NCBI GenBank assembly: GCA_017640665.1
Contig: JAEPQE010000001.1
Span: 885,262 to 949,261, forward strand
DNA from: Balneolaceae bacterium
GTDB lineage: Bacteria; Bacteroidota; Rhodothermia; Balneolales; Balneolaceae
Reading direction: 5' to 3'
DNA: 64,000 bases
Part shown: positions 1 to 64,000 of the stretch, piece after piece
How positions within the stretch are numbered: position 1 is the first letter of the stretch
Layout: each line of letters starts with the position of its first letter
Translations under genes and position numbers: made by a program
The notes under the pieces: model-generated
Database searches by the model: none
Told to the model about the DNA's origin: nothing
What the model saw: the letters and a program-made list of their open reading frames with translations, nothing else

Positions 1-645
1 CAGGCCCACTTCCAGTACTACAAAACGATTTCCATTTTCATCTTTAAGAATCTTGGCGTCACCTTTTGCACTACTATTTTCATGAAGGAAAACATTTATC
101 CTTGCCGAAACCTTTTCTTCGCTCATGGTCTTATCAACTTTCAGTTCCAGAGTGTGCAAAGCTGCATCAAAAAAAGTTCGCTCTACTTTTTCTTCAATGG
201 GAAGTATCTCTATAGATTGGAAATCGAACACAGCAGATAAAGCATCCCGCTTGTCCTGAGCTGCTTGGTAATTCGCCTCTGGAAGTACCATCACAACTTC
301 TGTACGTTTCTCCGCCTTCCCTTTTCCGATTTCTTCATGCAAGACCTGGTGCACGCTTACCTGAGAGGGATCAAGCCCTGGCACTTCCGCCAATTTTGAT
401 TTTAGCGAAATCGCATCTGGCGCTGCCATTCCTTTTATCATATAGCCAATTTCTTCTTCCTGTTCTACTGGAACAGTACACGCTATCAGTATTAGTGTAG
501 CAAAAATAAATGACGCTGCTATTTTATAGATGTTTTTCATGGTGTTGGGTTTTTTGTGGTTTTGATCTAACCACGTTCCCAAGCCATCAAACGAGGCGCT
601 GTGATCTCGCTTCTTCAGGTTATCAAAAGCTTTTGATTGCTTCAT
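1..645 (-). CDS. Probable anti-sigma factor, single-pass membrane protein (C-terminus beyond window)
   Basis: The reading frame is open from an ATG at 645 to the left edge, giving 215 residues. It starts 4 nt after the stop of the ECF sigma gene, so the two are probably translationally coupled. The first ~36 residues are polar and cytoplasm-like (MKQSKAFDNLKKRDHSASF...). One hydrophobic segment follows (KIAASFIFATLILIACTV), then a long charged extracytoplasmic part. This layout and position fit a membrane anti-sigma factor. No zinc-binding HxxxCxxC motif is visible, so it is not a classic ZAS type. A start at the internal ATG at 540 would instead give a lipoprotein (LIAC lipobox), but the longer in-frame start next to the sigma stop seems more likely. 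The role is inferred from context. Confidence 0.6.
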   Translation of the reverse strand, partial: MKQSKAFDNLKKRDHSASFDGLGTWLDQNHKKPNTMKNIYKIAASFIFATLILIACTVPVEQEEEIGYMIKGMAAPDAISLKSKLAEVPGLDPSQVSVHQVLHEEIGKGKAEKRTEVVMVLPEANYQAAQDKRDALSAVFDFQSIEILPIEEKVERTFFDAALHTLELKVDKTMSEEKVSARINVFLHENSSAKGDAKILKDENGNRFVVLEVGL

Positions 646-649
646 ATCT

Positions 650-1303
650 TCACCCAAGAGATTTGTGTTCGTTGATAACTTTAACGGTTTCATGGTAGAT
701 GTCTTTGGTTGTTGATGTAGATCCCAGCTTATTTTGTGGAGGCGTAAAATCTTGCGCCTTTACTTCCTCAGCTTTAATTGAATGTTTACTCAATTCTGGA
801 TCTTGTTCTAGCTGTACCATGAATTCCTTCAGCTTTTTTCTTGATCTGCTTAACCGTGATTTTACTGCCGATTCGCTTTTCTCGTTCTGCATTTTGGTGA
901 TTTCTTTTATTGAAAAGCCGCCTATCTCAAAAAGCAGTATTGCTGCCCGTTCTTTTCTATCTAGTCGGGACAATCCTCCAATTAATAACTGGTTTTCCTC
1001 AAAGAAATCATCGGTAAAAAAGGTAAATGCAGCTTCCCCTTTTACAGAATTCAGCGACACAAACCTGCTCCAAAACGGTTTACGAACAGCGTTATAGAAA
1101 CACCGGGTAATAATCTGAAAGAACCAACTTCTGAATCTGCCTTCATCTTTCAGCGAATCGATTTTCTCGAATGCTTTTAATAGTGCTTGTTGCAAAACAT
1201 CTTCCGCCTCGGCTTTTGAGGAGCCTGAGCAAAGCGCTCTGCAATAATTTACCGCATCATTATAATGGGGCTTCAGTAAGTCAGTAAATTCAGAGTTCGT
1301 CAA
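650..1303 (-). CDS. RNA polymerase ECF-type sigma factor
   Basis: 217 residues, normal for an ECF (sigma-70 family group 4) factor. Region 2 spans roughly residues 8-75 (AEDVLQQALLKAFEKID, GRFRSWFFQIITRCFYNAVRK) and region 4 roughly 105-165 (LSRLDRKERAAILLFEIGGFSIKEITKM, then ESAVKSRLSRSRKKLKEF, the helix-turn-helix). The C-terminal ~45 residues are an unconserved tail. The start is TTG: an in-frame TGA lies eight codons upstream, and the nearby ATG at 1325 is out of frame and terminates after 11 codons. It is expected to direct RNA polymerase to a small regulon and to be held by the membrane protein encoded immediately downstream. The inducing signal cannot be read from the sequence. Confidence 0.9.
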   Translation of the reverse strand: MTNSEFTDLLKPHYNDAVNYCRALCSGSSKAEAEDVLQQALLKAFEKIDSLKDEGRFRSWFFQIITRCFYNAVRKPFWSRFVSLNSVKGEAAFTFFTDDFFEENQLLIGGLSRLDRKERAAILLFEIGGFSIKEITKMQNEKSESAVKSRLSRSRKKLKEFMVQLEQDPELSKHSIKAEEVKAQDFTPPQNKLGSTSTTKDIYHETVKVINEHKSLG

Positions 1304-1396
1304 AAGAAATACTTTTGGAATTCATGTTTGCGCGCTAACATCTATAAGACACCGCTAGCCGGAGAAAAGTCGCAGCATCACTAATTACTTTGCTGA

Positions 1397-3313
1397 TTAA
1401 ACAGTCTCAGAGAATTTGCTTTTTTCGGTAGCTGGAAATTCCAGTGTTATTCTGGTTCCATCTCCGGATGTATCAACCAAAATTTCTGCCCCTGCATCTT
1501 TCGCTCTCTTTTTCATATTTCCCATTCCAGATCCTGTCCCATTTTCGTTAGACGTTTTGAAGCTCCCGTTATCGTAAATGGTAAGCAGCACCTGTGTACC
1601 TTCTAAAGAACCGCTTACCTGAAACGTAGTAGCCCCGGAATGCTTCAAAGTGTTTTGTGTGGCTTCCTGAATTATTCTGAAGATATTAAGGGATTGAGTC
1701 GGACTTAGATAAATGTCTTTTAAATCATTCAGTGAAGTTTCTACAGATAACTCAGATATTTTTTCAACGTTATTCAGATAGTTGTTTACATGATCCACGA
1801 AAGTCTGCGAGGTTTGTTCATCCGATTTTAATGCCCAGATGGTATCCCTCAATTGCCCGATGGAAGTCTTTGCTTCTTCTTTTAATGAATTAAGTACCTG
1901 CTCCGACTCTTTTTCTTTGGATGTGTTTTTGTATCTCTCAAACAAATCAATCCCGGAAATAATGTTTACCAGTTGAGCACCAACGTTATCGTGTAAATCT
2001 CTCGAAATTCTTGCTCGCTCTGCCTGAATCTCTTTTTCAACTTCGAGTTGTTCTACCTTATAAGTCAGTTCTCGTTCTTTAACTTTGCTTTGCCACAAAA
2101 ACCCGACGATAATTAATAGAATCACAACTCCTCCGAGCCCCGATTGCAACATTCTGTTTTGCTGGATGGTTAGTTCTTGCTGTGCCCTCTCTGTTTCCAA
2201 CTCTGCAATTTGCCGTTCTTTTTGCTCCGTCTCATACTGTGTTTCCAGTTCAGCAATCCTTTCAAGATTCTCCTGATTGATCACCGAATCTTTTACTTCC
2301 TGATAAACTCCCAAAGCCGTAAAAGCTTCTTCAAAATCTCCTAAATTATACAACGCATTTGCTTTGTTCTGGTAGATCAGCATTTGCATATACTGATCTC
2401 CCGAATTCGTTGCTACTTCTATCCCTTCTTCAGCAAATTCAAGTGCTTTTCGATCTTCTCCGATATTCAGGTAAGCACCCGATAAGTTTGAAATCGCCTC
2501 TAATAGAACCCTTGCATTTCCTGAGCTTTTTCCGCCTTTGTAACCCTCCTCAAAATATGGGATTGCCTGCTTGAACTCACCATTGTTAAAGTATATGGTT
2601 CCTACGTTTATGGAATTGGTTGCCACACCTAGATCATTTCCTGTTTCTTTATGCAACTGGCTGGCTTTTGCCAGATACGGGATGGCTTCTAACTCTCTTT
2701 CCGCGGCAGTCAGCACTGCCCCTAGGTTTTGGTTCGCACTGGCTATTTCAAAAATATCATCTGCCTTCTCAGCATGTTCGAGATACTTCTGCATGAACTC
2801 TACCGCCTCAGTATACCTGCTTTGATAATAATACACCGAACCTACCATATTATATACAATCGCCATTCCTTTAAAATCCTCAACTTCTTCAAAGTACCGC
2901 GCTGCTTCTAACGAAAATTCAATGGTTTTTTCAAATTCTCCGAGATTCTGATAACTCATCCCGATATTCAGTGTATTCTTTGCCTGCTCTAGCGTGTTGC
3001 CAAGCTCTTCATTGATGTTTGCTGCTTGCTGATAGTGATATATCGAGCTGTCCTGATTTGAAGTGCGGAAGTAGTATACACCAAGAAATTTATTGGCATC
3101 TGCTTCTTTCTGACGGTCTTCCATTTCTCTCGAAATCTTCAGTAATTTTCGTGCGCTATCCGGGATAGCATCCCAGTTTGTTCGATAATTAGATTCGATA
3201 AAAGCATACACAGAATCTGCCTGAGCTTCTAATATGTTTTGTGATACTGCTAAATTACTACTGATCAAACAGAGTAATACTGCTGTACTTACCCTTGAAA
3301 AGATTCGTTTCAT
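1397..3313 (-). CDS. TPR sensor histidine kinase, HisKA_3 (NarX/DesK-like) type
   Basis: About 638 residues. A signal peptide (MKRIFSRVSTAVLLCLISS) leads into six or more tetratricopeptide repeats (~residues 35-340). A coiled coil and one membrane segment follow (GLGGVVILLIIVGFLWQSK, ~residue 395-415). The HisKA_3 dimerisation box has the phospho-accepting His in ISRDLHDNVGAQL, and the HATPase domain carries an N-box (FRIIQEATQNTLKHSGA) and G-box (GTGSGMGNMKKRA). The periplasmic TPRs suggest sensing through a protein partner. A TTG three codons upstream is possible, but I prefer the ATG at 3313. Kinases of this type normally pair with a LuxR/NarL-type regulator. None is adjacent, so it is an orphan here, lying upstream of the sigma gene on the same strand with a 93 bp gap. 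Confidence 0.88.
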   Translation of the reverse strand: MKRIFSRVSTAVLLCLISSNLAVSQNILEAQADSVYAFIESNYRTNWDAIPDSARKLLKISREMEDRQKEADANKFLGVYYFRTSNQDSSIYHYQQAANINEELGNTLEQAKNTLNIGMSYQNLGEFEKTIEFSLEAARYFEEVEDFKGMAIVYNMVGSVYYYQSRYTEAVEFMQKYLEHAEKADDIFEIASANQNLGAVLTAAERELEAIPYLAKASQLHKETGNDLGVATNSINVGTIYFNNGEFKQAIPYFEEGYKGGKSSGNARVLLEAISNLSGAYLNIGEDRKALEFAEEGIEVATNSGDQYMQMLIYQNKANALYNLGDFEEAFTALGVYQEVKDSVINQENLERIAELETQYETEQKERQIAELETERAQQELTIQQNRMLQSGLGGVVILLIIVGFLWQSKVKERELTYKVEQLEVEKEIQAERARISRDLHDNVGAQLVNIISGIDLFERYKNTSKEKESEQVLNSLKEEAKTSIGQLRDTIWALKSDEQTSQTFVDHVNNYLNNVEKISELSVETSLNDLKDIYLSPTQSLNIFRIIQEATQNTLKHSGATTFQVSGSLEGTQVLLTIYDNGSFKTSNENGTGSGMGNMKKRAKDAGAEILVDTSGDGTRITLEFPATEKSKFSETV

Positions 3314-3389
3314 GTCACCCAATATTGATTAAGCTAAACCTTACTTAAAATATGAAACTGAAATAAAATTGCTACCTGTCGTTTTTTGA

Positions 3390-3464
3390 TTTCAATCCAA
3401 TTCTAAAAATTTGAAACAAAAGATTTTTTGAGTAGTATTAGTTTCAACTTTTTAGAATTGAAAC
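3390..3464. promoter_or_regulatory. Putative PadR operator: two related dyads
   Basis: The dyad at 3441-3464 is GTTTCAA, 10 bp, TTGAAAC, with perfect 7-bp arms, and ends 4 bp before the PadR start codon. A second copy at 3390-3417 has TTTCAA and TTGAAA arms with a longer spacer. The 18-mers at 3400-3417 and 3441-3458 are also inverted repeats of each other with one mismatch. This is the only intergenic space between the divergent kinase and padR genes. Autoregulation is inferred. Confidence 0.6.
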
Positions 3465-3468
3465 ACCT

Positions 3469-3795
3469 ATGAAACTACTTACCCGATCTGAAGAATACAT
3501 TTTGCTGGCTGTCTGGAAACTTGGTGAAGATGCATACAGTATTCCTATTCAACAAAAACTGAATGAGATTACTGATAAAAACTGGTCGCTTGGCGGAATA
3601 TATATGCCCCTTGAGCGACTGGAAAAACGCGGACAGTTAATGTCTACTCTTTCCGAATCTACCCCTGAACGTGGTGGGCGCCATAAGCGCATCTATAAGT
3701 TAACTCCCGCCGGTAAAAAAGCTCTTAGGGAAATTTACGAAGTCCAAAAAACCATTTGGGCCGGTATTCCCCAACTTATGTTTGGAATGAGCTAA
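3469..3795 (+). CDS. PadR family transcriptional regulator
   Basis: 108 residues, the size of the short PadR subfamily. The winged helix covers nearly the whole protein: LLTRSEEYILLAVWKLG, IQQKLNEITDKNWSLGGIY, and the wing with the conserved R-G-G-R-x-K-x-Y-x-L-T-x-x-G pattern (ERGGRHKRIYKLTPAGKKAL). PadR proteins are usually repressors relieved by small molecules or cell-envelope stress. The stop codon is directly followed by the ATG of the FtsX-type permease (TAA then ATG), so the two form an operon. This pairing of a PadR regulator with a large FtsX permease is common in Bacteroidota and acidobacterial genomes. The dyads just upstream are the expected autoregulatory operator. Confidence 0.9.
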   Translation: MKLLTRSEEYILLAVWKLGEDAYSIPIQQKLNEITDKNWSLGGIYMPLERLEKRGQLMSTLSESTPERGGRHKRIYKLTPAGKKALREIYEVQKTIWAGIPQLMFGMS

Positions 3796-6417
3796 ATGAA
3801 TAATCGTCCTCCAAAAATAGCGGAAAAGCTTCTGAGCAAATTGCTCTATGATGATGTTTGGAAAACTACGCTCGGTGATTTCGAGGAACAGTATTCCTAC
3901 CTGCTGGACAAGGAAGGTAAATCTAAAGCAAATCGCTGGTATTGGGGACAAATACTACGATATGCACCGTCAAAAATTACGCATAAACTCTATTGGAGCG
4001 CCGGAATGTTTAAAAATTATCTCAAGATTGCTTATCGAAGCATTCTCAAAAACAAAAGTTATTCATTTATCAATATTTCCGGGTTAGCAGTAGGATTGGC
4101 AAGTTTTTTATTAATTGGAATATATATAAACCATGAACTTAGCTACGATACTTTTCACGAAGACTCAGACCGGATTTACCGTATCATCCGTGAGGCTCCT
4201 GAAGAGAATTATATGGGATCGAGTTGGTTTGGTGTTAATCCAATGCCGTTGACCATAGCTTTGGGAGATAATTTTGATGGCGTTGAGGCGGCTGCATCAT
4301 TTAGTGAAAGTGAGGCTTTGCTTAAAGTAGAAACTAACTCGTTCTACGAACAAGGGATTAATACAGATCTCGATTTCTTCGAAATGTTTACCTTGGAATG
4401 GATTTCCGGAGATGTAAGCTCGGCTTTTAAGAATCCGGAATCTGTAATTATTACCCAATCCTTAGCTGCTAAATATTTCGGTTCAGCCAATCCAATGGGA
4501 AAAGATATCTTTTTCGATTCGGATGATGATGAGCCTGTTTTTAGAACCGTAACAGGAGTAATCGCCGATATTCCTTCTAATTCTCAACTTGTCTTCGACT
4601 TTATTGTACCTAGCTACTCTTTAGATAATTATGAGAGGGCAAGTACCTATTGGATGAATAATAATGAGTATTCGTATATCAAAATTAGCCCGGGTATAAA
4701 ACCTGAATCGTTAGTTCCTCAAATTTCTGAACTGGTACACGCTCAATTAGTTCTTGATTCTTACTATGCCAATAACCCTCAAAATCTCCCAAATTTTAAA
4801 CTGGTACCAATTGCTGATGTCCATTTAAAATCCACCAATATAAATTTCAACCCAGGCAAACTTGGTGATATAAAGTATATCTATATGCTTTCTGCTATTG
4901 CATTCGTAATACTGATAATTGCCTGTGTGAACTATATGAACCTTGCCACTGCTCGTTCCATGAGCAGGGCTAAAGAAGTGGGTGTTCGTAAAGTGAATGG
5001 CGCATTTCGTTCTAATATAATGATGCAGTTTTCTGCCGAAGCAGTGCTTTTTTCTATGATAGGAATCGTCCTTGCATTTGCAATTGTTTTCATCATGCTT
5101 CCGTCTTTTTCAGTGTTAGTAGATCGAACATTCAACCCAAATTTATTGCTTAAACCTCTTTTTTGGGCGGTCTTAATAGGTACAGGTTTAATTGTTGGTT
5201 TAATTGCGGGGAGCTATCCGGCTTTCTTTATGTCTGCTCTTAAACCTATTGGAATTTTTAAAAGTCAGGTCAAGGGAGGAACTGGAAGCCGCAAACTCCG
5301 TAATGCATTAGTAGTTGGCCAATTTGCTATTACTAATATCCTCATCATTGGATCTATTGTTATTTTCCAACAACTCAACTTTATCAAATCCAGTGATTCG
5401 GGTTACGATCGAGATCAAGTCTTAGCAGTTACCATAAATGACCCGAAACTAATGCAGAGTTATGATGCTTTGTCTCAAAGACTGGCATCGAATTCTAATA
5501 TTCTTGCCGTTTCCTCCGGACGCTATTTACCTAATGATATCCGTAGCCAAACTAGTGGTGTAAATTGGGATGGAAAAGCTGAAGACGAGATTTTCAGAGT
5601 ATATAACGGAGGTGTAAGTGCAGGCTATATTGAATTATTTGGAATCAATATGATTGCCGGAAATACATTTAACAAAAATGCTCCTGATACAGCATTAAAT
5701 ATGATAGTTAATGAGACTTTTGTACATCGTATTGGCTGGACTCCCGAAGAAGCTGTTGGAAAGGATTTCACTCTATGGAGGAATGAAGGTAAGATTGTAG
5801 GGGTCGCAGAAGATTTCAACTTTCTTTCTTATCACTCAACCATTACTCCTTTATTACTTCGCCAACAAACCCCAAGGAATCATCAATATTTAATACTGAA
5901 AGTTAGTCCTGCAAACCTACAGCAAACTATTGCCTTTGTTGAAGAAGAAGTAACTGCACTTGGCCCGGATTACCCATTCCAATATGCTTTTCTTGATGAT
6001 GTATTTAACAATATGTACCGCAATGAACTAACGCTTGGTAAAATACTGAACTATTTCACCATTCTGGGCCTAATCATCGCTTGTATGGGATTATTCGGAT
6101 TAGCTGCTTTTATGATGGAACAGCGAACTAAGGAAATTGGAATCCGAAAAGTATTGGGGGCAGATATCTTCCAAATTGTAACCTTGCTCAATAAAGATTT
6201 CTTAAAACTCATAGCAATCAGTTTTACGATTTCACTTCCTCTTGGTTGGTTTCTCGCAAACAATTGGCTGGAGAGTTTTGCATATAAGATCACCGTTGGT
6301 CCATTAGTTTTTATTGTTACAGCGGCTATTGCTTTTGGGATCGCTATCCTCACCGTGAGTTATAAATCAATTAGAACAGCCACAGCTAATCCGGTTGATA
6401 GTTTAAAAAGCGAATAG
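3796..6417 (+). CDS. ABC transporter permease, MacB/FtsX family with N-terminal prefix domain
   Basis: 873 residues. The first ~75 residues (PPKIAEKLLSKLLYDDVWKT... RWYWGQILRYAP) form the soluble permease-prefix segment found in PadR-linked permeases. Two FtsX units follow, each with four membrane helices: helix 1 near INISGLAVGLASFLLIG, a periplasmic MacB-PCD region, a helix triplet around residues 360-480, then a second unit ending at ~860. Conserved FtsX cytoplasmic loops ARSMSRAKEVGVRKVNGA and MEQRTKEIGIRKVLGA are visible. No ATPase gene is adjacent, so the ATP-binding partner must be elsewhere. Family members export lipids, peptides or antibiotics, or transmit mechanical force. The substrate here is unknown. 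Expression is probably set by the PadR protein encoded just upstream. Confidence 0.88.
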   Translation: MNNRPPKIAEKLLSKLLYDDVWKTTLGDFEEQYSYLLDKEGKSKANRWYWGQILRYAPSKITHKLYWSAGMFKNYLKIAYRSILKNKSYSFINISGLAVGLASFLLIGIYINHELSYDTFHEDSDRIYRIIREAPEENYMGSSWFGVNPMPLTIALGDNFDGVEAAASFSESEALLKVETNSFYEQGINTDLDFFEMFTLEWISGDVSSAFKNPESVIITQSLAAKYFGSANPMGKDIFFDSDDDEPVFRTVTGVIADIPSNSQLVFDFIVPSYSLDNYERASTYWMNNNEYSYIKISPGIKPESLVPQISELVHAQLVLDSYYANNPQNLPNFKLVPIADVHLKSTNINFNPGKLGDIKYIYMLSAIAFVILIIACVNYMNLATARSMSRAKEVGVRKVNGAFRSNIMMQFSAEAVLFSMIGIVLAFAIVFIMLPSFSVLVDRTFNPNLLLKPLFWAVLIGTGLIVGLIAGSYPAFFMSALKPIGIFKSQVKGGTGSRKLRNALVVGQFAITNILIIGSIVIFQQLNFIKSSDSGYDRDQVLAVTINDPKLMQSYDALSQRLASNSNILAVSSGRYLPNDIRSQTSGVNWDGKAEDEIFRVYNGGVSAGYIELFGINMIAGNTFNKNAPDTALNMIVNETFVHRIGWTPEEAVGKDFTLWRNEGKIVGVAEDFNFLSYHSTITPLLLRQQTPRNHQYLILKVSPANLQQTIAFVEEEVTALGPDYPFQYAFLDDVFNNMYRNELTLGKILNYFTILGLIIACMGLFGLAAFMMEQRTKEIGIRKVLGADIFQIVTLLNKDFLKLIAISFTISLPLGWFLANNWLESFAYKITVGPLVFIVTAAIAFGIAILTVSYKSIRTATANPVDSLKSE

Positions 6418-6514
6418 TTACACCCGATACATAGCTATGTAAGCATTTACATAAGATTCTGTCCCTTCTGTTCAGTATTATCTGAGCTTTATCAGAATAA
6501 ATGCAAAGTTTTTT

Positions 6515-8365
6515 ATGAAAAAAGTATTCCCGATTCTATTTATCACGCTACTCTTTTATTCTATTTCCTCGGCTCAGATCGAGAAAATAGACCCTCCTTT
6601 TTGGTGGGTCGATATGCCTGTTGACGAGTTGCAGATACAATTATATGGAGATGACCTTGGTTTATACCGCGCATCATTGGATTACCCCGGAGTTTCCATC
6701 ACCAGCCAATATGCAGTAGATTCTCCCAATTACCTTTTCCTGTATTTGGATGTAAGCCCTGATGCAACGCCGGGTACCATCAACATTACTCTTACTCATC
6801 ATGGAAAAACGATTGAACTCGATTTTAAATTGAAAGAGCGTGAGCCGCTTGAGGGGAGAAATCTGGGGTTTGATTCTTCTGACTTAATTTATCTTATGAT
6901 GCCAGACCGCTTTGCAAATGGTGATCCTGAAAATGACAGTATTGAGGGTATGCTTGAGTCCGCTGATCGATCTGATCCTGAGCGCCGTCAGGGTGGCGAT
7001 CTCGCCGGAGTAGCGAAACATCTTGATTACATTCAGGATTTAGGAATGACCGCCATCTGGTTCACCCCTACTTTTGAAAATGATATGTATCCGGAATACG
7101 GAGGTTATCACGGATATGCAGCTACCGATTTATACAAGGTAGACCGACGATTTGGAACCAATGAAGAATACAAGGCTTTGGTAGATAAAGTGCATGGCAT
7201 GGATATGAAAGTGATTATGGATATGATTCATAACCATATTGGAGACCAGCACTGGTGGATGAAAGACCTTCCAACCAAAGACTGGGTACATGACTGGGAA
7301 AAAGAAGGTCAGACCAATTATCGGGGACCTGTTTCTTCTGACCCTTATGCATCAACACATGATACAGACCGATTATTAAACGGCTGGTTTGTGAGAGAAA
7401 TGCCAGATCTCAATCAAAAAAATGAGCTTCTTGCGGATTATCTGATTCAAAATACCATCTGGTGGATTGAGTATTCCGGCATAGATGGAATACGAATGGA
7501 TACCTACGTTTTTCCGGATAAAGCATACATGGCACGCTGGTCTAAAGAAGTGCTGGAAGCTTATCCGGATTTCAATATTGTGGGAGAAGCCTGGCTCAAT
7601 TTCCCCGGACCCGAATCTTACTGGCAATATGATCAGGAAGGGGTTGATGACGGATATAATTCTCATCTGCCAAGTGTGACTGATTTCCCACTTGCCCAGG
7701 CTGTTGATGCAGCTCTGAATGAAAATTTTGGGTGGGACAACGGAGTGGCGAGAATCTGGAATATTCTTACGAACGACTTCCTCTACAAAGACCCAATGAA
7801 AAATGTGATTTTCCTGGATAACCATGATATGGACCGCATTTATGAACGAGTTCGCAAAGATGAAGATCACTTTAAAATGGCATACACCTTCCTTCTTACT
7901 ACTCGTGGAATTCCCCAGGTCTATTATGGTACCGAGCTTATGATGAAACATGAGTACCGCGGTGGTGATGATGAATACCGCAGACCGAATATGCCAGGAG
8001 GATGGGAAGGCGATGAACGTTCAGTATTTACCCGGGAAGGAAGAACTGATAAAGAAAATGAAATCTATGATTTTGTTAGTCATTTAGGAAAATGGCGGCA
8101 GACCTCTGACGCAGTCAGATATGGTCGTTTGCTTCATTTTGTACCCCAGAACGGCATTTATGTTTACTTCCGAATTCATGAGAATCAAACGGTGATGGTG
8201 GTGATGAATCAAAACAAAGAAGCCGCGACTATTCCTCGTGACATTCTATCCGAAGTTCTCGACTCTTTCGATACCGGGAAAAACATTTTCGATAATTCTA
8301 AGATTGATCTTTCCAAGGATTTTGAAGTAGATCGCAAAGTGGTCTGGGTTTGGGAGTTGGAGTGA
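6515..8365 (+). CDS. Secreted GH13 alpha-amylase / cyclomaltodextrinase-like enzyme
   Basis: 616 residues with a signal peptide (MKKVFPILFITLLFYSISSAQ). Residues ~20-110 are the N-terminal immunoglobulin-like cyclomaltodextrinase domain. The GH13 barrel runs ~125-520, with FTPTFEN and MDMIHNHIGDQHWW, nucleophile Asp in GIDGIRMDTYVF (~330), acid/base Glu in IVGEAWLN (~357) and the third Asp in FLDNHDMDR (~437). A C-terminal beta domain (~530-616) completes the SusA/neopullulanase-like plan. It should hydrolyse alpha-1,4-glucans or cyclodextrins in the periplasm. No susC/susD pair is nearby, so it stands outside a polysaccharide utilisation locus in this window. The catalytic triad is complete. 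Substrate preference is not readable from sequence. Confidence 0.92.
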   Translation: MKKVFPILFITLLFYSISSAQIEKIDPPFWWVDMPVDELQIQLYGDDLGLYRASLDYPGVSITSQYAVDSPNYLFLYLDVSPDATPGTINITLTHHGKTIELDFKLKEREPLEGRNLGFDSSDLIYLMMPDRFANGDPENDSIEGMLESADRSDPERRQGGDLAGVAKHLDYIQDLGMTAIWFTPTFENDMYPEYGGYHGYAATDLYKVDRRFGTNEEYKALVDKVHGMDMKVIMDMIHNHIGDQHWWMKDLPTKDWVHDWEKEGQTNYRGPVSSDPYASTHDTDRLLNGWFVREMPDLNQKNELLADYLIQNTIWWIEYSGIDGIRMDTYVFPDKAYMARWSKEVLEAYPDFNIVGEAWLNFPGPESYWQYDQEGVDDGYNSHLPSVTDFPLAQAVDAALNENFGWDNGVARIWNILTNDFLYKDPMKNVIFLDNHDMDRIYERVRKDEDHFKMAYTFLLTTRGIPQVYYGTELMMKHEYRGGDDEYRRPNMPGGWEGDERSVFTREGRTDKENEIYDFVSHLGKWRQTSDAVRYGRLLHFVPQNGIYVYFRIHENQTVMVVMNQNKEAATIPRDILSEVLDSFDTGKNIFDNSKIDLSKDFEVDRKVVWVWELE

Positions 8366-8540
8366 TATTATTCAGAGGGCGTGTTATTACACTAGCCTCG
8401 GTGTTTCGACAATAAAATATAGAAGCATTCTTTTAGAAGGTGGGTAATTCGTTGACAAAGTAATATCAATGTACCAACTCTAACGGAGTGGAATTTACAT
8501 AGCCCCGGGATTACGGAAATAGATCTAAGAAGGGATCGAA

Positions 8541-9716
8541 TTACCTCCGATCTGTCATATACATTTCTCCAAGACGCCCGGAAAAATGACTTTTGGAAGA
8601 GTATTTAGACTTCAATCGTCCAACAGAAGCAATTCGTTCTTCAGCAAGAATATTTGAAGCTTTATAGGTCGGAATCTCATGATCTTCAGAATATTGCAGA
8701 ATGTTCAGTGTTGTATCATAAATCTTTTGAGTTCGGTTCATGGCATGCTCTCGGTTATACCCTTCAAGCTCACTGGAGATATTGATGATTCCACCCGCAT
8801 TAATCACATAATCGGGAGCGTAAATAATGCCTTTTTCCAGTAGCATTTGTCCATGCCTCTCTTCTACATCAAGAACGTTATTTGCACCACCGGCGATGAT
8901 ATCACATTTAAACTGATCGATAGTATCATCATTAATTACGCCGCCCAAAGCACATGGTGTAAAAATGTCGACATCCAGACCATAGATTTCATCGGGAGAA
9001 ACTACTTCCGCTCCAATTTCATCTGCGAGAGACTGTGCCTTTTCTGTGTAAATATCAGTAATAAATAATTTCGCCCCCTCTTTCGCGGCATGTTTGGCAA
9101 AATATGAAGCGACATGCCCGGCGCCCTGTAATGCGATTCTTTTACCTGAGAGTGAATCATTCCCATACGCTTTTTTTGCGCAGGCTTTCGCCCCCATATA
9201 TACCCCATAAGCCGTTACCGGGGATGGATTTCCACTCCCACCGAGTGTTTCCGGAATCCCAGTTACGTATTTGGTCTCAGAATAAATCCATTCCATATCC
9301 TGGACTTCCATGCCAACATCTTCCGCAGTTATATATCGACCTCCCAATCCATCCACAAACCTTCCAAACGCACGGAACAATGCTTCATTTTTATCCGTGT
9401 GCGGATCACCAATAATCACCGCCTTTCCGCCACCAAGATTTAGTCCTGAAATTGCAGATTTATAAGTCATCCCTCTGGACAAGCGCAGCACATCTTTCAA
9501 AGCCTCTTCTTCCGTTTTGTACATCCACATTCGCGTCCCGCCTAGTGCAGGACCAAGAGTTGTATTATGAATAGCGATAAAGGCTCGCAAACCAGTTTCG
9601 GGATCAGAGCAAACTACAACCTGTTCATGATCCTTAGCTTGCATAGCGTTGAATATGGGAAAGTTCACGTCTTCAGTAGTGTTGGTTTTTTTCTCTTTCA
9701 ATGAGGATTCTATCAT
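8541..9716 (-). CDS. Glu/Leu/Phe/Val dehydrogenase, probably leucine dehydrogenase
   Basis: 391 residues. The N-terminal substrate domain contains LGPALGGTRMWMY and the glycine-rich GLNLGGGKAVIIGDP with catalytic lysines; Asp in TAEDVGM is also conserved. The NAD-binding fold has GAGHVASYFAKH. The downstream motif FTPCALGGVIN is typical of the leucine/valine/phenylalanine branch. The enzyme interconverts branched-chain amino acids and 2-oxo acids with NAD and ammonia, in the cytoplasm. It feeds branched-chain fatty acid precursor supply or amino acid catabolism. It is transcribed alone, divergently from recJ across 306 bp. Leucine dehydrogenase is the best call, but valine or phenylalanine dehydrogenase activity cannot be excluded. 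Confidence 0.88.
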   Translation of the reverse strand: MIESSLKEKKTNTTEDVNFPIFNAMQAKDHEQVVVCSDPETGLRAFIAIHNTTLGPALGGTRMWMYKTEEEALKDVLRLSRGMTYKSAISGLNLGGGKAVIIGDPHTDKNEALFRAFGRFVDGLGGRYITAEDVGMEVQDMEWIYSETKYVTGIPETLGGSGNPSPVTAYGVYMGAKACAKKAYGNDSLSGKRIALQGAGHVASYFAKHAAKEGAKLFITDIYTEKAQSLADEIGAEVVSPDEIYGLDVDIFTPCALGGVINDDTIDQFKCDIIAGGANNVLDVEERHGQMLLEKGIIYAPDYVINAGGIINISSELEGYNREHAMNRTQKIYDTTLNILQYSEDHEIPTYKASNILAEERIASVGRLKSKYSSKSHFSGRLGEMYMTDRR

Positions 9717-10022
9717 GGATGTTTTTTAATTGTGGAACCGCTTCCAAAACTCTCGTTTTATAGAACCAAAATCCACCTTTAATAGTTGGCTGAGTAAAAT
9801 ATTAGACAACCAATCAGGTTGTAAATGACCTTGTTTTTATGCTAAGCACAAAATTAACAATTAGAGGGAAATCAAAGTTTTAAAACTTATAAAGAGTTTC
9901 AGCTTTTGATGAAAGTAATCAACAAAATTGTATTTTAAGGATAATTAGGTGCAGAGCACTTTGGTGTTTCGGTTTGGTAGCCGGATAGCCTTTTATGAAT
10001 AAAAATAAAAAAAAGGTAAATC
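9717..10022. other. Divergent intergenic region between leucine dehydrogenase and recJ
   Basis: 306 bp of AT-rich sequence that must hold two divergent promoters. The only structure I see is a small dyad CAACC-6 nt-GGTTG near 9808-9823. No convincing TAnnTTTG promoter or coding sequence was found. The recJ start is preceded by an A-rich stretch (AAAAAAGGTAAATC) rather than a strong Shine-Dalgarno sequence. Confidence 0.5.
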
Positions 10023-11726
10023 ATGTCATTCCGCTGGGTGTACGCACAGCCGGAGCAAAAGGAACGTGTGCCCATGCTACAGCAGGCACTCGGAGTTCCG
10101 GAGAAAATAGCCCGTTTACTGGCTATCCGTGGCATAGAAAATTATGATAATGCAAAGACTTTTTTCAGACCTACGATAGATCTTCTACACGATCCTTTTT
10201 TAATGAAGGATATGGAGTTGGGTGCAGAACGACTCGCTCTGGCTATACGTAAAAGCGAAAAAGTGCTTGTTTACGGAGATTATGACGTAGATGGTACTAC
10301 GGCTACATCCTGTTTATATACTTTCCTGAAAGAATTCGGGGTTGAAGCAGATTACTATATCCCACACCGATTTAAAGAAGGCTACGGGATCAATCCAGAA
10401 GGAATTCAATACGCTCACGATATTGGGGCAAACCTGATTGTCTCTGTGGATTGTGGAATCACCGCCATTAATGAAGCTATTGAAATCAAAGAAAAAGGGA
10501 TGGAGTTGATCATTTGCGATCACCATACGGTAGGTGATGCCATCCCCGAAGCAGCAGCTGTACTCGACCCTAAGCGTCCTGATTGCGAGTACCCTTTTGA
10601 TGGATTATCTGGTGCCGGAGTCGGCTTTAAACTTATTCAGGGAACGCTAAAACGACTCGGCCTTCCGGATTCCATAGCTTACAAGTTTCTTGACTTAGTC
10701 GCTATTTCCATTGCCTCAGATATCGTCCCGATTATTGATGAGAACCGAATTCTGATGAAAGCGGGTCTGCAGATGATTCAAAGTTCCCCAAGAGTTGGTA
10801 TTAAGGCCTTGATGGAATTAATCAAGATGCCGATTCAGGATATTACCACCTCAAAAATTGTATTCTCGATCGGCCCTCGCATTAACGCTGCCGGAAGAAT
10901 GGGTGATGCTTCGACTGCGGTTAAATTGATGATCGCTGAATCTTATTCAGAAGCAAAAGCCCTGGCTTACGAACTTGAATCCATAAACCTGAAAAGACGA
11001 GACAAAGACTCACTTACAATGGAAGAGGCGCTCGCTCAGATTGATGATGATTTAGACATCGATGAGATTTCTACCCTGGTTTTGTATAAAGAGGACTGGC
11101 ATCTTGGTGTGATTGGGATTGTTGCTTCCCGTCTGGTTGATATGTTTCATCGCCCCGCTGTTATGCTCAGTAAGGTGGACGGAAAAATTAAGGGCTCGGC
11201 ACGGAGTATAAAAGGGTTCAATATCTATGACGCCATGAAACAATGCGAGGATTTACTAGAGCAATTCGGTGGTCATGAGTTTGCTGCCGGCCTTACCCTT
11301 GAGGAAAAGAATCTACCCGAGTTCCGGCGACGGCTCAATCAAATTGCTTATCGAGGCTTGTCAGGGAACAAATTTGACCCTGAATTATCGATCGATTGCA
11401 AGCTGGATCTCAACGAAATAGACATGAAATTCTGGAAGTTACTGGCACAGTTTAAGCCATTCGGCCCGGCCAATCTTCGTCCCGTGTTTGTGTCTGAAGG
11501 AGTGGAAGCAGTAGGAATTCCTACAGTGGTTGGAAACGGACATCTTAAAATGAAAGTTAAGCAAGATGGGTCCGGTGTATTTGATACGATCGGGTTTAAC
11601 ATGCATGAATTTCTACCCGCAGTTCGGGATGGGGAAAAATTTGATGTTGCCTATGTTTTGGAAGAGAATTTCTGGAATGGCCGACGCACCTTACAAATGC
11701 GCTTAAAAGATATCCATCTTTCTTAA
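10023..11726 (+). CDS. recJ: Single-stranded-DNA-specific 5'-3' exonuclease RecJ
   Basis: 567 residues, the standard RecJ length. DHH-domain motifs are in order: VYGDYDVDGTTATS (I), SVDCGIT (II), ICDHHTVGDAIPEA (III, DHH), SGAGVGFKL (IV), then GPRINAAGRMGDA. The DHHA1 part carries LGVIGIVASRLVD, SARSIKGFNIYDA and FGGHEFAAGLTL. A C-terminal OB-fold lies at ~460-567. It degrades single-stranded DNA 5' to 3' in RecF-pathway recombination, mismatch repair and base excision repair, using Mn or Mg ions bound by the DHH aspartates. All metal ligands appear present. It is a single gene, followed by tRNA-Phe 62 bp downstream. Confidence 0.97.
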   Translation: MSFRWVYAQPEQKERVPMLQQALGVPEKIARLLAIRGIENYDNAKTFFRPTIDLLHDPFLMKDMELGAERLALAIRKSEKVLVYGDYDVDGTTATSCLYTFLKEFGVEADYYIPHRFKEGYGINPEGIQYAHDIGANLIVSVDCGITAINEAIEIKEKGMELIICDHHTVGDAIPEAAAVLDPKRPDCEYPFDGLSGAGVGFKLIQGTLKRLGLPDSIAYKFLDLVAISIASDIVPIIDENRILMKAGLQMIQSSPRVGIKALMELIKMPIQDITTSKIVFSIGPRINAAGRMGDASTAVKLMIAESYSEAKALAYELESINLKRRDKDSLTMEEALAQIDDDLDIDEISTLVLYKEDWHLGVIGIVASRLVDMFHRPAVMLSKVDGKIKGSARSIKGFNIYDAMKQCEDLLEQFGGHEFAAGLTLEEKNLPEFRRRLNQIAYRGLSGNKFDPELSIDCKLDLNEIDMKFWKLLAQFKPFGPANLRPVFVSEGVEAVGIPTVVGNGHLKMKVKQDGSGVFDTIGFNMHEFLPAVRDGEKFDVAYVLEENFWNGRRTLQMRLKDIHLS

Positions 11727-11742
11727 CAATCTTGTTGATAAC

Positions 11743-11775
11743 TATTGTATGTAGGTAGCAAAGGCTTTATCTTTG
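11743..11775 (+). promoter_or_regulatory. Bacteroidota-type promoter of tRNA-Phe
   Basis: A -33-like TATTG (11743-11747) and a -7 box TATCTTTG (11768-11775, consensus TAnnTTTG) are separated by 20 bp. The -7 box ends 13 nt before the first tRNA base. Both elements and spacing match the sigma-ABfr consensus known from Bacteroides. Confidence 0.7.
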
Positions 11776-11788
11776 CAGCCCTTTCTAC

Positions 11789-11861
<73 letters not shown>

Positions 11862-11871
11862 CAGAAACCTA

Positions 11872-11905
11872 AAGCCTCTCAGACATTGTGTTGAGAGGCT
11901 TTTTT
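11872..11905 (+). terminator. Rho-independent terminator of tRNA-Phe
   Basis: Perfect 10-bp stem AAGCCTCTCA / TGAGAGGCTT with a 10-nt loop, followed by TTTT. It lies 14 nt before the stop of the convergent ggt gene and may also weakly stop ggt transcripts. Confidence 0.85.
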
Positions 11906-11918
11906 GTTGTTATAATTT

Positions 11919-13658
11919 CTAGTACCCCGCAGCCTGCCCATCAACTCTGGATTCCGATGCGCCATAGTATACTCCGGTATCAAGATCTCGCATGATGGCC
12001 TGAAAACGCCCAAAGAAGCTATGACCGATTTGAACATCATGTCCCATAGCTTCCAGATCACGAACTACCTGATAGTTGATTGAGGATTCGATACTCACCT
12101 GACCAACATCTGTAAGGCGATCACCCAAACCATCGGTTGGACTTGTGGATCCGGAATGTTCCCATCTAAGTGCGTCTCCGGCTTCTTGCATGTTCATCCC
12201 AAAATCGATTACGTTGGTGATTAAGCTCACATGACCCATAGGCTGATATGCTCCACCCATATTTCCGATGGTCATAAAAGGTTCTCCATCTTTCATCACA
12301 AAGCCGGGAATAATGGTATGGAATGGTCGTTTACCTGGCTCATATACGTTTGGATGGTCTGGATCTAACGAAAACAATTCACCCCGATTTTGAAAACTGA
12401 ACCCTGTTCCCGGAACCACAAACCCGGTACCCATACCTCTGAAGTTACTTTGAATAAGAGAAACCATATTACCATATTGATCAGCAGTTGTGAGATAAAT
12501 GGTGTCGCCATCTTCCAGCACATCAACCCCGGTAGTAATATCTTCGCGCGCAGTCTCACCGATCAATTTTCTTCGCTCGGCAGCATATTCTTTGGATAAT
12601 AATTTTTCATACGGAACATCATAAAATGCAGGATCAGCATAATGCTTGGCCCGATCTTCAAAAGCCAGCTTCTTAGCTTCAATAAAAAGGTGAAAGGTCT
12701 CTGCGGTTGCAAATCCTGTTTCCGAAAGGTCGAACCCTTCCAGAATATTCAGCATTTGAAGCACCGCGGTTCCCTGAACGTTGCCACCTACCTGATACAC
12801 ATCATATCCACGATAATTAACCGTCTGTGGTTCTACCCACGTTGAAGTGTGTTTCTCGAAATCTTCGTAGCGGAGATAGCCATTATTCTCTTTCATCCAG
12901 GCATCAATTTTTTTTGCAATTTCGCCACGATAAAATGCATCCTTCCCTTCACTGGCCAGCAACCGAAAGGTATTTCCCAAATCCGGATTTTTGAAAACTT
13001 CTCCTTTATTAGGTCCTCGCCCATCAAAAGTAAAGGTTTCTTTGAATGCACCTGGTTGTCTGCTCAGAAAAGGGGCGCTGCTGCTCCATCGGGCTGAAAT
13101 CGCTTCACTCACAGGAAAGCCATTCTCAGCATACCAGGTGGGTTCGGCAAGAATTTCTTCCATGGATACAGAGCCAAAACGTTCGTGCATTGAAAACCAC
13201 CCATCAACTGCTCCTGGGACTGATACCGAAAGTAAATCATATGCCGGGATATTGTCCTCACCTTTTTCTTCCAATATATCCATAAGCTCGTCATAGGACA
13301 GTCCGAGTGGAGAACGACCACTGGCGTTTAATGCATAAAGTTGTTGGCTTTCTTCGTGCCAGATGATCGCAAATAAGTCTCCTCCTATTCCATTACCGGT
13401 AGGCTCCATTAGTCCCATTGCCGCATTTGCTCCTATAGCAGCATCAATGGCATTGCCTCCATTTTTGAGGATTTGAAGCCCAACCTGAGTAGCTAGTGGC
13501 TGACTAGTGGCAACCATTCCCCTCTGTGCGATTACCTCAGATCGGGTGGAGATCATACTTCCGGATTCCCTGTCGATTTGTGCCATAGTAATTTCCGTTG
13601 AAAATAAAAGTGAAAAGAATAGAAGCTGCGGGACTACTGAAACGATGAATTTTTTCAT
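11919..13658 (-). CDS. ggt: Gamma-glutamyltransferase
   Basis: 579 residues with signal peptide (MKKFIVSVVPQLLFFSLLFSTEITMAQ). This is an Ntn-hydrolase precursor that self-cleaves into large and small subunits. The large subunit shows GMVATSQPLATQVGLQILKNGGNAIDAA and NGIGGDLFA. The cleavage and nucleophile Thr is the T of GDTIYLTTADQYGNMVS, matching the first Thr of the usual TTHxSVxD. Small-subunit substrate motifs are FSFQNRGELFS and the oxyanion GNMGGAYQP. The periplasmic enzyme hydrolyses or transpeptidates gamma-glutamyl bonds of glutathione and related peptides. The TTH at the cleavage site is replaced by TIY, so the subfamily is divergent. It is a single gene, convergent with tRNA-Phe. 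Confidence 0.93.
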   Translation of the reverse strand: MKKFIVSVVPQLLFFSLLFSTEITMAQIDRESGSMISTRSEVIAQRGMVATSQPLATQVGLQILKNGGNAIDAAIGANAAMGLMEPTGNGIGGDLFAIIWHEESQQLYALNASGRSPLGLSYDELMDILEEKGEDNIPAYDLLSVSVPGAVDGWFSMHERFGSVSMEEILAEPTWYAENGFPVSEAISARWSSSAPFLSRQPGAFKETFTFDGRGPNKGEVFKNPDLGNTFRLLASEGKDAFYRGEIAKKIDAWMKENNGYLRYEDFEKHTSTWVEPQTVNYRGYDVYQVGGNVQGTAVLQMLNILEGFDLSETGFATAETFHLFIEAKKLAFEDRAKHYADPAFYDVPYEKLLSKEYAAERRKLIGETAREDITTGVDVLEDGDTIYLTTADQYGNMVSLIQSNFRGMGTGFVVPGTGFSFQNRGELFSLDPDHPNVYEPGKRPFHTIIPGFVMKDGEPFMTIGNMGGAYQPMGHVSLITNVIDFGMNMQEAGDALRWEHSGSTSPTDGLGDRLTDVGQVSIESSINYQVVRDLEAMGHDVQIGHSFFGRFQAIMRDLDTGVYYGASESRVDGQAAGY

Positions 13659-13752
13659 GGGTCGAAATAATCAGTGTTAGTTTTAAACATGATACCATCT
13701 GTAATCACTATTTTCAAAAACGAGTTTGGTAAGTTCGCTTAGTTCAGTTTTT

Positions 13753-13780
13753 TGACATTATCCTGAACTTGATTCAGGGC
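13753..13780. repeat. Intergenic palindromic element, GTCATCC/GGATCT family (short copy)
   Basis: A degenerate copy of the window's recurrent element: CCTGAA-5 nt-TTCAGG hairpin preceded by TGACATTAT. It lies in the 194 bp between ggt and the downstream serine hydrolase gene. Confidence 0.5.
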
Positions 13781-13852
13781 CTTTCAGCTTGTCTTCACAT
13801 GGTCTAGAACAAAAAAGTAGGTAATCAAGCTTTGTTCTATCACCAAAATCCC

Positions 13853-15310
13853 CTAAAAATCCACCTTCGTGCTGATATAATTCTCATGAGATTTAAGCTG
13901 AACAACTTCACCTTCATCATTTCGAATAAACCGCAAGCTTTCGCCATCTTCGCCATTATCACGAATGCGCACAAAGTGATCTTTTTCCACGCGGCGATAG
14001 GTAGAGAGTCCATCAGCGGGATTATTTGAAGGCAGACCAATCGAAACCAGTTTGTCGCCCCAGGTTCCATAATAGGAGTGCCAGCCCATGCCGTTGCCGC
14101 GAAACACTCCCACATACTCCTGTAACTCATCGACATAATTAGCATCATCGTCCTTTGAAATAGAGGATGCCTTGGAAAGTAATCCGTGAATTCCACGCAC
14201 ATATTTACCCGCATTAGCATTGCTTGAGTTCACAAAAGCTGAATACGCCATTTTGGTTTCGGGAATAAGTGCTAATGATGTTTTATAGCCGGGGCAGTGT
14301 CCACCATGTCCTACCCATTTCTTTCCGTCTGAACCTTTGTATACTGAAAAACCTAATCCCCATGTAGTACCGAAGTCGCTGTCCATCCAATGGATATTAT
14401 GCATATTCTTGAGGGTGGAAGGATGCAGAATTTCCTCTTCTTCAGCTTCGTATAATCTAAACTGCCACGCCGCAAATTTTGCAAGATCCTGAACCGTGGA
14501 ACTGAACCCGGCTGCCGGAGCAACCCCGTTTCCTTTAAAAAAAGGCACTGCAGGCTGATTCCCGTCCAGGTCTTCCATCGCATGGCCAATAGCAAGTTGG
14601 GAGCCCCACAGTTCTTCCGGCATCTCTGGACGAGTATCTGAAAGATCAAGCGGATTCAGAATATGCTCAACTACATATTCATCGTAAGATTGTCCTGAGA
14701 CCTCCTCAATAACGAAACCGAGTAGAGCCATTGCCAGGTTACTGTACTGGAAATAAGTGGAAGATGGGTACAGGGTTTCCTGTTCATTCAGCTTATCTAA
14801 AATTTGTTCTTTAGTGGGAAAGGGAACATCGTCTTCGGTCCAGTGCGACCATGCATTTTCGCGGGGAAGTCCGGATGAATGGGTTAGCAGATTTCGAATC
14901 GTGATAGGACCACTCAGCTCATATTGCTGAGGCAGATCATACTCTGGTAGCACGTCCTGAATCTCATCATCAAGCCGGAGTTTATCCTCTTCGTAGAGAT
15001 TCATAATTGAGATGGAAGTGAACAGCTTTGAGATGGAACAGACACTGCAAATGGTATTGGGTTCCATTGGCAATCCCTTCTCAGGGTTTGCTTCCCCATA
15101 GGCACCTTCCCAGATTACCTCCTGGTCTTCCAGTGCGATAGCACTGATTCCAGGCAGCTCATCATATTTTTGCATCGCCTTTAACCATATTTCCACCAAC
15201 TCAATAGCTTCTGAATAGTCTGTTGATTCTTCTTCTTTTTTCTCTGTTTCCTGGCCAACAACAGGCGCAGTAAGCATTCCAATGATTAGCAGAATAAATA
15301 CTCGTTTCAT
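13853..15310 (-). CDS. Secreted serine beta-lactamase family hydrolase (class C / AmpC-like fold)
   Basis: 485 residues with signal peptide MKRVFILLIIGMLTAPVVGQ. The beta-lactamase/transpeptidase fold (~30-370) has the SxxK motif in CSVCSISKLFTS, the YxN motif as YSN in YFQYSNLAMALLG, and HGG in WVGHGGHCPGYKTS replacing KTG. Such HGG enzymes are esterases, D-amino-peptidases or peptidoglycan-related hydrolases rather than true beta-lactamases. The C-terminal ~100 residues resemble the small beta domain often fused in this family. All three active-site motifs are present, so it should be active. The substrate is unknown. It is upstream of ggt on the same strand with a 194 bp gap containing a repeat, so separate transcription is likely. 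Confidence 0.88.
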   Translation of the reverse strand: MKRVFILLIIGMLTAPVVGQETEKKEEESTDYSEAIELVEIWLKAMQKYDELPGISAIALEDQEVIWEGAYGEANPEKGLPMEPNTICSVCSISKLFTSISIMNLYEEDKLRLDDEIQDVLPEYDLPQQYELSGPITIRNLLTHSSGLPRENAWSHWTEDDVPFPTKEQILDKLNEQETLYPSSTYFQYSNLAMALLGFVIEEVSGQSYDEYVVEHILNPLDLSDTRPEMPEELWGSQLAIGHAMEDLDGNQPAVPFFKGNGVAPAAGFSSTVQDLAKFAAWQFRLYEAEEEEILHPSTLKNMHNIHWMDSDFGTTWGLGFSVYKGSDGKKWVGHGGHCPGYKTSLALIPETKMAYSAFVNSSNANAGKYVRGIHGLLSKASSISKDDDANYVDELQEYVGVFRGNGMGWHSYYGTWGDKLVSIGLPSNNPADGLSTYRRVEKDHFVRIRDNGEDGESLRFIRNDEGEVVQLKSHENYISTKVDF

Positions 15311-15437
15311 AATCCCCGGTTTTAGTTACTAACTTTATTGCTTGAATTGAAGCAAATTAAGGCTGATTTGCAAGAGAAACCTGATTTCTGGTTAAGGTTT
15401 CTATCCTTAACCAAAACCCAAATCCCGAGAGTTGATG

Positions 15438-17021
15438 CTACCTGTCCATTAGTTCAATATGTGCCACTTTAGCTTCATCCGTAGGAGAATTTCCGTAAGC
15501 AACCCAGAGTTCTCCGGTTTTTTTGTCAAGATGCATATGTCGGATCAGGGCACTTTTAGTAGGCAAAGAGATTTTCTCAAATGTTTCTGAATCTATATCA
15601 AAAATAAGTACCGCATCAGCGGCCCCAGTACCTATCCATACTCGTTTTCGCTCATCATCCACACGAACGATATAAGGGAGGGTATCAGCAAATGGAATTT
15701 CATATTCAGTGAATTTCTCACTGCCTGGATAGAAGACGGCCAGTTTATTAGCGGAATATTCCGGAATCCATATTCTGCCCAAAGCATCACTATCCGGCCT
15801 GCGTGGCCCACTCATTTCAGTGGGCATGGAATAGATATCAAAGTCTTCTGATTCCGGATCAAATTTTAGCAAACGATTACCTCTCAACTGCGTTCCCCAG
15901 ATGATACCATCATTATCCATAATCAAGCCATAAGGGATTGTGCTACCGCCATCATACATTGAAGAAATCGGTACCTCGTAGCGGGTAACTTCATCCGTAA
16001 TCAAATTCAGATAGCCGATCCATTCTGGGTTTCTGGAAAAGTGAGCATTGAACCAGATCCGGTTTCGGGGCTCATCCAGAACAAGGCTGTGAGGGTACGC
16101 TCCAATTTCAGAAAGAGTCCAGGAACTGTCTGTTGGTTCAAAGTGTCCGATACTTCTCGCATTACCCAAAAGCACCCACCAATCTCCATTGGAACCCAGA
16201 CTAAGTGCACGAGGTGTAGAATAGGAAGTCGGGATAGGGTACTTAGTAAAATTCCCTGATTCCGGAGTCAGTTTATACATTTGATTAGTTAGCATTCCAG
16301 TAATAATTACTTCTCCATTCTCATCAAGCATAAGGTCGTGAGGGAGATCTCCGCTAATAGGGATGTTGTACTCGGTAACGATTGCTTGGTCTATATCCCC
16401 TGCATTCTGTTTCTTTAGAAAGGTAATGATATCCTTTGTTTCATTGGTTTCGAGCTCTCCTACCAACCAAGCGGCTGTTTCATCGGCATTTCTACTCGGC
16501 GACATTATTGGGAAGGAGGACAACGATCCTGCAAACTGTAACATTTGAGAAGTCCATTGATGCCAATCATCATAAGACTTTAAATCGCCGCTGTTGTTTG
16601 AAATAATCTTCTTTGAAAATTGATGGCAGCCTGAGCAATCCAGCAGAAATTCTTTTTTGATTAAAGAGTTATCGAGCAGGCTTAAAAAGTAAGAACTTGA
16701 AACCTGATCGGTTAGTAATTCAGGATTGGATTGAAGAACGAATTCCAACCGCCTTGAATCAGGTGATACTTGTTTTATCAAAGTTTCATAACCAACCCCA
16801 AAAGCAACAACTTCCTTATTCGTTTTTAAGCTCAGGTCTTCCGGAAAGTAGAACTTTCCTTTTTGATTGGTATATACGGTTATGGTTTTGTGCTCATTAA
16901 TGCGGAGCTGAACCGCGATATTGGAAAGTGTAGATCCATTCTGATCGGTGACCAAACCGCGCAATCCGGAATCCGGAAGTACCCCCGCGCCCAACAGAAC
17001 CAGAAGTAGATTAAGAAACAT
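15438..17021 (-). CDS. Secreted protein: CarboxypepD_reg-like domain, CxxCH haem motif and Vgb-like beta-propeller
   Basis: 527 residues. A short signal peptide (MFLNLLLVLLGAGVLP) precedes a carboxypeptidase-regulatory-like beta sandwich (~20-95, GLVTDQNGSTLSNIAVQL). A segment with one haem c motif CSGCH follows (~130), then a propeller (~215-527). Its repeats read like virginiamycin B lyase/SMP-30 blades: LPHDLMLDENGEVIITG, YPHSLVLDEPRNRIWFN, IPYGLIMDNDGIIWGT, RIWIPEYSANKLAVFYP. Family members with this layout occur in Acidobacteria and Bacteroidota and are poorly characterised. A periplasmic redox-linked role is inferred from the haem motif only. The Vgb similarity does not by itself mean streptogramin lyase activity. 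It is apparently monocistronic. Confidence 0.75.
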   Translation of the reverse strand: MFLNLLLVLLGAGVLPDSGLRGLVTDQNGSTLSNIAVQLRINEHKTITVYTNQKGKFYFPEDLSLKTNKEVVAFGVGYETLIKQVSPDSRRLEFVLQSNPELLTDQVSSSYFLSLLDNSLIKKEFLLDCSGCHQFSKKIISNNSGDLKSYDDWHQWTSQMLQFAGSLSSFPIMSPSRNADETAAWLVGELETNETKDIITFLKKQNAGDIDQAIVTEYNIPISGDLPHDLMLDENGEVIITGMLTNQMYKLTPESGNFTKYPIPTSYSTPRALSLGSNGDWWVLLGNARSIGHFEPTDSSWTLSEIGAYPHSLVLDEPRNRIWFNAHFSRNPEWIGYLNLITDEVTRYEVPISSMYDGGSTIPYGLIMDNDGIIWGTQLRGNRLLKFDPESEDFDIYSMPTEMSGPRRPDSDALGRIWIPEYSANKLAVFYPGSEKFTEYEIPFADTLPYIVRVDDERKRVWIGTGAADAVLIFDIDSETFEKISLPTKSALIRHMHLDKKTGELWVAYGNSPTDEAKVAHIELMDR

Positions 17022-17216
17022 AACTAATCCCTGTAATTAAGTTGAGTATAACGGCAGTCAGTATACTTTTTTTTGATTGTGGCGGATGTAAAAACAGTGT
17101 GGGTTCTGTAAAAAGATTTTGTGAACTCTATACCAAGCGGTAAGGAACCTTCAAGCCTCTAAAAACTGTTAATCAGGTTAACCAACACGCGCGCAATACG
17201 ATAAAGAGGAAGATTT

Positions 17217-17654
17217 ATGCTCAGCATTATTGAAATTAAGACCGATTACAAAGCCAAAACCCGCAAAACCATAAATACAGTTCTTACACTGGTAACAGCA
17301 GTTCTCACCCTCATTTACCCTGACTTTCTCTACATGATCGCAGGTGGTTATCTGATTGCACTAGGCTTGTTATTCTTCAGTTTTAAGATGCCAACAGCCA
17401 TAGCGGCTACACCGTTGGTAACCGGAATCCTCATCTTTATTTTCCCGGAACTGATTCCCATTACTTTCGGGCTGTTTTTAGCGGTATTTGGTTTGATTCT
17501 CTTTTTCTCCTTTTCGCTAAGCATTCTGGGCATTCTCACATTCATTATCGGTGCATTGATTTATTTCAACCCAGACTCAATCGCGTATTTCATAGCTGCC
17601 TTTATGTTGTTGTATTCGGTGAATAATCTGATGAGCTTAATCCGAGATAAGTAG
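17217..17654 (+). CDS. Small integral membrane protein, unknown function
   Basis: 145 residues. After ~20 charged residues (IEIKTDYKAKTRKT) there are four to six hydrophobic helices, for example VLTLVTAVLTLIYPDFLYMI and FGLFLAVFGLILFFSFSLSIL, with Pro-Glu/Pro-Asp turns (IYPDF, IFPEL, YFNPD) at a spacing that suggests internal repeats. This resembles DUF308/HdeD-like repeat membrane proteins, but I do not recognise the family with certainty. A good ribosome-binding site (AAAGAGGAAG) sits 7 nt before the ATG. The next gene on the same strand is a receiver-domain protein 116 bp downstream. Confidence 0.75.
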   Translation: MLSIIEIKTDYKAKTRKTINTVLTLVTAVLTLIYPDFLYMIAGGYLIALGLLFFSFKMPTAIAATPLVTGILIFIFPELIPITFGLFLAVFGLILFFSFSLSILGILTFIIGALIYFNPDSIAYFIAAFMLLYSVNNLMSLIRDK

Positions 17655-17770
17655 TCCGACCTACCAGGGATACCTTTATCATATAGTAACCTTTAAAGAA
17701 TGAGGGTTAATTGATTTTATTAAAAAATTCTAATATTATAGCGTTAGTTTTTTTTAACCCGTGTATACCC

Positions 17771-18175
17771 ATGATTGAAACCCAAAAAAAAGTGTTGATT
17801 GTAGAAGACGATATCCTGCTTCTACTGGTTCAGGAGCGTATGGTCAAGAAATTTGGTTATGTGGTTGTGGGCACTGCATGTGAAGGAGAAGCAGCATATC
17901 GGATGATAAAACGGTATAAACCAGATGTGATTCTGATGGATATTAATCTGGAGGACGATATAAAAGGGACAGAGGTCGCACAAATGATTCGCCAGGAAGG
18001 AAATGAAACTCCGATTATCTTTTTGTCGGGTGAAAAGAATTCCAAACAGGTACAAAAGGCCAAACAACTTGGTTTTGTAGATTATCTGCTGAAACCTGTT
18101 ACCCCAAAGAAATTAAGAGAAAGCCTCGAAAGAGCCCTTAACTATGAAGCGCAGATCAATCCCTATGCGGCGTAA
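17771..18175 (+). CDS. Stand-alone response regulator receiver (CheY-like)
   Basis: 134 residues from the ATG at 17771. An upstream in-frame TTG at 17711 would add 20 hydrophobic residues unlike any receiver N-terminus. The CheY fold has VLIVEDDILLL with the acidic pair, phospho-acceptor Asp in VILMDINLEDD, Thr/Ser in IIFLSGE and Lys in DYLLKPVTP. There is no output domain; the protein ends after helix 5. No kinase is adjacent: the preceding gene is a small membrane protein and the following one is convergent. It could serve as a phosphorelay intermediate or diguanylate/kinase adaptor. A Rho-independent terminator follows 53 bp downstream. Confidence 0.88.
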   Translation: MIETQKKVLIVEDDILLLLVQERMVKKFGYVVVGTACEGEAAYRMIKRYKPDVILMDINLEDDIKGTEVAQMIRQEGNETPIIFLSGEKNSKQVQKAKQLGFVDYLLKPVTPKKLRESLERALNYEAQINPYAA

Positions 18176-18228
18176 CTTTTTGATACCATACCTAGGTGGG
18201 GATAGTTGACAGCTGACTCACTTTTTTA

Positions 18229-18255
18229 GGCGGCACCCATCAGTGTCGCCTTTTT
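18229..18255 (+). terminator. Rho-independent terminator of the receiver gene
   Basis: GGCGGCAC / GTGTCGCC stem (one G-T pair) with a 6-nt loop, followed by TTTTT. Its tail touches the stop codon of the convergent MFS gene. Confidence 0.85.
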
Positions 18256-19438
18256 ATTGGTTGTGATTCGGTGCAGGCTTCAGAAGTCGGGCTTTATAGG
18301 CAAGGATGGCAACTATAAAACTACAAAGCGATATAAAGATAAACCCTCCAAGTAATTCAAACTCTTCGACAATGAGTCCGACCACAGGTTGGGAAACCAT
18401 GCCGCCTACGTATCCAAAAGTAGCCACTGAAGTTAAGGCGATAGCCCCTTCGCGACCGGCGGCGCTGAATATCATTGGGAAGTTAAAAGCTACACCCGCT
18501 CCTGCAATCGCAATGCCAATAGATGCTATTACAATATTGGGCGAAAAAGTGGCGATCAAGATTCCTGCTCCCGCAGATAGCCCTCCCGTAACAAGTATTT
18601 TTTTTGCGCCAAATCGATTTTTGAGTCGATCTCCCACTATACGACTTATCAATAATGTTCCTGCAAATACAGAATATCCGATCGCTTCATAGCCATCTGC
18701 TATTTGCAAATGATCAGTAAAAAATAATCCAATCCAGTTGTTGATGGAACCTTCAATGGAAGCTGCCAGAAAGCAGATAATACCAATAGCGATAAGTCCG
18801 CCATGCGGCCATTGGAATTTAGGGCGTTCAGTATCCGGGTGAGGAGCGTCGTTTGGCAGGTAAGGATAAATGAAAGCCAGTATAATCAGGATAAACACAG
18901 TCATTACTAAATAGTGGATTTCAGTTGAGACGTTAAAACGAACCATAATAAGTCCGATTAGTGCTCCCGTAAGATTCCCTATCCCAAACCAGGAATGAAT
19001 CTTAGACATTTGGGAACTACCGGTTTCTGCTTCAACTTTAGAGCCTAACGCATTAATGGAAATATTGAACCCGCTTGTGCACGCGCCAATTATCATTAAT
19101 AAGAAACCTAATGCAATCCAGTTGTTCATAAATGCGATGGGTAGAAGTGTGGAGACCACAAGCAACCCACAAACAAGCGCAGTTCTTTTTGCCCCAAAGC
19201 GATTAATACTGGTCGCAACAATTGGCATCATAATTAAGGTGCCGCTGCCTCTCATTAGTAAAGCATAACCCAGGGTAGCCGCGGTTAATACAGCAGTGTC
19301 ACGAATATCCGGTACGCGTGCAGCCCAGCTCGAATAAACCAACCCAAGTACAGAAAGTGCTATACAAACGGCGTAGAGCTCTTTCTTGTGATCACGAAGT
19401 ATCGGTTGTTCGGAAGAGTGAGAAGTAATTTGAGCCAT
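18254..19438 (-). CDS. MFS transporter, YbjJ-like
   Basis: 394 residues from the ATG at 19438. The frame stays open 43 codons further, but that extension is polar, would overlap the divergent VOC gene, and precedes the normal cytoplasmic N-terminus MAQITSHSSEQP. About 12 membrane helices are visible. SSWAARVPDIRDT in the first periplasmic loop and the glycine-rich helix-4 region SGFNISINALGSKVE are like the YbjJ/fucose-permease branch of the major facilitator superfamily. The loop 2-3 motif is seen as NRFGAKRTAL and its repeat as NRFGAKKILV. The substrate is unknown; relatives are annotated as sugar or drug exporters. It is monocistronic. Confidence 0.85.
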   Translation of the reverse strand: MAQITSHSSEQPILRDHKKELYAVCIALSVLGLVYSSWAARVPDIRDTAVLTAATLGYALLMRGSGTLIMMPIVATSINRFGAKRTALVCGLLVVSTLLPIAFMNNWIALGFLLMIIGACTSGFNISINALGSKVEAETGSSQMSKIHSWFGIGNLTGALIGLIMVRFNVSTEIHYLVMTVFILIILAFIYPYLPNDAPHPDTERPKFQWPHGGLIAIGIICFLAASIEGSINNWIGLFFTDHLQIADGYEAIGYSVFAGTLLISRIVGDRLKNRFGAKKILVTGGLSAGAGILIATFSPNIVIASIGIAIAGAGVAFNFPMIFSAAGREGAIALTSVATFGYVGGMVSQPVVGLIVEEFELLGGFIFISLCSFIVAILAYKARLLKPAPNHNQ

Positions 19439-19557
19439 CAACTGGTTAACATTTAGACTCCGAAAATACGGGTAAATAGAGGTAATCCAACAATCTTTTA
19501 CAGCAAGTTCCTTACGTGTTGAGTTATTTCCGCTGAACAAAAATTTATCTTTATATA

Positions 19558-19911
19558 ATGATCTCATTCAAAATGGCCGGACCGGTTCTAGCTTCGCTTA
19601 ACATTCTTGATTCAGTGCAGTTTTATGAAGACAAACTGGGCTTTCGCCGCACATTTTGTGATGAAGGATACGGCATAGTGGTTCGGAACGGGATTCCCAT
19701 TCACTTCTGGCATTGTGATGACAAAATCTTTCCGGAGAACACCAGTTGCTACATTTATCTCAACAAAGGAGTTGACGAGCTTTTTGAGGAATATGAACCG
19801 CATGGAGTAATTCACCCGAACTCAACACTAGAAGATCATCCCTGGGGAATGAGAGAGTTCGCTATCCTGGATAATTTCGGAAATCTGATCAGGTTTGGTC
19901 AGAACCTCTAG
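19558..19911 (+). CDS. VOC family (glyoxalase/bleomycin-resistance-like) protein
   Basis: 117 residues, a single vicinal-oxygen-chelate module pair. LASLNILDSVQFYEDKLGFRR is the typical first strand-helix, and DNFGNLIRFG the terminal strand with the usual Asp/Gly-Asn turn. Similar stand-alone proteins bind bleomycin-like drugs or act as small dioxygenases. The candidate metal ligands are His in IPIHFWH and Glu in MREFAI. It is divergent from the MFS gene (119 bp between starts). Its stop codon overlaps the stop of the convergent GIY-YIG gene by 4 bp. Confidence 0.85.
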   Translation: MISFKMAGPVLASLNILDSVQFYEDKLGFRRTFCDEGYGIVVRNGIPIHFWHCDDKIFPENTSCYIYLNKGVDELFEEYEPHGVIHPNSTLEDHPWGMREFAILDNFGNLIRFGQNL

Positions 19912-20747
19912 TTTCGTCTTTCGTCGAGCAAAACGTGTAAATCATCTAACTGATCCTGTGGGATAAGAGCCGACTCAAGTCCCAGTTCTGTTTTCATAAG
20001 GTGATTGCGTTCGGGACCAAGCCTGTAGAACATTTTTAAATGCTCTATTTCATTCTCAAAGAACATTCGGGTAAACTTATCCCGAAAGCTGGTTTCATCA
20101 ATCAGATGCTCAAGCTCTTCGATGAATAGCGCCGAGCTTCCCTTGAGCAGTTGATCAACCTGAACCCCGGTCTGATCTCCCAATTTGATATTAAATCTCA
20201 TTGGAGTAATCCGTTTCAGCAACTGACTGGGAAGGAAGTGGGCATGGTTAATATCGTTATATTTCAGGTACAAAAGTTTAAGCAGGGCACCCAATCCTTT
20301 TCTTACCCTAAGATGCCCCTTGAAGCAGCCATAACATTTAGGATAATCCTGAAGCTGCCGCATCGAAAGCCTGAACTCGCGCTTATTGCCACGCCGTGTA
20401 CTAGAAATGTAGTAGTAAGTCTCGGGCTTTTTATTCGCAACATTAAAAGGAGGCCGAAGAGATCGTATCAAAAGGTTTTCGAGCAAGATCGCATCAGTTT
20501 CACTTTTACAAATTTCGAAACCAATTCGGTTAATGTGCGCAATCATCCGCTGGGTTTTCTTAGATTTTGAGTAGCGATAAGATGTAACCCGTTTCTGAAG
20601 GTCCTTAGCCTTTCCTACATAGAGAACTTGATCACGATGATCATACATCGTATAGACCCCGGGCTCATGTGGCGGCATTTCAGGAATCGCTGAATTTATG
20701 CGCTCTTTCTGAGTTTCTGATATGGGTTGAAATAGATCGAGAGTCAT
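19908..20747 (-). CDS. GIY-YIG nuclease domain protein (UvrC N-terminus-like)
   Basis: 279 residues. A GIY-YIG domain at ~28-110 shows PGVYTMYD (GIY), VLYVGKAKDLQKRVTSY (YIG with conserved Arg) and ESETDAILLENLLIRSLRPPFN-like metal-binding Glu. A uncharacterised C-terminal region (~115-279) includes Cys residues in YPKCYGCFKGH. It resembles the nuclease half of UvrC and Cho and the GIY-YIG part of some polymerase III epsilon fusions, but lacks the UvrC endonuclease V half. It is the last gene of the compact minus-strand operon, 10 bp after the barrel gene. A DNA repair or structure-specific incision role is inferred. Confidence 0.82.
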   Translation of the reverse strand: MTLDLFQPISETQKERINSAIPEMPPHEPGVYTMYDHRDQVLYVGKAKDLQKRVTSYRYSKSKKTQRMIAHINRIGFEICKSETDAILLENLLIRSLRPPFNVANKKPETYYYISSTRRGNKREFRLSMRQLQDYPKCYGCFKGHLRVRKGLGALLKLLYLKYNDINHAHFLPSQLLKRITPMRFNIKLGDQTGVQVDQLLKGSSALFIEELEHLIDETSFRDKFTRMFFENEIEHLKMFYRLGPERNHLMKTELGLESALIPQDQLDDLHVLLDERRN

Positions 20748-20757
20748 TAATGGTCGC

Positions 20758-22092
20758 TCAAAGTTGATATCCTAATACAAATGCTAGGTTTAACTGAGTC
20801 CCTCTGTTATAATTATGGAATACTATCTCTCCACGAAGCCCGGCATTAAACTGATGAATCTGATAACCAATACCTCCAAATACACCTAAACCGGATTTAA
20901 AAAGTTGATCACGATCATAAAATTCACCAGTTGTCGTCTCTTCACCCACTTCATTAAAAACGGGACGGCCATCATTCTGGATGGAATCTATTTCAAATAG
21001 AGTGGAGCTGATTGTAGCCTTAGAATTGTGTGATATCATTCTGGAAAACGAGATACCTGCATCAAAATACGGACTTATTGATGAGGCAGTAAAGGCATAG
21101 CTATACCATGCTTTCAGGTTAATAAACCAGTATTCAAGTTCCATATCTGAAACTTCATCCAGAGCAGAAATACCCTCGGGATTATATCTGAATGTATCAA
21201 AAGACCCTTCTGTAGTAGAATTGAATCTAGACAAATCAGCACCGAATGAAAATGATTTTTTCTTCAGACCACTTGGTAAAATTATTTTGAACTGATATCC
21301 AAGAAGAAAGGTAAGATTCAATTCATACTTACTTTCAAATTTGCCAAGTTTTGGTAACTCATCAAAAGGAGGGTAGGTAGTTTTCACCCTCAGGTTTAGT
21401 GAGTTTAAAGCTCCGCCAGTATAAACACTGTGTACGTAACTTGGTTTTTCGGGAATGTACAGGTAATCAGACCCATTCTGTCCATTACAATTTCGGACAT
21501 ACTCGGTGAGTGATTTTATACTAAACTTTACTTTTTCAGCATCTTGCTGAATACATTCATATCCCAAACCTGCAAGTTGAGCCTTATACCTCTTTTCATT
21601 CGTTCTTACTAACCTGTATTCACCATTTATGCTGACTACATACTGACTGGATATCAATTCGTTAAATTCTCCTTCACTTTCAACATAAAAATGAGGCCGA
21701 ATATCATAATGATAGTATAGGGAGACAGAACCTTTAACAATGACTTGAAGAAAAATAGTTGCTATTTTACTGCTTGGCCTGATTTCTCGTGCTGCATTGG
21801 TTCGAAAAGGGGAAGTATCAACCGTTACTTCTTTTGAGATATATTTCTTCTTATCGAAAACTTCGAAGCTCGTTACATCTGTAGGTAAAAAGCTTCGAGA
21901 GCCCTTAGTTACTGAAGATCTGAACTCAACCTGTTCTGGTGAACTACTTTTATTTTGGAAATTAATTTCACCGATTAAAGTCTCACCATTATTCAGCGTT
22001 ATAGTACCGGGCAGAAAATTTGATTGAGCCTGTAAGTAATTATTAAACGCAATAATAATGGTGCTTAAAAAAAGTATAATTCTTAAGGTCAT
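20758..22092 (-). CDS. Predicted outer-membrane beta-barrel protein, unknown function
   Basis: 444 residues with a signal peptide (MTLRIILFLSTIIIAFNNYLQAQ). The N-terminal ~100 residues (LPGTITLNNGETLIGEINFQ, FLPTDVTSFEVFDKKKY) match a common Bacteroidota N-terminal beta domain of uncharacterised secreted proteins. The second half (~235-444) has alternating strands with aromatic ends (GGIGYQIHQFNAGLRGEI) and ends in a strand LAFVLGYQL, as expected for an outer-membrane barrel. I do not recognise the family. It sits 3 bp downstream of the DUF2911 lipoprotein and 10 bp upstream of the GIY-YIG gene, so it is cotranscribed. Confidence 0.7.
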   Translation of the reverse strand: MTLRIILFLSTIIIAFNNYLQAQSNFLPGTITLNNGETLIGEINFQNKSSSPEQVEFRSSVTKGSRSFLPTDVTSFEVFDKKKYISKEVTVDTSPFRTNAAREIRPSSKIATIFLQVIVKGSVSLYYHYDIRPHFYVESEGEFNELISSQYVVSINGEYRLVRTNEKRYKAQLAGLGYECIQQDAEKVKFSIKSLTEYVRNCNGQNGSDYLYIPEKPSYVHSVYTGGALNSLNLRVKTTYPPFDELPKLGKFESKYELNLTFLLGYQFKIILPSGLKKKSFSFGADLSRFNSTTEGSFDTFRYNPEGISALDEVSDMELEYWFINLKAWYSYAFTASSISPYFDAGISFSRMISHNSKATISSTLFEIDSIQNDGRPVFNEVGEETTTGEFYDRDQLFKSGLGVFGGIGYQIHQFNAGLRGEIVFHNYNRGTQLNLAFVLGYQL

Positions 22093-22095
22093 TTA

Positions 22096-23262
22096 TTAAT
22101 TTATCTCAAATGGAACACTAAACAGCGTCTGTCCCCAGATTAAATTGAAACTTCCTCCCGCGTCTGTTTCTTCAACGGTGATGGTAAAGGCTTCGGTAAT
22201 ATCCGATTTTGAAGAGATCGTCATAGGAACCCTCACCAGATCTCTGGACTCATCATAGGTTCTTCCGTTTTGCCCCGTTTGCTTGTTGATGATCAAAGTG
22301 CCTCCATCGGGTTGAGGGATGGTAAAGAGGGTATATTCTCCTGCTGGCATATCTACACCTCCAACGGTCAGGTCTTCAGAGGTATAGAAATGAGTGGCTC
22401 GGTTTGCGCCGGTTCTCCATCGTTCTCCCCATGGCACAATTCCACCAAATAAATCACGTCCTCTTTTCTTAGGCGATCCATAGCTAACCACAAACTCGGC
22501 ATCTCCAATATAGTAGGTGTTTTCTTCCGCGCTGGACAATTCTCCGAATGGATTGCCAGCTATATCTTTGCGCGCAAAAAGTTTACCTAATGCATTAATA
22601 TTTACTGAAGAAGCAGGCTCGCGGTAGACTTTGAGTTTTCGTGTAGTAAGTCCGGCATCAAGAAATTCAAGATGTCCTGATTCGGATACCTGAGTACCCA
22701 TTACTCCACGGGAAGGGTGGCGAAGAGTCATCGAATCGGGGCGGATTTCTGCGATGATAAAGTTAGAAATTCTGGTACCGGAAAGCAGCGGCTGATTTAC
22801 AGTGTCCACACCGGCTGCTTTTGCATTTTGGAAGGCCAATTCAAACGGCCAGTGCACCATGTCTATAAAGGGAAGTACACCTTGCTCCTTTTCCACCATA
22901 AATGTTCTTACTTCACCTCGCCACATCATCTCTACTTCAAGGCTATCCCCTGTAGTAACGATTGACTGAAGAACATCACCTGCGGAACCAAAACCTTCTT
23001 CTAATGAGTGTCGGGTTGCAACCATTGTTTTAATGCCCCCAAGCTCATCAAAAGTTAGCTTGTAGCTGGAAAAACTTGTTTCGGGGCTGCGCAGTATAAC
23101 TTTTGCATTCATTCCGGTTTCGGTTTTTTCGAAAACCTCTACAGCAAGTGTATCGTTACCAAGCTTGGTTACATAAGCGGCTTGGTTTGTGTTATCTGAG
23201 GCTCCTCCACACGCAACGGTGAAAGAAGCTAAAGCAATAAGTAAAAGGAGGAATTGTTTCAT
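22096..23262 (-). CDS. DUF2911 domain lipoprotein
   Basis: 388 residues. Lipoprotein signal MKQFLLLLIALASFTVAC, with Cys18 as the lipidated residue. The N-terminal ~200 residues are an uncharacterised region. DUF2911 occupies ~240-385, recognised by VSYGSPKKRGRDLFG, VPWGERWRTGANRATHF and MPAGEYTLFTIPQ. DUF2911 proteins are common secreted proteins of Bacteroidota and Acidobacteria with unknown role. Here it lies 22 bp after a receiver gene and 3 bp before a barrel gene in the same operon. Confidence 0.88.
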   Translation of the reverse strand: MKQFLLLLIALASFTVACGGASDNTNQAAYVTKLGNDTLAVEVFEKTETGMNAKVILRSPETSFSSYKLTFDELGGIKTMVATRHSLEEGFGSAGDVLQSIVTTGDSLEVEMMWRGEVRTFMVEKEQGVLPFIDMVHWPFELAFQNAKAAGVDTVNQPLLSGTRISNFIIAEIRPDSMTLRHPSRGVMGTQVSESGHLEFLDAGLTTRKLKVYREPASSVNINALGKLFARKDIAGNPFGELSSAEENTYYIGDAEFVVSYGSPKKRGRDLFGGIVPWGERWRTGANRATHFYTSEDLTVGGVDMPAGEYTLFTIPQPDGGTLIINKQTGQNGRTYDESRDLVRVPMTISSKSDITEAFTITVEETDAGGSFNLIWGQTLFSVPFEIN

Positions 23263-23284
23263 AGCAATTAGTTATTTGTGTTAG

Positions 23285-23680
23285 TTAGCTTAAAAGTTCT
23301 TTGAGTCGGTTTGCATCAACAGGTTTTGGGACAAATTTAGACACTTTACTATCCCATTCTACCTGGTATAGACTTTCTTTTCCACTTTCAATGCGGGAAC
23401 TGATGACAAAAATTTCAATTTTCTTTTCCACCGAATCCCGTACAGCATCAAATTCTTTGAGAAAGTCCCATCCATTCATTTCGGGCATATCAATATCTAA
23501 AAGGATTACATCGGGCAGAGACTCACTAGCTTTCTGTAACTTCTTAAGTTGTTCCAGAGCTTCCTTTCCATTATTGTAAGTGGTAACAGTATCACCGGGA
23601 AGGAGGTTCTTGATTATTTTTTTGATCCCAAAGGTATACACTTTGTCATCGTCGATTATGCAAATACTACGTGTACTCAT
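23285..23680 (-). CDS. Stand-alone response regulator receiver, partner of the PAS kinase
   Basis: 131 residues, a single receiver: ICIIDDDKVYTFGIKKI (acidic pair), phospho-Asp in VILLDIDMPEMNGWDFL, Ser/Thr in IFVISSR and Lys in KFVPKPVD. No output domain is present. Its ATG overlaps the TGA of the upstream kinase gene (ATGA, 4 bp), so the two are translationally coupled and are very likely a cognate pair. A receiver without an output domain acts by protein-protein contact. Confidence 0.93.
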   Translation of the reverse strand: MSTRSICIIDDDKVYTFGIKKIIKNLLPGDTVTTYNNGKEALEQLKKLQKASESLPDVILLDIDMPEMNGWDFLKEFDAVRDSVEKKIEIFVISSRIESGKESLYQVEWDSKVSKFVPKPVDANRLKELLS

Positions 23681-25896
23681 TTTAGTTTTATTTTAAAGGT
23701 GGTTCCCTCTCCGGGTTCGCTTTCTACTTCTATAGAACCCCCCATCGATTCGATTTGGTTTTTGGTAATAAATAGGCCTATACCTTTCGCATTTTCGTTA
23801 CCATGGAATGTCTTGTACATTCCGAATAATTTTTCTTGATGCCTCTGCATATCAATTCCGAGACCATTATCAGAAACCTCCAGATAGAAACTACCATCCG
23901 TTTCATGCGCTGTGATTTTGATTCTTGGCGCTACTTCTGGTTTGCGGTATTTGATGGCGTTTGATATGAGGTTCAATAAAATACTTTCGAGGTAAGCCGG
24001 GTTATATCCAAAGACAAGATCTTCGGGTACATCTTCTTCAAACTTCACATTATTTGAAAGAATATCGCTAACAAGAATTTCCTTAATTTTTTCCAGGTAG
24101 ACCTTAAGATTCACATCCTTGAACTGGTCAATACTCATTTGTTGCTGATCCACGATTTCATTTAAATCGGCTATAGATTCATTCAGGTTTTCAGCAGCAG
24201 TATTCAGATATCCAAGAATTTCCCGCTGCTCTTCTTCAGATTCCTCAGGGTCGTGCAGGTTTAACAACATTGAAATATTTCCCGCGTGGTTTCTAAGGTT
24301 GTGGGAAACGATATGAGCAAAGTTTGTGAGTCTTTGATTTTGTTGTCCAATTATCTCCAGGCTATTATCCAGTTCAGATTCCCGTTGCTTTCGATCGGTA
24401 ATATCTGTTACAATAGTAAGTACCGCTTCTTCATCAGTATCAATTTGTTTGTAAGGAAGCTTGATAGTTTGATGCCAGTATTCTTCTCCGGTTTCTTTTA
24501 CCGTTTTTATTTCGGGGATAAAAATTGGCTCTCCAGACTCTATTACTTTTAAATCCGCTTGCCTGAAATTTTGTGCGTTCTCTTCAGGAACCCCCAACTC
24601 TTCATCCGTTTTACCCAGGAAATCTTCTCTGGCGATCCCAAAAAAGTCACAGGCCGCATCATTTACTACCAAGTACTTCCCAGAGAGATCTTTGATGAAA
24701 ATCAAATTTGGGATTGCATTCAGAATACTTTGAAATTGTAACCTGAGCTTGTCATTTCGTTCAGAAGCTTCCTTTATCTCGGTTATATCGGTTATATATC
24801 CAGGGGAAAGAACAGATTTATCTTCCTGTTCTTCGGGCTTTGCAAGCCCGCGAACCCAGCGCTCTCCTTTTGTAGGGTGATGGATGCGATATTCAATATT
24901 CCAGTCTGCAAGAAAAGTTACCGATTCCATAATCGAAGAAAGCACGCTTTTGATGTCGTCTTTATGAACCCTGCGCAGTAAAGGCTTAATGCTATCCTTT
25001 ATGTCTTTCGGTTTCAGATCAAAAATCTCATTTATACCTTCGCTGGCAAAAGGAAAGCGGATAGTATTATCCTTTTCCACTTTATGGAGGAAAAGAAACC
25101 CCGGAGCAAGCTCTGAAAGCTTATCAAACATTTTGCGGTTGTATTCAAGCTCATCTTCCAGAAGTTTTTTATCGGTGATGTCTCTTGTTATTCCAAAGGT
25201 GCCAATCAACTCACCTGTATTATCATAAAGGGGCATTTTTGTGGTTGATGCCCATAAAACTTCGTCTGAATCAGAGAAGGTCTCTTTTTCTACTTTTTGG
25301 AAAATAGGTTCTTCAGTCGCAATTATTTTTTGTTCATCTTGAAAGGCCTCTCTGGCATGTTCTTCACTAAAAATATCGAAGTCGGACTTTCCTATGGCAT
25401 CATCGGGATGATCCAGCCCAAACTTTCTGGCACATTCCGCATTAATTCTGATAAACTTACTATCCAGATCTTTAAAAAAGATACTTTCGTTTAAATGCTC
25501 CATCAGTCTGGAAAATAGAAAAGTCTCTAGCTTGCTAAGCTTCTCTCGGGCACTAAGATCCACTTTCTTTTTAGCTAGTCCGCTTATTTTTAAGGGCTTT
25601 CCCTCGATAGACCATTGAATAACCTCACCAAACCAAAGCACATTTATTTGCTCACCAGACTCTTTGAGTAAGTGTGAAGTTTCGACCCGAAACGTCTCTT
25701 TGCCTTTTGAATCAAAATGTTGGTTCAGCACTTCCTGAACAGAAATCAAATCCTGCTCAGAAAATTCACTTTCAAGCAGTTTCCAGTGAATAGGTTCTTT
25801 TCGATCCTCAATACCAAGAAGTTGGTAGAGAAACTCCCCGCCTTCAATGGTTTCTGCCTCAATATCCCACACCCAGTATGCTTTTCTGGAACTCAT
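23677..25896 (-). CDS. Cytoplasmic multi-PAS sensor histidine kinase
   Basis: 739 residues without membrane segments. Four PAS/PAC units are visible: ~1-110, ~135-250 (LNESIFFKDLDSKFIRIN ... GTFGITRDITDKK), ~255-375 (FASEGINEIFDLKPKDI ... GYITDITEI) and ~385-505 (AIPNLIFIKDLSGKYLVVND ... VTDITDRKQ). The kinase core has the His in NFAHIVSHNLRNHAGN, N-box LLNLISNAIKYR, G1 SDNGLGID and G2 KGIGLFITKNQIESMGG. It transfers phosphate to the receiver encoded directly downstream. Several PAS domains without cofactor signatures visible to me leave the signal open. It lies 6 bp after the M28 peptidase gene in the operon. Confidence 0.93.
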   Translation of the reverse strand: MSSRKAYWVWDIEAETIEGGEFLYQLLGIEDRKEPIHWKLLESEFSEQDLISVQEVLNQHFDSKGKETFRVETSHLLKESGEQINVLWFGEVIQWSIEGKPLKISGLAKKKVDLSAREKLSKLETFLFSRLMEHLNESIFFKDLDSKFIRINAECARKFGLDHPDDAIGKSDFDIFSEEHAREAFQDEQKIIATEEPIFQKVEKETFSDSDEVLWASTTKMPLYDNTGELIGTFGITRDITDKKLLEDELEYNRKMFDKLSELAPGFLFLHKVEKDNTIRFPFASEGINEIFDLKPKDIKDSIKPLLRRVHKDDIKSVLSSIMESVTFLADWNIEYRIHHPTKGERWVRGLAKPEEQEDKSVLSPGYITDITEIKEASERNDKLRLQFQSILNAIPNLIFIKDLSGKYLVVNDAACDFFGIAREDFLGKTDEELGVPEENAQNFRQADLKVIESGEPIFIPEIKTVKETGEEYWHQTIKLPYKQIDTDEEAVLTIVTDITDRKQRESELDNSLEIIGQQNQRLTNFAHIVSHNLRNHAGNISMLLNLHDPEESEEEQREILGYLNTAAENLNESIADLNEIVDQQQMSIDQFKDVNLKVYLEKIKEILVSDILSNNVKFEEDVPEDLVFGYNPAYLESILLNLISNAIKYRKPEVAPRIKITAHETDGSFYLEVSDNGLGIDMQRHQEKLFGMYKTFHGNENAKGIGLFITKNQIESMGGSIEVESEPGEGTTFKIKLK

Positions 25897-25902
25897 TTTT
25901 GG

Positions 25903-27546
25903 TTAGTTATTTTCCAGCATTTCCAATCTTTTTGCTTCAAATTCATCTCCGGCTTTCCAGCTTTGTAATTCAGGGGCGTTCAATGTTCTTAATCCAACTC
26001 TGAAAAACAAGCGGGTGTCTTTTTCAGCACCACTTAAATCCCAATATTCGTTTATTTCATCGTTTACTGAATGATAGTTGGCAGCAGAAACACTATCAAC
26101 TACTTCTGCATATCCATCTTCCTTCCCAATAAACTCGTTTCCGGGGTTCGGGAAAATCGCCGGGATTCCAACTTTCGCCATATTAAAGTGATCAGAGCGG
26201 TAAAAAATTCCCTGCTCTGGCCGTGGATCAGGCTTAACCGTTCTTCCAAGTTTCGACGCTTCTTCCACTACAAGATCGGCCACAGAATTTCGCCCGTATC
26301 CTATAATCACAACATCAGCAGTTTCACCGTATACATTCATTCCATCCAGATTTATGTTCGCTGTCACTTTTCCTGGGTGTACCGTTGGGTTTTCAGCCCA
26401 GTATTTAGACCCCAGCAAACCAACCTCTTCAGCGCTTACAATCAAGCCAAGTACACTTCGCTTCAAGTCAGGTTGAATAGCTTTATACGCTTTCATCATC
26501 TCAAGGAGGGCGCTCACTCCTGCAGCATTGTCTTCGGCCCCGTTATTTAAGGAGTCTCCATTTACGGAAGCGGTAATGCCAAGGTGATCATAGTGAGCAG
26601 TAAGTACCAGGTACTCATCTTTTAATTCAGGATCGGAACCTTCAATAACGCCCAATACATTTTTCGCGTTTATATCCCGGTACTCTGCATCAAGACTTAC
26701 ATTAAGCCGAACCCCGTTAAGTGAAACGGGTTCAAAATCAGGGCTGTTGGCAGCTTCAAGCATCTCGTCTACATCCAATCCTGCCATATTAAATAAGTCA
26801 TTGCTGGTATCGTAAGTGATCCATGCATTTACTTTGGTTTGTGAGTCATCTCCTCCGCCGCCCTTCACGTTAAATCTTTCACGGCTCCAACCATTCGAAA
26901 CTACATTCCATCCATATCCGGCCGTTTCCGTTGTATGTATAATGATAGCGCCCAGTGCACCTAATTCTTTCGCCTTTTCATATTTGTACGTATAGCGACC
27001 GTAGAACAACCGGGCGCGTCCACCAAACATATTTTCATCATATTCCGGATCATTATTTTTAATGACAAGAATTTTCCCGGACACATCAACATCTTTGAAA
27101 TCATCCCAGTTTTCTTCCGGAGCCTGAATGCCATAACCAACGTATACGAGCTCAGCATTTCGAATGTCTACTTCGGTTGCTTCACCTGAAGGCCAGGCTA
27201 CGAAATCTTCAAAATAGGTTGGGTTCCATGAGCTACTGCCACTTCGGGTAATTCGCATTTGGTGATTGGACGTTTTTTGCCCAACCAAAGGAAATGGCTG
27301 AACATAGCTTCCGTCTTCCACCCCGGAGCTCGCGCCCATCTCTTTTAATTCATTCACCAGATAATTCATTGCTTTTTCCTCGCCTTCAGTTCCGGTTGCA
27401 CGACCAAGAAATTCATCGGAAGAAAGCACTTCAACATGGGACATAAGGCTTTCTTTTGTGATCGAATCAGAAGCGTCACTAACTTTATTGCCGGTATTGC
27501 AAGCATTAAGTATGATAAGAGGAATAAAAAAGATTAGTTTTTTCAT
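25903..27546 (-). CDS. M28 family metallopeptidase lipoprotein with PA domain
   Basis: 547 residues. Lipoprotein signal MKKLIFFIPLIILNAC. A protease-associated domain is inserted at ~130-280. The M28 catalytic core carries zinc ligands in order: His in TAHYDHLG, bridging Asp in GAEDNAAG, Glu pair in SAEEVGLLGS, Asp in NLDGMN and His in NYHSVNDE. It should be an aminopeptidase facing the periplasm or cell surface. It is the first gene of the six-gene minus-strand operon, 6 bp before the PAS kinase, which suggests peptide processing linked to signalling, though this link is inference. Confidence 0.93.
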   Translation of the reverse strand: MKKLIFFIPLIILNACNTGNKVSDASDSITKESLMSHVEVLSSDEFLGRATGTEGEEKAMNYLVNELKEMGASSGVEDGSYVQPFPLVGQKTSNHQMRITRSGSSSWNPTYFEDFVAWPSGEATEVDIRNAELVYVGYGIQAPEENWDDFKDVDVSGKILVIKNNDPEYDENMFGGRARLFYGRYTYKYEKAKELGALGAIIIHTTETAGYGWNVVSNGWSRERFNVKGGGGDDSQTKVNAWITYDTSNDLFNMAGLDVDEMLEAANSPDFEPVSLNGVRLNVSLDAEYRDINAKNVLGVIEGSDPELKDEYLVLTAHYDHLGITASVNGDSLNNGAEDNAAGVSALLEMMKAYKAIQPDLKRSVLGLIVSAEEVGLLGSKYWAENPTVHPGKVTANINLDGMNVYGETADVVIIGYGRNSVADLVVEEASKLGRTVKPDPRPEQGIFYRSDHFNMAKVGIPAIFPNPGNEFIGKEDGYAEVVDSVSAANYHSVNDEINEYWDLSGAEKDTRLFFRVGLRTLNAPELQSWKAGDEFEAKRLEMLENN

Positions 27547-27650
27547 GGAATGATGTATTATTTGTTAGGCAGGAAAATAGGGTTCTGACCCTCGAACTCA
27601 AACCTTTTTGAGCTCATTTTACCTATGTTAAAAGTTAGAGCACTCGAAGT

Positions 27651-28469
27651 ATGACTTCATTTAAAAACAAAACCATTTTAGTCACCGGTGGAGCAAGTGG
27701 AATCGGCTATTTATTAGGTGAAAAGTCTCTCCTTAGGGAAGCTCGTCATTTAGTTATTTGGGATATAGATGAGGATCAGCTGTTTGTGTCTGCCAGCCAG
27801 CTTTCGGCACAGGGTTTTTCCATCTCTACGAATAGAGTAGATGTTTCAAATGCTGATCAGGTTCAAGACACTGCGAAAGAAGTTCTTGAAGAGTTTGGCA
27901 AGGTCGATATCCTGTTTAACAATGCCGGAGTGGTCGTTGGAAAATCTTTTCATCAGCATACCACGGAAGACATAGATCGAACGATTGACATCAATACCAA
28001 AGGTCTGATGTATGTGGCAAGGGCTTTTTTACCCGCAATGCTGGAGTCGAATTCGGGACACATCGTCAATATAACATCCGCTGCCGGGCTCACTCCAAAC
28101 CCCGGAATGACCGTGTATGCTGCAAGTAAATGGGCGGCCGTTGGTTGGGCAGAGTCGCTTAGACTAGAAGTAGCAACCACACATCCCGGAGTAAAATTTT
28201 TGAACGTGATGCCAAGCTATATCGACACAGGAATGTTTGAAGGGGTTAAGGCTCCTAGGCTAACACCCTTACTTGATCCGGATGTGATTACCACAAAAAT
28301 TATTCAACATGTCGAGAAAGAAAAGATACACCTGAAAGCGCCATTTATGGTGAAAACAACTTTGTTCTTTCGGGGCATTTTACCAACCCGTTTGTATGAT
28401 TTTATTGCCGGGAAAGTATTCAAAGTGTATGAATCGATGGAAACTTTTAAAGGACGTGTAAATGAGTGA
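27651..28469 (+). CDS. Short-chain dehydrogenase/reductase
   Basis: 272 residues, classical SDR. Cofactor motif TGGASGIG near the N-terminus, NNAG in ILFNNAGVV, catalytic Ser in NITSAAG, and YxxxK as YAASK. Asp in WDIDEDQL after strand 2 suggests NAD preference. A C-terminal extension (~235-272) is basic and hydrophobic (GILPTRLYDFIAGKVF), as in SDRs acting on lipids. It is the first gene of a three-gene operon; its end overlaps the ALDH start by 8 bp. With an aldehyde dehydrogenase and an AcuI-like reductase downstream, oxidation of alcohols/aldehydes, perhaps fatty ones, is a reasonable inference. Confidence 0.9.
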   Translation: MTSFKNKTILVTGGASGIGYLLGEKSLLREARHLVIWDIDEDQLFVSASQLSAQGFSISTNRVDVSNADQVQDTAKEVLEEFGKVDILFNNAGVVVGKSFHQHTTEDIDRTIDINTKGLMYVARAFLPAMLESNSGHIVNITSAAGLTPNPGMTVYAASKWAAVGWAESLRLEVATTHPGVKFLNVMPSYIDTGMFEGVKAPRLTPLLDPDVITTKIIQHVEKEKIHLKAPFMVKTTLFFRGILPTRLYDFIAGKVFKVYESMETFKGRVNE

Positions 28470-29832
28470 GTATGCAGCGCTACTAAATCAGCAAAAAAAA
28501 ACTTACCTGAGTGGAGTGACCAAGCCGATCGAATTCCGAAAAGAGCAACTTAAGAAATTGAAGTTGTTGCTCAAGGAAAATGAAGAAGTATTGACCGATG
28601 CTGTTCACATGGATTTCAAAAAACCAGCCTTTGAGACTTTTGGCACTGAAATCGGATTAATTATTGGAGAAATCAATTACGCTCTTAAAAACCTGGATGA
28701 CTGGGTGGCGCCGGAAAAGGTTCCTACATCATTGGTGAACTTTCCTTCAGAAAACTACATCCTGAAGGAACCCTATGGATCGGTTTTGATAATAGCACCA
28801 TGGAATTATCCTGTGCAGCTTTGCCTGCTTCCTTTGGTTGGCGCGTTGGCAGCAGGAAATACTGCGATTATAAAGCCGTCAGAACTGACGCCGCATACTT
28901 CAAGCGCTCTTTCGGATCTTGTTGCCCTTTATTTCCCATCCGATATTGTGGCCGTTTGTGAGGGAGGTCTTGAAACCAGCTCGGCATTACTTGAGCTTGA
29001 TTTCGACTACATCTTTTTTACAGGGAGTACCAGAGTAGGGAAGATTATTATGCAAAGTGCTGCAACGCGGCTTATTCCCGTCACATTAGAACTTGGGGGC
29101 AAGACCCCGTGCATAGTTGATGAAACGGCTAATCTGGAGATATCAGCAAAACGAATTGCCTGGGGGAAGTTTGTGAATGCGGGTCAAACCTGTGTAGCCC
29201 CTGATTACTTGCTGGTACACCCAACCATAAAAGAAGAGTTTCTTAACGAACTGAAATCTGCGATCACCTCTTTATACGGGGATGATCCCGAACAATCGGA
29301 GGACTACCCCCGCATTATTAATGAAAACCACTTCAACCGACTTTCTTCTTTTTTAGAGGATGGAGAAGTTGTCTTTGGGGGGCAGACCAATGCAGAGGCA
29401 AACTATATTTCACCGACCATTCTGGACGAAGTAATTTGGGATGATTCTATAATGCAAGATGAAGTTTTTGGTCCCATTCTTCCCGTGCTTACTTATTCAG
29501 ATTTAAAAGATGCAGTCACTCAAATCAGAAAAGCTCCAAGACCATTGGCTCTCTATATTTTTACAAGTGATGAAGACACAGAAAAGCATTTTCTCGAAAA
29601 CGTATCCTTTGGAGGAGGCGCCATCAACGATACTATTGCTCAGTTGGGGAATCATCATCTCAGTTTTGGTGGAGTTGGAGCAAGTGGCTTTGGTTCCTAT
29701 CATGGCAAAGCGAGCTTCGATTCGTTCTCTCATCAGAAAAGCATTATGAAAAAGAACTTCCTGGTCGATATTCCGATTCGTTACGCTCCCTATGATGGAA
29801 AAATGAAGTGGCTGAAAACAATATTTCGATGA
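28462..29832 (+). CDS. Aldehyde dehydrogenase, class 3 (fatty aldehyde type)
   Basis: 456 residues, the short length of class 3 ALDHs. APWNYPVQLCLLPLVGALAAGN is the cofactor region, FTGSTRVGK the Gly motif, LELGGKTP holds the general-base Glu and NAGQTCVAPDY the catalytic Cys. Near the C-terminus, SFGGVGASGFGSYHGKASFD is the typical class 3 ending, followed by FSHQKSI. It oxidises aldehydes to acids with NAD(P). Its start overlaps the SDR end by 8 bp and its TGA overlaps the ATG of the next gene (ATGA), so it is translationally coupled on both sides. Confidence 0.93.
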   Translation: MSEYAALLNQQKKTYLSGVTKPIEFRKEQLKKLKLLLKENEEVLTDAVHMDFKKPAFETFGTEIGLIIGEINYALKNLDDWVAPEKVPTSLVNFPSENYILKEPYGSVLIIAPWNYPVQLCLLPLVGALAAGNTAIIKPSELTPHTSSALSDLVALYFPSDIVAVCEGGLETSSALLELDFDYIFFTGSTRVGKIIMQSAATRLIPVTLELGGKTPCIVDETANLEISAKRIAWGKFVNAGQTCVAPDYLLVHPTIKEEFLNELKSAITSLYGDDPEQSEDYPRIINENHFNRLSSFLEDGEVVFGGQTNAEANYISPTILDEVIWDDSIMQDEVFGPILPVLTYSDLKDAVTQIRKAPRPLALYIFTSDEDTEKHFLENVSFGGGAINDTIAQLGNHHLSFGGVGASGFGSYHGKASFDSFSHQKSIMKKNFLVDIPIRYAPYDGKMKWLKTIFR

Positions 29833-30830
29833 GTATTCCTGGTACCTTTAAAGCGCTTTTTGCAGAAGAACTCGATCGAGAAGTTCAGGTTTCGGTTAAA
29901 GAACTCCCGGCCTCCGCACTTCCTGAAGGAGATGTGATGATTAAGGTTCATTATTCATCCCTTAACTATAAAGATGCACTTTCTGCAGCTGGAAGAAATA
30001 GGGTAACCAAAAACTATCCACATATCCCCGGAATAGATGCATCAGGAATTGTACTCGAAGATACGTCCGGAGCCTATCAATCCGGACAAAAAGTAATAGT
30101 AACCGGATACGATCTTGGAACTAATACTTTTGGAGGATTTGGGGGATTGGTTCGGGTGCCGAAGGAATGGGTGGTTTCTTTACCAGAAAGCCTGAGCCTT
30201 AAAGAAGCAATGATATTTGGTACCGCCGGCTTCACCGCCATGTACGGCATCGAACGACTAAAGAGGGAGTTAATTACTCCCGGTTCCGGTCAAGTCCTGG
30301 TAACGGGAGCAACAGGAGGAGTGGGATCTTTGGCGGTGTATTTTTTATCTAAAATGGGTTATGAAATAGTCGCCTCTACCAGAAAAGAAGCATCAGATTT
30401 CCTAAAAGGTTTAGGGGCAAGTAAAATTATATCGTCTGATGAGTTAATGAATGTTTCCGGTGCGCCTCTTTTATCCCGTAAGTGGTCTGGTACAATAGAA
30501 ACTGTTGGAGGAAAGCTGTTGGATTCGGTACTTCGACAAACCCAAAGTAAAGGAGCGGTCGCATGTTGTGGTAATATTCTGGGAATGAACCTTAACACGA
30601 ATGTACTACCCTTTATCCTTCGCGGTATTTCACTCCTTGGCATCGACTCTGCCTTTTGCGAACGAACAATGAGAGAACATATCTGGCAACAAATGGCTTA
30701 TGTTGGGACCGAAGATCTACCCCGCGAGTTTTACAAGCTCGTTACTCTAGAAGAACTAACCGATGAGATTGACCTTATACTGAACGGCAACCAGATGGGG
30801 CGGGTGATTGTTCAACACAGCTTTCTGTAA
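29829..30830 (+). CDS. YhdH/AcuI-type quinone oxidoreductase (acrylyl-CoA reductase-like)
   Basis: 333 residues from the ATG at 29829, which overlaps the stop of the ALDH gene as ATGA; an alternative GTG lies seven codons upstream. Zinc-free medium-chain reductase of the YhdH/YhfP subfamily: SSLNYKDALSAAGR, YPHIPGIDASG, the subfamily-specific FGGFGGLVRVP, cofactor loop VTGATGGVGSLAVYFLSKMG, and C-terminal ILNGNQMGRVIVQ. AcuI members reduce acrylyl-CoA with NADPH; other members reduce quinones. The function in this operon with an SDR and an ALDH is not certain. Confidence 0.9.
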   Translation: MSIPGTFKALFAEELDREVQVSVKELPASALPEGDVMIKVHYSSLNYKDALSAAGRNRVTKNYPHIPGIDASGIVLEDTSGAYQSGQKVIVTGYDLGTNTFGGFGGLVRVPKEWVVSLPESLSLKEAMIFGTAGFTAMYGIERLKRELITPGSGQVLVTGATGGVGSLAVYFLSKMGYEIVASTRKEASDFLKGLGASKIISSDELMNVSGAPLLSRKWSGTIETVGGKLLDSVLRQTQSKGAVACCGNILGMNLNTNVLPFILRGISLLGIDSAFCERTMREHIWQQMAYVGTEDLPREFYKLVTLEELTDEIDLILNGNQMGRVIVQHSFL

Positions 30831-31014
30831 ACTTAAATCCTATAGAAAACTCCCAGTATAGCTTGTAACGATTGTAATATTAGTAAAGCGCTTTATGGAA
30901 AAGTAACATTTAACAAAAAGCCATCAAGAGCCTATCAACCCAATAACCAAAAACTAGCTTCATCCCCCTCATTTTCTGCTTATCTTCACGACCTAAATTT
31001 TTTATAAAAAGATT

Positions 31015-31917
31015 ATGAACAGAGAGGATTACGAATTTAAAGACCGACTGATTAAAGGCATTACCGAAGATGGCAACTTCAAAATTTCTGTTGTAAAGAC
31101 AACAGATGTTGTAAAGGAAGCTAAGGAACGACATGAATTATCGTTACTTAACACTGTATTGCTTGGAAAGGCTTTAACAGCCGCCATGTTGTTGGCCTCC
31201 GAATTAAAAAAGGAAGAACGTATTCAGCTTCGTCTTGATGGTAATGGCCCGGTGGGTTCAATTACCGCAGAGGCGAACAGTTTGGGTGAGATAAGAGGCT
31301 ATGTAGCTAATCCTCAGGCAGAACTCGATTATTCTGATCCTGGTGTAACTATAGGGGATGGAATTGGTTTGGGAATACTCACCTTCACCAAAATACTTTA
31401 TAATGAAGCCGAGCCCAGAACCAGCAGCATCGAAATTGTAAATGGAGATATCAACTCGGATGTCGCCCAGTACCTGGCCCAATCAGAACAAATTCCTTCA
31501 GCCGTAATTTTGGATATAGGAATTGACGAAAGTGGAAACATAACAGAAGCCGGAGGAATACTTCTGCAAAGATTACCCGGAGCTCCTGAAGGCCAGATTG
31601 ATATGCTACAGGAACGTCTGGGCTCTTTCCCCCCAGTTGATAAACTATTGGCTGATGGACGATATATCGATGAAATTATGAGCAGTGCCTTATCTCCCAT
31701 AAAAGTAAAAGAGCTAAACCACCAGCTGGTAGATTTCTTCTGCCGATGTTCAAAAGAAAGATTCCTGGATGCTCTTTCTATGTTAAGTTTTGATGATCTC
31801 AAAGATATGCAAGGAGAAGGTCAGGAGGTATCTTGTCACTACTGCAACAATACAGAGCATATTTCGAAAGAGGAGGTTGCGAAAATAATCAATGAGGCAC
31901 AAGCGAAACTAAACTAA
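31015..31917 (+). CDS. hslO: Redox-regulated chaperone Hsp33
   Basis: 300 residues, standard Hsp33 length. The N-terminal substrate-binding domain contains GKALTAAMLLASELKKEERIQLRLDGNGPVG and GYVANPQAE. The C-terminal zinc switch is CRC (in FFCRCSKERF) and CHYC (in EVSCHYCNNTE), the CxC-CxxC pattern that releases zinc and forms disulfides on oxidative unfolding. It holds unfolding proteins in the cytoplasm under oxidative stress. It is followed after 6 bp by a membrane protein gene and then ndh. The pairing with a type II NADH dehydrogenase, a superoxide source, is suggestive but may be chance. Confidence 0.96.
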   Translation: MNREDYEFKDRLIKGITEDGNFKISVVKTTDVVKEAKERHELSLLNTVLLGKALTAAMLLASELKKEERIQLRLDGNGPVGSITAEANSLGEIRGYVANPQAELDYSDPGVTIGDGIGLGILTFTKILYNEAEPRTSSIEIVNGDINSDVAQYLAQSEQIPSAVILDIGIDESGNITEAGGILLQRLPGAPEGQIDMLQERLGSFPPVDKLLADGRYIDEIMSSALSPIKVKELNHQLVDFFCRCSKERFLDALSMLSFDDLKDMQGEGQEVSCHYCNNTEHISKEEVAKIINEAQAKLN

Positions 31918-31923
31918 GGCATT

Positions 31924-32748
31924 ATGGGCAAGCTCACCGACGATGAAATCAGGTTACTTATTAAGCGCGCATCCGTATTTCAAAAGTTTAATGAGCAATC
32001 TCCCCATAAGAATTCTGTATTCAATGAAGAAGATTATCAAACGCTTTTTGAAATCGCTGATAATCTGAATCTTGATCGTCAACACATCAAAGAAGCCTTG
32101 ATTGAGCATCAGGGAATCGAGACTGAAGACCCGATTAAAGTGGATACGGGCAATCAAACAGATGTACATGTTACTGCCCATGCCAATGGCTCTATTGATG
32201 GCTCTGTACTTAATGAAATCAGAGCAAACCTAGAGTATCATTTCAATACTGTTGGGAAGATAACCCGGCGAAACAAAAAGATTTTCTGGAACGCTACTCC
32301 TTCGGGGCCATCCCGGCTATTCTCCATTACCAACTCTCCTGAACTGGAGATTTCTCAAAAAGATAATCGCGTAAAATTCTCTCTTCGTCAGAATCTGAGT
32401 TCTCTCAACAAATTCTTCTTTTTCCCGGCATTTGCAGTGTTTATTTCTTTCATGATGCTTGCTGCAGTAATTTTTGACCAAGTAACCGGTGATGGTCGTA
32501 TTCCAATGACAATACTACCGGGCTTCTTCCTTACAGCCAGTTACTTTTTTAGTCGCTTCATCAAAAAGAGAAAGCTCAGGCGAAAAGAAAAGCTTGTCGA
32601 GCTTCTTGGTACTTTTCAGCAAATCATTGAACGGCATTTCCTTGCCGGGAAATCTGAAAATAAATCAAGAGAAAGAATTAAAATTCCTGATTTAGACGAT
32701 ATTGAAGTTGAAGAAGAAGTAACTTTAGGTGAAAAGGCTAAATCCTAA
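31924..32748 (+). CDS. Hypothetical protein with two central membrane helices
   Basis: 274 residues. The N-terminal ~65 residues are helical and charged (TDDEIRLLIKRASVFQKF, EEDYQTLFEIADNLNLDRQHIKEAL). A beta-rich segment follows (~75-150). Two membrane helices lie at ~160-205 (FFFFPAFAVFISFMMLAAVIF and IPMTILPGFFLTASYFF). The basic linker KKRKLRRKEK leads to an acidic tail (IPDLDDIEVEEEVTLGE). I do not recognise a family. The gene lies between hslO (6 bp) and ndh (12 bp) on the same strand, so it is in their operon. Confidence 0.75.
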   Translation: MGKLTDDEIRLLIKRASVFQKFNEQSPHKNSVFNEEDYQTLFEIADNLNLDRQHIKEALIEHQGIETEDPIKVDTGNQTDVHVTAHANGSIDGSVLNEIRANLEYHFNTVGKITRRNKKIFWNATPSGPSRLFSITNSPELEISQKDNRVKFSLRQNLSSLNKFFFFPAFAVFISFMMLAAVIFDQVTGDGRIPMTILPGFFLTASYFFSRFIKKRKLRRKEKLVELLGTFQQIIERHFLAGKSENKSRERIKIPDLDDIEVEEEVTLGEKAKS

Positions 32749-32760
32749 ACTTATTCTTAA

Positions 32761-34014
32761 ATGGCTACTCATGTAGTAATTGTTGGCGGCGGCTTTGCTG
32801 GTATTACAGCTGCTAAAAACCTCTCCTCTCAAGATTTCAAAGTCACTATCGTTGACAAATCTAATCATCATCTTTTTCAGCCTCTACTTTATCAGGTTGC
32901 TACGGCTGCTTTAAGTCCCGGAGACATCGCTGTTCCTATCCGTTCCGTATTTTCAAACCAAAAAAATGTAAATGTAGTATTAGGCAGAGTAGTTTCGATA
33001 AGTAAAAAAGACCGTGTTATCCGGCTCGCAGACGGAGACATGATTTCTTTCGATTATTTGATTGTTGCAACCGGGGCCAAGTACAATTATTTCGGTAACG
33101 ATGATTGGGAAAAAAATGCACCTGGTTTAAAATCGGTTAACGATGCCATCAGGATCAGAGAGCGCATTCTTCTTTCGTTGGAAGAAGCGGACAAAATACC
33201 TGATGTTGAGGCCCGAAAAAAATATCTCACCTTTGTAGTAATAGGTGCAGGACCTACCGGAGTGGAAATGGCTGGTTCCATAGCTGAGATCGCCAAAAGA
33301 AATATGATGAGGGATTATCGCAACTTCCACAAAAACGAAACTACTGTTCATTTAGTGGAGGCTGCTGGAACTGTACTTAACGGATACCCCGAATCACTTT
33401 CAGACAGCGCCCTTAATACTCTAACTAAAATGGGTGTCCAAGTGATTTTAAATTCTCCTGTGGAAAAAATTACCGGAGAAGGTGTGCAGCTTAAAAACCA
33501 CTTTATTGAAACTCCAAATGTAATCTGGGCAGCTGGAGTTGGCGGCACTTCGTTATTGGATGAACTTAAAGATGAAGAAAAAGACCGCAGCGGTAGAGTA
33601 AAAGTGAATAGGGATATGTCAATTTCATCGGATGCGAATATTTTTGTTCTGGGTGATGCCGCGCACTTTGAGGGTAAGGACGGTAAACCGTTGCCTGGAG
33701 TCGCTCAACCTGCTATACAGCAAGGTAAATTTGTTGCCAAACTGATAAAAAATGACCTCAAGAGTATGCCCCGAGGAGAGTTCAAGTATAATGACAAGGG
33801 TATGATGGCAACTATTGGCAGGGCAAAAGCAGTTGCTGATATCAAAGGAATAAAGTTGACCGGGATACTGGCCTGGATGCTTTGGGGAGTAATTCACATT
33901 TTCTTTTTAATTGGATTCCGAAATCGATTCCGTGTTTTTGCAGAGTGGGTATGGCACTATATTACTTTTAAACGAGGGGTGCGTTTAATTACTAAGAAAG
34001 ATGACTCTGATTAA
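32761..34014 (+). CDS. ndh: Type II NADH:quinone oxidoreductase
   Basis: 417 residues. Two Rossmann motifs: FAD-binding VVIVGGGFAGITAAKNL at the N-terminus and NADH-binding VIGAGPTGVEMAGSIAEI (~165). Family signatures include HHLFQPLLYQVATAALSPGDIAVPIR, VLGDAAHFEG, and QPAIQQGKFVA near the quinone site. The C-terminal helix region (ILAWMLWGVIHIFFLIGFRNR) anchors it to the cytoplasmic membrane. It transfers electrons from NADH to quinone without pumping protons. It is the last gene of the hslO operon, 12 bp downstream of its neighbour. Confidence 0.95.
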   Translation: MATHVVIVGGGFAGITAAKNLSSQDFKVTIVDKSNHHLFQPLLYQVATAALSPGDIAVPIRSVFSNQKNVNVVLGRVVSISKKDRVIRLADGDMISFDYLIVATGAKYNYFGNDDWEKNAPGLKSVNDAIRIRERILLSLEEADKIPDVEARKKYLTFVVIGAGPTGVEMAGSIAEIAKRNMMRDYRNFHKNETTVHLVEAAGTVLNGYPESLSDSALNTLTKMGVQVILNSPVEKITGEGVQLKNHFIETPNVIWAAGVGGTSLLDELKDEEKDRSGRVKVNRDMSISSDANIFVLGDAAHFEGKDGKPLPGVAQPAIQQGKFVAKLIKNDLKSMPRGEFKYNDKGMMATIGRAKAVADIKGIKLTGILAWMLWGVIHIFFLIGFRNRFRVFAEWVWHYITFKRGVRLITKKDDSD

Positions 34015-34314
34015 TCTATAATCATTATTTGGTTTTAGTTTAAACCCGCTTTGTGCCTTAAATAAATTATTCTTTTTTCATAGAGGAAAAGAACCAATCG
34101 ACGTTTGGAAATTTAATCATAAGATCCTGATCCTTCCTCGAGTATGCGATTTAGGATGACGACTTGAACTTTAAAAAACTGGACTCTATGATAGCTAATA
34201 GAAAGACAGGATTCGAACATGTGCCACATCAACTAATTAACTTAGTAATGTGGGAGCGGTGCTTTTTTATAAGCCGCCGCCCACCTTAAGCCACTCAGTC
34301 ACTTTCTACTAGAA
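34015..34314. other. Convergent intergenic region with structured repeats
   Basis: 300 bp between the ends of ndh and the A-type Fe-S carrier gene. 34121-34163 carries a copy of the window's GTCATCC/GGATCT element on the minus strand (AAGATCCTGATCC ... TTAGGATGACGAC). At ~34221-34253 a hairpin CCACATCAACTAA-5 nt-TTAGTAATGTGG is followed by GAGCGGTGC and TTTTTT, a plausible terminator for ndh. No gene is seen. A short tRNA-like T-arm string (GGATTCGAACATGTG on the minus-strand logic) lacks the rest of a tRNA. Confidence 0.5.
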
Positions 34315-34743
34315 TCAAACAGAAAAACTAGTCCCGCAGCCGCAGTCTTCAACGGAGTTGGGGTTATCAAAAGTGAAACCTCTGGCATCGAGCCCGTCCG
34401 GATAATCAATTTCGATTCCTTCCAGATAGAGCAAATGATCGGAATTCACAATCACCTCTACTCCGTGATTTTCGAAAATCACATCGTTTTCTGTACGGTG
34501 GTCTAAGCCAAGCTTATAGCTCAGCCCGGAGCATCCGCCACCTTCAACAGCTACCCTCAGATAGAGACCTTCTTCCAAAGATTCATCTGCTTTAATCTTT
34601 TGTACCTGCTTAGCAGCACGTTCCGTAAGGCTAACGGACTCTCCTGTTAACTCTCTTTTTTCGTTTTCGGATGTAGTTTCGTCTTCCTCAAAATCAAGGA
34701 GGGAAGAGATAACATCGTCTAAATTTTCTTCTTGTGTACTCAT
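34315..34743 (-). CDS. A-type iron-sulfur carrier protein (IscA/SufA/ErpA family)
   Basis: 142 residues. An acidic, probably disordered N-terminal extension of ~38 residues (EENLDDVISSLLDFEEDE) precedes the HesB-like domain. The three conserved cysteines are in EGGGCSGLSYKL and the C-terminal CGCGTSF. It carries Fe-S clusters to apo-enzymes. It closes a minus-strand gene run that includes lipA, which needs two 4Fe-4S clusters with one sacrificed per turnover, so delivery to lipoyl synthase is a natural inference. The long acidic leader is unusual: most members are about 107-120 residues. Confidence 0.92.
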   Translation of the reverse strand: MSTQEENLDDVISSLLDFEEDETTSENEKRELTGESVSLTERAAKQVQKIKADESLEEGLYLRVAVEGGGCSGLSYKLGLDHRTENDVIFENHGVEVIVNSDHLLYLEGIEIDYPDGLDARGFTFDNPNSVEDCGCGTSFSV

Positions 34744-34771
34744 GACTTCTGTTATTTAGAACAGATCAAAA

Positions 34772-35470
34772 TTACGCACTTTTCTTGGAAAATGTATAAT
34801 GTGCCGCCCCATCCTTTTCAAACAAGTCTAACACTCCCGCGCTCACCAGGTTAACCAGAATCTTAGCTGCCGTATAGGTTGTAGTGTTGATCAGAATGGA
34901 GAATCGCTCTACTGTGATATCGCTATACTCGTTCAGGAATCTGAATAGCAGACGCTCCTTTTCTCCATACTCAAAGGTAACTCCTTCCTCAGAGCTTCCG
35001 TTTTTGAGCACCTCTTCTATTTCATCTGAGGCAAACACACTTTCATCTTCTCTACGGATGTAGACAATTCTGCTCTTCTTTCCTTTTACATAAATGGGTT
35101 TTTCTTCCGCTTCCGGGATATCCACCAGCAACACATCTATGCCATTGAAGCTGATTAATTCGATTGTAATCTCAGGCTCGGGTACGCAACAATCCTCTAC
35201 GGCCTGACTAATCCAGAACTCTTCCTCCATATAACTTTCAACGCCTACTATTTCGCCGTTGTCTGCAACACCGATTAACAATTTACCGCCTTTTGTATTG
35301 GCAAAGGCTGCAATCTCTTTTGCAAGTTTTTCAGGGGATGCCACTTTATATTTGAATTCCAGGAATGAGCTCTCTCCGGTTGCAATCAGGTTTTTCAGGT
35401 CCTGCTTCGTCATATCCGAAATCTCAACTGTTCCGGTATGCTGTAAATAGAATTCCATCTCGTCTTTCAT
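34772..35470 (-). CDS. AlbA_4 (Schlafen AAA_4-type) putative DNA-binding protein with winged helix
   Basis: 232 residues. AlbA_4 domain at ~25-135: ESSFLEFKYKVASPEKLAKEIAAFANTKGGKLLIGVADNGEIVGVE is the classic signature, including E-x-K and the NTKGG-x-L-x-I-G-V loop. RIVYIRREDESVFAS closes the domain. The C-terminal ~80 residues look like a winged helix (RFLNEYSDITVERFSILINTTTYTAAKILVNLVSAG). Such proteins are usually called transcriptional regulators or ATP-binding proteins, but characterised cases are few. It lies between gpsA (55 bp) and the A-type carrier gene (28 bp) on the same strand. Confidence 0.82.
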   Translation of the reverse strand: MKDEMEFYLQHTGTVEISDMTKQDLKNLIATGESSFLEFKYKVASPEKLAKEIAAFANTKGGKLLIGVADNGEIVGVESYMEEEFWISQAVEDCCVPEPEITIELISFNGIDVLLVDIPEAEEKPIYVKGKKSRIVYIRREDESVFASDEIEEVLKNGSSEEGVTFEYGEKERLLFRFLNEYSDITVERFSILINTTTYTAAKILVNLVSAGVLDLFEKDGAAHYTFSKKSA

Positions 35471-35525
35471 AGCGCATCAATATGATCAAAACGAACGATC
35501 AAACTACTTTTGATCCAACGTCTTT

Positions 35526-36536
35526 TTAGATGATAATTTCGTCTTTAGGGTCTCTGGTCATCAACGTATTCAACGCGTCTTTAGGGTCTTCGTTTTCAAA
35601 TAAAACCCGGTAAACCGCTTTGGTAATTGGCATATCAATTCCACTTTTAACCGCCCAATCGTATACAGATTTTGTAGTCTTAACGCCCTCAGCTACCATA
35701 TTCATACTTTTAATAATCTCCTCAAGTTTTTTACCCTGGCCGATTTGTTGACCTACATGGCGGTTCCGGCTGTGTTTGGACGTACAGGTTACAATCAAAT
35801 CTCCCATCCCTGTTAATCCTGAGAAGGTATCCGGGTGAGCTCCCATCACCGCTCCCATTCGTTTCATTTCATGCAATCCGCGGGTAATAAGTGCTGCTTT
35901 GGCATTATCTCCCAACTCTGCACCGTCGATAACTCCAGCAGCAATCGCCATGATGTTTTTTACAGATCCGCCAATTTCCACACCGATTACATCATTATTG
36001 ATATAAACCCTGAACATTGGAGTCAAGAACGTTTCCTGGATAGTTCGGGCAGTCCGAGTTGAATAAGCCGCAGCTACAACCGTGGTTGGTTTCAGGGTAG
36101 CGACTTCCTCAGCATGACTAGGACCATACAACACCCCTATATTATCTTCATAAGTAACTCCTTCCATCACTTCGACTAAAATCTGAGACATCGTTTTGAA
36201 AGTGTCGTTTTCAATCCCTTTGGAAACGGTAACAAGAATCTCATGTCCATCGAGACAAGGCTTGATCTTAGCCGCTATTTCTCTGAGAGTGTGTGATGGT
36301 GTTGCAAAAACCACTATATCCTGAGACCGCAAACATTGCTCTAAATCATTATAAGCTTTTATGCTTTCGGGTAGCTTCAGCCCTGCAAGATAGGCTGGAT
36401 TCCGATGCTCATTGTTAATAGTATCTACAACATTTTCTTCTCTTGCCCAGATTTGAACATTATTTCCGGCGGTGTCCAGAACTGTTGCGAGTGCCGTACC
36501 AAAGCTTCCCGCTCCGACAATAGTTACATTTCTCAT
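35526..36536 (-). CDS. gpsA: Glycerol-3-phosphate dehydrogenase [NAD(P)+]
   Basis: 336 residues. N-terminal cofactor motif VGAGSFGTALA, then VFATPSHTLRE, VSKGIE, LYGPSHAEEV, the catalytic Lys in GGSVKNIMAIAAGVIDG, and GLTGMGDLIVTCTSKHSRNRHVG, all typical. It reduces dihydroxyacetone phosphate to sn-glycerol-3-phosphate for phospholipid synthesis. Its ATG overlaps the plsY stop (ATGA, 4 bp), coupling the maker of glycerol-3-phosphate to the enzyme that acylates it. Confidence 0.97.
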   Translation of the reverse strand: MRNVTIVGAGSFGTALATVLDTAGNNVQIWAREENVVDTINNEHRNPAYLAGLKLPESIKAYNDLEQCLRSQDIVVFATPSHTLREIAAKIKPCLDGHEILVTVSKGIENDTFKTMSQILVEVMEGVTYEDNIGVLYGPSHAEEVATLKPTTVVAAAYSTRTARTIQETFLTPMFRVYINNDVIGVEIGGSVKNIMAIAAGVIDGAELGDNAKAALITRGLHEMKRMGAVMGAHPDTFSGLTGMGDLIVTCTSKHSRNRHVGQQIGQGKKLEEIIKSMNMVAEGVKTTKSVYDWAVKSGIDMPITKAVYRVLFENEDPKDALNTLMTRDPKDEIII

Positions 36537-37246
36537 ACCTCTGCTCCTGCCGTTGCTGGTTGTTCTTCTTCGCTCTCCTTTTTGTTACCCGAACCTACCT
36601 TACTTTCTGTTCCATCTTTTAAACGCTGGATGTTCGACTTGTGCCTGTAAATTATTCCTGATGCAACCAACACACTAAAGATTATTATGCTCCCGTCTAC
36701 ATCAATTCCCAATCCGTATTTCATAATCAACAAGGTAATTGGGTAGAAAAAAGAGCTTAACATCGACGCCAGTGAAACATACTTAGTAACCAAAATTACA
36801 ATTACAAAAATTGCTGCTGAAATTGAGATCGATATTGGCTCAACCCCAAACAACATCCCACAAGCTGTTGCAGCCCCTTTACCACCCTTGAAGTTTGCAA
36901 ATACCGGGAACATGTGTCCTATTACAGCAAATAAACCGCATGATATTTTAAGAAATGCTTCCACATCCCACAAAGGAGGAGCAAGTGGTCCGTTAAAGGG
37001 AGCATCAATAAGGGTGAATGCGAGAGCACTTAACCAAAAAGAAGGGACAAAACCCTTCATAAAATCCATCACAAAAACGGTTATTCCGAATGGAACTCCA
37101 AGCACTCTGAATGTATTTGTGGTTCCTGCATTCCCGCTGCCATGCTCTCTTACATCAACTCCCTTAAAGATTTTGCCCACCCAAATGGCTGAAGGGATGG
37201 AACCCATCAGGTAGCTGATAAATAATACCGTTACTGTAGAGAGCAT
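36533..37246 (-). CDS. plsY: Glycerol-3-phosphate acyltransferase PlsY
   Basis: 237 residues with five to six membrane helices. The three PlsY motifs are present: SYLMGSIPSAIWVGK (motif 1), HGSGNAGTTNTFRVLG (motif 2, S/GGSGNxGATN-type) and HMFPVFANFKGGKGAAT (motif 3). It transfers the acyl group from acyl-phosphate to glycerol-3-phosphate, the first step of phosphatidic acid synthesis in the inner membrane. The ~30-residue hydrophilic C-terminal tail (GTESKVGSGNKKESEEEQP) is longer than usual. It overlaps gpsA by 4 bp and lies 48 bp after lipA. Confidence 0.95.
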   Translation of the reverse strand: MLSTVTVLFISYLMGSIPSAIWVGKIFKGVDVREHGSGNAGTTNTFRVLGVPFGITVFVMDFMKGFVPSFWLSALAFTLIDAPFNGPLAPPLWDVEAFLKISCGLFAVIGHMFPVFANFKGGKGAATACGMLFGVEPISISISAAIFVIVILVTKYVSLASMLSSFFYPITLLIMKYGLGIDVDGSIIIFSVLVASGIIYRHKSNIQRLKDGTESKVGSGNKKESEEEQPATAGAEV

Positions 37247-37294
37247 TTCCTAAAATTTTAACCTAAGATACTATCCCGAGGTCAGGAAAAAAAT

Positions 37295-38170
37295 TTAAAC
37301 GTGTCGTTCCGCATGATATGATGAACGAACGAGTGGCCCGCTTTCTACATGACCAATTCCTAACTTCTCGCCTATCTCTTTGTATTCCGCAAACTGATCC
37401 GGGTGTACCCAATCCATCACAGGGTGATGCATTTTTGTAGGTTGCATATATTGACCAATCGTCAATACATCCACGCTATGATCCACACAATCCTGCATCA
37501 ATTCGATTACTTCCTCGCGTGTTTCGCCCAAACCAACCATGATTCCAGTTTTTGACCTGATGCCCGCATCTTTGGTTCGCTGGAGCAGATCCAAAGAGCG
37601 CTGATATTTAGCCTGAGGCCTCACTCGTCGATACAATCTTGGAACTGTTTCCAGATTATGACTTAACACATCGGGAGGGGTATCCAATACAATTTGGAGT
37701 GTTTCCCAATCTCCTCTGAAATCCGGAATGAGTGACTCAATCGTTACCCCGTCAATCATCTTACGAAGCTCAACATGCGTAGCTGCAAATATCGGAGCAC
37801 CACCGTCTTTTCTGTCATCTCTGTTGATGGAGGTTAGTACAACGTGTTTCAATTTCATTTTACTGGCAGCATCCGCAACACGCGCCGGTTCGTCCCAATC
37901 CAGATCGGCTGGAGGCCGGCCCGTTTTAACTGCACAGAAAGCACACGATCGCGTGCATACATCACCCAATAGCATAAAGGTGGCTGTTCCCGCGCCCCAG
38001 CATTCGCCCATATTCGGGCAGCGTGCTTCAGCACAAACGGTATTTAACTTATGTTCATTGATGGTATCTAATACCTCTTTGAACTTCTCTCCTGACGGAA
38101 GTTTCACCCTAAGCCATTCCGGGCGTCTCTTTGTTGATTTCTTTTCTACTATCTGTAGTTCTTTGATCAT
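37295..38170 (-). CDS. lipA: Lipoyl synthase
   Basis: 291 residues. The auxiliary cluster motif CAEARCPNMGEC (C-x4-C-x5-C) and the radical SAM cluster motif CTRSCAFC (CxxxCxxC) are both intact. Further signatures: VVLTSINRDDRKDGGA, LIPDFRGD, DVLSHNLETV, GIMVGLGET, and the C-terminal SGPLVRSSYHA with the serine that ligates the auxiliary cluster. It inserts two sulfur atoms into protein-bound octanoyl groups. It is downstream of lipB (148 bp, containing a repeat) and of lpdA, whose partner complexes need lipoate. Confidence 0.97.
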   Translation of the reverse strand: MIKELQIVEKKSTKRRPEWLRVKLPSGEKFKEVLDTINEHKLNTVCAEARCPNMGECWGAGTATFMLLGDVCTRSCAFCAVKTGRPPADLDWDEPARVADAASKMKLKHVVLTSINRDDRKDGGAPIFAATHVELRKMIDGVTIESLIPDFRGDWETLQIVLDTPPDVLSHNLETVPRLYRRVRPQAKYQRSLDLLQRTKDAGIRSKTGIMVGLGETREEVIELMQDCVDHSVDVLTIGQYMQPTKMHHPVMDWVHPDQFAEYKEIGEKLGIGHVESGPLVRSSYHAERHV

Positions 38171-38188
38171 TGCTCAATATTATAAGTT

Positions 38189-38288
38189 GTCATCCCGAGC
38201 TTGTCGAGGGATCTCAAATACCGAACCACATGTGAATGATTCAATATTTGAGATTCTTCGGTTCCGCTAACGCCTCACTCAGAATGAC
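38189..38288. repeat. Intergenic palindromic element, GTCATCC family (full copy)
   Basis: Outer arms GTCAT (38189-38193) and ATGAC (38284-38288). Inner arms GGATCTCAAATA (38209-38220) and TATTTGAGATT (38245-38255). The first arm also carries the small hairpin CCCGAGCTTGTCGAGGG. It sits between lipB and lipA. Confidence 0.75.
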
Positions 38289-38318
38289 AAAAATTGGGTG
38301 AAGCGAAGCCTCTAAAAG

Positions 38319-39047
38319 TTACAAAAAATTCTTCTCTAGTTCTTTCTGTCCACCCTTGTCTTCGAGGTGGGCATCAAAAACATCCTGAAAGTGAAAAACG
38401 ATCCTTTCCTTCACTTCTTTTATGTCTATTTGTTTTCCTATCAACTTCTCTAAACTTGTCACTGCTTTATCATCAATTCCACAAGGAACGATATGCCCGA
38501 AATAGGAAAGATCTGAATTTACATTGAAGGCAAACCCGTGCATCGTTACCCAGCGTGAGCAACGAATACCCATTGCGGCGATCTTTTCTTCGCCAATCCA
38601 CACACCTGTAAGTCCATCAATTCTTCCTGCTTCAAAACCATAATCGGCACAGACTTTTATAATTACCTCTTCAAGGTAGCGTAGGTATTTGTGGATGTCG
38701 GTAAAATGTCGATCCAGGTCCAGAATCGGGTATCCTACAATTTGACCCGGGCCGTGATAAGTGATGTCGCCACCACGGTCTATCTTTACAAATTCAGCCT
38801 CCAGTTTGAGCAGCTCCGCCATCGAACGAAGCATATTCTCTTCTGCACCGCTCTTACCAAGGGTGTACACATGTGGATGCTCTACGAAAAGAAAGGCATC
38901 GTTTTTACGAATTCCTGAAAACTCACCTTTCTGTTCAGCGCGTTTTTCATCAATGATACTTTGCTGCACCTTATGTTGAAGCTCCCACGTTGGTTTATAG
39001 GAGGCTTTACCGAGATCGTAGAGTTCTATGTTTTTTTGTGAGCTCAA
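38319..39047 (-). CDS. lipB: Lipoyl(octanoyl) transferase
   Basis: 242 residues. Signatures: FLFVEHPHVYTLGKSG, the RGGDITYHGPGQIVGYPILDL block, GLTGVWIGEEKIAAMGIRCSRWVTMHGFAFNVNSDLSYFGHIVPCGI with catalytic Lys and Cys (IRCSRWVTMHG Lys in EEKIAAMG; PCGI). It moves octanoyl from acyl carrier protein to lipoyl domains. The start is TTG at 39047, with an in-frame TAA immediately upstream and no ATG near. It lies 274 bp after lpdA, separated by two repeat elements and a terminator, so it may have its own promoter. Confidence 0.95.
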   Translation of the reverse strand: MSSQKNIELYDLGKASYKPTWELQHKVQQSIIDEKRAEQKGEFSGIRKNDAFLFVEHPHVYTLGKSGAEENMLRSMAELLKLEAEFVKIDRGGDITYHGPGQIVGYPILDLDRHFTDIHKYLRYLEEVIIKVCADYGFEAGRIDGLTGVWIGEEKIAAMGIRCSRWVTMHGFAFNVNSDLSYFGHIVPCGIDDKAVTSLEKLIGKQIDIKEVKERIVFHFQDVFDAHLEDKGGQKELEKNFL

Positions 39048-39061
39048 TTATGTATTCGACT

Positions 39062-39150
39062 GTCATCCGGAGGATACTTCCCTTGGATCTGCACAAATTA
39101 CTATAAGCAAATTAAAGCTGTGCAGATTCTTCGCTTTCTCTCAGAATGAC
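39062..39150. repeat. Intergenic palindromic element, GTCATCC family (full copy)
   Basis: Outer arms GTCAT (39062-39066) and ATGAC (39146-39150). Inner arms GGATCTGCAC (39085-39094) and GTGCAGAT (39120-39127). It lies between lpdA and lipB and has the same plan as the copy at 38189-38288 with a different inner stem, so the pairing is conserved more than the sequence. Confidence 0.75.
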
Positions 39151-39179
39151 TCCATTATTTTTTGTTATTGCCTTAAGAC

Positions 39180-39206
39180 AAAAATGGCCCCCTTATTGGG
39201 AGCCAT
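39180..39206 (-). terminator. Rho-independent terminator downstream of lpdA
   Basis: Stem ATGGC(C)CCC / GGG(A)GCCAT (39184-39206) with loop TTATT, followed on the minus strand by TTTTTG. On the plus strand it is followed by TTTTTTTA (39210-39217), so it could act in both directions. Confidence 0.75.
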
Positions 39207-39220
39207 ATATTTTTTTATTT

Positions 39221-39309
39221 GCCATTTCGAGTGAAACGAGAAATCTAAGAATTGCCTTAACTAAGCTCCTTAGGTTTCTCACCCGGTAAATCAGGGTTCG
39301 AAATGACAA
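39221..39309. repeat. Intergenic palindromic element, CATTTCGA/GAAATCT family
   Basis: Outer arms TTGCCATTTCGA and TTCGAAATGACAA. Inner arms AGAAATCTAAG (39239-39249) and CTTAGGTTTCT (39269-39279). It follows the lpdA stop codon by about 12 bp. Confidence 0.7.
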
Positions 39310-39320
39310 AACACTGTACT

Positions 39321-40739
39321 TTATTTCTTAACCGGAGTTCCCAAGTGAACCCCTTCGTTATATGCCTCAGCAACAGCTTCCATCACTGCTTCAGAAAGCG
39401 TTGGATGTGGATGAACCGCGCTTATGATTTCGTGTCCGGTTGTTTCCAGGTCACGGGCTACAACTGCTTCCGCGATCATTTCAGTAACACCAAAACCTAT
39501 CATGTGGCAACCGAGCCATTCGCCGTACTTTGCGTCAAACACTACTTTAACAAAACCTTCTTCATGACCAAGTGCTGTCGCTTTTCCGCTCGCTGATAGC
39601 GGGAATTTCCCAACTTTGATGTCGTAGCCTTCTTCTTTAGCTGCTTCTTCGGTTAGCCCAACAGAAGCAATCTGAGGCTCACAATACGTACATCCGGGAA
39701 TATTGCTGTAGTTAATTGGCTTTGGACTCATTCCTGCCAATTGCTCCGCTAAAACAACCGCTTCATGAGAGGCTTTATGTGCCAACCATGGAGCTCCAAT
39801 GATATCACCAATAGCATAGATTCCATCAACTCCGGTAGAATAGTCTGAGCGGTCAACCACAATGGCTCCTCTTTCTAGTTTTACACCTATTTCTTCCAGG
39901 CCAAGTCCTTCCACATTCCCGGTTACTCCAACCGCTGAAAGTACAACATCGGCTTCGATTTTCTCTTCACCTTTCTTTGTTTTTACTGTGACTTCAACAC
40001 CTTTTCCTTTTTTGGAAACTTTCTCGACAGTGCTTTCTGTAAGGATGTTGATTCCTTTTTTCTTGTAGAGTTTTCCAAGTTCGCGACCAACATCTTTGTC
40101 TTCTACGGGAACTAGTGTTTTCTGAAGCTCTACAATCGTTACTTCGGTTCCAATAGTGTTGTAAAAATAGGCAAACTCAACCCCAATGGCTCCGGCTCCT
40201 ACAATCACCATTTTCTTAGGTTGCTTTTCCATCGTCATCGCCTTTTCAGAATCGATGATCATTTCGCCATCAATTTCTAATCCCGGTAGCTGACGAGGTC
40301 TTGCACCGGTCGCGATAATAAAATGCTTCGCCTTGATGCTCTCGGTTTCTTTACCATTTTCATCACTAACAACTACTTCTGTTTTTGATTTGAACGAGCC
40401 GGTTCCCATGAACACGTCAATCTTGTTCGCCTTCATCAGGAACTGAACACCTTTACTCATCTTATTAGCAACGCCACGGCTTCGCTTCACGATCCCATCA
40501 AAGTCAGCGGATACATCTTTTACCGTGATACCATAATCATCCGCATGTTGGATAGATTCCAATACTTCTGCAGAACGGAGTAACGCTTTTGTTGGGATAC
40601 ATCCAATATTGAGACAAACTCCGCCTAAATGTCTTTTCTCTACAATTGCCGTTTTAAATCCCAGTTGTGATGCGCGGATTGCAGCTACATATCCTCCCGG
40701 GCCAGACCCGATTACGCATACATCAAATTCTTTTGCCAT
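39321..40739 (-). CDS. lpdA: Dihydrolipoyl dehydrogenase (E3)
   Basis: 472 residues. FAD motif VIGSGPGGYVAAIRASQLG, redox-active disulfide in GGVCLNIGCIPTKALL, NAD motif IVGAGAIGVEFAYFYNTIGTEV, YAIGDIIGAPWLAHKASHE, and the C-terminal His-Glu dyad in HPHPTLSEAV. It reoxidises dihydrolipoamide in pyruvate and 2-oxoglutarate dehydrogenase and related complexes. No E1 or E2 gene is adjacent in this window. It heads a minus-strand series with lipB and lipA, a neat grouping of lipoate use and synthesis. Confidence 0.97.
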   Translation of the reverse strand: MAKEFDVCVIGSGPGGYVAAIRASQLGFKTAIVEKRHLGGVCLNIGCIPTKALLRSAEVLESIQHADDYGITVKDVSADFDGIVKRSRGVANKMSKGVQFLMKANKIDVFMGTGSFKSKTEVVVSDENGKETESIKAKHFIIATGARPRQLPGLEIDGEMIIDSEKAMTMEKQPKKMVIVGAGAIGVEFAYFYNTIGTEVTIVELQKTLVPVEDKDVGRELGKLYKKKGINILTESTVEKVSKKGKGVEVTVKTKKGEEKIEADVVLSAVGVTGNVEGLGLEEIGVKLERGAIVVDRSDYSTGVDGIYAIGDIIGAPWLAHKASHEAVVLAEQLAGMSPKPINYSNIPGCTYCEPQIASVGLTEEAAKEEGYDIKVGKFPLSASGKATALGHEEGFVKVVFDAKYGEWLGCHMIGFGVTEMIAEAVVARDLETTGHEIISAVHPHPTLSEAVMEAVAEAYNEGVHLGTPVKK

Positions 40740-40949
40740 GATTTCCTTTTGATAATAGTTTCGGTGTTTTCCTCAAAATCAGCGCCACAAAAGCACTAAC
40801 TCACAAAAAATGAAAACACTAATTCGTGCTTTCTTGTTTCCGTGGCAAATTTTTTCTCTGAGCCTCAAAACAGGATGTGAGGCAAATTGCCAAGGCTTGT
40901 TAAGGTAAGGGTTTTGGGAATTAAGTTCGAGTTTTGCTCAACCCTAAAC

Positions 40950-42539
40950 TTAGCTTTCTTCTTCTTTCAGAAATATTATATCCTCAATATTTCTTTCTTC
41001 TAGAATTTTTCTACTGAAGTCTTCAATACTTTTTAATTTTCTTTTCTTTTCTTCCTCAGTAGACAGGGTTATGTCATCGTACAGTTTTAATGTTTTAGAT
41101 ACTTCACTTGATTCTAAGCTATAATAATATCTTCCGCCTTCTTCATAACCTTTCTCTTCTATTTTACCTATTATGTTTAATCCTTGAAACAAGTTAAACT
41201 GATTAAATATTAACTGAAAAGGGATTATTAAACCGACAACTTTGCCTTGTAATTTTTTGTTGGTCCAGAAACTAGTTTTTATTCTTATGTCATCTCCGTC
41301 AATTAGTTTTTTTATAATATCATATCTTAACTCTTGTTTAATCAATTCATCCGTTTTTGCTGAAAAAGATGGTATTTCAAAATAGTCCCCAACTTTAATT
41401 GAATTATATATCGCCTCTCCATTTTTCAGGATCATACCCTTTTCAGGAAAATTAATCTCTGGTTTAAAACTAATTACACGTTTTTCTTTAAAGAAAACAT
41501 TCGCAGTTAAACTAACCCCTCTACTTTCGGCTGTTGCAATATGGAAAAGAAACTTAGAGATATTTCTCATTTTGTTAATGTCTATAAGGTCTTGGGGATT
41601 TGGTAATGTCATATCAACTTTAAGTTGATCATCTTTAAAGTTTGCTAAAAAAGATAAATACTCATCTTTCATTAGAAACTTAAATTGCTCCTTTTTTAAA
41701 TCCTTGACACCTGACGGAAGGAAAATATCAAGTTTCAAATTTCCAATGTCCTTTAAATCATCACTAATTAATTCGATTCTAGCCTTAGAGTTCGGTTTGA
41801 CCTCCACTTTTAGTGTTCCTGGTCCTAAATCAACGTAATTAGAATAAGTACCAAATCTCTTCCTTCTTTTTTTTGACTCAATAGCTTTAAGCTCCGCTGA
41901 GAGCCCCAAACTCAAATCTACTAACTCCTCGACTGGATCCCTTCCACTCTTTGAAAGAATAGTCACCAACAATTCTTCTTTTTCAACTCCTACTTTTTTG
42001 ACTAGTTCTGCTTTTCTATGTGAATAGTTAAACATTCCACCTTTCAAATATTTTTCTATCTCTGATTTTACTGATTCTCCATCGTTTGATGATAAAAGAT
42101 CTGATTCTCTTCTTGGGTAAGACATTTCATTTTTTAGTAATATCGTTTGCCCTTCTTTTATTCCCCTAAGTCTTTTTAATCCCTTAATAATTAACTCTTC
42201 TCCAACATGAATTAAGTAAACTTTTTCAGGTTTTTTCTTTCCATTAAATTCCATTCTTACAATAAAAAAAGGAGATGCGTCATTAATCATCTTTTCCCAA
42301 TTCCTTAATGATATCCCTTTATTACTCTTTGAATCGTCAGAAGATTTAATTTGGACAAAACATTTATAACGAGCTTTTTTTTCGTCGTAGGTTTTGTCTT
42401 GTGACAAAGGCGGGTCAAATTCTATTACAAAATCCCAGCCTTGTTTATCATTTAGTGGCGGATTACATGTAAGCCCTTCCTCAGAACACCAGGTCTTGAA
42501 TTGATCTTGTCCTAATTCCCCTAAATCTCTTTCACTCAT
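40950..42539 (-). CDS. Protein with N-terminal PD-(D/E)XK nuclease-like (DUF4365-like) domain, unknown C-terminus
   Basis: 529 residues. The first ~105 residues have the restriction-endonuclease-like order of residues: Glu in LGELGQDQF, Asp in GWDFVIEFD, then Gln-x-Lys in CFVQIKSSDD, as in DUF4365 and related nucleases. The remaining ~420 residues have no motif I know. They are rich in Lys, Ile, Leu and Phe, with beta-like stretches and a helical Glu/Lys-rich tail. The gene is strongly AT-rich: three 60-base lines counted by hand gave 33, 22 and 27 % G+C against 45 % for one lpdA line. It stands alone between lpdA and a divergent cyclase gene. Horizontal acquisition and a role in DNA defence are inferred. 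Confidence 0.65.
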   Translation of the reverse strand: MSERDLGELGQDQFKTWCSEEGLTCNPPLNDKQGWDFVIEFDPPLSQDKTYDEKKARYKCFVQIKSSDDSKSNKGISLRNWEKMINDASPFFIVRMEFNGKKKPEKVYLIHVGEELIIKGLKRLRGIKEGQTILLKNEMSYPRRESDLLSSNDGESVKSEIEKYLKGGMFNYSHRKAELVKKVGVEKEELLVTILSKSGRDPVEELVDLSLGLSAELKAIESKKRRKRFGTYSNYVDLGPGTLKVEVKPNSKARIELISDDLKDIGNLKLDIFLPSGVKDLKKEQFKFLMKDEYLSFLANFKDDQLKVDMTLPNPQDLIDINKMRNISKFLFHIATAESRGVSLTANVFFKEKRVISFKPEINFPEKGMILKNGEAIYNSIKVGDYFEIPSFSAKTDELIKQELRYDIIKKLIDGDDIRIKTSFWTNKKLQGKVVGLIIPFQLIFNQFNLFQGLNIIGKIEEKGYEEGGRYYYSLESSEVSKTLKLYDDITLSTEEEKKRKLKSIEDFSRKILEERNIEDIIFLKEEES

Positions 42540-42633
42540 TCTATATTGTTTTTATTAAATCTATTGAAAACATTTTTTCTTTCCTTACAAAAAATTTCTA
42601 TCACTATATTCCGGTTCACTAATTTACCGGATT

Positions 42634-43425
42634 ATGAATGCTTTTAAATTCCTTCTTATCATACTTTTACTCACGTACTGCACTCCAATCGAAAAACACG
42701 CCTTCGAAGATGGGGTCTGGGTTGATCTGACGCACGATTATAGTTATGAAACCCTGTATTGGCCTACCTCGGATACCTGGATAATGGATACCGTTTTTGT
42801 AGGTCAGACTGACGGCGGTTATTACTATGAAGCCTTCAAGTTTAGCACGGCAGAACATGGAGGCACTCATCTTGATGCTCCCATTCATTTTTCGGAAGGT
42901 AAGCAGACGGTAGATGAGTTAAGCATAGATCAGCTTTCCGGATATGCAATTGTGATTGATGTATCTGGTCAGGTTGAGGAGAACCGTGACTACCAAATCC
43001 TCCCTGAGGATATAAAAGCCTGGGAAGTTGAACATGGCTCAATACCGGATGGCAGTATTTTATTATTTCATACCGGACTTGGCACTCTCTGGCCCGATGC
43101 AGAGTTGTACCTCGGCACAACCTTGCGCGGGGCTGAAGGAGTCGCAAACCTGAGTTTCCCAGGAATCCATCCTGATGCAGCCCGATGGCTGGTTGAAAAC
43201 CGTTCCATAAAAGCGGTGGGCTTAGATACCCCAAGTCTTGATTATGGAAAATCCACCGAGTATATGACACACCGGATTTTATTTGAAAAGAATATTCCGG
43301 GTTTTGAAAATGTTGCGAATCTGGATCGACTTCCAACTGTAGGGGCTTATGTAATGGCTTTACCGATGAAGATTAAAGACGGAAGCGGTGCCCCATTGAG
43401 AATTGTGGCGAATATTCCGAAGTAA
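42634..43425 (+). CDS. Cyclase family (kynurenine formamidase-like) lipoprotein
   Basis: 263 residues. Lipoprotein signal MNAFKFLLIILLLTYC. The metal-binding motif HGGTHLDAPIHF (HxGTHxDxPxH) is intact, followed by LLFHTGLG, the GIHPDAARWLVE segment and AVGLDTPSLDYG, all typical of the cyclase/KynB family (PF04199). Cytoplasmic members hydrolyse N-formylkynurenine or isatin. A lipidated periplasmic version has unknown substrate. A palindromic repeat and then the MltB-like gene follow on the same strand (173 bp). Confidence 0.88.
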   Translation: MNAFKFLLIILLLTYCTPIEKHAFEDGVWVDLTHDYSYETLYWPTSDTWIMDTVFVGQTDGGYYYEAFKFSTAEHGGTHLDAPIHFSEGKQTVDELSIDQLSGYAIVIDVSGQVEENRDYQILPEDIKAWEVEHGSIPDGSILLFHTGLGTLWPDAELYLGTTLRGAEGVANLSFPGIHPDAARWLVENRSIKAVGLDTPSLDYGKSTEYMTHRILFEKNIPGFENVANLDRLPTVGAYVMALPMKIKDGSGAPLRIVANIPK

Positions 43426-43437
43426 CTAAACGTTAAT

Positions 43438-43530
43438 TTGTCATTTCGAATCCTGATTTATCAGGTGAGAAATCTAATGACCGTCTTAAAAGCACTCTTT
43501 AGATTTCTAGCTCTGCTCGAAATGGCAAAA
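43438..43530. repeat. Intergenic palindromic element, CATTTCGA/GAAATCT family
   Basis: Outer arms TTTGTCATTTCGA and TCGAAATGGCAAA. Inner arms GAGAAATCTAA and TTTAGATTTCT. It starts 12 bp after the cyclase stop codon. Same plan as the copy at 39221-39309. Confidence 0.75.
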
Positions 43531-43598
43531 TATTCTTTTCCACTTAAATCAGATTTCTTATACATTACCGCATCATCTACAATCAAGAGCAGATAACT

Positions 43599-44366
43599 AT
43601 GTACAGAGCTTCTTTTTTTACCTTTATCATTTGTGCGCTAATGTTCACAGCAACATCAAGTGCTAAAAATATATCTCCGGAAACGGACAAAAACCTTCAA
43701 AAGCTGATTGAGCATTTCGATAAGAAAGGAACAGATATCCGACCTCTGCTGGAGGACTCTCGCTTTGAATTAATGCCCGACATCAAGGATAAGTTTGTCC
43801 GTGCTGCAGAACGGGTTATTAAGGATGTGGAAGATTACAAAAAAGTATTGGGCTATGATAAGAAGGTTTCCAAACTCAGCGAGTTTATTGTGACTTATTC
43901 TGATGAACTTGAAATCGCCGAAGAGCAGTACGGAATCCCTAAAGAAGTAATCGTGGGGATTATAGGGGTGGAGTCAGAGTTCGGTACTTATGCCGGAAAA
44001 TACAATCCTTTTGAAGCTTATGTTTCTATGTATGTGGTGGACTACCGATCCAGATTTGCTCTTGCACAACTTGAAGAGTTACTCGAATTCACCGAGAGAA
44101 ATAATATTGACGTACTTGAGCTAAAATCCAGCTATGCCGGCGCTATGTCTTATGCTCAATTCATTCCCTACTCGTTAAACAGATGGTGGGTAGGCAACGA
44201 CTTATACGATATGCCGAGCAACATCTATTCCGTTGGCAAATATCTTTCTCATTTTAAAGATATAACCGGCTCTACCGAAAAGGCAATCCTCAGATACAAT
44301 AATAGCACGCTGTACCAACAAGCGGTACTTGGACTTGCCAAGGAAGCCGAGGGATATACGAAATAA
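43599..44366 (+). CDS. Lytic murein transglycosylase, MltB-like (SLT_2)
   Basis: 255 residues with a signal peptide (MYRASFFTFIICALMFTATSSA) and no lipobox, so probably soluble in the periplasm. Catalytic Glu in VGIIGVESEFGTYAGKY, then YAGAMSYAQFIPYSLNRW, which matches the MltB pattern G-x-M-G-x-x-Q-F-x-P-S-S-x with Gly replaced by Ser after the Met. The family cleaves peptidoglycan glycan strands to 1,6-anhydro ends. It is shorter than E. coli MltB (361 residues) and lacks a C-terminal binding domain. Confidence 0.88.
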   Translation: MYRASFFTFIICALMFTATSSAKNISPETDKNLQKLIEHFDKKGTDIRPLLEDSRFELMPDIKDKFVRAAERVIKDVEDYKKVLGYDKKVSKLSEFIVTYSDELEIAEEQYGIPKEVIVGIIGVESEFGTYAGKYNPFEAYVSMYVVDYRSRFALAQLEELLEFTERNNIDVLELKSSYAGAMSYAQFIPYSLNRWWVGNDLYDMPSNIYSVGKYLSHFKDITGSTEKAILRYNNSTLYQQAVLGLAKEAEGYTK

Positions 44367-44372
44367 CTATTT

Positions 44373-44431
44373 GGTCATCCCTGACTTGATCCGGGATCTT
44401 CCTAAGATGCTGAATCAAGTTCAGCATGACG
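44373..44431. repeat. Intergenic palindromic element, GTCATCC family
   Basis: GGTCATCCCTGACTTGATCC at one side and CAAGTTCAGCATGACG at the other, with an inner GATCTT/AAGATG stem. It lies between the convergent ends of the transglycosylase and the first GNAT gene. Confidence 0.7.
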
Positions 44432-44434
44432 ACT

Positions 44435-44926
44435 TCAATTCAGTTCATGCTTCATAAACCACCATTTTGGCTCGCCATATTCGAAGCCTTCACGCTCATA
44501 TAATTTCTTTGCCGGGTTATCGGTACGTACCTCAAGGGTTACCTTAGAGCAGCCCATTGCTTCAGCTTCTTCTTTTACTTTGTTGATGAGTTTTGTTCCT
44601 ACTCCCATTCCCCGCGCATCAGGGTGAACGGCAACATCGTGGATTTTAAGTGTTTTACTGGCTGTAAATGTAGAAAAGCCGATGAAGCAAGTTACAATTC
44701 CCAATGCTTTCTCTGCTAAATAAGCCATATACGTCATCGTCGTAGGGATTTTTTTCATCTCTGCAATCATGTCTACCCGGACTTCTTCTTCCAGAGGCTC
44801 ATCCTGTCCCATCGGATCTCGTGCAAAAAGGTCGACTATTTTAACGATGTCTGATGCGTGTTTTCTGTTCTCCAGATCTGCCTTAATTATTTTGACGTCG
44901 GCAGCAACGTCGATAGTTTTACTCAC
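44435..44926 (-). CDS. GNAT family N-acetyltransferase (copy 1)
   Basis: 163 residues from a GTG at 44926. The acetyl-CoA loop is VHPDARGMGVGTKLINKV (Q/RxxGxG/A), preceded by HDVAVHP and followed by KVTLEVRTDNPAKKLYEREGFEYGEPKWWFM. It is clearly paralogous to the gene at 45071-45535: matched segments include ADLENxxHAS, MGxxxPL/xxxVR, IHDxAVxPxARGxGVGTKLI and LYEREGFEYGxPK. The substrate is unknown. The 5' region contains an acidic-polar N-terminus not shared with the paralog, hence the start is less certain. Confidence 0.88.
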   Translation of the reverse strand: MSKTIDVAADVKIIKADLENRKHASDIVKIVDLFARDPMGQDEPLEEEVRVDMIAEMKKIPTTMTYMAYLAEKALGIVTCFIGFSTFTASKTLKIHDVAVHPDARGMGVGTKLINKVKEEAEAMGCSKVTLEVRTDNPAKKLYEREGFEYGEPKWWFMKHELN

Positions 44927-45070
44927 TTGTATTGGTGTATATCTGCGATTATGAAGTTAAACTAAGGGTATTAACAGAGCCCACCAAGTTTAGTTCCAAA
45001 AAAGAGCTTCCAATTAGCTAATATTAATAATGAGTTAACTTTTATCGCTAAATAGACTGCTTTATATCCG

Positions 45071-45535
45071 TTATAAGTATTTACTCATAAAAAAGTACTT
45101 CGGATCTCCATATTCAAATCCTTCTCTTTCATACAGGTTTCTTGCGGGATTATTTTCCAGCACTTCAAGCGTTACTTTGCAACAATCCAGCTCCATCGCT
45201 TTTTTCGTTACTGCTTCGATCAGTTTTGTCCCAACTCCTTTTCCTCTGGCTTTTGGTAAAACCGCCAGATCGTGAATGTTAATCAGTGGCTTTGCAAAAA
45301 AGGTAGAATAGCCCATGAAACAGTTTGCTACACCAACAAAATCTGCTTCGTCTTTGGCTAGAAAAACAAGAGTACCCGGAAAGGATTTCATACCGGAAAT
45401 CATCGTTTTCCTCACCTGAGCGGATAACGGCTTTCCCCCACCCATAATATCTTTAGCGTAAGCGTTTGTGATTGAAATAATTGCCGATGCATGAGCCTCA
45501 TTTTCTAAATCAGCTTCAATAATTGAAATAGTCAT
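45071..45535 (-). CDS. GNAT family N-acetyltransferase (copy 2)
   Basis: 154 residues with ATG start. Acetyl-CoA loop LPKARGKGVGTKLIEAV, preceded by IHDLAVLP, then CCKVTLEVLENNPARNLYEREGFEYGDPKYFF. It forms a tandem pair with the gene at 44435-44926 (144 bp apart, same strand), the result of a local duplication that has diverged well. The target is unknown. Confidence 0.9.
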   Translation of the reverse strand: MTISIIEADLENEAHASAIISITNAYAKDIMGGGKPLSAQVRKTMISGMKSFPGTLVFLAKDEADFVGVANCFMGYSTFFAKPLINIHDLAVLPKARGKGVGTKLIEAVTKKAMELDCCKVTLEVLENNPARNLYEREGFEYGDPKYFFMSKYL

Positions 45536-45602
45536 TATTTTTGATTCGGTTTTATGGAATGTGCCGAATCGAATAATAGCAAATAAGAGAGGGAAGTTGC
45601 TG

Positions 45603-46106
45603 CTAAAATTCTGCTCCGTTTACTTCTACATTTGTAAAGGTTGACGTGAAGGAATCCGAACCAAAGTCGTTACTATAGCTAAACTCAATCTCTCCTGAAA
45701 TAAGTTTATTTTCCCGATCTAACTTTGTAAATGTATAAGAGTAGCTTGCCGGAATTCCTCCTGCTGATAGGTTCCCATTAAAGGTGAAAGAGCCGTTTTC
45801 TCCTGAATAAGTTGTACCTACTTCGTAAGAAATCAGTTCACCGGGGCCACCTGATCCGTTAGGAGTATCGTCCGCATTTATCACAAACCTTACTCGTTCC
45901 TGAGGGCCACTCGGCGGGAATTGATATATAAATTGAAATCGTTCACGATCATAGCCACTCTGACCACCTGTTCGCTGAACCTCAAAGGTTACATCCAGAT
46001 TAAAGCAATCTCCATTTAGGTTCGCATTGGTGTCGCAGTTATCTTCTTTTTGGCACGAGATAATCGTCAATATCAAAAGCATTAAAGCTAACCCGGATTT
46101 CTTCAT
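45603..46106 (-). CDS. Hypothetical lipoprotein
   Basis: 167 residues. Lipoprotein signal MKKSGLALMLLILTIISC with Cys18. The mature part has two more Cys near the N-terminus (NCDTNANLNGDCFNL) that may form a disulfide, then alternating beta-like segments (YSYTFTKLDRENKLISGEIEFSYSN) ending in TSTFTNVEVNGAEF. It resembles small secreted beta-sandwich lipoproteins of Bacteroidota. No family is recognised. It is transcribed divergently from the metalloprotease-like lipoprotein gene (136 bp). Confidence 0.75.
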   Translation of the reverse strand: MKKSGLALMLLILTIISCQKEDNCDTNANLNGDCFNLDVTFEVQRTGGQSGYDRERFQFIYQFPPSGPQERVRFVINADDTPNGSGGPGELISYEVGTTYSGENGSFTFNGNLSAGGIPASYSYTFTKLDRENKLISGEIEFSYSNDFGSDSFTSTFTNVEVNGAEF

Positions 46107-46242
46107 ATAGATTCTTTTATTCGAAATCTAAATCCTGTCTCAGAATCAAAACATCCCCCGAAATGGGTATTTTGGCCTACTATCAACTATGAGTATTTGG
46201 AACCTAAACCGATAAGTACTGTTTAAACCAGAAAAATCTTTT

Positions 46243-47001
46243 ATGAAGTCTTTTTCTCTCTTATTTCTTTCGACAATCCTTTTTCTTGGAGCTTGTACAG
46301 AAAGTTCCGGACCTGATGATGATAACCCCGGTCAAAATTTTTCTCACACTCTTTCAACCGGAGCTTCGGCTAATGATTTTCTTTCATCCGACAACTTCAC
46401 AACTCTGAATATCGAAATTGATTATGTAGAAGGATTCAGACCAAGTCAATCCGCTATTGATAATCTTGAAGCCTTTCTCGAGCAACGATTAAACAAGCCC
46501 GGAGGAGTCTCTGTTTCATTAGATGATGCTATTTCCTCTCCTCAAAACGACTCCTTTACCGCACAGGAAATTTATGCTCTGGAACAAACTCATCGTGACA
46601 CTTATTCTGACGGGAATACCATCTCAGCATATTTTATTATTCTGGATGGGGCTTATGAGACAGAAAATGTGCTTGGTGTTGCCTATTACAATACCTCAAT
46701 GGCCTTGTTTGAAGAAGTAATACAAGAAAACACTGGCGGGTTTGGACAGCCTTCCGCATCCACCGTTGAAGCCTCTGTTCTGATGCACGAATTCGGGCAT
46801 ATTCTTGGGCTGGTAAACATTGGTACTGAACCGGTTAAGGATCATGAAGACCCTGAAAACGAAGCGCATTGTGATGTTGAAAGTTGCCTGATGTACTGGG
46901 CAATTCAAACTACTGACCTGATGGGTAATCTTACCGGCGGAGAAATCCCTGAGTTAGATGCTCAATGTGTTCAGGATTTGAAGGCGAATGGTGGGAAATA
47001 A
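46243..47001 (+). CDS. Archaemetzincin-like metalloprotease lipoprotein
   Basis: 252 residues. Lipoprotein signal MKSFSLLFLSTILFLGAC. The zinc site HEFGHILGLVN (~182-192) keeps the first two His and the Glu of HExxHxxGxxH but has Asn at the third-ligand position. Further on, CDVESCLM matches the C-x4-C-x-M part of the archaemetzincin signature, which contains the Met-turn. The His residues in VKDHEDPENEAHC could supply the third ligand. A secreted or surface peptidase is predicted. Similar genes occur as membrane metalloproteases in flavobacteria. It ends convergent with prfC, with a perfect inverted repeat across both stop codons. Confidence 0.72.
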   Translation: MKSFSLLFLSTILFLGACTESSGPDDDNPGQNFSHTLSTGASANDFLSSDNFTTLNIEIDYVEGFRPSQSAIDNLEAFLEQRLNKPGGVSVSLDDAISSPQNDSFTAQEIYALEQTHRDTYSDGNTISAYFIILDGAYETENVLGVAYYNTSMALFEEVIQENTGGFGQPSASTVEASVLMHEFGHILGLVNIGTEPVKDHEDPENEAHCDVESCLMYWAIQTTDLMGNLTGGEIPELDAQCVQDLKANGGK

Positions 47002-47065
47002 TAATTACGAATAAAAAATAGATGAATTAGGAGTAGTCTTTTCAAGACACCTATTCGTAATTATT
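47000..47065. terminator. Inverted repeat joining two convergent stop codons
   Basis: Perfect 14-bp arms AATAATTACGAATA (47000-47013) and TATTCGTAATTATT (47052-47065). The 38-nt centre contains a smaller GTCTT/AAGAC hairpin. The arms include the stop codons of the metalloprotease and prfC genes. A bidirectional terminator is plausible, though the usual GC-rich stem and U-tract are missing. Confidence 0.55.
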
Positions 47066-48674
47066 ACCCCTGCTTAAACTTGAAAAGGTTTTCAGCGCCT
47101 ACTTTTTCTTCGCCCTGATTTAAAGCGTACATCGAATCGAACAAAACGATTGGGTTGCCTTCCATATCTTTAGTTACATGAGTAGAATAACTGGCTTCCA
47201 GTTTTTCGATCACCTCATCTTTATCGTTGGGTAACCATCTCGCTGTATGATAAGAAACGGGTGTAATCACCAGTTCTACGCCATATTCTTCTTTCATCCG
47301 GTGATGAACCACTTCGAACTGAAGCACACCAACGGTTCCGAGTAGAAGCTCGTTTCCAACTCCGTTTGGCACCTCAAATACATGAACCACTCCTTCTTCA
47401 GAGAGTTGTTTGAGCCCTTCTCTTAGTTGTTTTCTTTTGAAAGGATCTTTGGTCGCGACCTTCTGAAAGTGTTCCGGGGTAAAGAGCGGAATCACATCAA
47501 ACCGTACAGGGTTTTTCTCAAAAATAGTACTTCCTATTCTGAAATCACCAGGGTTGAAGATAGAAACGATATCTCCCGGAAAAGCCTCTTCCATCAATTG
47601 CCGTTCATCTCCCATCAGCGTGTGAGGAGTAGCAAGTTTCAGTTTTTTCCCGGTGTGAGAAAGCACCACTTCCTGTCCCCGTTTAAACTGCCCTGATGCT
47701 ACCCGGATAAAGGCCGCACAATCACGGTGACCTGGATTCATATTCGCCTGCATCTTAAAAATGAATCCTGAAAATGGCTCACTTAAATCTCGGTCGCTTC
47801 CTTCCGAATGCTCGTAACCTTGCGGAGGGGGGGCAAGTTGATGGAAGTAACTCAGGAATACATCCAGTCCGAAATTGTTTAATGCTGAGCCAAAAAATAC
47901 CGGCGTTACTTTCCCTTTGTTATAGAGCTCCTTATCCATATTAGGATACATATCCTCGATCAACATCAGCTCTTCACGAAATGCTTCTTTTTCTGTGTCG
48001 GAAAGGTTGCTTTGTTCAAGCGCGTCTTCTACATCCATGATTTCGGTTACCGCTTTCTTCGTGCCATGATCAGCCTTCTCATACACATGCACTTTACCGC
48101 CCAGTACGTCATAAATCCCTTGAAATTTCTGTCCATAACCCAGCGGCCAGCTGGCAGGCAAGGCTTCGATGCCCAGCTTGCTTTCCACATTACTCAAAAC
48201 TTCCAATGGATCCATACCCGGTCGGTCGCACTTATTTACAAAGGTAATCACCGGTACCTCACGGAGTTTACAGACCTCAAACAGCTTTTCGGTTTGTTCC
48301 TCAACTCCTTTGGCAACATCTATTACCATCAACCCTGAATCTGCGGCAACCAGTGTTCTTAGCGTGTCTTCGGAAAAGTCCTTGTGACCAGGGGTGTCCA
48401 GCAAATTATACTTAATTCCATCTTTCTCAAAGCGCATCACGGATGAAGTCACCGAAATACCACGCTCTTTTTCAATCGCCATCCAGTCTGATGCTGCATG
48501 ATGAGATGCTTTTCTTGCACGCACGGAACCCGCCTCATGAATCGCTCCACCGTAAAGCAATAACTTTTCCGTCAGCGTGGTTTTCCCCGCATCAGGGTGA
48601 GAGATAATCGCAAAGGTGCGTCTCTTTTTAGCCTCTTTAATAATCTGGGTTTCGGCTGTTGCCGTCTGTGACAT
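47064..48674 (-). CDS. prfC: Peptide chain release factor 3
   Basis: 536 residues, the usual RF3 length. GTPase motifs: SHPDAGKTTLTEKLLLYGGAI (G1), ERGISVTSSVM (G2), LLDTPGHKDFSEDT (G3), FVNKCDRPG (G4). Domains II and III follow (MNPGHRDCAAFIRVASGQFKRG, VVHHRMKEEYGVEL). It recycles RF1 and RF2 from ribosomes after peptide release. It is a single gene with an intact 5' end; prfC 5' ends are known attachment sites for some integrative elements, but no insertion is seen here. Confidence 0.97.
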   Translation of the reverse strand: MSQTATAETQIIKEAKKRRTFAIISHPDAGKTTLTEKLLLYGGAIHEAGSVRARKASHHAASDWMAIEKERGISVTSSVMRFEKDGIKYNLLDTPGHKDFSEDTLRTLVAADSGLMVIDVAKGVEEQTEKLFEVCKLREVPVITFVNKCDRPGMDPLEVLSNVESKLGIEALPASWPLGYGQKFQGIYDVLGGKVHVYEKADHGTKKAVTEIMDVEDALEQSNLSDTEKEAFREELMLIEDMYPNMDKELYNKGKVTPVFFGSALNNFGLDVFLSYFHQLAPPPQGYEHSEGSDRDLSEPFSGFIFKMQANMNPGHRDCAAFIRVASGQFKRGQEVVLSHTGKKLKLATPHTLMGDERQLMEEAFPGDIVSIFNPGDFRIGSTIFEKNPVRFDVIPLFTPEHFQKVATKDPFKRKQLREGLKQLSEEGVVHVFEVPNGVGNELLLGTVGVLQFEVVHHRMKEEYGVELVITPVSYHTARWLPNDKDEVIEKLEASYSTHVTKDMEGNPIVLFDSMYALNQGEEKVGAENLFKFKQG

Positions 48675-48777
48675 CTGTTCTTCTTTTCAATGATTTATAA
48701 AGGGCTGAAAATACGATGATTTTTACTCTTTTGTGTGCTTCTGCTTCTATAAACATTCATTTCTCTTATCTTCAGAT

Positions 48778-49410
48778 ATGAAAGCTTTTCAACCGCTATT
48801 ACTAATTATTCTTTGGTCACTGAATTCTACCCTTGTTGCTCAGGTAATTGGAGACGATGCTCTTCAAAGGGTTCAGGATGGAAACGTCTCTTTTCTTGAG
48901 GGGGAATTCATTGTTTTTTTAGATGATACAGTATCAAGTGGTTTTATTGAGAAACGGTTTGAGGAACTCGGTTATGAAGTTTCGTACTTAGATATTCAGC
49001 CTCTTCAGATTTCGATTGTAAACAGACCTGCTGATTCCATACTTACTCGTTTGGAGAACCACCCCGAAGTATCCCGTTCATTCATAGAATCTGTACCCAT
49101 TGACTCCACGTATTTTAAAGAGCTTTTAGAAGAACAAGGGCTCACTGGCGAAGCATTTGATCAGGCTTATGATCGGCTTCTTACATCTCAGTCAAACGAA
49201 GAGCGGTTTTTTGAATTCCGACACTCTGTAAATGTTGGTCGACTTAAAGAAATCATGGGAAATTTCAGAAGTGTCGCCTACCAAATCTTCCGTGATTTCC
49301 CCAGGTCCGTAAACGTTGCCTGTGAGCCTGGCAAAGAAAAAGAGTTGATGGAAAAAATCGAAGAACTCCCGTATGTGGAAAGCACTGCGTTGATTGGGAT
49401 TATAGAATAG
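48778..49410 (+). CDS. Secreted protein with two I9-propeptide-like modules, unknown function
   Basis: 210 residues from the ATG at 48778; a start 15 codons upstream would add MCFCFYKHSFLLSS before the signal peptide and is less likely. Signal peptide MKAFQPLLLIILWSLNSTLVAQ. Two ~70-residue halves share a pattern of strand, helix, strand, strand, helix, strand: GEFIVFLDDTVS ... LTRLENHPEVSRSFIESV and ERFFEFRHSVN ... LMEKIEELPYVESTALIGIIE. This is like the inhibitor I9 propeptides of subtilases. No protease domain follows. A secreted protease inhibitor or chaperone role is inference. Confidence 0.55.
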   Translation: MKAFQPLLLIILWSLNSTLVAQVIGDDALQRVQDGNVSFLEGEFIVFLDDTVSSGFIEKRFEELGYEVSYLDIQPLQISIVNRPADSILTRLENHPEVSRSFIESVPIDSTYFKELLEEQGLTGEAFDQAYDRLLTSQSNEERFFEFRHSVNVGRLKEIMGNFRSVAYQIFRDFPRSVNVACEPGKEKELMEKIEELPYVESTALIGIIE

Positions 49411-49521
49411 GAAGTGACAGGGAACAATCTAATCTCTGTTAAGCAGTAGTTATAGATTAATATTAACAATAACTTACTTATTGAAACGAAAGATTGGCTT
49501 AGCATAAACGCTACTAACTGA

Positions 49522-50471
49522 TCAGAACAAGCCTAGTTGCGCTTCCCGGTTTACCGGCCATTCCGGCAGCTCCGGAAGTTCTATTAACTCACTCAGCAGC
49601 TTATGGAAATGAGTGCATAGTTTTGGCTGCGAAATTTTATCGGGAGAGTGAATAAAGATATAAGGGTGACGTCCTTCGTTTATCCAGTCAGCAACAACTA
49701 TCGCCCACTCTTTCAAATAGGCTTCATTATTCAGAATATCATTCACTCCTACAAAACGAACCATTGGGCGGGAACTGAAAGCCCCGAACCGGACAGGCAC
49801 TTTTGGTTTTTTGCGTTTTGCTTCCTGTATCGAAAGGATACTTGAATTCGTGGAATGAAGCTTTCTGGTATCAAAGATGATTCGCTCTATTCCATAGCTT
49901 TCTAATAGCGTATTCAGGTTATGTTCGTTTTTACCATGATCAAAAAAATCGGGGTGACGAACTTCCACTCCGTAACCCATCGTTTTTGGAAGTATCGATA
50001 GTGTCCGCTCAAGCTTAGGAAGCTCTTTCGGTGAAAAACTCTCCGGAAACTGAATCATAAATGGTCCGAGCTTATGTCGTATATCATCAAATAAACTCAG
50101 AAATTCCCGGACTTCATTTTCCACATTATTTAAGGCTTTAATATGGGTAATCACTTTTGGAAACTTGAAACAGAACTTAAATCCATCCGGAGTTCTATCA
50201 GCCCATTGGGCAACCAGCTCTTTGTTTGGAGCGCTGTAAAAAGTGGTGTTTCCTTCCACAGAATTAAACACGGAAGAATATTGAGAGAGAAAGTCTCCGG
50301 GTTTGGTCTTCTCCTTAAAAAATGTGCCCACCCATTCCTGAAGGCTCCAGCCCGTACATCCCAGGTGATATTTTTTAAGAATGGTGATAGTAGTTTTTCT
50401 TTGTTGGGGAATGGTTTAAATAACTTACTGAATGGATTAATTCCAAGTGCTTTTTTGCTCTTTGCTGTCAT
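49522..50471 (-). CDS. DUF72 domain protein, joined by an apparent -1 frameshift
   Basis: The body (49522-50331 and a little beyond) is a DUF72 TIM-barrel-like protein: SVEGNTTFYSAP, FKFCFKFPKVITH, GPFMIQFPESFSP, GVEVRHPDFF, PYIFIHSPDK. The family's first conserved motif (GxSGWxYxxWxGxFY) is present as LGCTGWSLQEWVGTFF, but this frame has no ATG, GTG or TTG before it. An ATG-initiated frame at 50471 (MTAKSKKALGINPFSKLFK...) runs into it and joins it exactly if the ribosome slips -1 at A AAA AAT (50376-50370), or if one A is missing from the run of six. Joined product ~316 residues. Either programmed frameshifting or an indel explains it. Confidence 0.75.
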
Positions 50472-50563
50472 CTACAATCCTGAGGATACTTCCGAAGAAT
50501 CTTCAATGCTCGGAGTATTTCACCTTAATTAACAAGCGGCTTCATCGCTTTTGCTAACTTACT

Positions 50564-50587
50564 GTTCTTTTCGGCGATGAAAAGAAC
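50564..50587. repeat. Short hairpin element in a 236 bp gap
   Basis: GTTCTTTTC-GGCGAT-GAAAAGAAC, perfect 9-bp arms, followed by CAAGAACCAGG and a second small hairpin CCTGA-AAG-TCAGG at 50608-50620. The surrounding 50472-50707 holds no gene on either strand that I can support. Confidence 0.55.
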
Positions 50588-50707
50588 AAGAACCAGGTCA
50601 AAGCCTGAAAGTCAGGCCTTCACAAGAGCACAAAAGAACACTTCAACTTCTGCCCTCTTTTGGCTACCTTCGTCAAATAATAAATCCATCAAAAAAACCA
50701 CACACCC

Positions 50708-51082
50708 ATGGATATAAAACTCACCGGAAATGTTGTACAAATTCTGAAAGAACAAGGTGGGCAGGGAAAAAACGGTCCATGGAGAAAGCGTGATTTCATC
50801 CTCGAAATTCCCGGCAAGTATCCCAAAAAAGTATGCATCACCCAATGGGGAGATAACATCGATCAGCAACCAGTTTCGGAAGGGGCACAAGTCACCGTTT
50901 CGATAGACATCCAAAGCCGAGAGCATAACGGAAACTGGTACACGGATGTGAAAGCCTGGAAAGTTGAAGCCGGAACCGGAGAACAAAACGCGGCTATCCA
51001 ATCTCCGCCTCCACCCAGTACCGAAGGCTTCGAGCTCGATACTAGAGAATTCGATGATATCGATGACGATCTCCCCTTTTAG
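50708..51082 (+). CDS. DUF3127 protein with SSB-like acidic C-terminal tip
   Basis: 124 residues. The OB-fold-like DUF3127 core spans ~1-95 (KLTGNVVQILKEQGGQGKNGPWRKRDFILEI, QVTVSIDIQSREHNGNWYTDVKAWKVE). A Pro-rich linker (QSPPPPSTEGF) leads to the tail FDDIDDDLPF. The last six residues match the DDDIPF-type tip that single-stranded-DNA-binding proteins use to recruit repair and replication partners. The layout (OB fold, linker, acidic tip) suggests an accessory ssDNA-binding protein. No characterised member is known to me. The quinone oxidoreductase gene follows after 40 bp. Confidence 0.85.
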   Translation: MDIKLTGNVVQILKEQGGQGKNGPWRKRDFILEIPGKYPKKVCITQWGDNIDQQPVSEGAQVTVSIDIQSREHNGNWYTDVKAWKVEAGTGEQNAAIQSPPPPSTEGFELDTREFDDIDDDLPF

Positions 51083-51122
51083 ACTCCGATAACCAAAACC
51101 CTTTTTTAATAGGCCCCCGATT

Positions 51123-52148
51123 ATGCGTCAACTAGTGAATACCAAAACCGGCGGTTATGATGTACTTGAGGTTCAGGAAGTCCCGGATCTTAGCCCCGGA
51201 GATGACGAGCTCCTTATCCAGGTAAAAGCTGCGGGATTAAATTTCGCAGACATCCTTGCCCGCAAAGGACAATACCCTGATGGTCCCAAAACACCCTGTG
51301 TGATGGGCTATGAATCTTCCGGGATTGTGAAAGAAGTCGGTAGCACGATCAATAAAGACTGGGTTGGAAAAGAGGTCATTGTCCTCAGTAAGTTCAAAGG
51401 ACAAGCCAGTCAGGTAGTGGTTAAAGAATTTCTGGTATTTGAAAAGCCGAAACAGCTTTCCTTTGTTGAAGCTGCCTCCATTCCGGTTACCTATTTAACC
51501 GCCTGGGCTTTAATGGTTGTGATGGGCGGACTTAAAAAAGGAGAATCCATTTTGATTCATAATGCCGGGGGTGGAGTAGGATTAGCTCAGCTGGATATAG
51601 CTCAACATCTCGGGGCGGTCAGCTATGGGACTGCCAGTGAACGCAAACATGAATTCCTCAAAAAACGAGGTCTTGATTATGCCATTGACTACCGTAATAA
51701 AGACTGGTTTACCGAACTAATGAAATTGACCGATAACAAAGGCGTGGAGCTGGTCACTGACCCACTAGGCGGAAAGGAGTGGAAGAAAAGCTATAAAGCG
51801 CTTCGTGCGACGGGCCGGTTGGGAATGTTCGGAGTCTCTGTAGCAAGTAAAAGTCCTTCCGGCGGTCTAGGCGCCAAGCTGGAACTCATTAAAGCGGTTC
51901 TTGCCATGCCCACTTTTAAACCCATTTCGTTATTGGACAAAAATCGCGGAGTCTTTGGTGTTAATCTCGGACATCTGTGGCATGAAACCGAAAAAACGAT
52001 CTCCTGGATGCACAAAATTCTGGACGGAGTGGAAGATGGCTGGGTTCGGCCTCACGTTGACAAAACCTTCCCGCTCGAAGAAGCCGCCGAAGCCCACCGC
52101 TATATTGAAGAGCGGAAGAATATCGGGAAGGTGGTTTTGACTGTTTAG
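51123..52148 (+). CDS. Medium-chain zinc-free dehydrogenase (VAT1/quinone oxidoreductase-like)
   Basis: 341 residues. GroES-like domain with AAGLNFADILARKGQYPDGPKTPCVMGYESSG. Cofactor domain with the glycine motif HNAGGGVGLAQLDIAQHLG. The zinc ligands of true alcohol dehydrogenases are absent. The C-terminal DKTFPLEEAAEAHRYIEERKNIGKVVL is characteristic of quinone oxidoreductase/VAT1 proteins. It probably reduces quinones or enones with NADPH. It follows the DUF3127 gene by 40 bp and precedes the HNH gene by 39 bp on the same strand. Confidence 0.9.
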   Translation: MRQLVNTKTGGYDVLEVQEVPDLSPGDDELLIQVKAAGLNFADILARKGQYPDGPKTPCVMGYESSGIVKEVGSTINKDWVGKEVIVLSKFKGQASQVVVKEFLVFEKPKQLSFVEAASIPVTYLTAWALMVVMGGLKKGESILIHNAGGGVGLAQLDIAQHLGAVSYGTASERKHEFLKKRGLDYAIDYRNKDWFTELMKLTDNKGVELVTDPLGGKEWKKSYKALRATGRLGMFGVSVASKSPSGGLGAKLELIKAVLAMPTFKPISLLDKNRGVFGVNLGHLWHETEKTISWMHKILDGVEDGWVRPHVDKTFPLEEAAEAHRYIEERKNIGKVVLTV

Positions 52149-52187
52149 GAGTTGTTGATGTGAAAGAGCGGATAATAAATTAAGTCT

Positions 52188-52913
52188 ATGAAAAACCCCA
52201 CCTGGCATAGAGATGAGATCATATTAGCATTGGATCTATATTTCAGAATGGATTCAAGTAAGATGACTAGTTCACATCCTGATATTATTGAATTATCAGA
52301 ACTATTGAATCGCCTTCCCATTCATGATGTAAGACCGGATGAGGTAAAGTTTAGAAACCCGAATGGTGTGAATTTAAAATTGAATAATTTTAAAGCATTC
52401 GACCCTTCCTACACGGGTGCAGGAATGCAGAATTATGGAAGGCTTGATAAAAAGGTCTTTGAGGAGTTTGAATCCGATACGAAGAGACTTCACAAGATTG
52501 CCAATCGAATCCGGGAAGTAAGTAGCGATCTTGATTTGGCTAATAAGCTGTACCTCATCCGAGAGATTGAAGATGAAGAAAAATTTGAGGTTAAAGAGGG
52601 GGCGGTAATCTATAAACTTCACAAATATAGAGAGCGTAACACTAAAATCATAAAGAAGAAAAAAGAAACGGAGTTTCAACGTATGGGCAAACTACCATGC
52701 GAAGCATGTATGTTTGATTTCTATCAAAAATATGGATCATTAGGCTACAAATATATAGAGTGCCATCATCGAACCCCTTTATCTGAGTTTTCTAGTACTA
52801 CTAGAACTTCTTTAGATGATTTAGCTCTAGTATGTTCTAATTGTCATAGGATGCTTCATAGAAAAGTTGATGAACTTAGTGTGGAGGGTTTAAGAAGTAT
52901 TCTTTCCGCCTAG
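52188..52913 (+). CDS. HNH endonuclease, McrA-like
   Basis: 241 residues. The N-terminal half has the pattern of McrA-type restriction proteins: WHRDEIILALDLYFRM, IIELSELLNRLPIH, and KFRNPNGVNLKLNNFKAFDPSY. The C-terminal HNH domain is complete: CEACMFDF, ECHHRTPLSEF (His-His), and LALVCSNCHRMLHR, with paired Cys binding structural zinc. Relatives are annotated as 5-methylcytosine-specific restriction enzymes, a type IV activity against modified DNA. No methyltransferase is nearby, as expected for type IV. One counted line gave 37 % G+C, a little low. It is tightly behind the oxidoreductase gene. Confidence 0.82.
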   Translation: MKNPTWHRDEIILALDLYFRMDSSKMTSSHPDIIELSELLNRLPIHDVRPDEVKFRNPNGVNLKLNNFKAFDPSYTGAGMQNYGRLDKKVFEEFESDTKRLHKIANRIREVSSDLDLANKLYLIREIEDEEKFEVKEGAVIYKLHKYRERNTKIIKKKKETEFQRMGKLPCEACMFDFYQKYGSLGYKYIECHHRTPLSEFSSTTRTSLDDLALVCSNCHRMLHRKVDELSVEGLRSILSA

Positions 52914-52982
52914 CAAACTGTTCCGAAACATCCCCTTTCCCCTTCCCGTACGGTTTTCGAAACTTTGAACTAACTTCTTCTT

Positions 52983-54215
52983 ATGGGCAATGGACTAAAA
53001 ACGAGTATATTCCCTGCACTTCTGTTGTTGTCTGGTTTATCTTTCTCAAATGCTCAAACTCCTTTTTATGATTTAGATGTAACTATCAGTCCCGAAACCC
53101 ACCGGGTTTTTGTGGAGGGTGATATTAGCTTTCCTTCCACCATGATTGAAGATGGAATATTAAAGCTCCTGCACGCTCCGGTTGTGGATTCTTTGGATAT
53201 AACCTCCGAAAGTTTGGAGCATTTCGAATCAGATACCTCGGGAAACGGGCCTTCAACACATACGCTTTCTTTTTCGGAAGGACACCCCGATGAAATCACC
53301 ATACGTATATCCTATTCCGTGTTTATACCAACCGACCATAACATTAACCGCCTTACTCCCGAATGGATTGAACTGAATTTGGATAGTTTCTGGGTACCGA
53401 TTTTTTCTGCTATTCCGCATATCAGATATGAGATTACCGTAGACCTTGGTGGTGATTATACATTAATGACCGGTGATAACTACCGGAAGACCGGAGAAGG
53501 ACAGTATATCATTGAAGATGCGGTTCCCCGCCGGGATATTCCTTTTTCGGCCGGAATGGACCTTAGAGCTGTGGAAGGAACTCTTTCTGCTGCCTACAGC
53601 CCGCTGGATAGCGTAAATCTGGAAAATATTGTCGTCAAATCGGATAGCATTCTTTCCTTTCTCAGGGCTTATGCCGGAAGAGCGGAAGACTTCTACAATC
53701 CGCGGATCGTGGTAATCACTCCTCGTGAAGAAGTAGGCTATTCCCGGAAAAATTATATCGCCATGAGTGATGTCCGGTCATTTACTGATCAATACTTATC
53801 AGGTTACCTGGCACATGAATTTTCTCATTACTGGTTTTCGAATGCGAACTTTCAGACTAAACATCATTGGCTAACCGAATCCTTCGCGGAATATCTCTCT
53901 ATGATATATATGAGAGAAGTCTATGGTGAAAAATGGTTTTCTAATGATCTTGAAAAGAAAAAAACGCGGTTAGAAGAAGACCCAAGAAAACTGGCTGAAT
54001 TTGATTCCCGCCCTTCATTCCTGGCTCTGTACTACCGTGGGCCGCTTGTTCTTCATGCATTTGAGGAATTTGTTGGCGAACAAAGTTTTAGAAAAATAAT
54101 CCGCGCTTTTATCCGGGAGGATATCAGAACAAATGAAGAACTATTTGACATGATTAGAGAAGAACTTGGTACTGAGGCCAGTGAAAAACTTCTTGAGTTT
54201 CACGCCGCTATTTAA
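52983..54215 (+). CDS. Secreted M1-like (gluzincin) metallopeptidase
   Basis: 410 residues with a signal peptide (MGNGLKTSIFPALLLLSGLSFSNAQ). The N-terminal beta region (~25-200) resembles the M1 N-terminal saddle (YDLDVTISPETHRVFVEGDISFP). The zinc site is HEFSHYWF (~279) with the third ligand Glu in HHWLTESFAEYLSM about 20 residues later, the HExxH-18-E gluzincin plan. The GxMEN exopeptidase motif of classical M1 aminopeptidases is not evident, so it may be an endopeptidase or a divergent aminopeptidase. Its stop overlaps the convergent M24-type gene by 8 bp. Confidence 0.82.
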   Translation: MGNGLKTSIFPALLLLSGLSFSNAQTPFYDLDVTISPETHRVFVEGDISFPSTMIEDGILKLLHAPVVDSLDITSESLEHFESDTSGNGPSTHTLSFSEGHPDEITIRISYSVFIPTDHNINRLTPEWIELNLDSFWVPIFSAIPHIRYEITVDLGGDYTLMTGDNYRKTGEGQYIIEDAVPRRDIPFSAGMDLRAVEGTLSAAYSPLDSVNLENIVVKSDSILSFLRAYAGRAEDFYNPRIVVITPREEVGYSRKNYIAMSDVRSFTDQYLSGYLAHEFSHYWFSNANFQTKHHWLTESFAEYLSMIYMREVYGEKWFSNDLEKKKTRLEEDPRKLAEFDSRPSFLALYYRGPLVLHAFEEFVGEQSFRKIIRAFIREDIRTNEELFDMIREELGTEASEKLLEFHAAI

Positions 54216-55506
54216 TTAAAACCAACTCCTCCTGTGGCGGTATCAGCCAGCGGGCTCCGTCTTCGGTAATCACCACCATTTCTTCCACGCTGATGGTTTT
54301 AGTTCCGCCAGTTTCCAGAGTCCACGCATGAAAACCATCAAAGGCGAAGACCATTCCTGCTTTTAGTTCTTTTTGAGCGGCGGGACGGATGCTCGGTGAC
54401 TGCGAGCCTCCGAGGTTTGGACCTGTATCATGAGCTACATAGCCTACAGGGTGGCCTGTGCTCCACATCACATATTCTGAATTATTGGCTTTCATTACTT
54501 CCCGCTGCGCCGCATCAACTTCCACTCCCTTTACTCCGGGTTTCATAGCGTTAAACGCCGCGCGATTCCCGGCACGGGCAGATTCCCAGTAGAATTGAAT
54601 ATCTTCCGGCGCTTCTTTTTCTCCCTCCTTCAACACATAAGCGAAACGCTGGATGTCGCTTACCCACCGGTCGTAGAGTCTGATTCCGAAATCTGTTTGA
54701 ATCACGTCACCGGGCATAATTATTTTATTGGTGGCGTGGGAATGTCCACGATCCGGCCCGGAGTTTACATTAGGGTTTTGGGTAGGACTCCAGGCTTCGC
54801 CAACACCGTATTCTTCCATTTTAGCATCCAGAAAAGCGGCTACTTCTGCATCGGTTGTTACTCCCGGCTCGATCATTTCGTATGCCTCATTCTGCCACTG
54901 AGCTGTTAACTCTGCCGCCAGGGTCATGATCTCTACTTCCAGCGGCAATTTGATGGACAACCATTCATAGATGAGTTCGTCAGATGATCTTAGCCTGCCA
55001 CTAAAATCAGCGCCCAGCTTTTCTTCCAGGTTTTTGCGTTGGGTATAGCTCAGTCCATCTGCTTGCGCGTTGCTTTCGCTGGAGTTTATCGCAATAGTCT
55101 TGAAGTCTTTTTCTTTGATGAACTCCACGGCCTGTTCTACCACAGAACTTCCCCGCTTTACCGATATAACTTCGTCATGAATATCCAGCTCATCCAATGC
55201 CGTAGACTCCCCGGATGGCGAATACACTCTGGAAGTAAACCCGTTTTCATCTCTGAAAAATAAAAATGCGGCCGTACCCCCGGCGTTTTCTCCACCAATG
55301 TGATCTGCGATTGGGTCGTTGTTATTTTCTCTGCAAATAACCAACCAGGCATCTGCGCCGGCTGCTTCCATTGCTTGTGGTAACAAAGTGTTTATCCTTT
55401 CCTTCCTGATTTCCGGCCAGGGTGATTTGCCCCAATCGTAGGATTCTTGTTTTTCGCCGGGCGCGCATGCGGTTAATACGATGAGTGCAATTATAACTTG
55501 TTTCAC
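54208..55506 (-). CDS. M24 family (Xaa-Pro dipeptidase-like) lipoprotein
   Basis: 432 residues from the GTG at 55506, which gives a proper lipoprotein signal (MKQVIIALIVLTAC). The frame is open 30 codons further to 55596, with an odd hydrophobic lead. The N-terminal creatinase-like domain (~30-170) precedes the pita-bread catalytic domain. Metal ligands: Asp in VIQTDFGIRL, Asp in WVSDIQRF, His in STGHPVGYVAHDTG, Glu in GMVFAFDGFHAWTLETGG (here FDGFH replaces the usual ExG) and Glu in TISVEEMVVI. It should cleave X-Pro bonds or related peptides on the periplasmic side. It overlaps the convergent M1-like gene by 8 bp. Confidence 0.85.
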   Translation of the reverse strand: MKQVIIALIVLTACAPGEKQESYDWGKSPWPEIRKERINTLLPQAMEAAGADAWLVICRENNNDPIADHIGGENAGGTAAFLFFRDENGFTSRVYSPSGESTALDELDIHDEVISVKRGSSVVEQAVEFIKEKDFKTIAINSSESNAQADGLSYTQRKNLEEKLGADFSGRLRSSDELIYEWLSIKLPLEVEIMTLAAELTAQWQNEAYEMIEPGVTTDAEVAAFLDAKMEEYGVGEAWSPTQNPNVNSGPDRGHSHATNKIIMPGDVIQTDFGIRLYDRWVSDIQRFAYVLKEGEKEAPEDIQFYWESARAGNRAAFNAMKPGVKGVEVDAAQREVMKANNSEYVMWSTGHPVGYVAHDTGPNLGGSQSPSIRPAAQKELKAGMVFAFDGFHAWTLETGGTKTISVEEMVVITEDGARWLIPPQEELVLIK

Positions 55507-55633
55507 GAATACTCGGTTAAATGAGAGGTCACAGATGAACATAAATGTACTTAACACCAATACAAAGTACTCTTCAAAAAAGCATTTAAACTTCACTTAT
55601 TATTTATATAGACTCCGCATTATCACCTATAGC

Positions 55634-55657
55634 AAAGAGTAATTGCTCTTACTCTTT
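55634..55657 (+). promoter_or_regulatory. Hairpin just upstream of the cytochrome c gene
   Basis: Perfect 9-bp stem AAAGAGTAA / TTACTCTTT with loop TTGCTC, followed by TTA. It lies 23 bp before the ATG and 13 bp before the ribosome-binding site GGGAGGG. It could be an attenuator-like structure or the end of an upstream transcript. Function unknown. Confidence 0.45.
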
Positions 55658-55680
55658 TTAAAACTAAAAGGGAGGGTTCC

Positions 55681-56124
55681 ATGATTAAGAAGTGTCTATC
55701 CTGCTTAATTGCGGTTTTACTAATCGGGAGTTATAGCTGTTCACAAACAAAGAAAACTACTTCAGAGGATATAAACTTTGAAGCATTGAATATGCATGAC
55801 GGCAAAATGATTGTGGAGTCAGTTTGCGTAACTTGCCATGATCCTGATGCATCTGTTCAGGATCGTATTGCTCCGCCGCTCGAAATAATAAAAAGAAACT
55901 ATCTGTCTATTTCAGAAACTGAAAGTGAATTTATCATAAGGATGACGAATTTTGTTGTACATCCATCCCCCGAGGAGGCTATGCTTCATGCTGATGTTGA
56001 TGAATTTGGATTGATGGATCCACTAGGATATTCTGAACAGGATATCCAAAGTGTTGCTATGTATATATACCGTACAGAGCTTGAACATCCGGATTGGATG
56101 AATTCAGAAAATGAACCTGAATGA
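55681..56124 (+). CDS. Monohaem cytochrome c lipoprotein
   Basis: 147 residues. Signal MIKKCLSCLIAVLLIGSYSC with lipobox Cys20. The haem motif is CVTCH (~56), with candidate axial Met in FGLMDPLGYS or in EEAMLHAD. YSEQDIQSVAMYIYR is the typical C-terminal helix of small class I cytochromes. It is probably an electron carrier on the periplasmic face. A strong ribosome-binding site GGGAGGG is present. No oxidase or dehydrogenase partner gene is adjacent. Confidence 0.88.
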   Translation: MIKKCLSCLIAVLLIGSYSCSQTKKTTSEDINFEALNMHDGKMIVESVCVTCHDPDASVQDRIAPPLEIIKRNYLSISETESEFIIRMTNFVVHPSPEEAMLHADVDEFGLMDPLGYSEQDIQSVAMYIYRTELEHPDWMNSENEPE

Positions 56125-56140
56125 GATTTCAGTGTGGAAT

Positions 56141-56674
56141 TTATATATAGTTTTCCAGGTAGTTTTCCGGATCGAAGGGATCCATAGAAGATTCTTTTCT
56201 TAAATATAGCGGATGATGCGGATGCCCGGCTTTGGAGATATTTCCACGGGTGAAATATCGGCAGTTGGTATCTCTAAGGACTTTATAAATATCTTTCAGG
56301 CAGCGGTTCAGGTATGGGCGTTTTTCAATCAGGGTTCCCCATGCGCACCAGATATCGGCTTGTTTGTTCGGCAGATCGTGAACCAAGTTCCCGATCACTT
56401 CCACATTTTTGTCATGGATCGATTTCTGAAAATGCTTATGCATTTTATCCGGGTTAGTGGCACGTTGAGGATAAAGATTGAACATCAGCCAACCATCGTA
56501 GTTTTTCTCCAACGCATATCGTGCAACTGATGCAACCGTGGGGTCCAGGTTTTCCGGTTTGGCTGTACTCGGGTTGATCCCAAAGCAGATGAGCGGATTT
56601 CCTCCCTCTTGCCCAAGAGAATATCGGGAGAGGGGCTCATCGTGGTGGTAGATCCATGGCTTGTTTGGGAACAT
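56141..56674 (-). CDS. DUF1643 domain protein
   Basis: 177 residues from the ATG at 56674. An in-frame TTG at 56725 would add 17 residues (ATFDRSKIAYIKTENS) and cannot be excluded. DUF1643 features: LICFGINPSTAKPENLDPTVASV, GWLMFNLYPQRATNPD, IWCAWGTLI, and GHPHHPLYLRKES near the end. The family is widespread in phages and bacteria and is poorly characterised; the conserved Asn, Asp, Trp and His residues suggest an enzyme acting on nucleotides or nucleic acids. It is convergent with the cytochrome c gene. Confidence 0.85.
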   Translation of the reverse strand: MFPNKPWIYHHDEPLSRYSLGQEGGNPLICFGINPSTAKPENLDPTVASVARYALEKNYDGWLMFNLYPQRATNPDKMHKHFQKSIHDKNVEVIGNLVHDLPNKQADIWCAWGTLIEKRPYLNRCLKDIYKVLRDTNCRYFTRGNISKAGHPHHPLYLRKESSMDPFDPENYLENYI

Positions 56675-56725
56675 TGAATTTTCTGTCTTTATGTATGCTA
56701 TTTTTGACCGATCAAAAGTAGCCAA

Positions 56726-57082
56726 AAATTGCCGGAAAAAATGCAGCTTTCATTTTCACATGCCTTTGACCCTCTTTCTTGCTTACGATCCTATATACCT
56801 CCAAATATTGGGCTTGCCTATTTTTCCCGGACTTTTATTTACGAGGCTGTTTCTAAAACAGGCCTTAAAATTATTGGCGCTTATAGTGAGCCGATGATTG
56901 AAGCCATCGTTTAATTTCAGGCTCCTCCTGATGACCTTTTTTTATCGTCATTGCGGAGAGTCTCGTACTTTAATTAACGCCTAGTGCACATTCGACAAAG
57001 CAATCTCGTGGAAGCAGTTTTGATTTTATCGCAAAAAACACCGTTCGGGATGATCCCTATAAAAGAACCCGAGATAGTTTAA
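56726..57082. other. Intergenic region with a CGTCATTGCG-type repeat
   Basis: 357 bp between DUF1643 and tyrA. 56945-57010 reads TCGTCATTGCGGAGAGTCTCG ... CGACAAAGCAATCTCGTGG, a form of the widespread CGTCATTGCGAG ... GAAGCAATCTCG intergenic repeat. A 61-codon frame at 56729-56914 (plus strand) has no family resemblance and I do not call it a gene. Confidence 0.55.
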
Positions 57083-58216
57083 TCAGGCAAACCTATCCGC
57101 TAAACGATTTATCAAATATCCGCTTTCTGTCAACGCCTGGGTAGCAAACTTTCCAAAGAAATCAGTAACTCCTTCAAATTCCCTGATGAAGCCCTCCCGG
57201 TCATTCTTTTCAACTAGCTCAGCCAGTTTTTTATGGTGCTCGAAGAAGTTGAGTAGCAATTCCCGGCGTTCTTTATTCGAGAATACGATGTCTGCATACA
57301 GCTCTGCACTTTGTGCAAAAATCCGCCCCGTCATCATTAACTCTGCGCGATAAATCGGAGATGAATAATCCAGCATATCAGCGGGCTTGAGATCGTAGTG
57401 CTCCATAAAAGAACCATGAAGAAGCGCTACAAAGTGACGAAGCCCCTGAACTAAATGCATCACATGATCATGTTTTTCAGGCTCTGCTTCAACAATTCGC
57501 ATTCCCCATAATTCACATTGTTTGATGAACCAGTCCGCCTTTTCTCCATCCCGCGCCGGACAGACCACCATCAGCTGCTTCGATAAGTTCTCGACGTCCG
57601 GACCATGCATCGGGTGCAATCCAAGAACCGGGCCTTTGTGATATTTCAGCATCGCCTGCATCGGCTTAGACTTATTACTGGTGAAGTCGGCCAAGATGGT
57701 TTCTTTTCTAAGCCTTCCGCTTAACCGTTGAATTACCTGCTCCGTTACATTTATCGGAACGGTCACGATTACCATATCCAGTTTGTCGCTTAATTCTTCA
57801 AGTTCGTGCCAGTTTCCTTTATCAATGGAGTAGGTGTGATGCCCGGTTTGTCGGGTTATTCGTTGATAGAGTTTCCCCATTCCTCCCTCACCGCCGATGT
57901 AGAGAATGTGCATGGGTTCTTCTGTTGCAATTGGAAACTTCTCCTGAGATTGACTATCCCGCGAAGAACTCATGATCATCCTTAAAAAGTCTTCTGCCCA
58001 TTCCGGATCAATTCCTTTTTGATGAGCCATTCTCTTGAATGATTCGCTTTTTTCTATCTCTCGTTCGGGCACAAATACGGGGAGTTGATTCTCTACCTTT
58101 CTTTTGATTACATCCTGAACGGTTTTTGACCGCTCGGCTAGCAAGTCCAGTATTTCCTCGTCGATTTCATCAATACGTTTTCGCGGACTTTCTAATTCTT
58201 TATGTCTGTGAGGCAT
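57083..58216 (-). CDS. tyrA: Bifunctional chorismate mutase / prephenate dehydrogenase
   Basis: 377 residues, close to E. coli TyrA (373). The chorismate mutase helical domain is at ~5-90 (RKRIDEIDEEILDLLAERSKTVQDVIKRK, VFVPEREIEKSE). The dehydrogenase starts at ~105 with MHILYIGGEGGMGKLYQRI (NAD loop) and includes VPINVTEQVIQRL, LADFTSNKSKPM and GLHPMHGPDV with the conserved His. It makes tyrosine precursors from chorismate: chorismate to prephenate to 4-hydroxyphenylpyruvate. The E. coli-like fusion is notable in this lineage. No other aromatic pathway genes are adjacent. Confidence 0.95.
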   Translation of the reverse strand: MPHRHKELESPRKRIDEIDEEILDLLAERSKTVQDVIKRKVENQLPVFVPEREIEKSESFKRMAHQKGIDPEWAEDFLRMIMSSSRDSQSQEKFPIATEEPMHILYIGGEGGMGKLYQRITRQTGHHTYSIDKGNWHELEELSDKLDMVIVTVPINVTEQVIQRLSGRLRKETILADFTSNKSKPMQAMLKYHKGPVLGLHPMHGPDVENLSKQLMVVCPARDGEKADWFIKQCELWGMRIVEAEPEKHDHVMHLVQGLRHFVALLHGSFMEHYDLKPADMLDYSSPIYRAELMMTGRIFAQSAELYADIVFSNKERRELLLNFFEHHKKLAELVEKNDREGFIREFEGVTDFFGKFATQALTESGYLINRLADRFA

Positions 58217-58267
58217 TTTATTGTTTTATTCTTAGTTCTGACACACCCCTTGCCCACGGCATCCCTT

Positions 58268-58356
58268 TGGGAAAATCTCCTCTCAAGAGGGGATTTTTTG
58301 AACTGCTTTCTTTGTTATGAGTCCTCCTCCTTGCTAAGGAGGAGACAGAGGAGGTC
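58268..58356. repeat. Intergenic hairpin pair between tyrA and the uvrB duplicate
   Basis: First hairpin AAAATCTCCTCT-CA-AGAGGGGATTTT with TTTTTT-like tail, then CCTCCTCCTT-GCT-AAGGAGGAG and GAGGAGGTCG. It resembles the widespread CCTCCTTGCTAAGGAGG intergenic repeat. The first hairpin with its T-run could terminate plus-strand transcription. Confidence 0.6.
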
Positions 58357-58430
58357 GAAATATTTGCTGAACCTTAATCTAAAAGAATTTACCTTTCTTT
58401 TTGCTCTCTTTTCATCTGAAAATCATTTTT

Positions 58431-58547
58431 ATGTCAGAATTCAAACTTATTTCCTCATTTCAACCCGCTGGTGATCAGCCCACAGCAATTGCTGATCTTA
58501 CTGAAGGCATAAATGCGGGAGATAAATTTCAGACGTTATTAAGGATT
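58431..58547 (+). pseudogene. uvrB: Truncated 5' copy of uvrB (codons 1-39)
   Basis: 117 bp starting at ATG match the start of the intact uvrB at 60333-60449 with five substitutions (112 of 117 identical). The match ends exactly before the Walker A codons: the intact gene continues GSGKT, this copy continues SDLEEV and stops at 58616 after 62 codons in all. In every one of the five differences the stray copy has A or T where the intact gene has G or C, as expected for unselected drift. No match is seen upstream of the two ATGs. The native uvrB promoter may therefore lie upstream of this remnant. Confidence 0.9.
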
Positions 58548-58603
58548 TCCGATTTAGAAGAAGTCAAAAATTCTGATGCAAATTCATCTTCTTATCACTA
58601 TTC

Positions 58604-60319
58604 ATGCAAAAAATAGTACTACTCCTTCTTTTTACTGTTGCAATCTCTTTTTCTGCAAAAAGTCAGGGAATCCAGCTTGATGAGGATTTTAGAGACTGGG
58701 ATTCCGTTGATACGCTTTATTCAGATAGTGATGACGTGCCATCAGGTATAAACTTTTCTACTCTTAAAATTGCTAACGATACCCAATTCATTTATTTCTA
58801 TCTGGAAGTTGGTGATGAGATTAATCTTCAGGACTTCAATGATATTACGCTTTATATCGATACTGATAATAACGTTGAAACCGGAATTAAAGAGTTTGGT
58901 ATTGGCTATGACTTCAACTTTACCTTCGGCGCGCGGTCAGGGAATGTTTATTTAAATGGAACTGACCCCATAAGTGCCTATGATATCGGCTTGGTTTCTT
59001 CGCCTACTGTAACCTCTACTATTTTTGAATTTAAGTTTAATCTTGAAACTAATGTCGATGGACAGCCGCTATTTTCTTCTGAGATTATTTCACTAAAAAT
59101 CACGGGTGGTGAAGACCAGCTTCCGGAACCGGGAGAAACCCTTACCTATCAACTTTCTCAGGACGACTTTCGACCGGAATCATTTATTCTTAAGAAACCG
59201 CAACAAGGTCTTCGTGTATTATCTTACAATGTTCTAACTGATAACCTCTTTGAAAGTGGCCTTCAAGATAATTTCCGAAGAATATTTCGAGCCATCGACC
59301 CGGATATCATCGGACTTCAGGAAGTATACAATAATAGTGGTGCAGACGCCTCTCAGTTAATGGAGTCTTTCCTTCCTTCTTCAGATGATGAACAATGGTA
59401 TTCCGGTGATACTGGTAATGACAATCTGATTGTAAGCCGCTATCCCGTTATCGATCAGGCCTCCATCAAAGGCAATGCGGCCTATCTTTTGGAATTTGGA
59501 GAAGAAACCATGCTGGTTATAGTTGCACACCCTCCGTGTTGTACTAATAATAATGGGAGGCAGGATGAATTCGATGCTATGATGGCCTTTATCAGGGATT
59601 CAAAATCAGGTCAGGAATTCGATCTGGATCAGAACTCCCCAATACTAATCCTCGGAGATATGAACTTGGTTGGTTTTGCCCGGCAACAAAAGACATTACT
59701 AACCGGGGATATTGTAAATGAACAGCAATATGGTTCTGATTTCATTCCCGACTGGGACGGAACCAGCCTGGATGACGCAATTCCATCTAATCCAAATCTC
59801 CCAACTACCTATACCTGGTATAGCGAAAACAGTTCTTTCAGCCCAGGGCGTCTTGACTATATCGTTTATACCGGATCCCAACTGGAACTCACTAACAGTT
59901 TTTCTTTATATACACCAGCTTTACCTGGCGATACACTTGAAGCATATAACCTTCAGGCAGAAGATGTCACTTTAGTCTCAGATCACTTACCCGTTGTTGC
60001 AGATTTTACTAAAATAATACCCGTATATTCTGAAGTTCAAACTGATTTTCCGGGAACTTTTCAGCTTAATCAGAACCATCCTAATCCCTTTAATCCAACT
60101 ACCCTGATTAGTTTCGAATTATCTAAGCCCGAAAATGTTTCTCTTACTATTCATAATATTTCCGGGCAGAAAGTTGCCTCAATTATCAATAACAAACAAT
60201 ATTTAGCCGGTCGGTTTAGTGTTACTTTTAATGCTGAAGGGCTTAGTTCCGGAGTATATTTCTATCAGTTAAGTAATGGATCATCAGTAATCACAAAAAA
60301 AATGATGCTTATTAAGTAG
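58604..60319 (+). CDS. Secreted endonuclease/exonuclease/phosphatase family protein with type IX sorting domain
   Basis: 571 residues with signal peptide [21 protein letters not shown]. An N-terminal beta sandwich (~22-190) is followed by the EEP domain (~200-475): [22 protein letters not shown] (metal Glu), [18 protein letters not shown] and [12 protein letters not shown] (catalytic Asp-His). A C-terminal sorting domain (~495-571) has [29 protein letters not shown] and [10 protein letters not shown], the type IX secretion signal. It probably acts as a surface or released nuclease or phosphodiesterase. It lies inside the uvrB 5' duplication; the uvrB remnant frame overlaps its start codon by 13 nt. 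Confidence 0.92.
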
Positions 60320-60332
60320 CTCACTATATCTT

Positions 60333-60449
60333 ATGTCAGAATTCAAACTTGTTTCCCCATTTCAACCCGCTGGTGATCAGCCCACAGCAATTGCTGATCT
60401 TACTGAAGGCGTAAATGCGGGAGATAAATTTCAGACGTTGTTAGGGATT
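60333..60449 (+). repeat. Second copy of the 117 bp direct repeat (start of intact uvrB)
   Basis: Direct repeat partner of 58431-58547, 1,902 bp apart start to start. The unit between the two copies (58548-60332) is 1,785 bp and carries only the secreted nuclease gene. Identity begins at the ATG on both sides and stops at codon 39. Confidence 0.95.
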
Positions 60450-62387
60450 ACCGGTTCCGGTAAAACCCGAACTATTGCGAATGTATTGGAAAATGTTCAG
60501 AAGCCAACGCTGGTAATGAGTCACAACAAAACTCTTGCAGCACAGCTGTTTCGGGAGCTGAGCGACTTCTTTCCTGATAACCGGGTTGAGTTCTTTATTT
60601 CCTACTATGATTACTATCAGCCGGAGGCTTACCTCTCTGCTCAGGATAAATACATCGAAAAAGATCTTTCCATCAACGAAGAAATTCAACGGCTTAGATT
60701 GAGAGCGACAAGTTCACTTCTTTCGGGTCGCCGGGATGTTATCATAGTTTCCTCTGTGAGCTGTATCTATGGTATCGGTTCTCCATCAGAGTATGCCAAG
60801 CTGATTGTGTCTTTGAGTACCGGCATGGAAATTCCGCGGAATAAACTCCTTTATGATATGGTAGATCTTCATTACACTCGTAATGACCATGATTTCAAAA
60901 GAGGAGTTTTTCGGGTCCGAGGTGATGTGATTGATGTCTATCCCGCTTATTCTGATGAAGGGTTACGAATCACCATGTGGGGTGATGAAATTGAGACCCT
61001 TCAACTATTTGATACCGATTCGGGGAATATCATCGAAGAGGTTCAGGAGTTTAAGATTTATCCCGCATCTCATTATGTGACCACAAAGTCTCGACTTGAA
61101 CAGTCCATTGATCAAATACGGGATGAGCTTCAATGGCGAACTAAAGTGCTTATTGATGAAGAGAAATTTCTGGAGGCTAAACGTCTTGAGCAGCGCACCT
61201 TATTTGATATCGAGATGATTCAGGAAATTGGATATTGCTCAGGAATTGAGAATTATTCCCGATATTTGAGCGCCCGAAAACCGGGAGAACGACCCTTCTG
61301 TTTGATGGACTATTTCCCGGATGATTATCTTGTTGTTGTAGACGAAAGTCATCAAACCATTCCTCAGATTTCAGCCATGTACGGTGGCGACCGATCCAGA
61401 AAAGTACAGCTGGTGGATCACGGCTTCCGCCTTCCCTCTGCCATGGATAACCGCCCCCTTACCTTTGACGAATGGGAGGCCAATGTGAACCAGGTAATAT
61501 TTGTGAGTGCAACTCCTAGTGACTATGAGCTTGAAAAAAGTGGCGGTGTGTATACTGAACAGATTATCCGTCCTACTGGTTTAATGGAGCCCGAAATTGA
61601 GGTTAGACCTCTCGGAAATCAGGTGGATGATTTACTGGAGGAAATCCGGGTTCGTATCGCCAAAAAAGAACGTGTTTTGGTAATTACTTTGACTAAGCGT
61701 TTAAGTGAAGAGCTCAGTGAGTATTTAAAAAATCTGGGTATTTCAGCTGCCTATATGCATAGTGAGTTAGACGCACTGGAGCGGATTGAAGTGATTTACA
61801 AATATCGCCGTGGTGATTATGATGTGCTGGTTGGAATCAACCTTTTGCGGGAGGGAATTGATATCCCCGAACTTAGTTTGGTTGCCATTATGGACGCGGA
61901 TAAGGAAGGCTTCCTTCGTTCGGCTACTTCTCTTTTCCAGATCGTTGGTCGTGCTGCCAGAAATGTAGAAGGCAAAGCCATTTTGTATGCGGATAAAATA
62001 ACCGATAGCATGCAAAAAGTACTGGACGAAACCGAGCGTCGGCGTAAAGTTCAGGATGATTATAACAAAGAGCATGGCATTACTCCAACCACCATCGCCA
62101 AAGAACTTAAACCGCTCGTGGACCCATCTCTGATTTCTAACCAGAAATTCGATTACGAAGGTGAGGCTGCAAAAGCTGCCGAACAGGATTATTTGGAAAC
62201 TATTAAAGTAGCCGAAGATGGTATTCAGTATAAAGCAAGCCCTGCAATGAATGAAGTTACTTTTGAAAGCAAAGACAAGCTTATTGCTCACCTTCGTGAA
62301 ACGATGTTACAATCCGCAAGAAATATGGAGTTTGAGGAAGCCGCGCGAATCAGAGATCAGATCGGGAAACTGGAGAAGGAGTTGTAG
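60333..62387 (+). CDS. uvrB: Excinuclease ABC subunit B
   Basis: 684 residues, standard UvrB. Walker A at codons 37-46 (GITGSGKTRT). The damage-probing beta-hairpin is FISYYDYYQPEAYLSAQDKYIEKD. Helicase motifs include VVVDESHQTIPQ (II), VIFVSATPSDYE (III), GINLLREGIDIPE (V) and QIVGRAARN (VI). A C-terminal UVR domain is at ~645-680. It loads on damaged DNA with UvrA and directs UvrC incision. Its start lies only 14 bp after the stop of the secreted nuclease gene, so its present promoter is either in that gene's transcript or newly formed. The coding sequence itself is intact. Confidence 0.98.
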   Translation: MSEFKLVSPFQPAGDQPTAIADLTEGVNAGDKFQTLLGITGSGKTRTIANVLENVQKPTLVMSHNKTLAAQLFRELSDFFPDNRVEFFISYYDYYQPEAYLSAQDKYIEKDLSINEEIQRLRLRATSSLLSGRRDVIIVSSVSCIYGIGSPSEYAKLIVSLSTGMEIPRNKLLYDMVDLHYTRNDHDFKRGVFRVRGDVIDVYPAYSDEGLRITMWGDEIETLQLFDTDSGNIIEEVQEFKIYPASHYVTTKSRLEQSIDQIRDELQWRTKVLIDEEKFLEAKRLEQRTLFDIEMIQEIGYCSGIENYSRYLSARKPGERPFCLMDYFPDDYLVVVDESHQTIPQISAMYGGDRSRKVQLVDHGFRLPSAMDNRPLTFDEWEANVNQVIFVSATPSDYELEKSGGVYTEQIIRPTGLMEPEIEVRPLGNQVDDLLEEIRVRIAKKERVLVITLTKRLSEELSEYLKNLGISAAYMHSELDALERIEVIYKYRRGDYDVLVGINLLREGIDIPELSLVAIMDADKEGFLRSATSLFQIVGRAARNVEGKAILYADKITDSMQKVLDETERRRKVQDDYNKEHGITPTTIAKELKPLVDPSLISNQKFDYEGEAAKAAEQDYLETIKVAEDGIQYKASPAMNEVTFESKDKLIAHLRETMLQSARNMEFEEAARIRDQIGKLEKEL

Positions 62388-62540
62388 TAGGTGTGAGTTT
62401 TAAGAAATGAGTTGCTACACGTCCTGAGTTAAGCAATCGGTTAGGTTTGTCATAAAAACTTTGCCTTAACAAAGCTCTGGATTCTCCCGAAGGAATGCCC
62501 TTGGCACTGCCTTCGTGGGAAAGGCTATAAATCAATGCAC

Positions 62541-62573
62541 AAAAAAAGGGAGCAAGCGTTCAAGCTCACCCCC
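62541..62573 (-). terminator. Rho-independent terminator of the MarR gene
   Basis: On the minus strand, GGGGGTGAGC-TTGAAC-GCTTGCTCCC with three G-T pairs, followed by TTTTTTT. It lies 62 bp beyond the MarR stop codon. Confidence 0.7.
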
Positions 62574-62634
62574 TGAGGGATTTATGGAGTTTTTTCCAAA
62601 TAATTAACTAATAGACTATAAACCTCCAGCCCGG

Positions 62635-63093
62635 TTAATTATTTTCCTTCATTCCGACTTTTTTACAAAGTCGGCCTAACTCCTTCAGCTCCTCAGAGGT
62701 AAGCGACGAAAATTCTTCGACAATTTTTTCAACATGGGCGGGAAAATATCCTGAAATAAAGTCCTTTCCTTCTGTAGTTAAGCTCACTATGGATGCTCTT
62801 CGGTCGTTTGGATCGGTTTCACGCTTCACGTAATTCCGCTTCTCGAGATTGTCTATCACCAATGTGATATTCCCCCCGGTTTTCAGAATCTTTCTCCCAA
62901 GTTCTTTTTGGTTCGATGGTCCCAAATGTAGTAACGCCTCAAGTATCCCAAACTGACTAACCGTCAATCTTTCACAAGATTCAGCCAGATAAGTACTCAG
63001 TCTGTGATTAATACTCTCTGTTGCTCTCGTCATTTTGATGAACGTGTTCAGAGACTCGATTTCCTTTTTTGATCCTTTGAAATGTGTAGGCAT
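62635..63093 (-). CDS. MarR family transcriptional regulator
   Basis: 152 residues from the ATG at 63093; a TTG two codons upstream is possible. The winged helix is clear: LTVSQFGILEALLHLGPSNQKELGRKILKTGGNITLVIDNLEKRNYVKRE, then the wing DPNDRRASIVSLTTEGKDF with the conserved D-x-R-R. MarR proteins repress stress, efflux or catabolic genes and release DNA on binding phenolics or on Cys oxidation; this protein has one Cys in AESCERL and one in RLCKKV. A near-ideal palindromic operator lies 15 bp upstream, which supports autoregulation. Its targets are not evident, because the upstream xth gene runs in the same direction. Confidence 0.9.
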   Translation of the reverse strand: MPTHFKGSKKEIESLNTFIKMTRATESINHRLSTYLAESCERLTVSQFGILEALLHLGPSNQKELGRKILKTGGNITLVIDNLEKRNYVKRETDPNDRRASIVSLTTEGKDFISGYFPAHVEKIVEEFSSLTSEELKELGRLCKKVGMKENN

Positions 63094-63107
63094 GCTCAAT
63101 TATACTA

Positions 63108-63127
63108 TTTGTTTAACATTAAACAAA
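63108..63127. promoter_or_regulatory. Palindromic MarR operator
   Basis: TTTGTTTAA-CA-TTAAACAAA, perfect 9-bp arms with a 2-bp centre, directly upstream of the MarR gene. Length and symmetry fit a MarR dimer site. It also lies within the short gap after xth. Confidence 0.75.
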
Positions 63128-63148
63128 CATGGGCATAATAGTACCTGT

Positions 63149-63919
63149 TCAATCTAAATCGTAAAGAATAGTAACCGGTGCATGATCAGACATATCCCAG
63201 TCTTTTTCGATGTGGGCTTCGACCGCTTTGTTTGCTAATTCCGGACTTGCCATGTGGTAATCAATTCTCCAACCCTTATTTCTTTCCTTAGATGCAGCGC
63301 GGTAACTCCACCATGAATAGAGATCTGCCTCCCCGGGATGAAGGTTTCTGAACACATCTTCGTAACCCAGCTTCAGGAAATCGGTTACCCATTTTCGTTC
63401 TTCCGGTAAGAATCCAGAGTTATTGTGCTGTTTAGATGGATTGTGAATGTCGATTTCTTCGTGGCAAATATTGAAGTCCCCACAGATCAGCGTAGGTTTT
63501 ACATCATCAGATAACTTCTTTCCAAAAGCTGTAAAATCATCAAGAAATTTCATCTTTAAATCCTGGCGATGATCTCCACTGGAACCACTTGGGATATACA
63601 CCGAAACCAATCTGAAGTTTTCGTACTCAAGGGACAACACCCGGCCTTCACGGTCAATCCAGTCAACTCCAATACCTTCCTGAACCGAAAGAGGTTCCTT
63701 TTTGCTGTAAATCGCCACTCCGGAATATCCTTTTTTTTCTGCCACATAATAGACCTGATGATATTCCTGCTCTTTTAGTTCCTCCGGTACTTGCTCAATA
63801 TCAGCTCGGAATTCCTGAAAACAGATTATATCTGGGGATGTTTTTTCGATCCACGTCATTAGCCCTTTCCGATAAGCTGCTCTGACCCCGTTAATATTAT
63901 ACGAACTGATTTTGAGCAT
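63149..63919 (-). CDS. xth: Exodeoxyribonuclease III
   Basis: 256 residues. AP endonuclease 1 family: SSYNINGVRAAYRKGL, catalytic Glu in IICFQEFRAD, YIPSGSSGDHRQDLK, Asp-x-Asn in LICGDFNICHEEIDI, SWWSYRAASKERNKGWRIDYHMAS and the final SDHAPVT. It cleaves abasic sites and trims 3' ends in base excision repair. Its ATG shares one base with the stop codon of the upstream gene (TAATG), so the two are translationally coupled. Confidence 0.95.
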   Translation of the reverse strand: MLKISSYNINGVRAAYRKGLMTWIEKTSPDIICFQEFRADIEQVPEELKEQEYHQVYYVAEKKGYSGVAIYSKKEPLSVQEGIGVDWIDREGRVLSLEYENFRLVSVYIPSGSSGDHRQDLKMKFLDDFTAFGKKLSDDVKPTLICGDFNICHEEIDIHNPSKQHNNSGFLPEERKWVTDFLKLGYEDVFRNLHPGEADLYSWWSYRAASKERNKGWRIDYHMASPELANKAVEAHIEKDWDMSDHAPVTILYDLD

Positions 63920-64000
63920 TATGCTCCTTTCAGGATTGCGTACTTCCGCTTTCCAACTTTCAATACTTTTTCTTCTCCTGATGAAAGCGAGAGTTCAAGC
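63919..64000 (-). CDS. tyrS: C-terminal end of a probable tyrosyl-tRNA synthetase (starts beyond window)
   Basis: Only 26 codons are in the window. They end in GEEKVLKVGKRKYAILKGA, which resembles the last strand of the S4 RNA-binding domain at the C-terminus of bacterial TyrRS (RxGKxKxxxI pattern). The stop TAA overlaps the xth start by one base. Another S4-domain protein is possible. Confidence 0.5.
   Translation of the reverse strand, partial: LELSLSSGEEKVLKVGKRKYAILKGA

Follow-up and report, generated by a model that had tools for sequence, protein, structure and literature searches.

A lone AT-rich gene upstream of lpdA encodes a candidate anti-phage protein with a predicted SPARDA-type nuclease domain

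What is the function of a lone, AT-rich gene wedged between lpdA and a cyclase gene on a bacterial chromosome? We addressed this question for an open reading frame in a stretch of 64,000 nucleotides from a Balneolaceae bacterium (hereafter the window). A sequence-only reading had singled it out as a candidate defence protein with a restriction-type N-terminus followed by about 420 residues without a known sequence match. The reading frame starts with ATG, encodes 529 amino acids and lies exactly where that reading had placed it (Table 1). Its composition is as deviant as claimed: G+C content is 31.5% (GC3 25.5%) compared to 44.4% for lpdA and 45.2% for the cyclase gene, and the gene coincides with the lowest-GC 1590-bp stretch of the window, about 4 s.d. 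under the window mean of 41.7%. The ORF list and a Pfam Cyclase match confirmed that it stands alone between lpdA (39321-40739, minus strand) and the cyclase gene (42634-43425, plus strand). A search for repeats flanking the gene returned nothing above chance-like matches. Elsewhere in the window lie a Schlafen/AlbA_2 domain protein adjoining gpsA (34772-35470, minus strand; Pfam 7e-26) and an HNH endonuclease gene (52188-52913, plus strand; Pfam HNH 1e-7, PADLOC HNH model 7e-14), the latter a second possible defence gene of the window.

Table 1 Features of the gene and of the adjoining lpdA upstream region (window coordinates)
Feature	Position	Strand	Basis
Whole gene, 529 aa: predicted DREN-type nuclease domain plus C-terminal domain without a recognised fold	40950..42539	-	ORF list, translation, full-length relatives of 504-540 aa
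Predicted DUF4365/DREN-type PD-(D/E)XK nuclease domain, residues ~5-128	42156..42527	-	Profile-profile match, Foldseek, Pfam DUF4365 on relatives
D36 codon, equivalent of catalytic D41 of NbaSPARDA DREN	42432..42434	-	Invariant in 19 members; aligned to D41
Q63-I64-K65 (QxK) codons, equivalent of catalytic Q60/K62	42345..42353	-	Q and K invariant in 19 members
C-terminal domain, residues ~132-529, with invariant Y172, K176, G184, R228 and F229; presumed sensor/regulator	40953..42146	-	Conservation
Conserved element between lpdA and the insertion slot, which it borders	40890..40935	-	Alignment of lpdA upstream regions, 11 genomes

Searched on its own, the window protein found no match in Pfam, PADLOC or NCBIfam and only chance-level matches among PDB sequences, and single-sequence scans of genome contigs and viral contigs returned nothing. 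The family was opened only by alignments of plasmid relatives. Searching plasmids with tblastn located relatives on 32 plasmid records, and more members were then found on genome contigs and viral contigs. Annotated ORFs of ~500-540 aa occur on plasmids or integrative elements of Alteromonas, Legionella, Klebsiella, Vibrio, Pectobacterium, rhizobia and Methylocystis, the Legionella copy adjoining tra/ICE genes. Shorter ORFs are found in, for example, Agrobacterium and Paraburkholderia, and further copies in Glaciecola, Vibrio and Nisaea; the sampling beyond the window's phylum was not systematic. There was no match when 50,697 phage records were searched by tblastn with four family members, nor in a PDB sequence search with full-length and N-terminal family profiles. 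A member on a Morganella phage-plasmid-like contig (L072/L073, 7980-9505) is broken into two ORFs, and the E. coli G3/10 copy is likewise split, which indicates that loss by frameshift occurs. No description of the family was found in the literature searched, an incomplete set that ended short of the supplementary tables of the hotspot paper cited below.

Across 19 members with approximately 20% identity, D31, D36, Q63, K65, P90, L121, Y172, K176, G184, R228 and F229 are invariant. The constancy of D36 and Q63-x-K65 among such divergent proteins is not due to chance. The proposed E, D, QxK residue order was thus right for the aspartate and the QxK motif, the latter falling inside one predicted strand (residues 58-67), but not for the glutamate: the corresponding column, GE in most members, holds a glutamine (Q11) in the window protein. 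The GC content of the locus exceeded that of the gene in 18 of the 19 members.

The DREN/DUF4365 nuclease is the effector of the short-Argonaute system SPARDA. As a test of nuclease identity that is independent of folding, we compared the family with a profile from real SPARDA operons on plasmids, in which DUF4365-APAZ genes adjoin short Argonaute genes. Profile-profile comparison of the N-terminal halves (hhalign) gave E 4e-5 for the family versus DREN and 0.14 for the reversed control, and the alignment puts D36 opposite the D of DREN and Q63/K65 opposite its QxK. An AlphaFold model of the window protein (mean pLDDT 67, nuclease part mostly 60-90; 9-sequence alignment) gave a concordant result in Foldseek, where the 13 top-ranked PDB matches were SPARDA DREN-APAZ chains without exception (best E 1.3e-5, probability 1.0), with I-Ssp6803I and Hjc among the lower matches. 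A further match, in BFVD, was a DUF4365 protein of Leptospira phage LE1. Relatives also match Pfam DUF4365 (PF14280) over residues ~9-115, L008 with 24.3 bits at the curated cut-off and the others below it, while the window protein itself gave 0 matches. The weak PADLOC matches of relatives were only to PDC-M02A (E 0.002-0.05, residues 4-70).

In NbaSPARDA, D41, Q60 and K62 are catalytic: collateral nuclease activity is lost in the D41A and Q60A mutants and impaired in K62A, and the nuclease is active as a DREN tetramer (PMC12205087). In TmuRE, Q62/K64 play the part of Q60/K62 (PMC10810196). On the combined profile and model evidence, the N-terminus is a predicted DREN/DUF4365 PD-(D/E)XK nuclease domain that retains the catalytic D, Q and K, although its match to DREN is a distant one. 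The fold of the modelled N-terminus matches a nuclease, and the restriction-type assignment can be sharpened to the SPARDA DREN/DUF4365 type.

The remainder of the protein gave a different picture. When the C-terminal region of the family was compared with APAZ, hhalign returned E 0.79, no better than reversed controls (0.65-0.76). A separate C-terminal model, built from the relative L074 (pLDDT 76, pTM 0.64; 9-sequence alignment), had no significant PDB match in Foldseek and found SPARDA only at E 0.27 and probability 0.02. With these two lines of evidence, an APAZ identity of the C-terminus was ruled out. Lacking both an APAZ profile match and a fold match, the C-terminal ~400 residues are unrecognised, much as the sequence-only reading had it. 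These results also bear on whether the protein might be an orphan SPARDA effector, that is, a DREN-APAZ protein whose Argonaute gene has been lost or whose Argonaute is encoded elsewhere. Such an origin would account for the same nuclease domain in the same N-terminal position, and Foldseek alignments to DREN-APAZ chains do span 270-500 columns, but with an rmsd >12 Å. We consider it extremely unlikely in view of the C-terminal comparisons and of the PADLOC Argonaute-associated (Aga) models, which match true DREN-APAZ proteins at 1e-172 and family members never. In addition, the whole genome of the window contains no Piwi gene or Argonaute, and no Argonaute gene was found beside those relatives that were viewed with annotation. 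To judge by sequence, the ~500-540 aa proteins are an undescribed family in which a known effector nuclease occurs within a new architecture that lacks Argonaute.

A lone protein that joins a PD-(D/E)XK nuclease to a reader domain is a classical design. The main rival to a collateral nuclease is direct restriction of phage DNA, in which the C-terminal domain would bind that DNA at a modification or a sequence, the nuclease would cut it directly and the cell would survive, as in type IV systems. The Foldseek neighbours that follow SPARDA include MspJI, DpnI and Eco15I, with weak E-values, and such systems are also among the P2/P4 slot cargo (PMC9122126). We nevertheless regard direct restriction as unlikely: the collateral DREN type is by far the best nuclease match, and no modified-DNA reader domain (SRA, winged helix or YTH-like) was detected by Pfam in the members or by Foldseek with the C-terminal model.

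In the window's phylum, single-sequence and profile searches recovered the gene from 2 of 394 genomes, namely the window genome and G038, a member of another genus whose copy is 40% identical and occupies the same slot upstream of lpdA in the same orientation. Sampled other members of both carrier genera are without the gene. G026 and G054, relatives of G038 that match it almost exactly on either flank, are empty as well; compared with them, G038 shows a clean single-gene presence/absence in which the gene replaces ~28 bp. Universal presence at this place in relatives, which would have spoken against a defence role, is thus not what we found. In most of 11 genomes compared, a conserved element (AACTCGAACTTCAA..AAAACCCTTACCTT on the lpdA strand) precedes lpdA by about 150-200 bp; it borders the slot and may be a promoter or regulatory site. 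The stop codon of the gene falls ~14-18 bp before this element in both carriers.

Other genomes hold different genes at this site. Congeners of the window genome have BlaI/BlaR1 arrays in the slot and other relatives a toxin-antitoxin-like pair. Around the lpdA-mltB region, relatives (L040 4741-9363, L044 3047-9730, L041 1504-6573 and L043 6458-9718) encode a BlaI-type repressor together with a BlaR1-type M56 peptidase and, in tandem, 3-7 paralogous proteins of ~230 aa, one of which matches MORN_2 weakly. The ParE/RelE-like toxin-antitoxin pairs found upstream of lpdA, in the slot of two other genomes (L042 1700-2210 and L050 9311-9807), were recognised by eye. In view of these occupants, we abandoned an interpretation of the entire lpdA-mltB slot as a defence island.

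In the family tree, the copies of the window genome (G000) and G038 are sisters, so the slot was either filled a single time, in an ancestor, and often emptied later, or related copies arrived twice. Another reading is a vertically inherited chromosomal gene of the genus group, for instance a repair or recombination nuclease, that was lost in most relatives and has no role in defence. That two genera have the gene in one slot upstream of lpdA, in one orientation and with a common right border, agrees with this, as does the sister relationship. Set against them are the rarity of the gene in the phylum, the fact that no other sampled member of either genus has it, an AT content far from that of the host in both carriers, and relatives on plasmids, prophages and satellites. 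Together, these observations make vertical inheritance without a defence role a very unlikely explanation.

On two P2-like phage contigs the family gene adjoins the gpQ portal gene, and in the longer contig it is visibly flanked by gpA and gpQ; P4-like satellites have it between psu and int. Among 5,426 complete E. coli genomes, 9 carry the family gene, always annotated as 'hypothetical protein'. Eight of these copies belong to a P4 satellite, where psu and int flank them, most at tRNA-Thr/proA, and the ninth adjoins the same integrase, with IS5 upstream and its ORF split. The E. coli P4 version has the accession WP_001157928.1. Blastn against E. coli with the Klebsiella and P2 versions of the gene gave no match. 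Both slots are described as hotspots of tested anti-phage systems (PMC9122126; for the P2 slot also PMC9519451).

Defence genes accompany relatives elsewhere, too. On two Methylocystis plasmids (L004 3427-8476 and L071 4523-9572) the gene begins 5 bp after that of an S8 peptidase, which has an AAA ATPase gene upstream, and on the plasmid tested the peptidase and the ATPase match the IetS and IetA components, respectively, of the defence system IetAS. In Methylocystis this may be a three-gene system in which the protease is paired with the family nuclease. A family member on an Agrobacterium plasmid has AbiE and ABC-three-component genes nearby. The neighbourhoods of the homologs (P2 gpA-gpQ slot, P4 psu-int slot, adjacency to IetAS) lend support to the earlier suggestion of a candidate defence protein.

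The many copies on mobile elements could also mean that the gene serves its own carrier, through superinfection exclusion or through plasmid competition or stabilisation, rather than the host. Such functions overlap with defence, and the chromosomal copies at lpdA are in no recognisable element. Moreover, P2/P4 cargo in the hotspot slots protects the host against other phages in published tests (PMC9122126). A purely carrier-serving role therefore seems most improbable.

Taken together, the DREN match, the invariant D36, Q63 and K65, the P2/P4 slots, the IetAS neighbour, the patchy presence and the low GC content of the gene suggest that the window gene probably encodes a one-gene anti-phage (or anti-mobile-element) defence protein, whose C-terminal part would sense infection and release a collateral nuclease. 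Several observations weigh on the other side. The window gene is a lone chromosomal gene outside any defence island, and the G038 copy at the same slot in another genus could mean an old gene lost many times. No PADLOC model matches the family beyond weak hits on the nuclease part (0 for the window protein), and the remote nuclease match is accompanied by models built on small alignments with modest pLDDT values.

The proposed mechanism borrows its collateral action from SPARDA. The C-terminal domain would keep the nuclease inactive in the healthy cell. Upon infection, it would recognise a phage-derived trigger, which might be a protein, a DNA end or an RNA, and the DREN domains would be brought together, comparable to the active DREN tetramers of SPARDA. 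The assembled domains may then cut DNA, perhaps also RNA, indiscriminately, leaving the infected cell dead or arrested before phage release. Whether the family as a whole is a widespread one-protein immune system, with a SPARDA-type collateral nuclease under a fused, new-fold sensor of a phage component instead of a guide RNA and Argonaute, is a bolder proposition, to which we give slightly less than an even chance.

If true, the SPARDA effector nuclease would be a portable module that has been joined to another sensor in place of Argonaute. The known defence families would also gain one that needs a single gene, is easy to clone and already has members in P4 satellites of E. coli and in P2-like prophages. 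Should the C-terminal domain be a new infection-sensing fold, it would bring a new recognition principle, and a collateral nuclease triggered by a protein could be a simpler detection tool than an Argonaute complex.

Among known systems, I-Ssp6803I and the Hjc resolvases have the PD-(D/E)XK fold in common with the family, with weaker Foldseek matches, but are small proteins without the C-terminal domain, and the gene context gives no sign of homing or junction resolution. Type IV and other modification-dependent restriction enzymes combine their nuclease with a reader domain, a combination not seen in the family. Most known DUF4365 proteins met in this analysis have partners other than those of the family. 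The likeness to SPARDA is closest in the N-terminal nuclease, which has the same fold by Foldseek and the same catalytic D...QxK, whereas APAZ fused to the nuclease and a short Argonaute (MID-PIWI) in the same operon were not detected; the family proteins are ~80 residues longer, and the window gene is a lone gene flanked by lpdA and the cyclase gene. With IetAS (AAA ATPase plus subtilase), the two Methylocystis members share a locus, while the window gene and other members are without adjoining IetAS. As for P2 and P4 cargo, the main text of the hotspot paper (PMC9122126) makes no mention of DUF4365 and the window gene is chromosomal; its relatives, however, fill the same gpA-gpQ and psu-int slots, as single genes, as do old, tin, PARIS and DUF4238.
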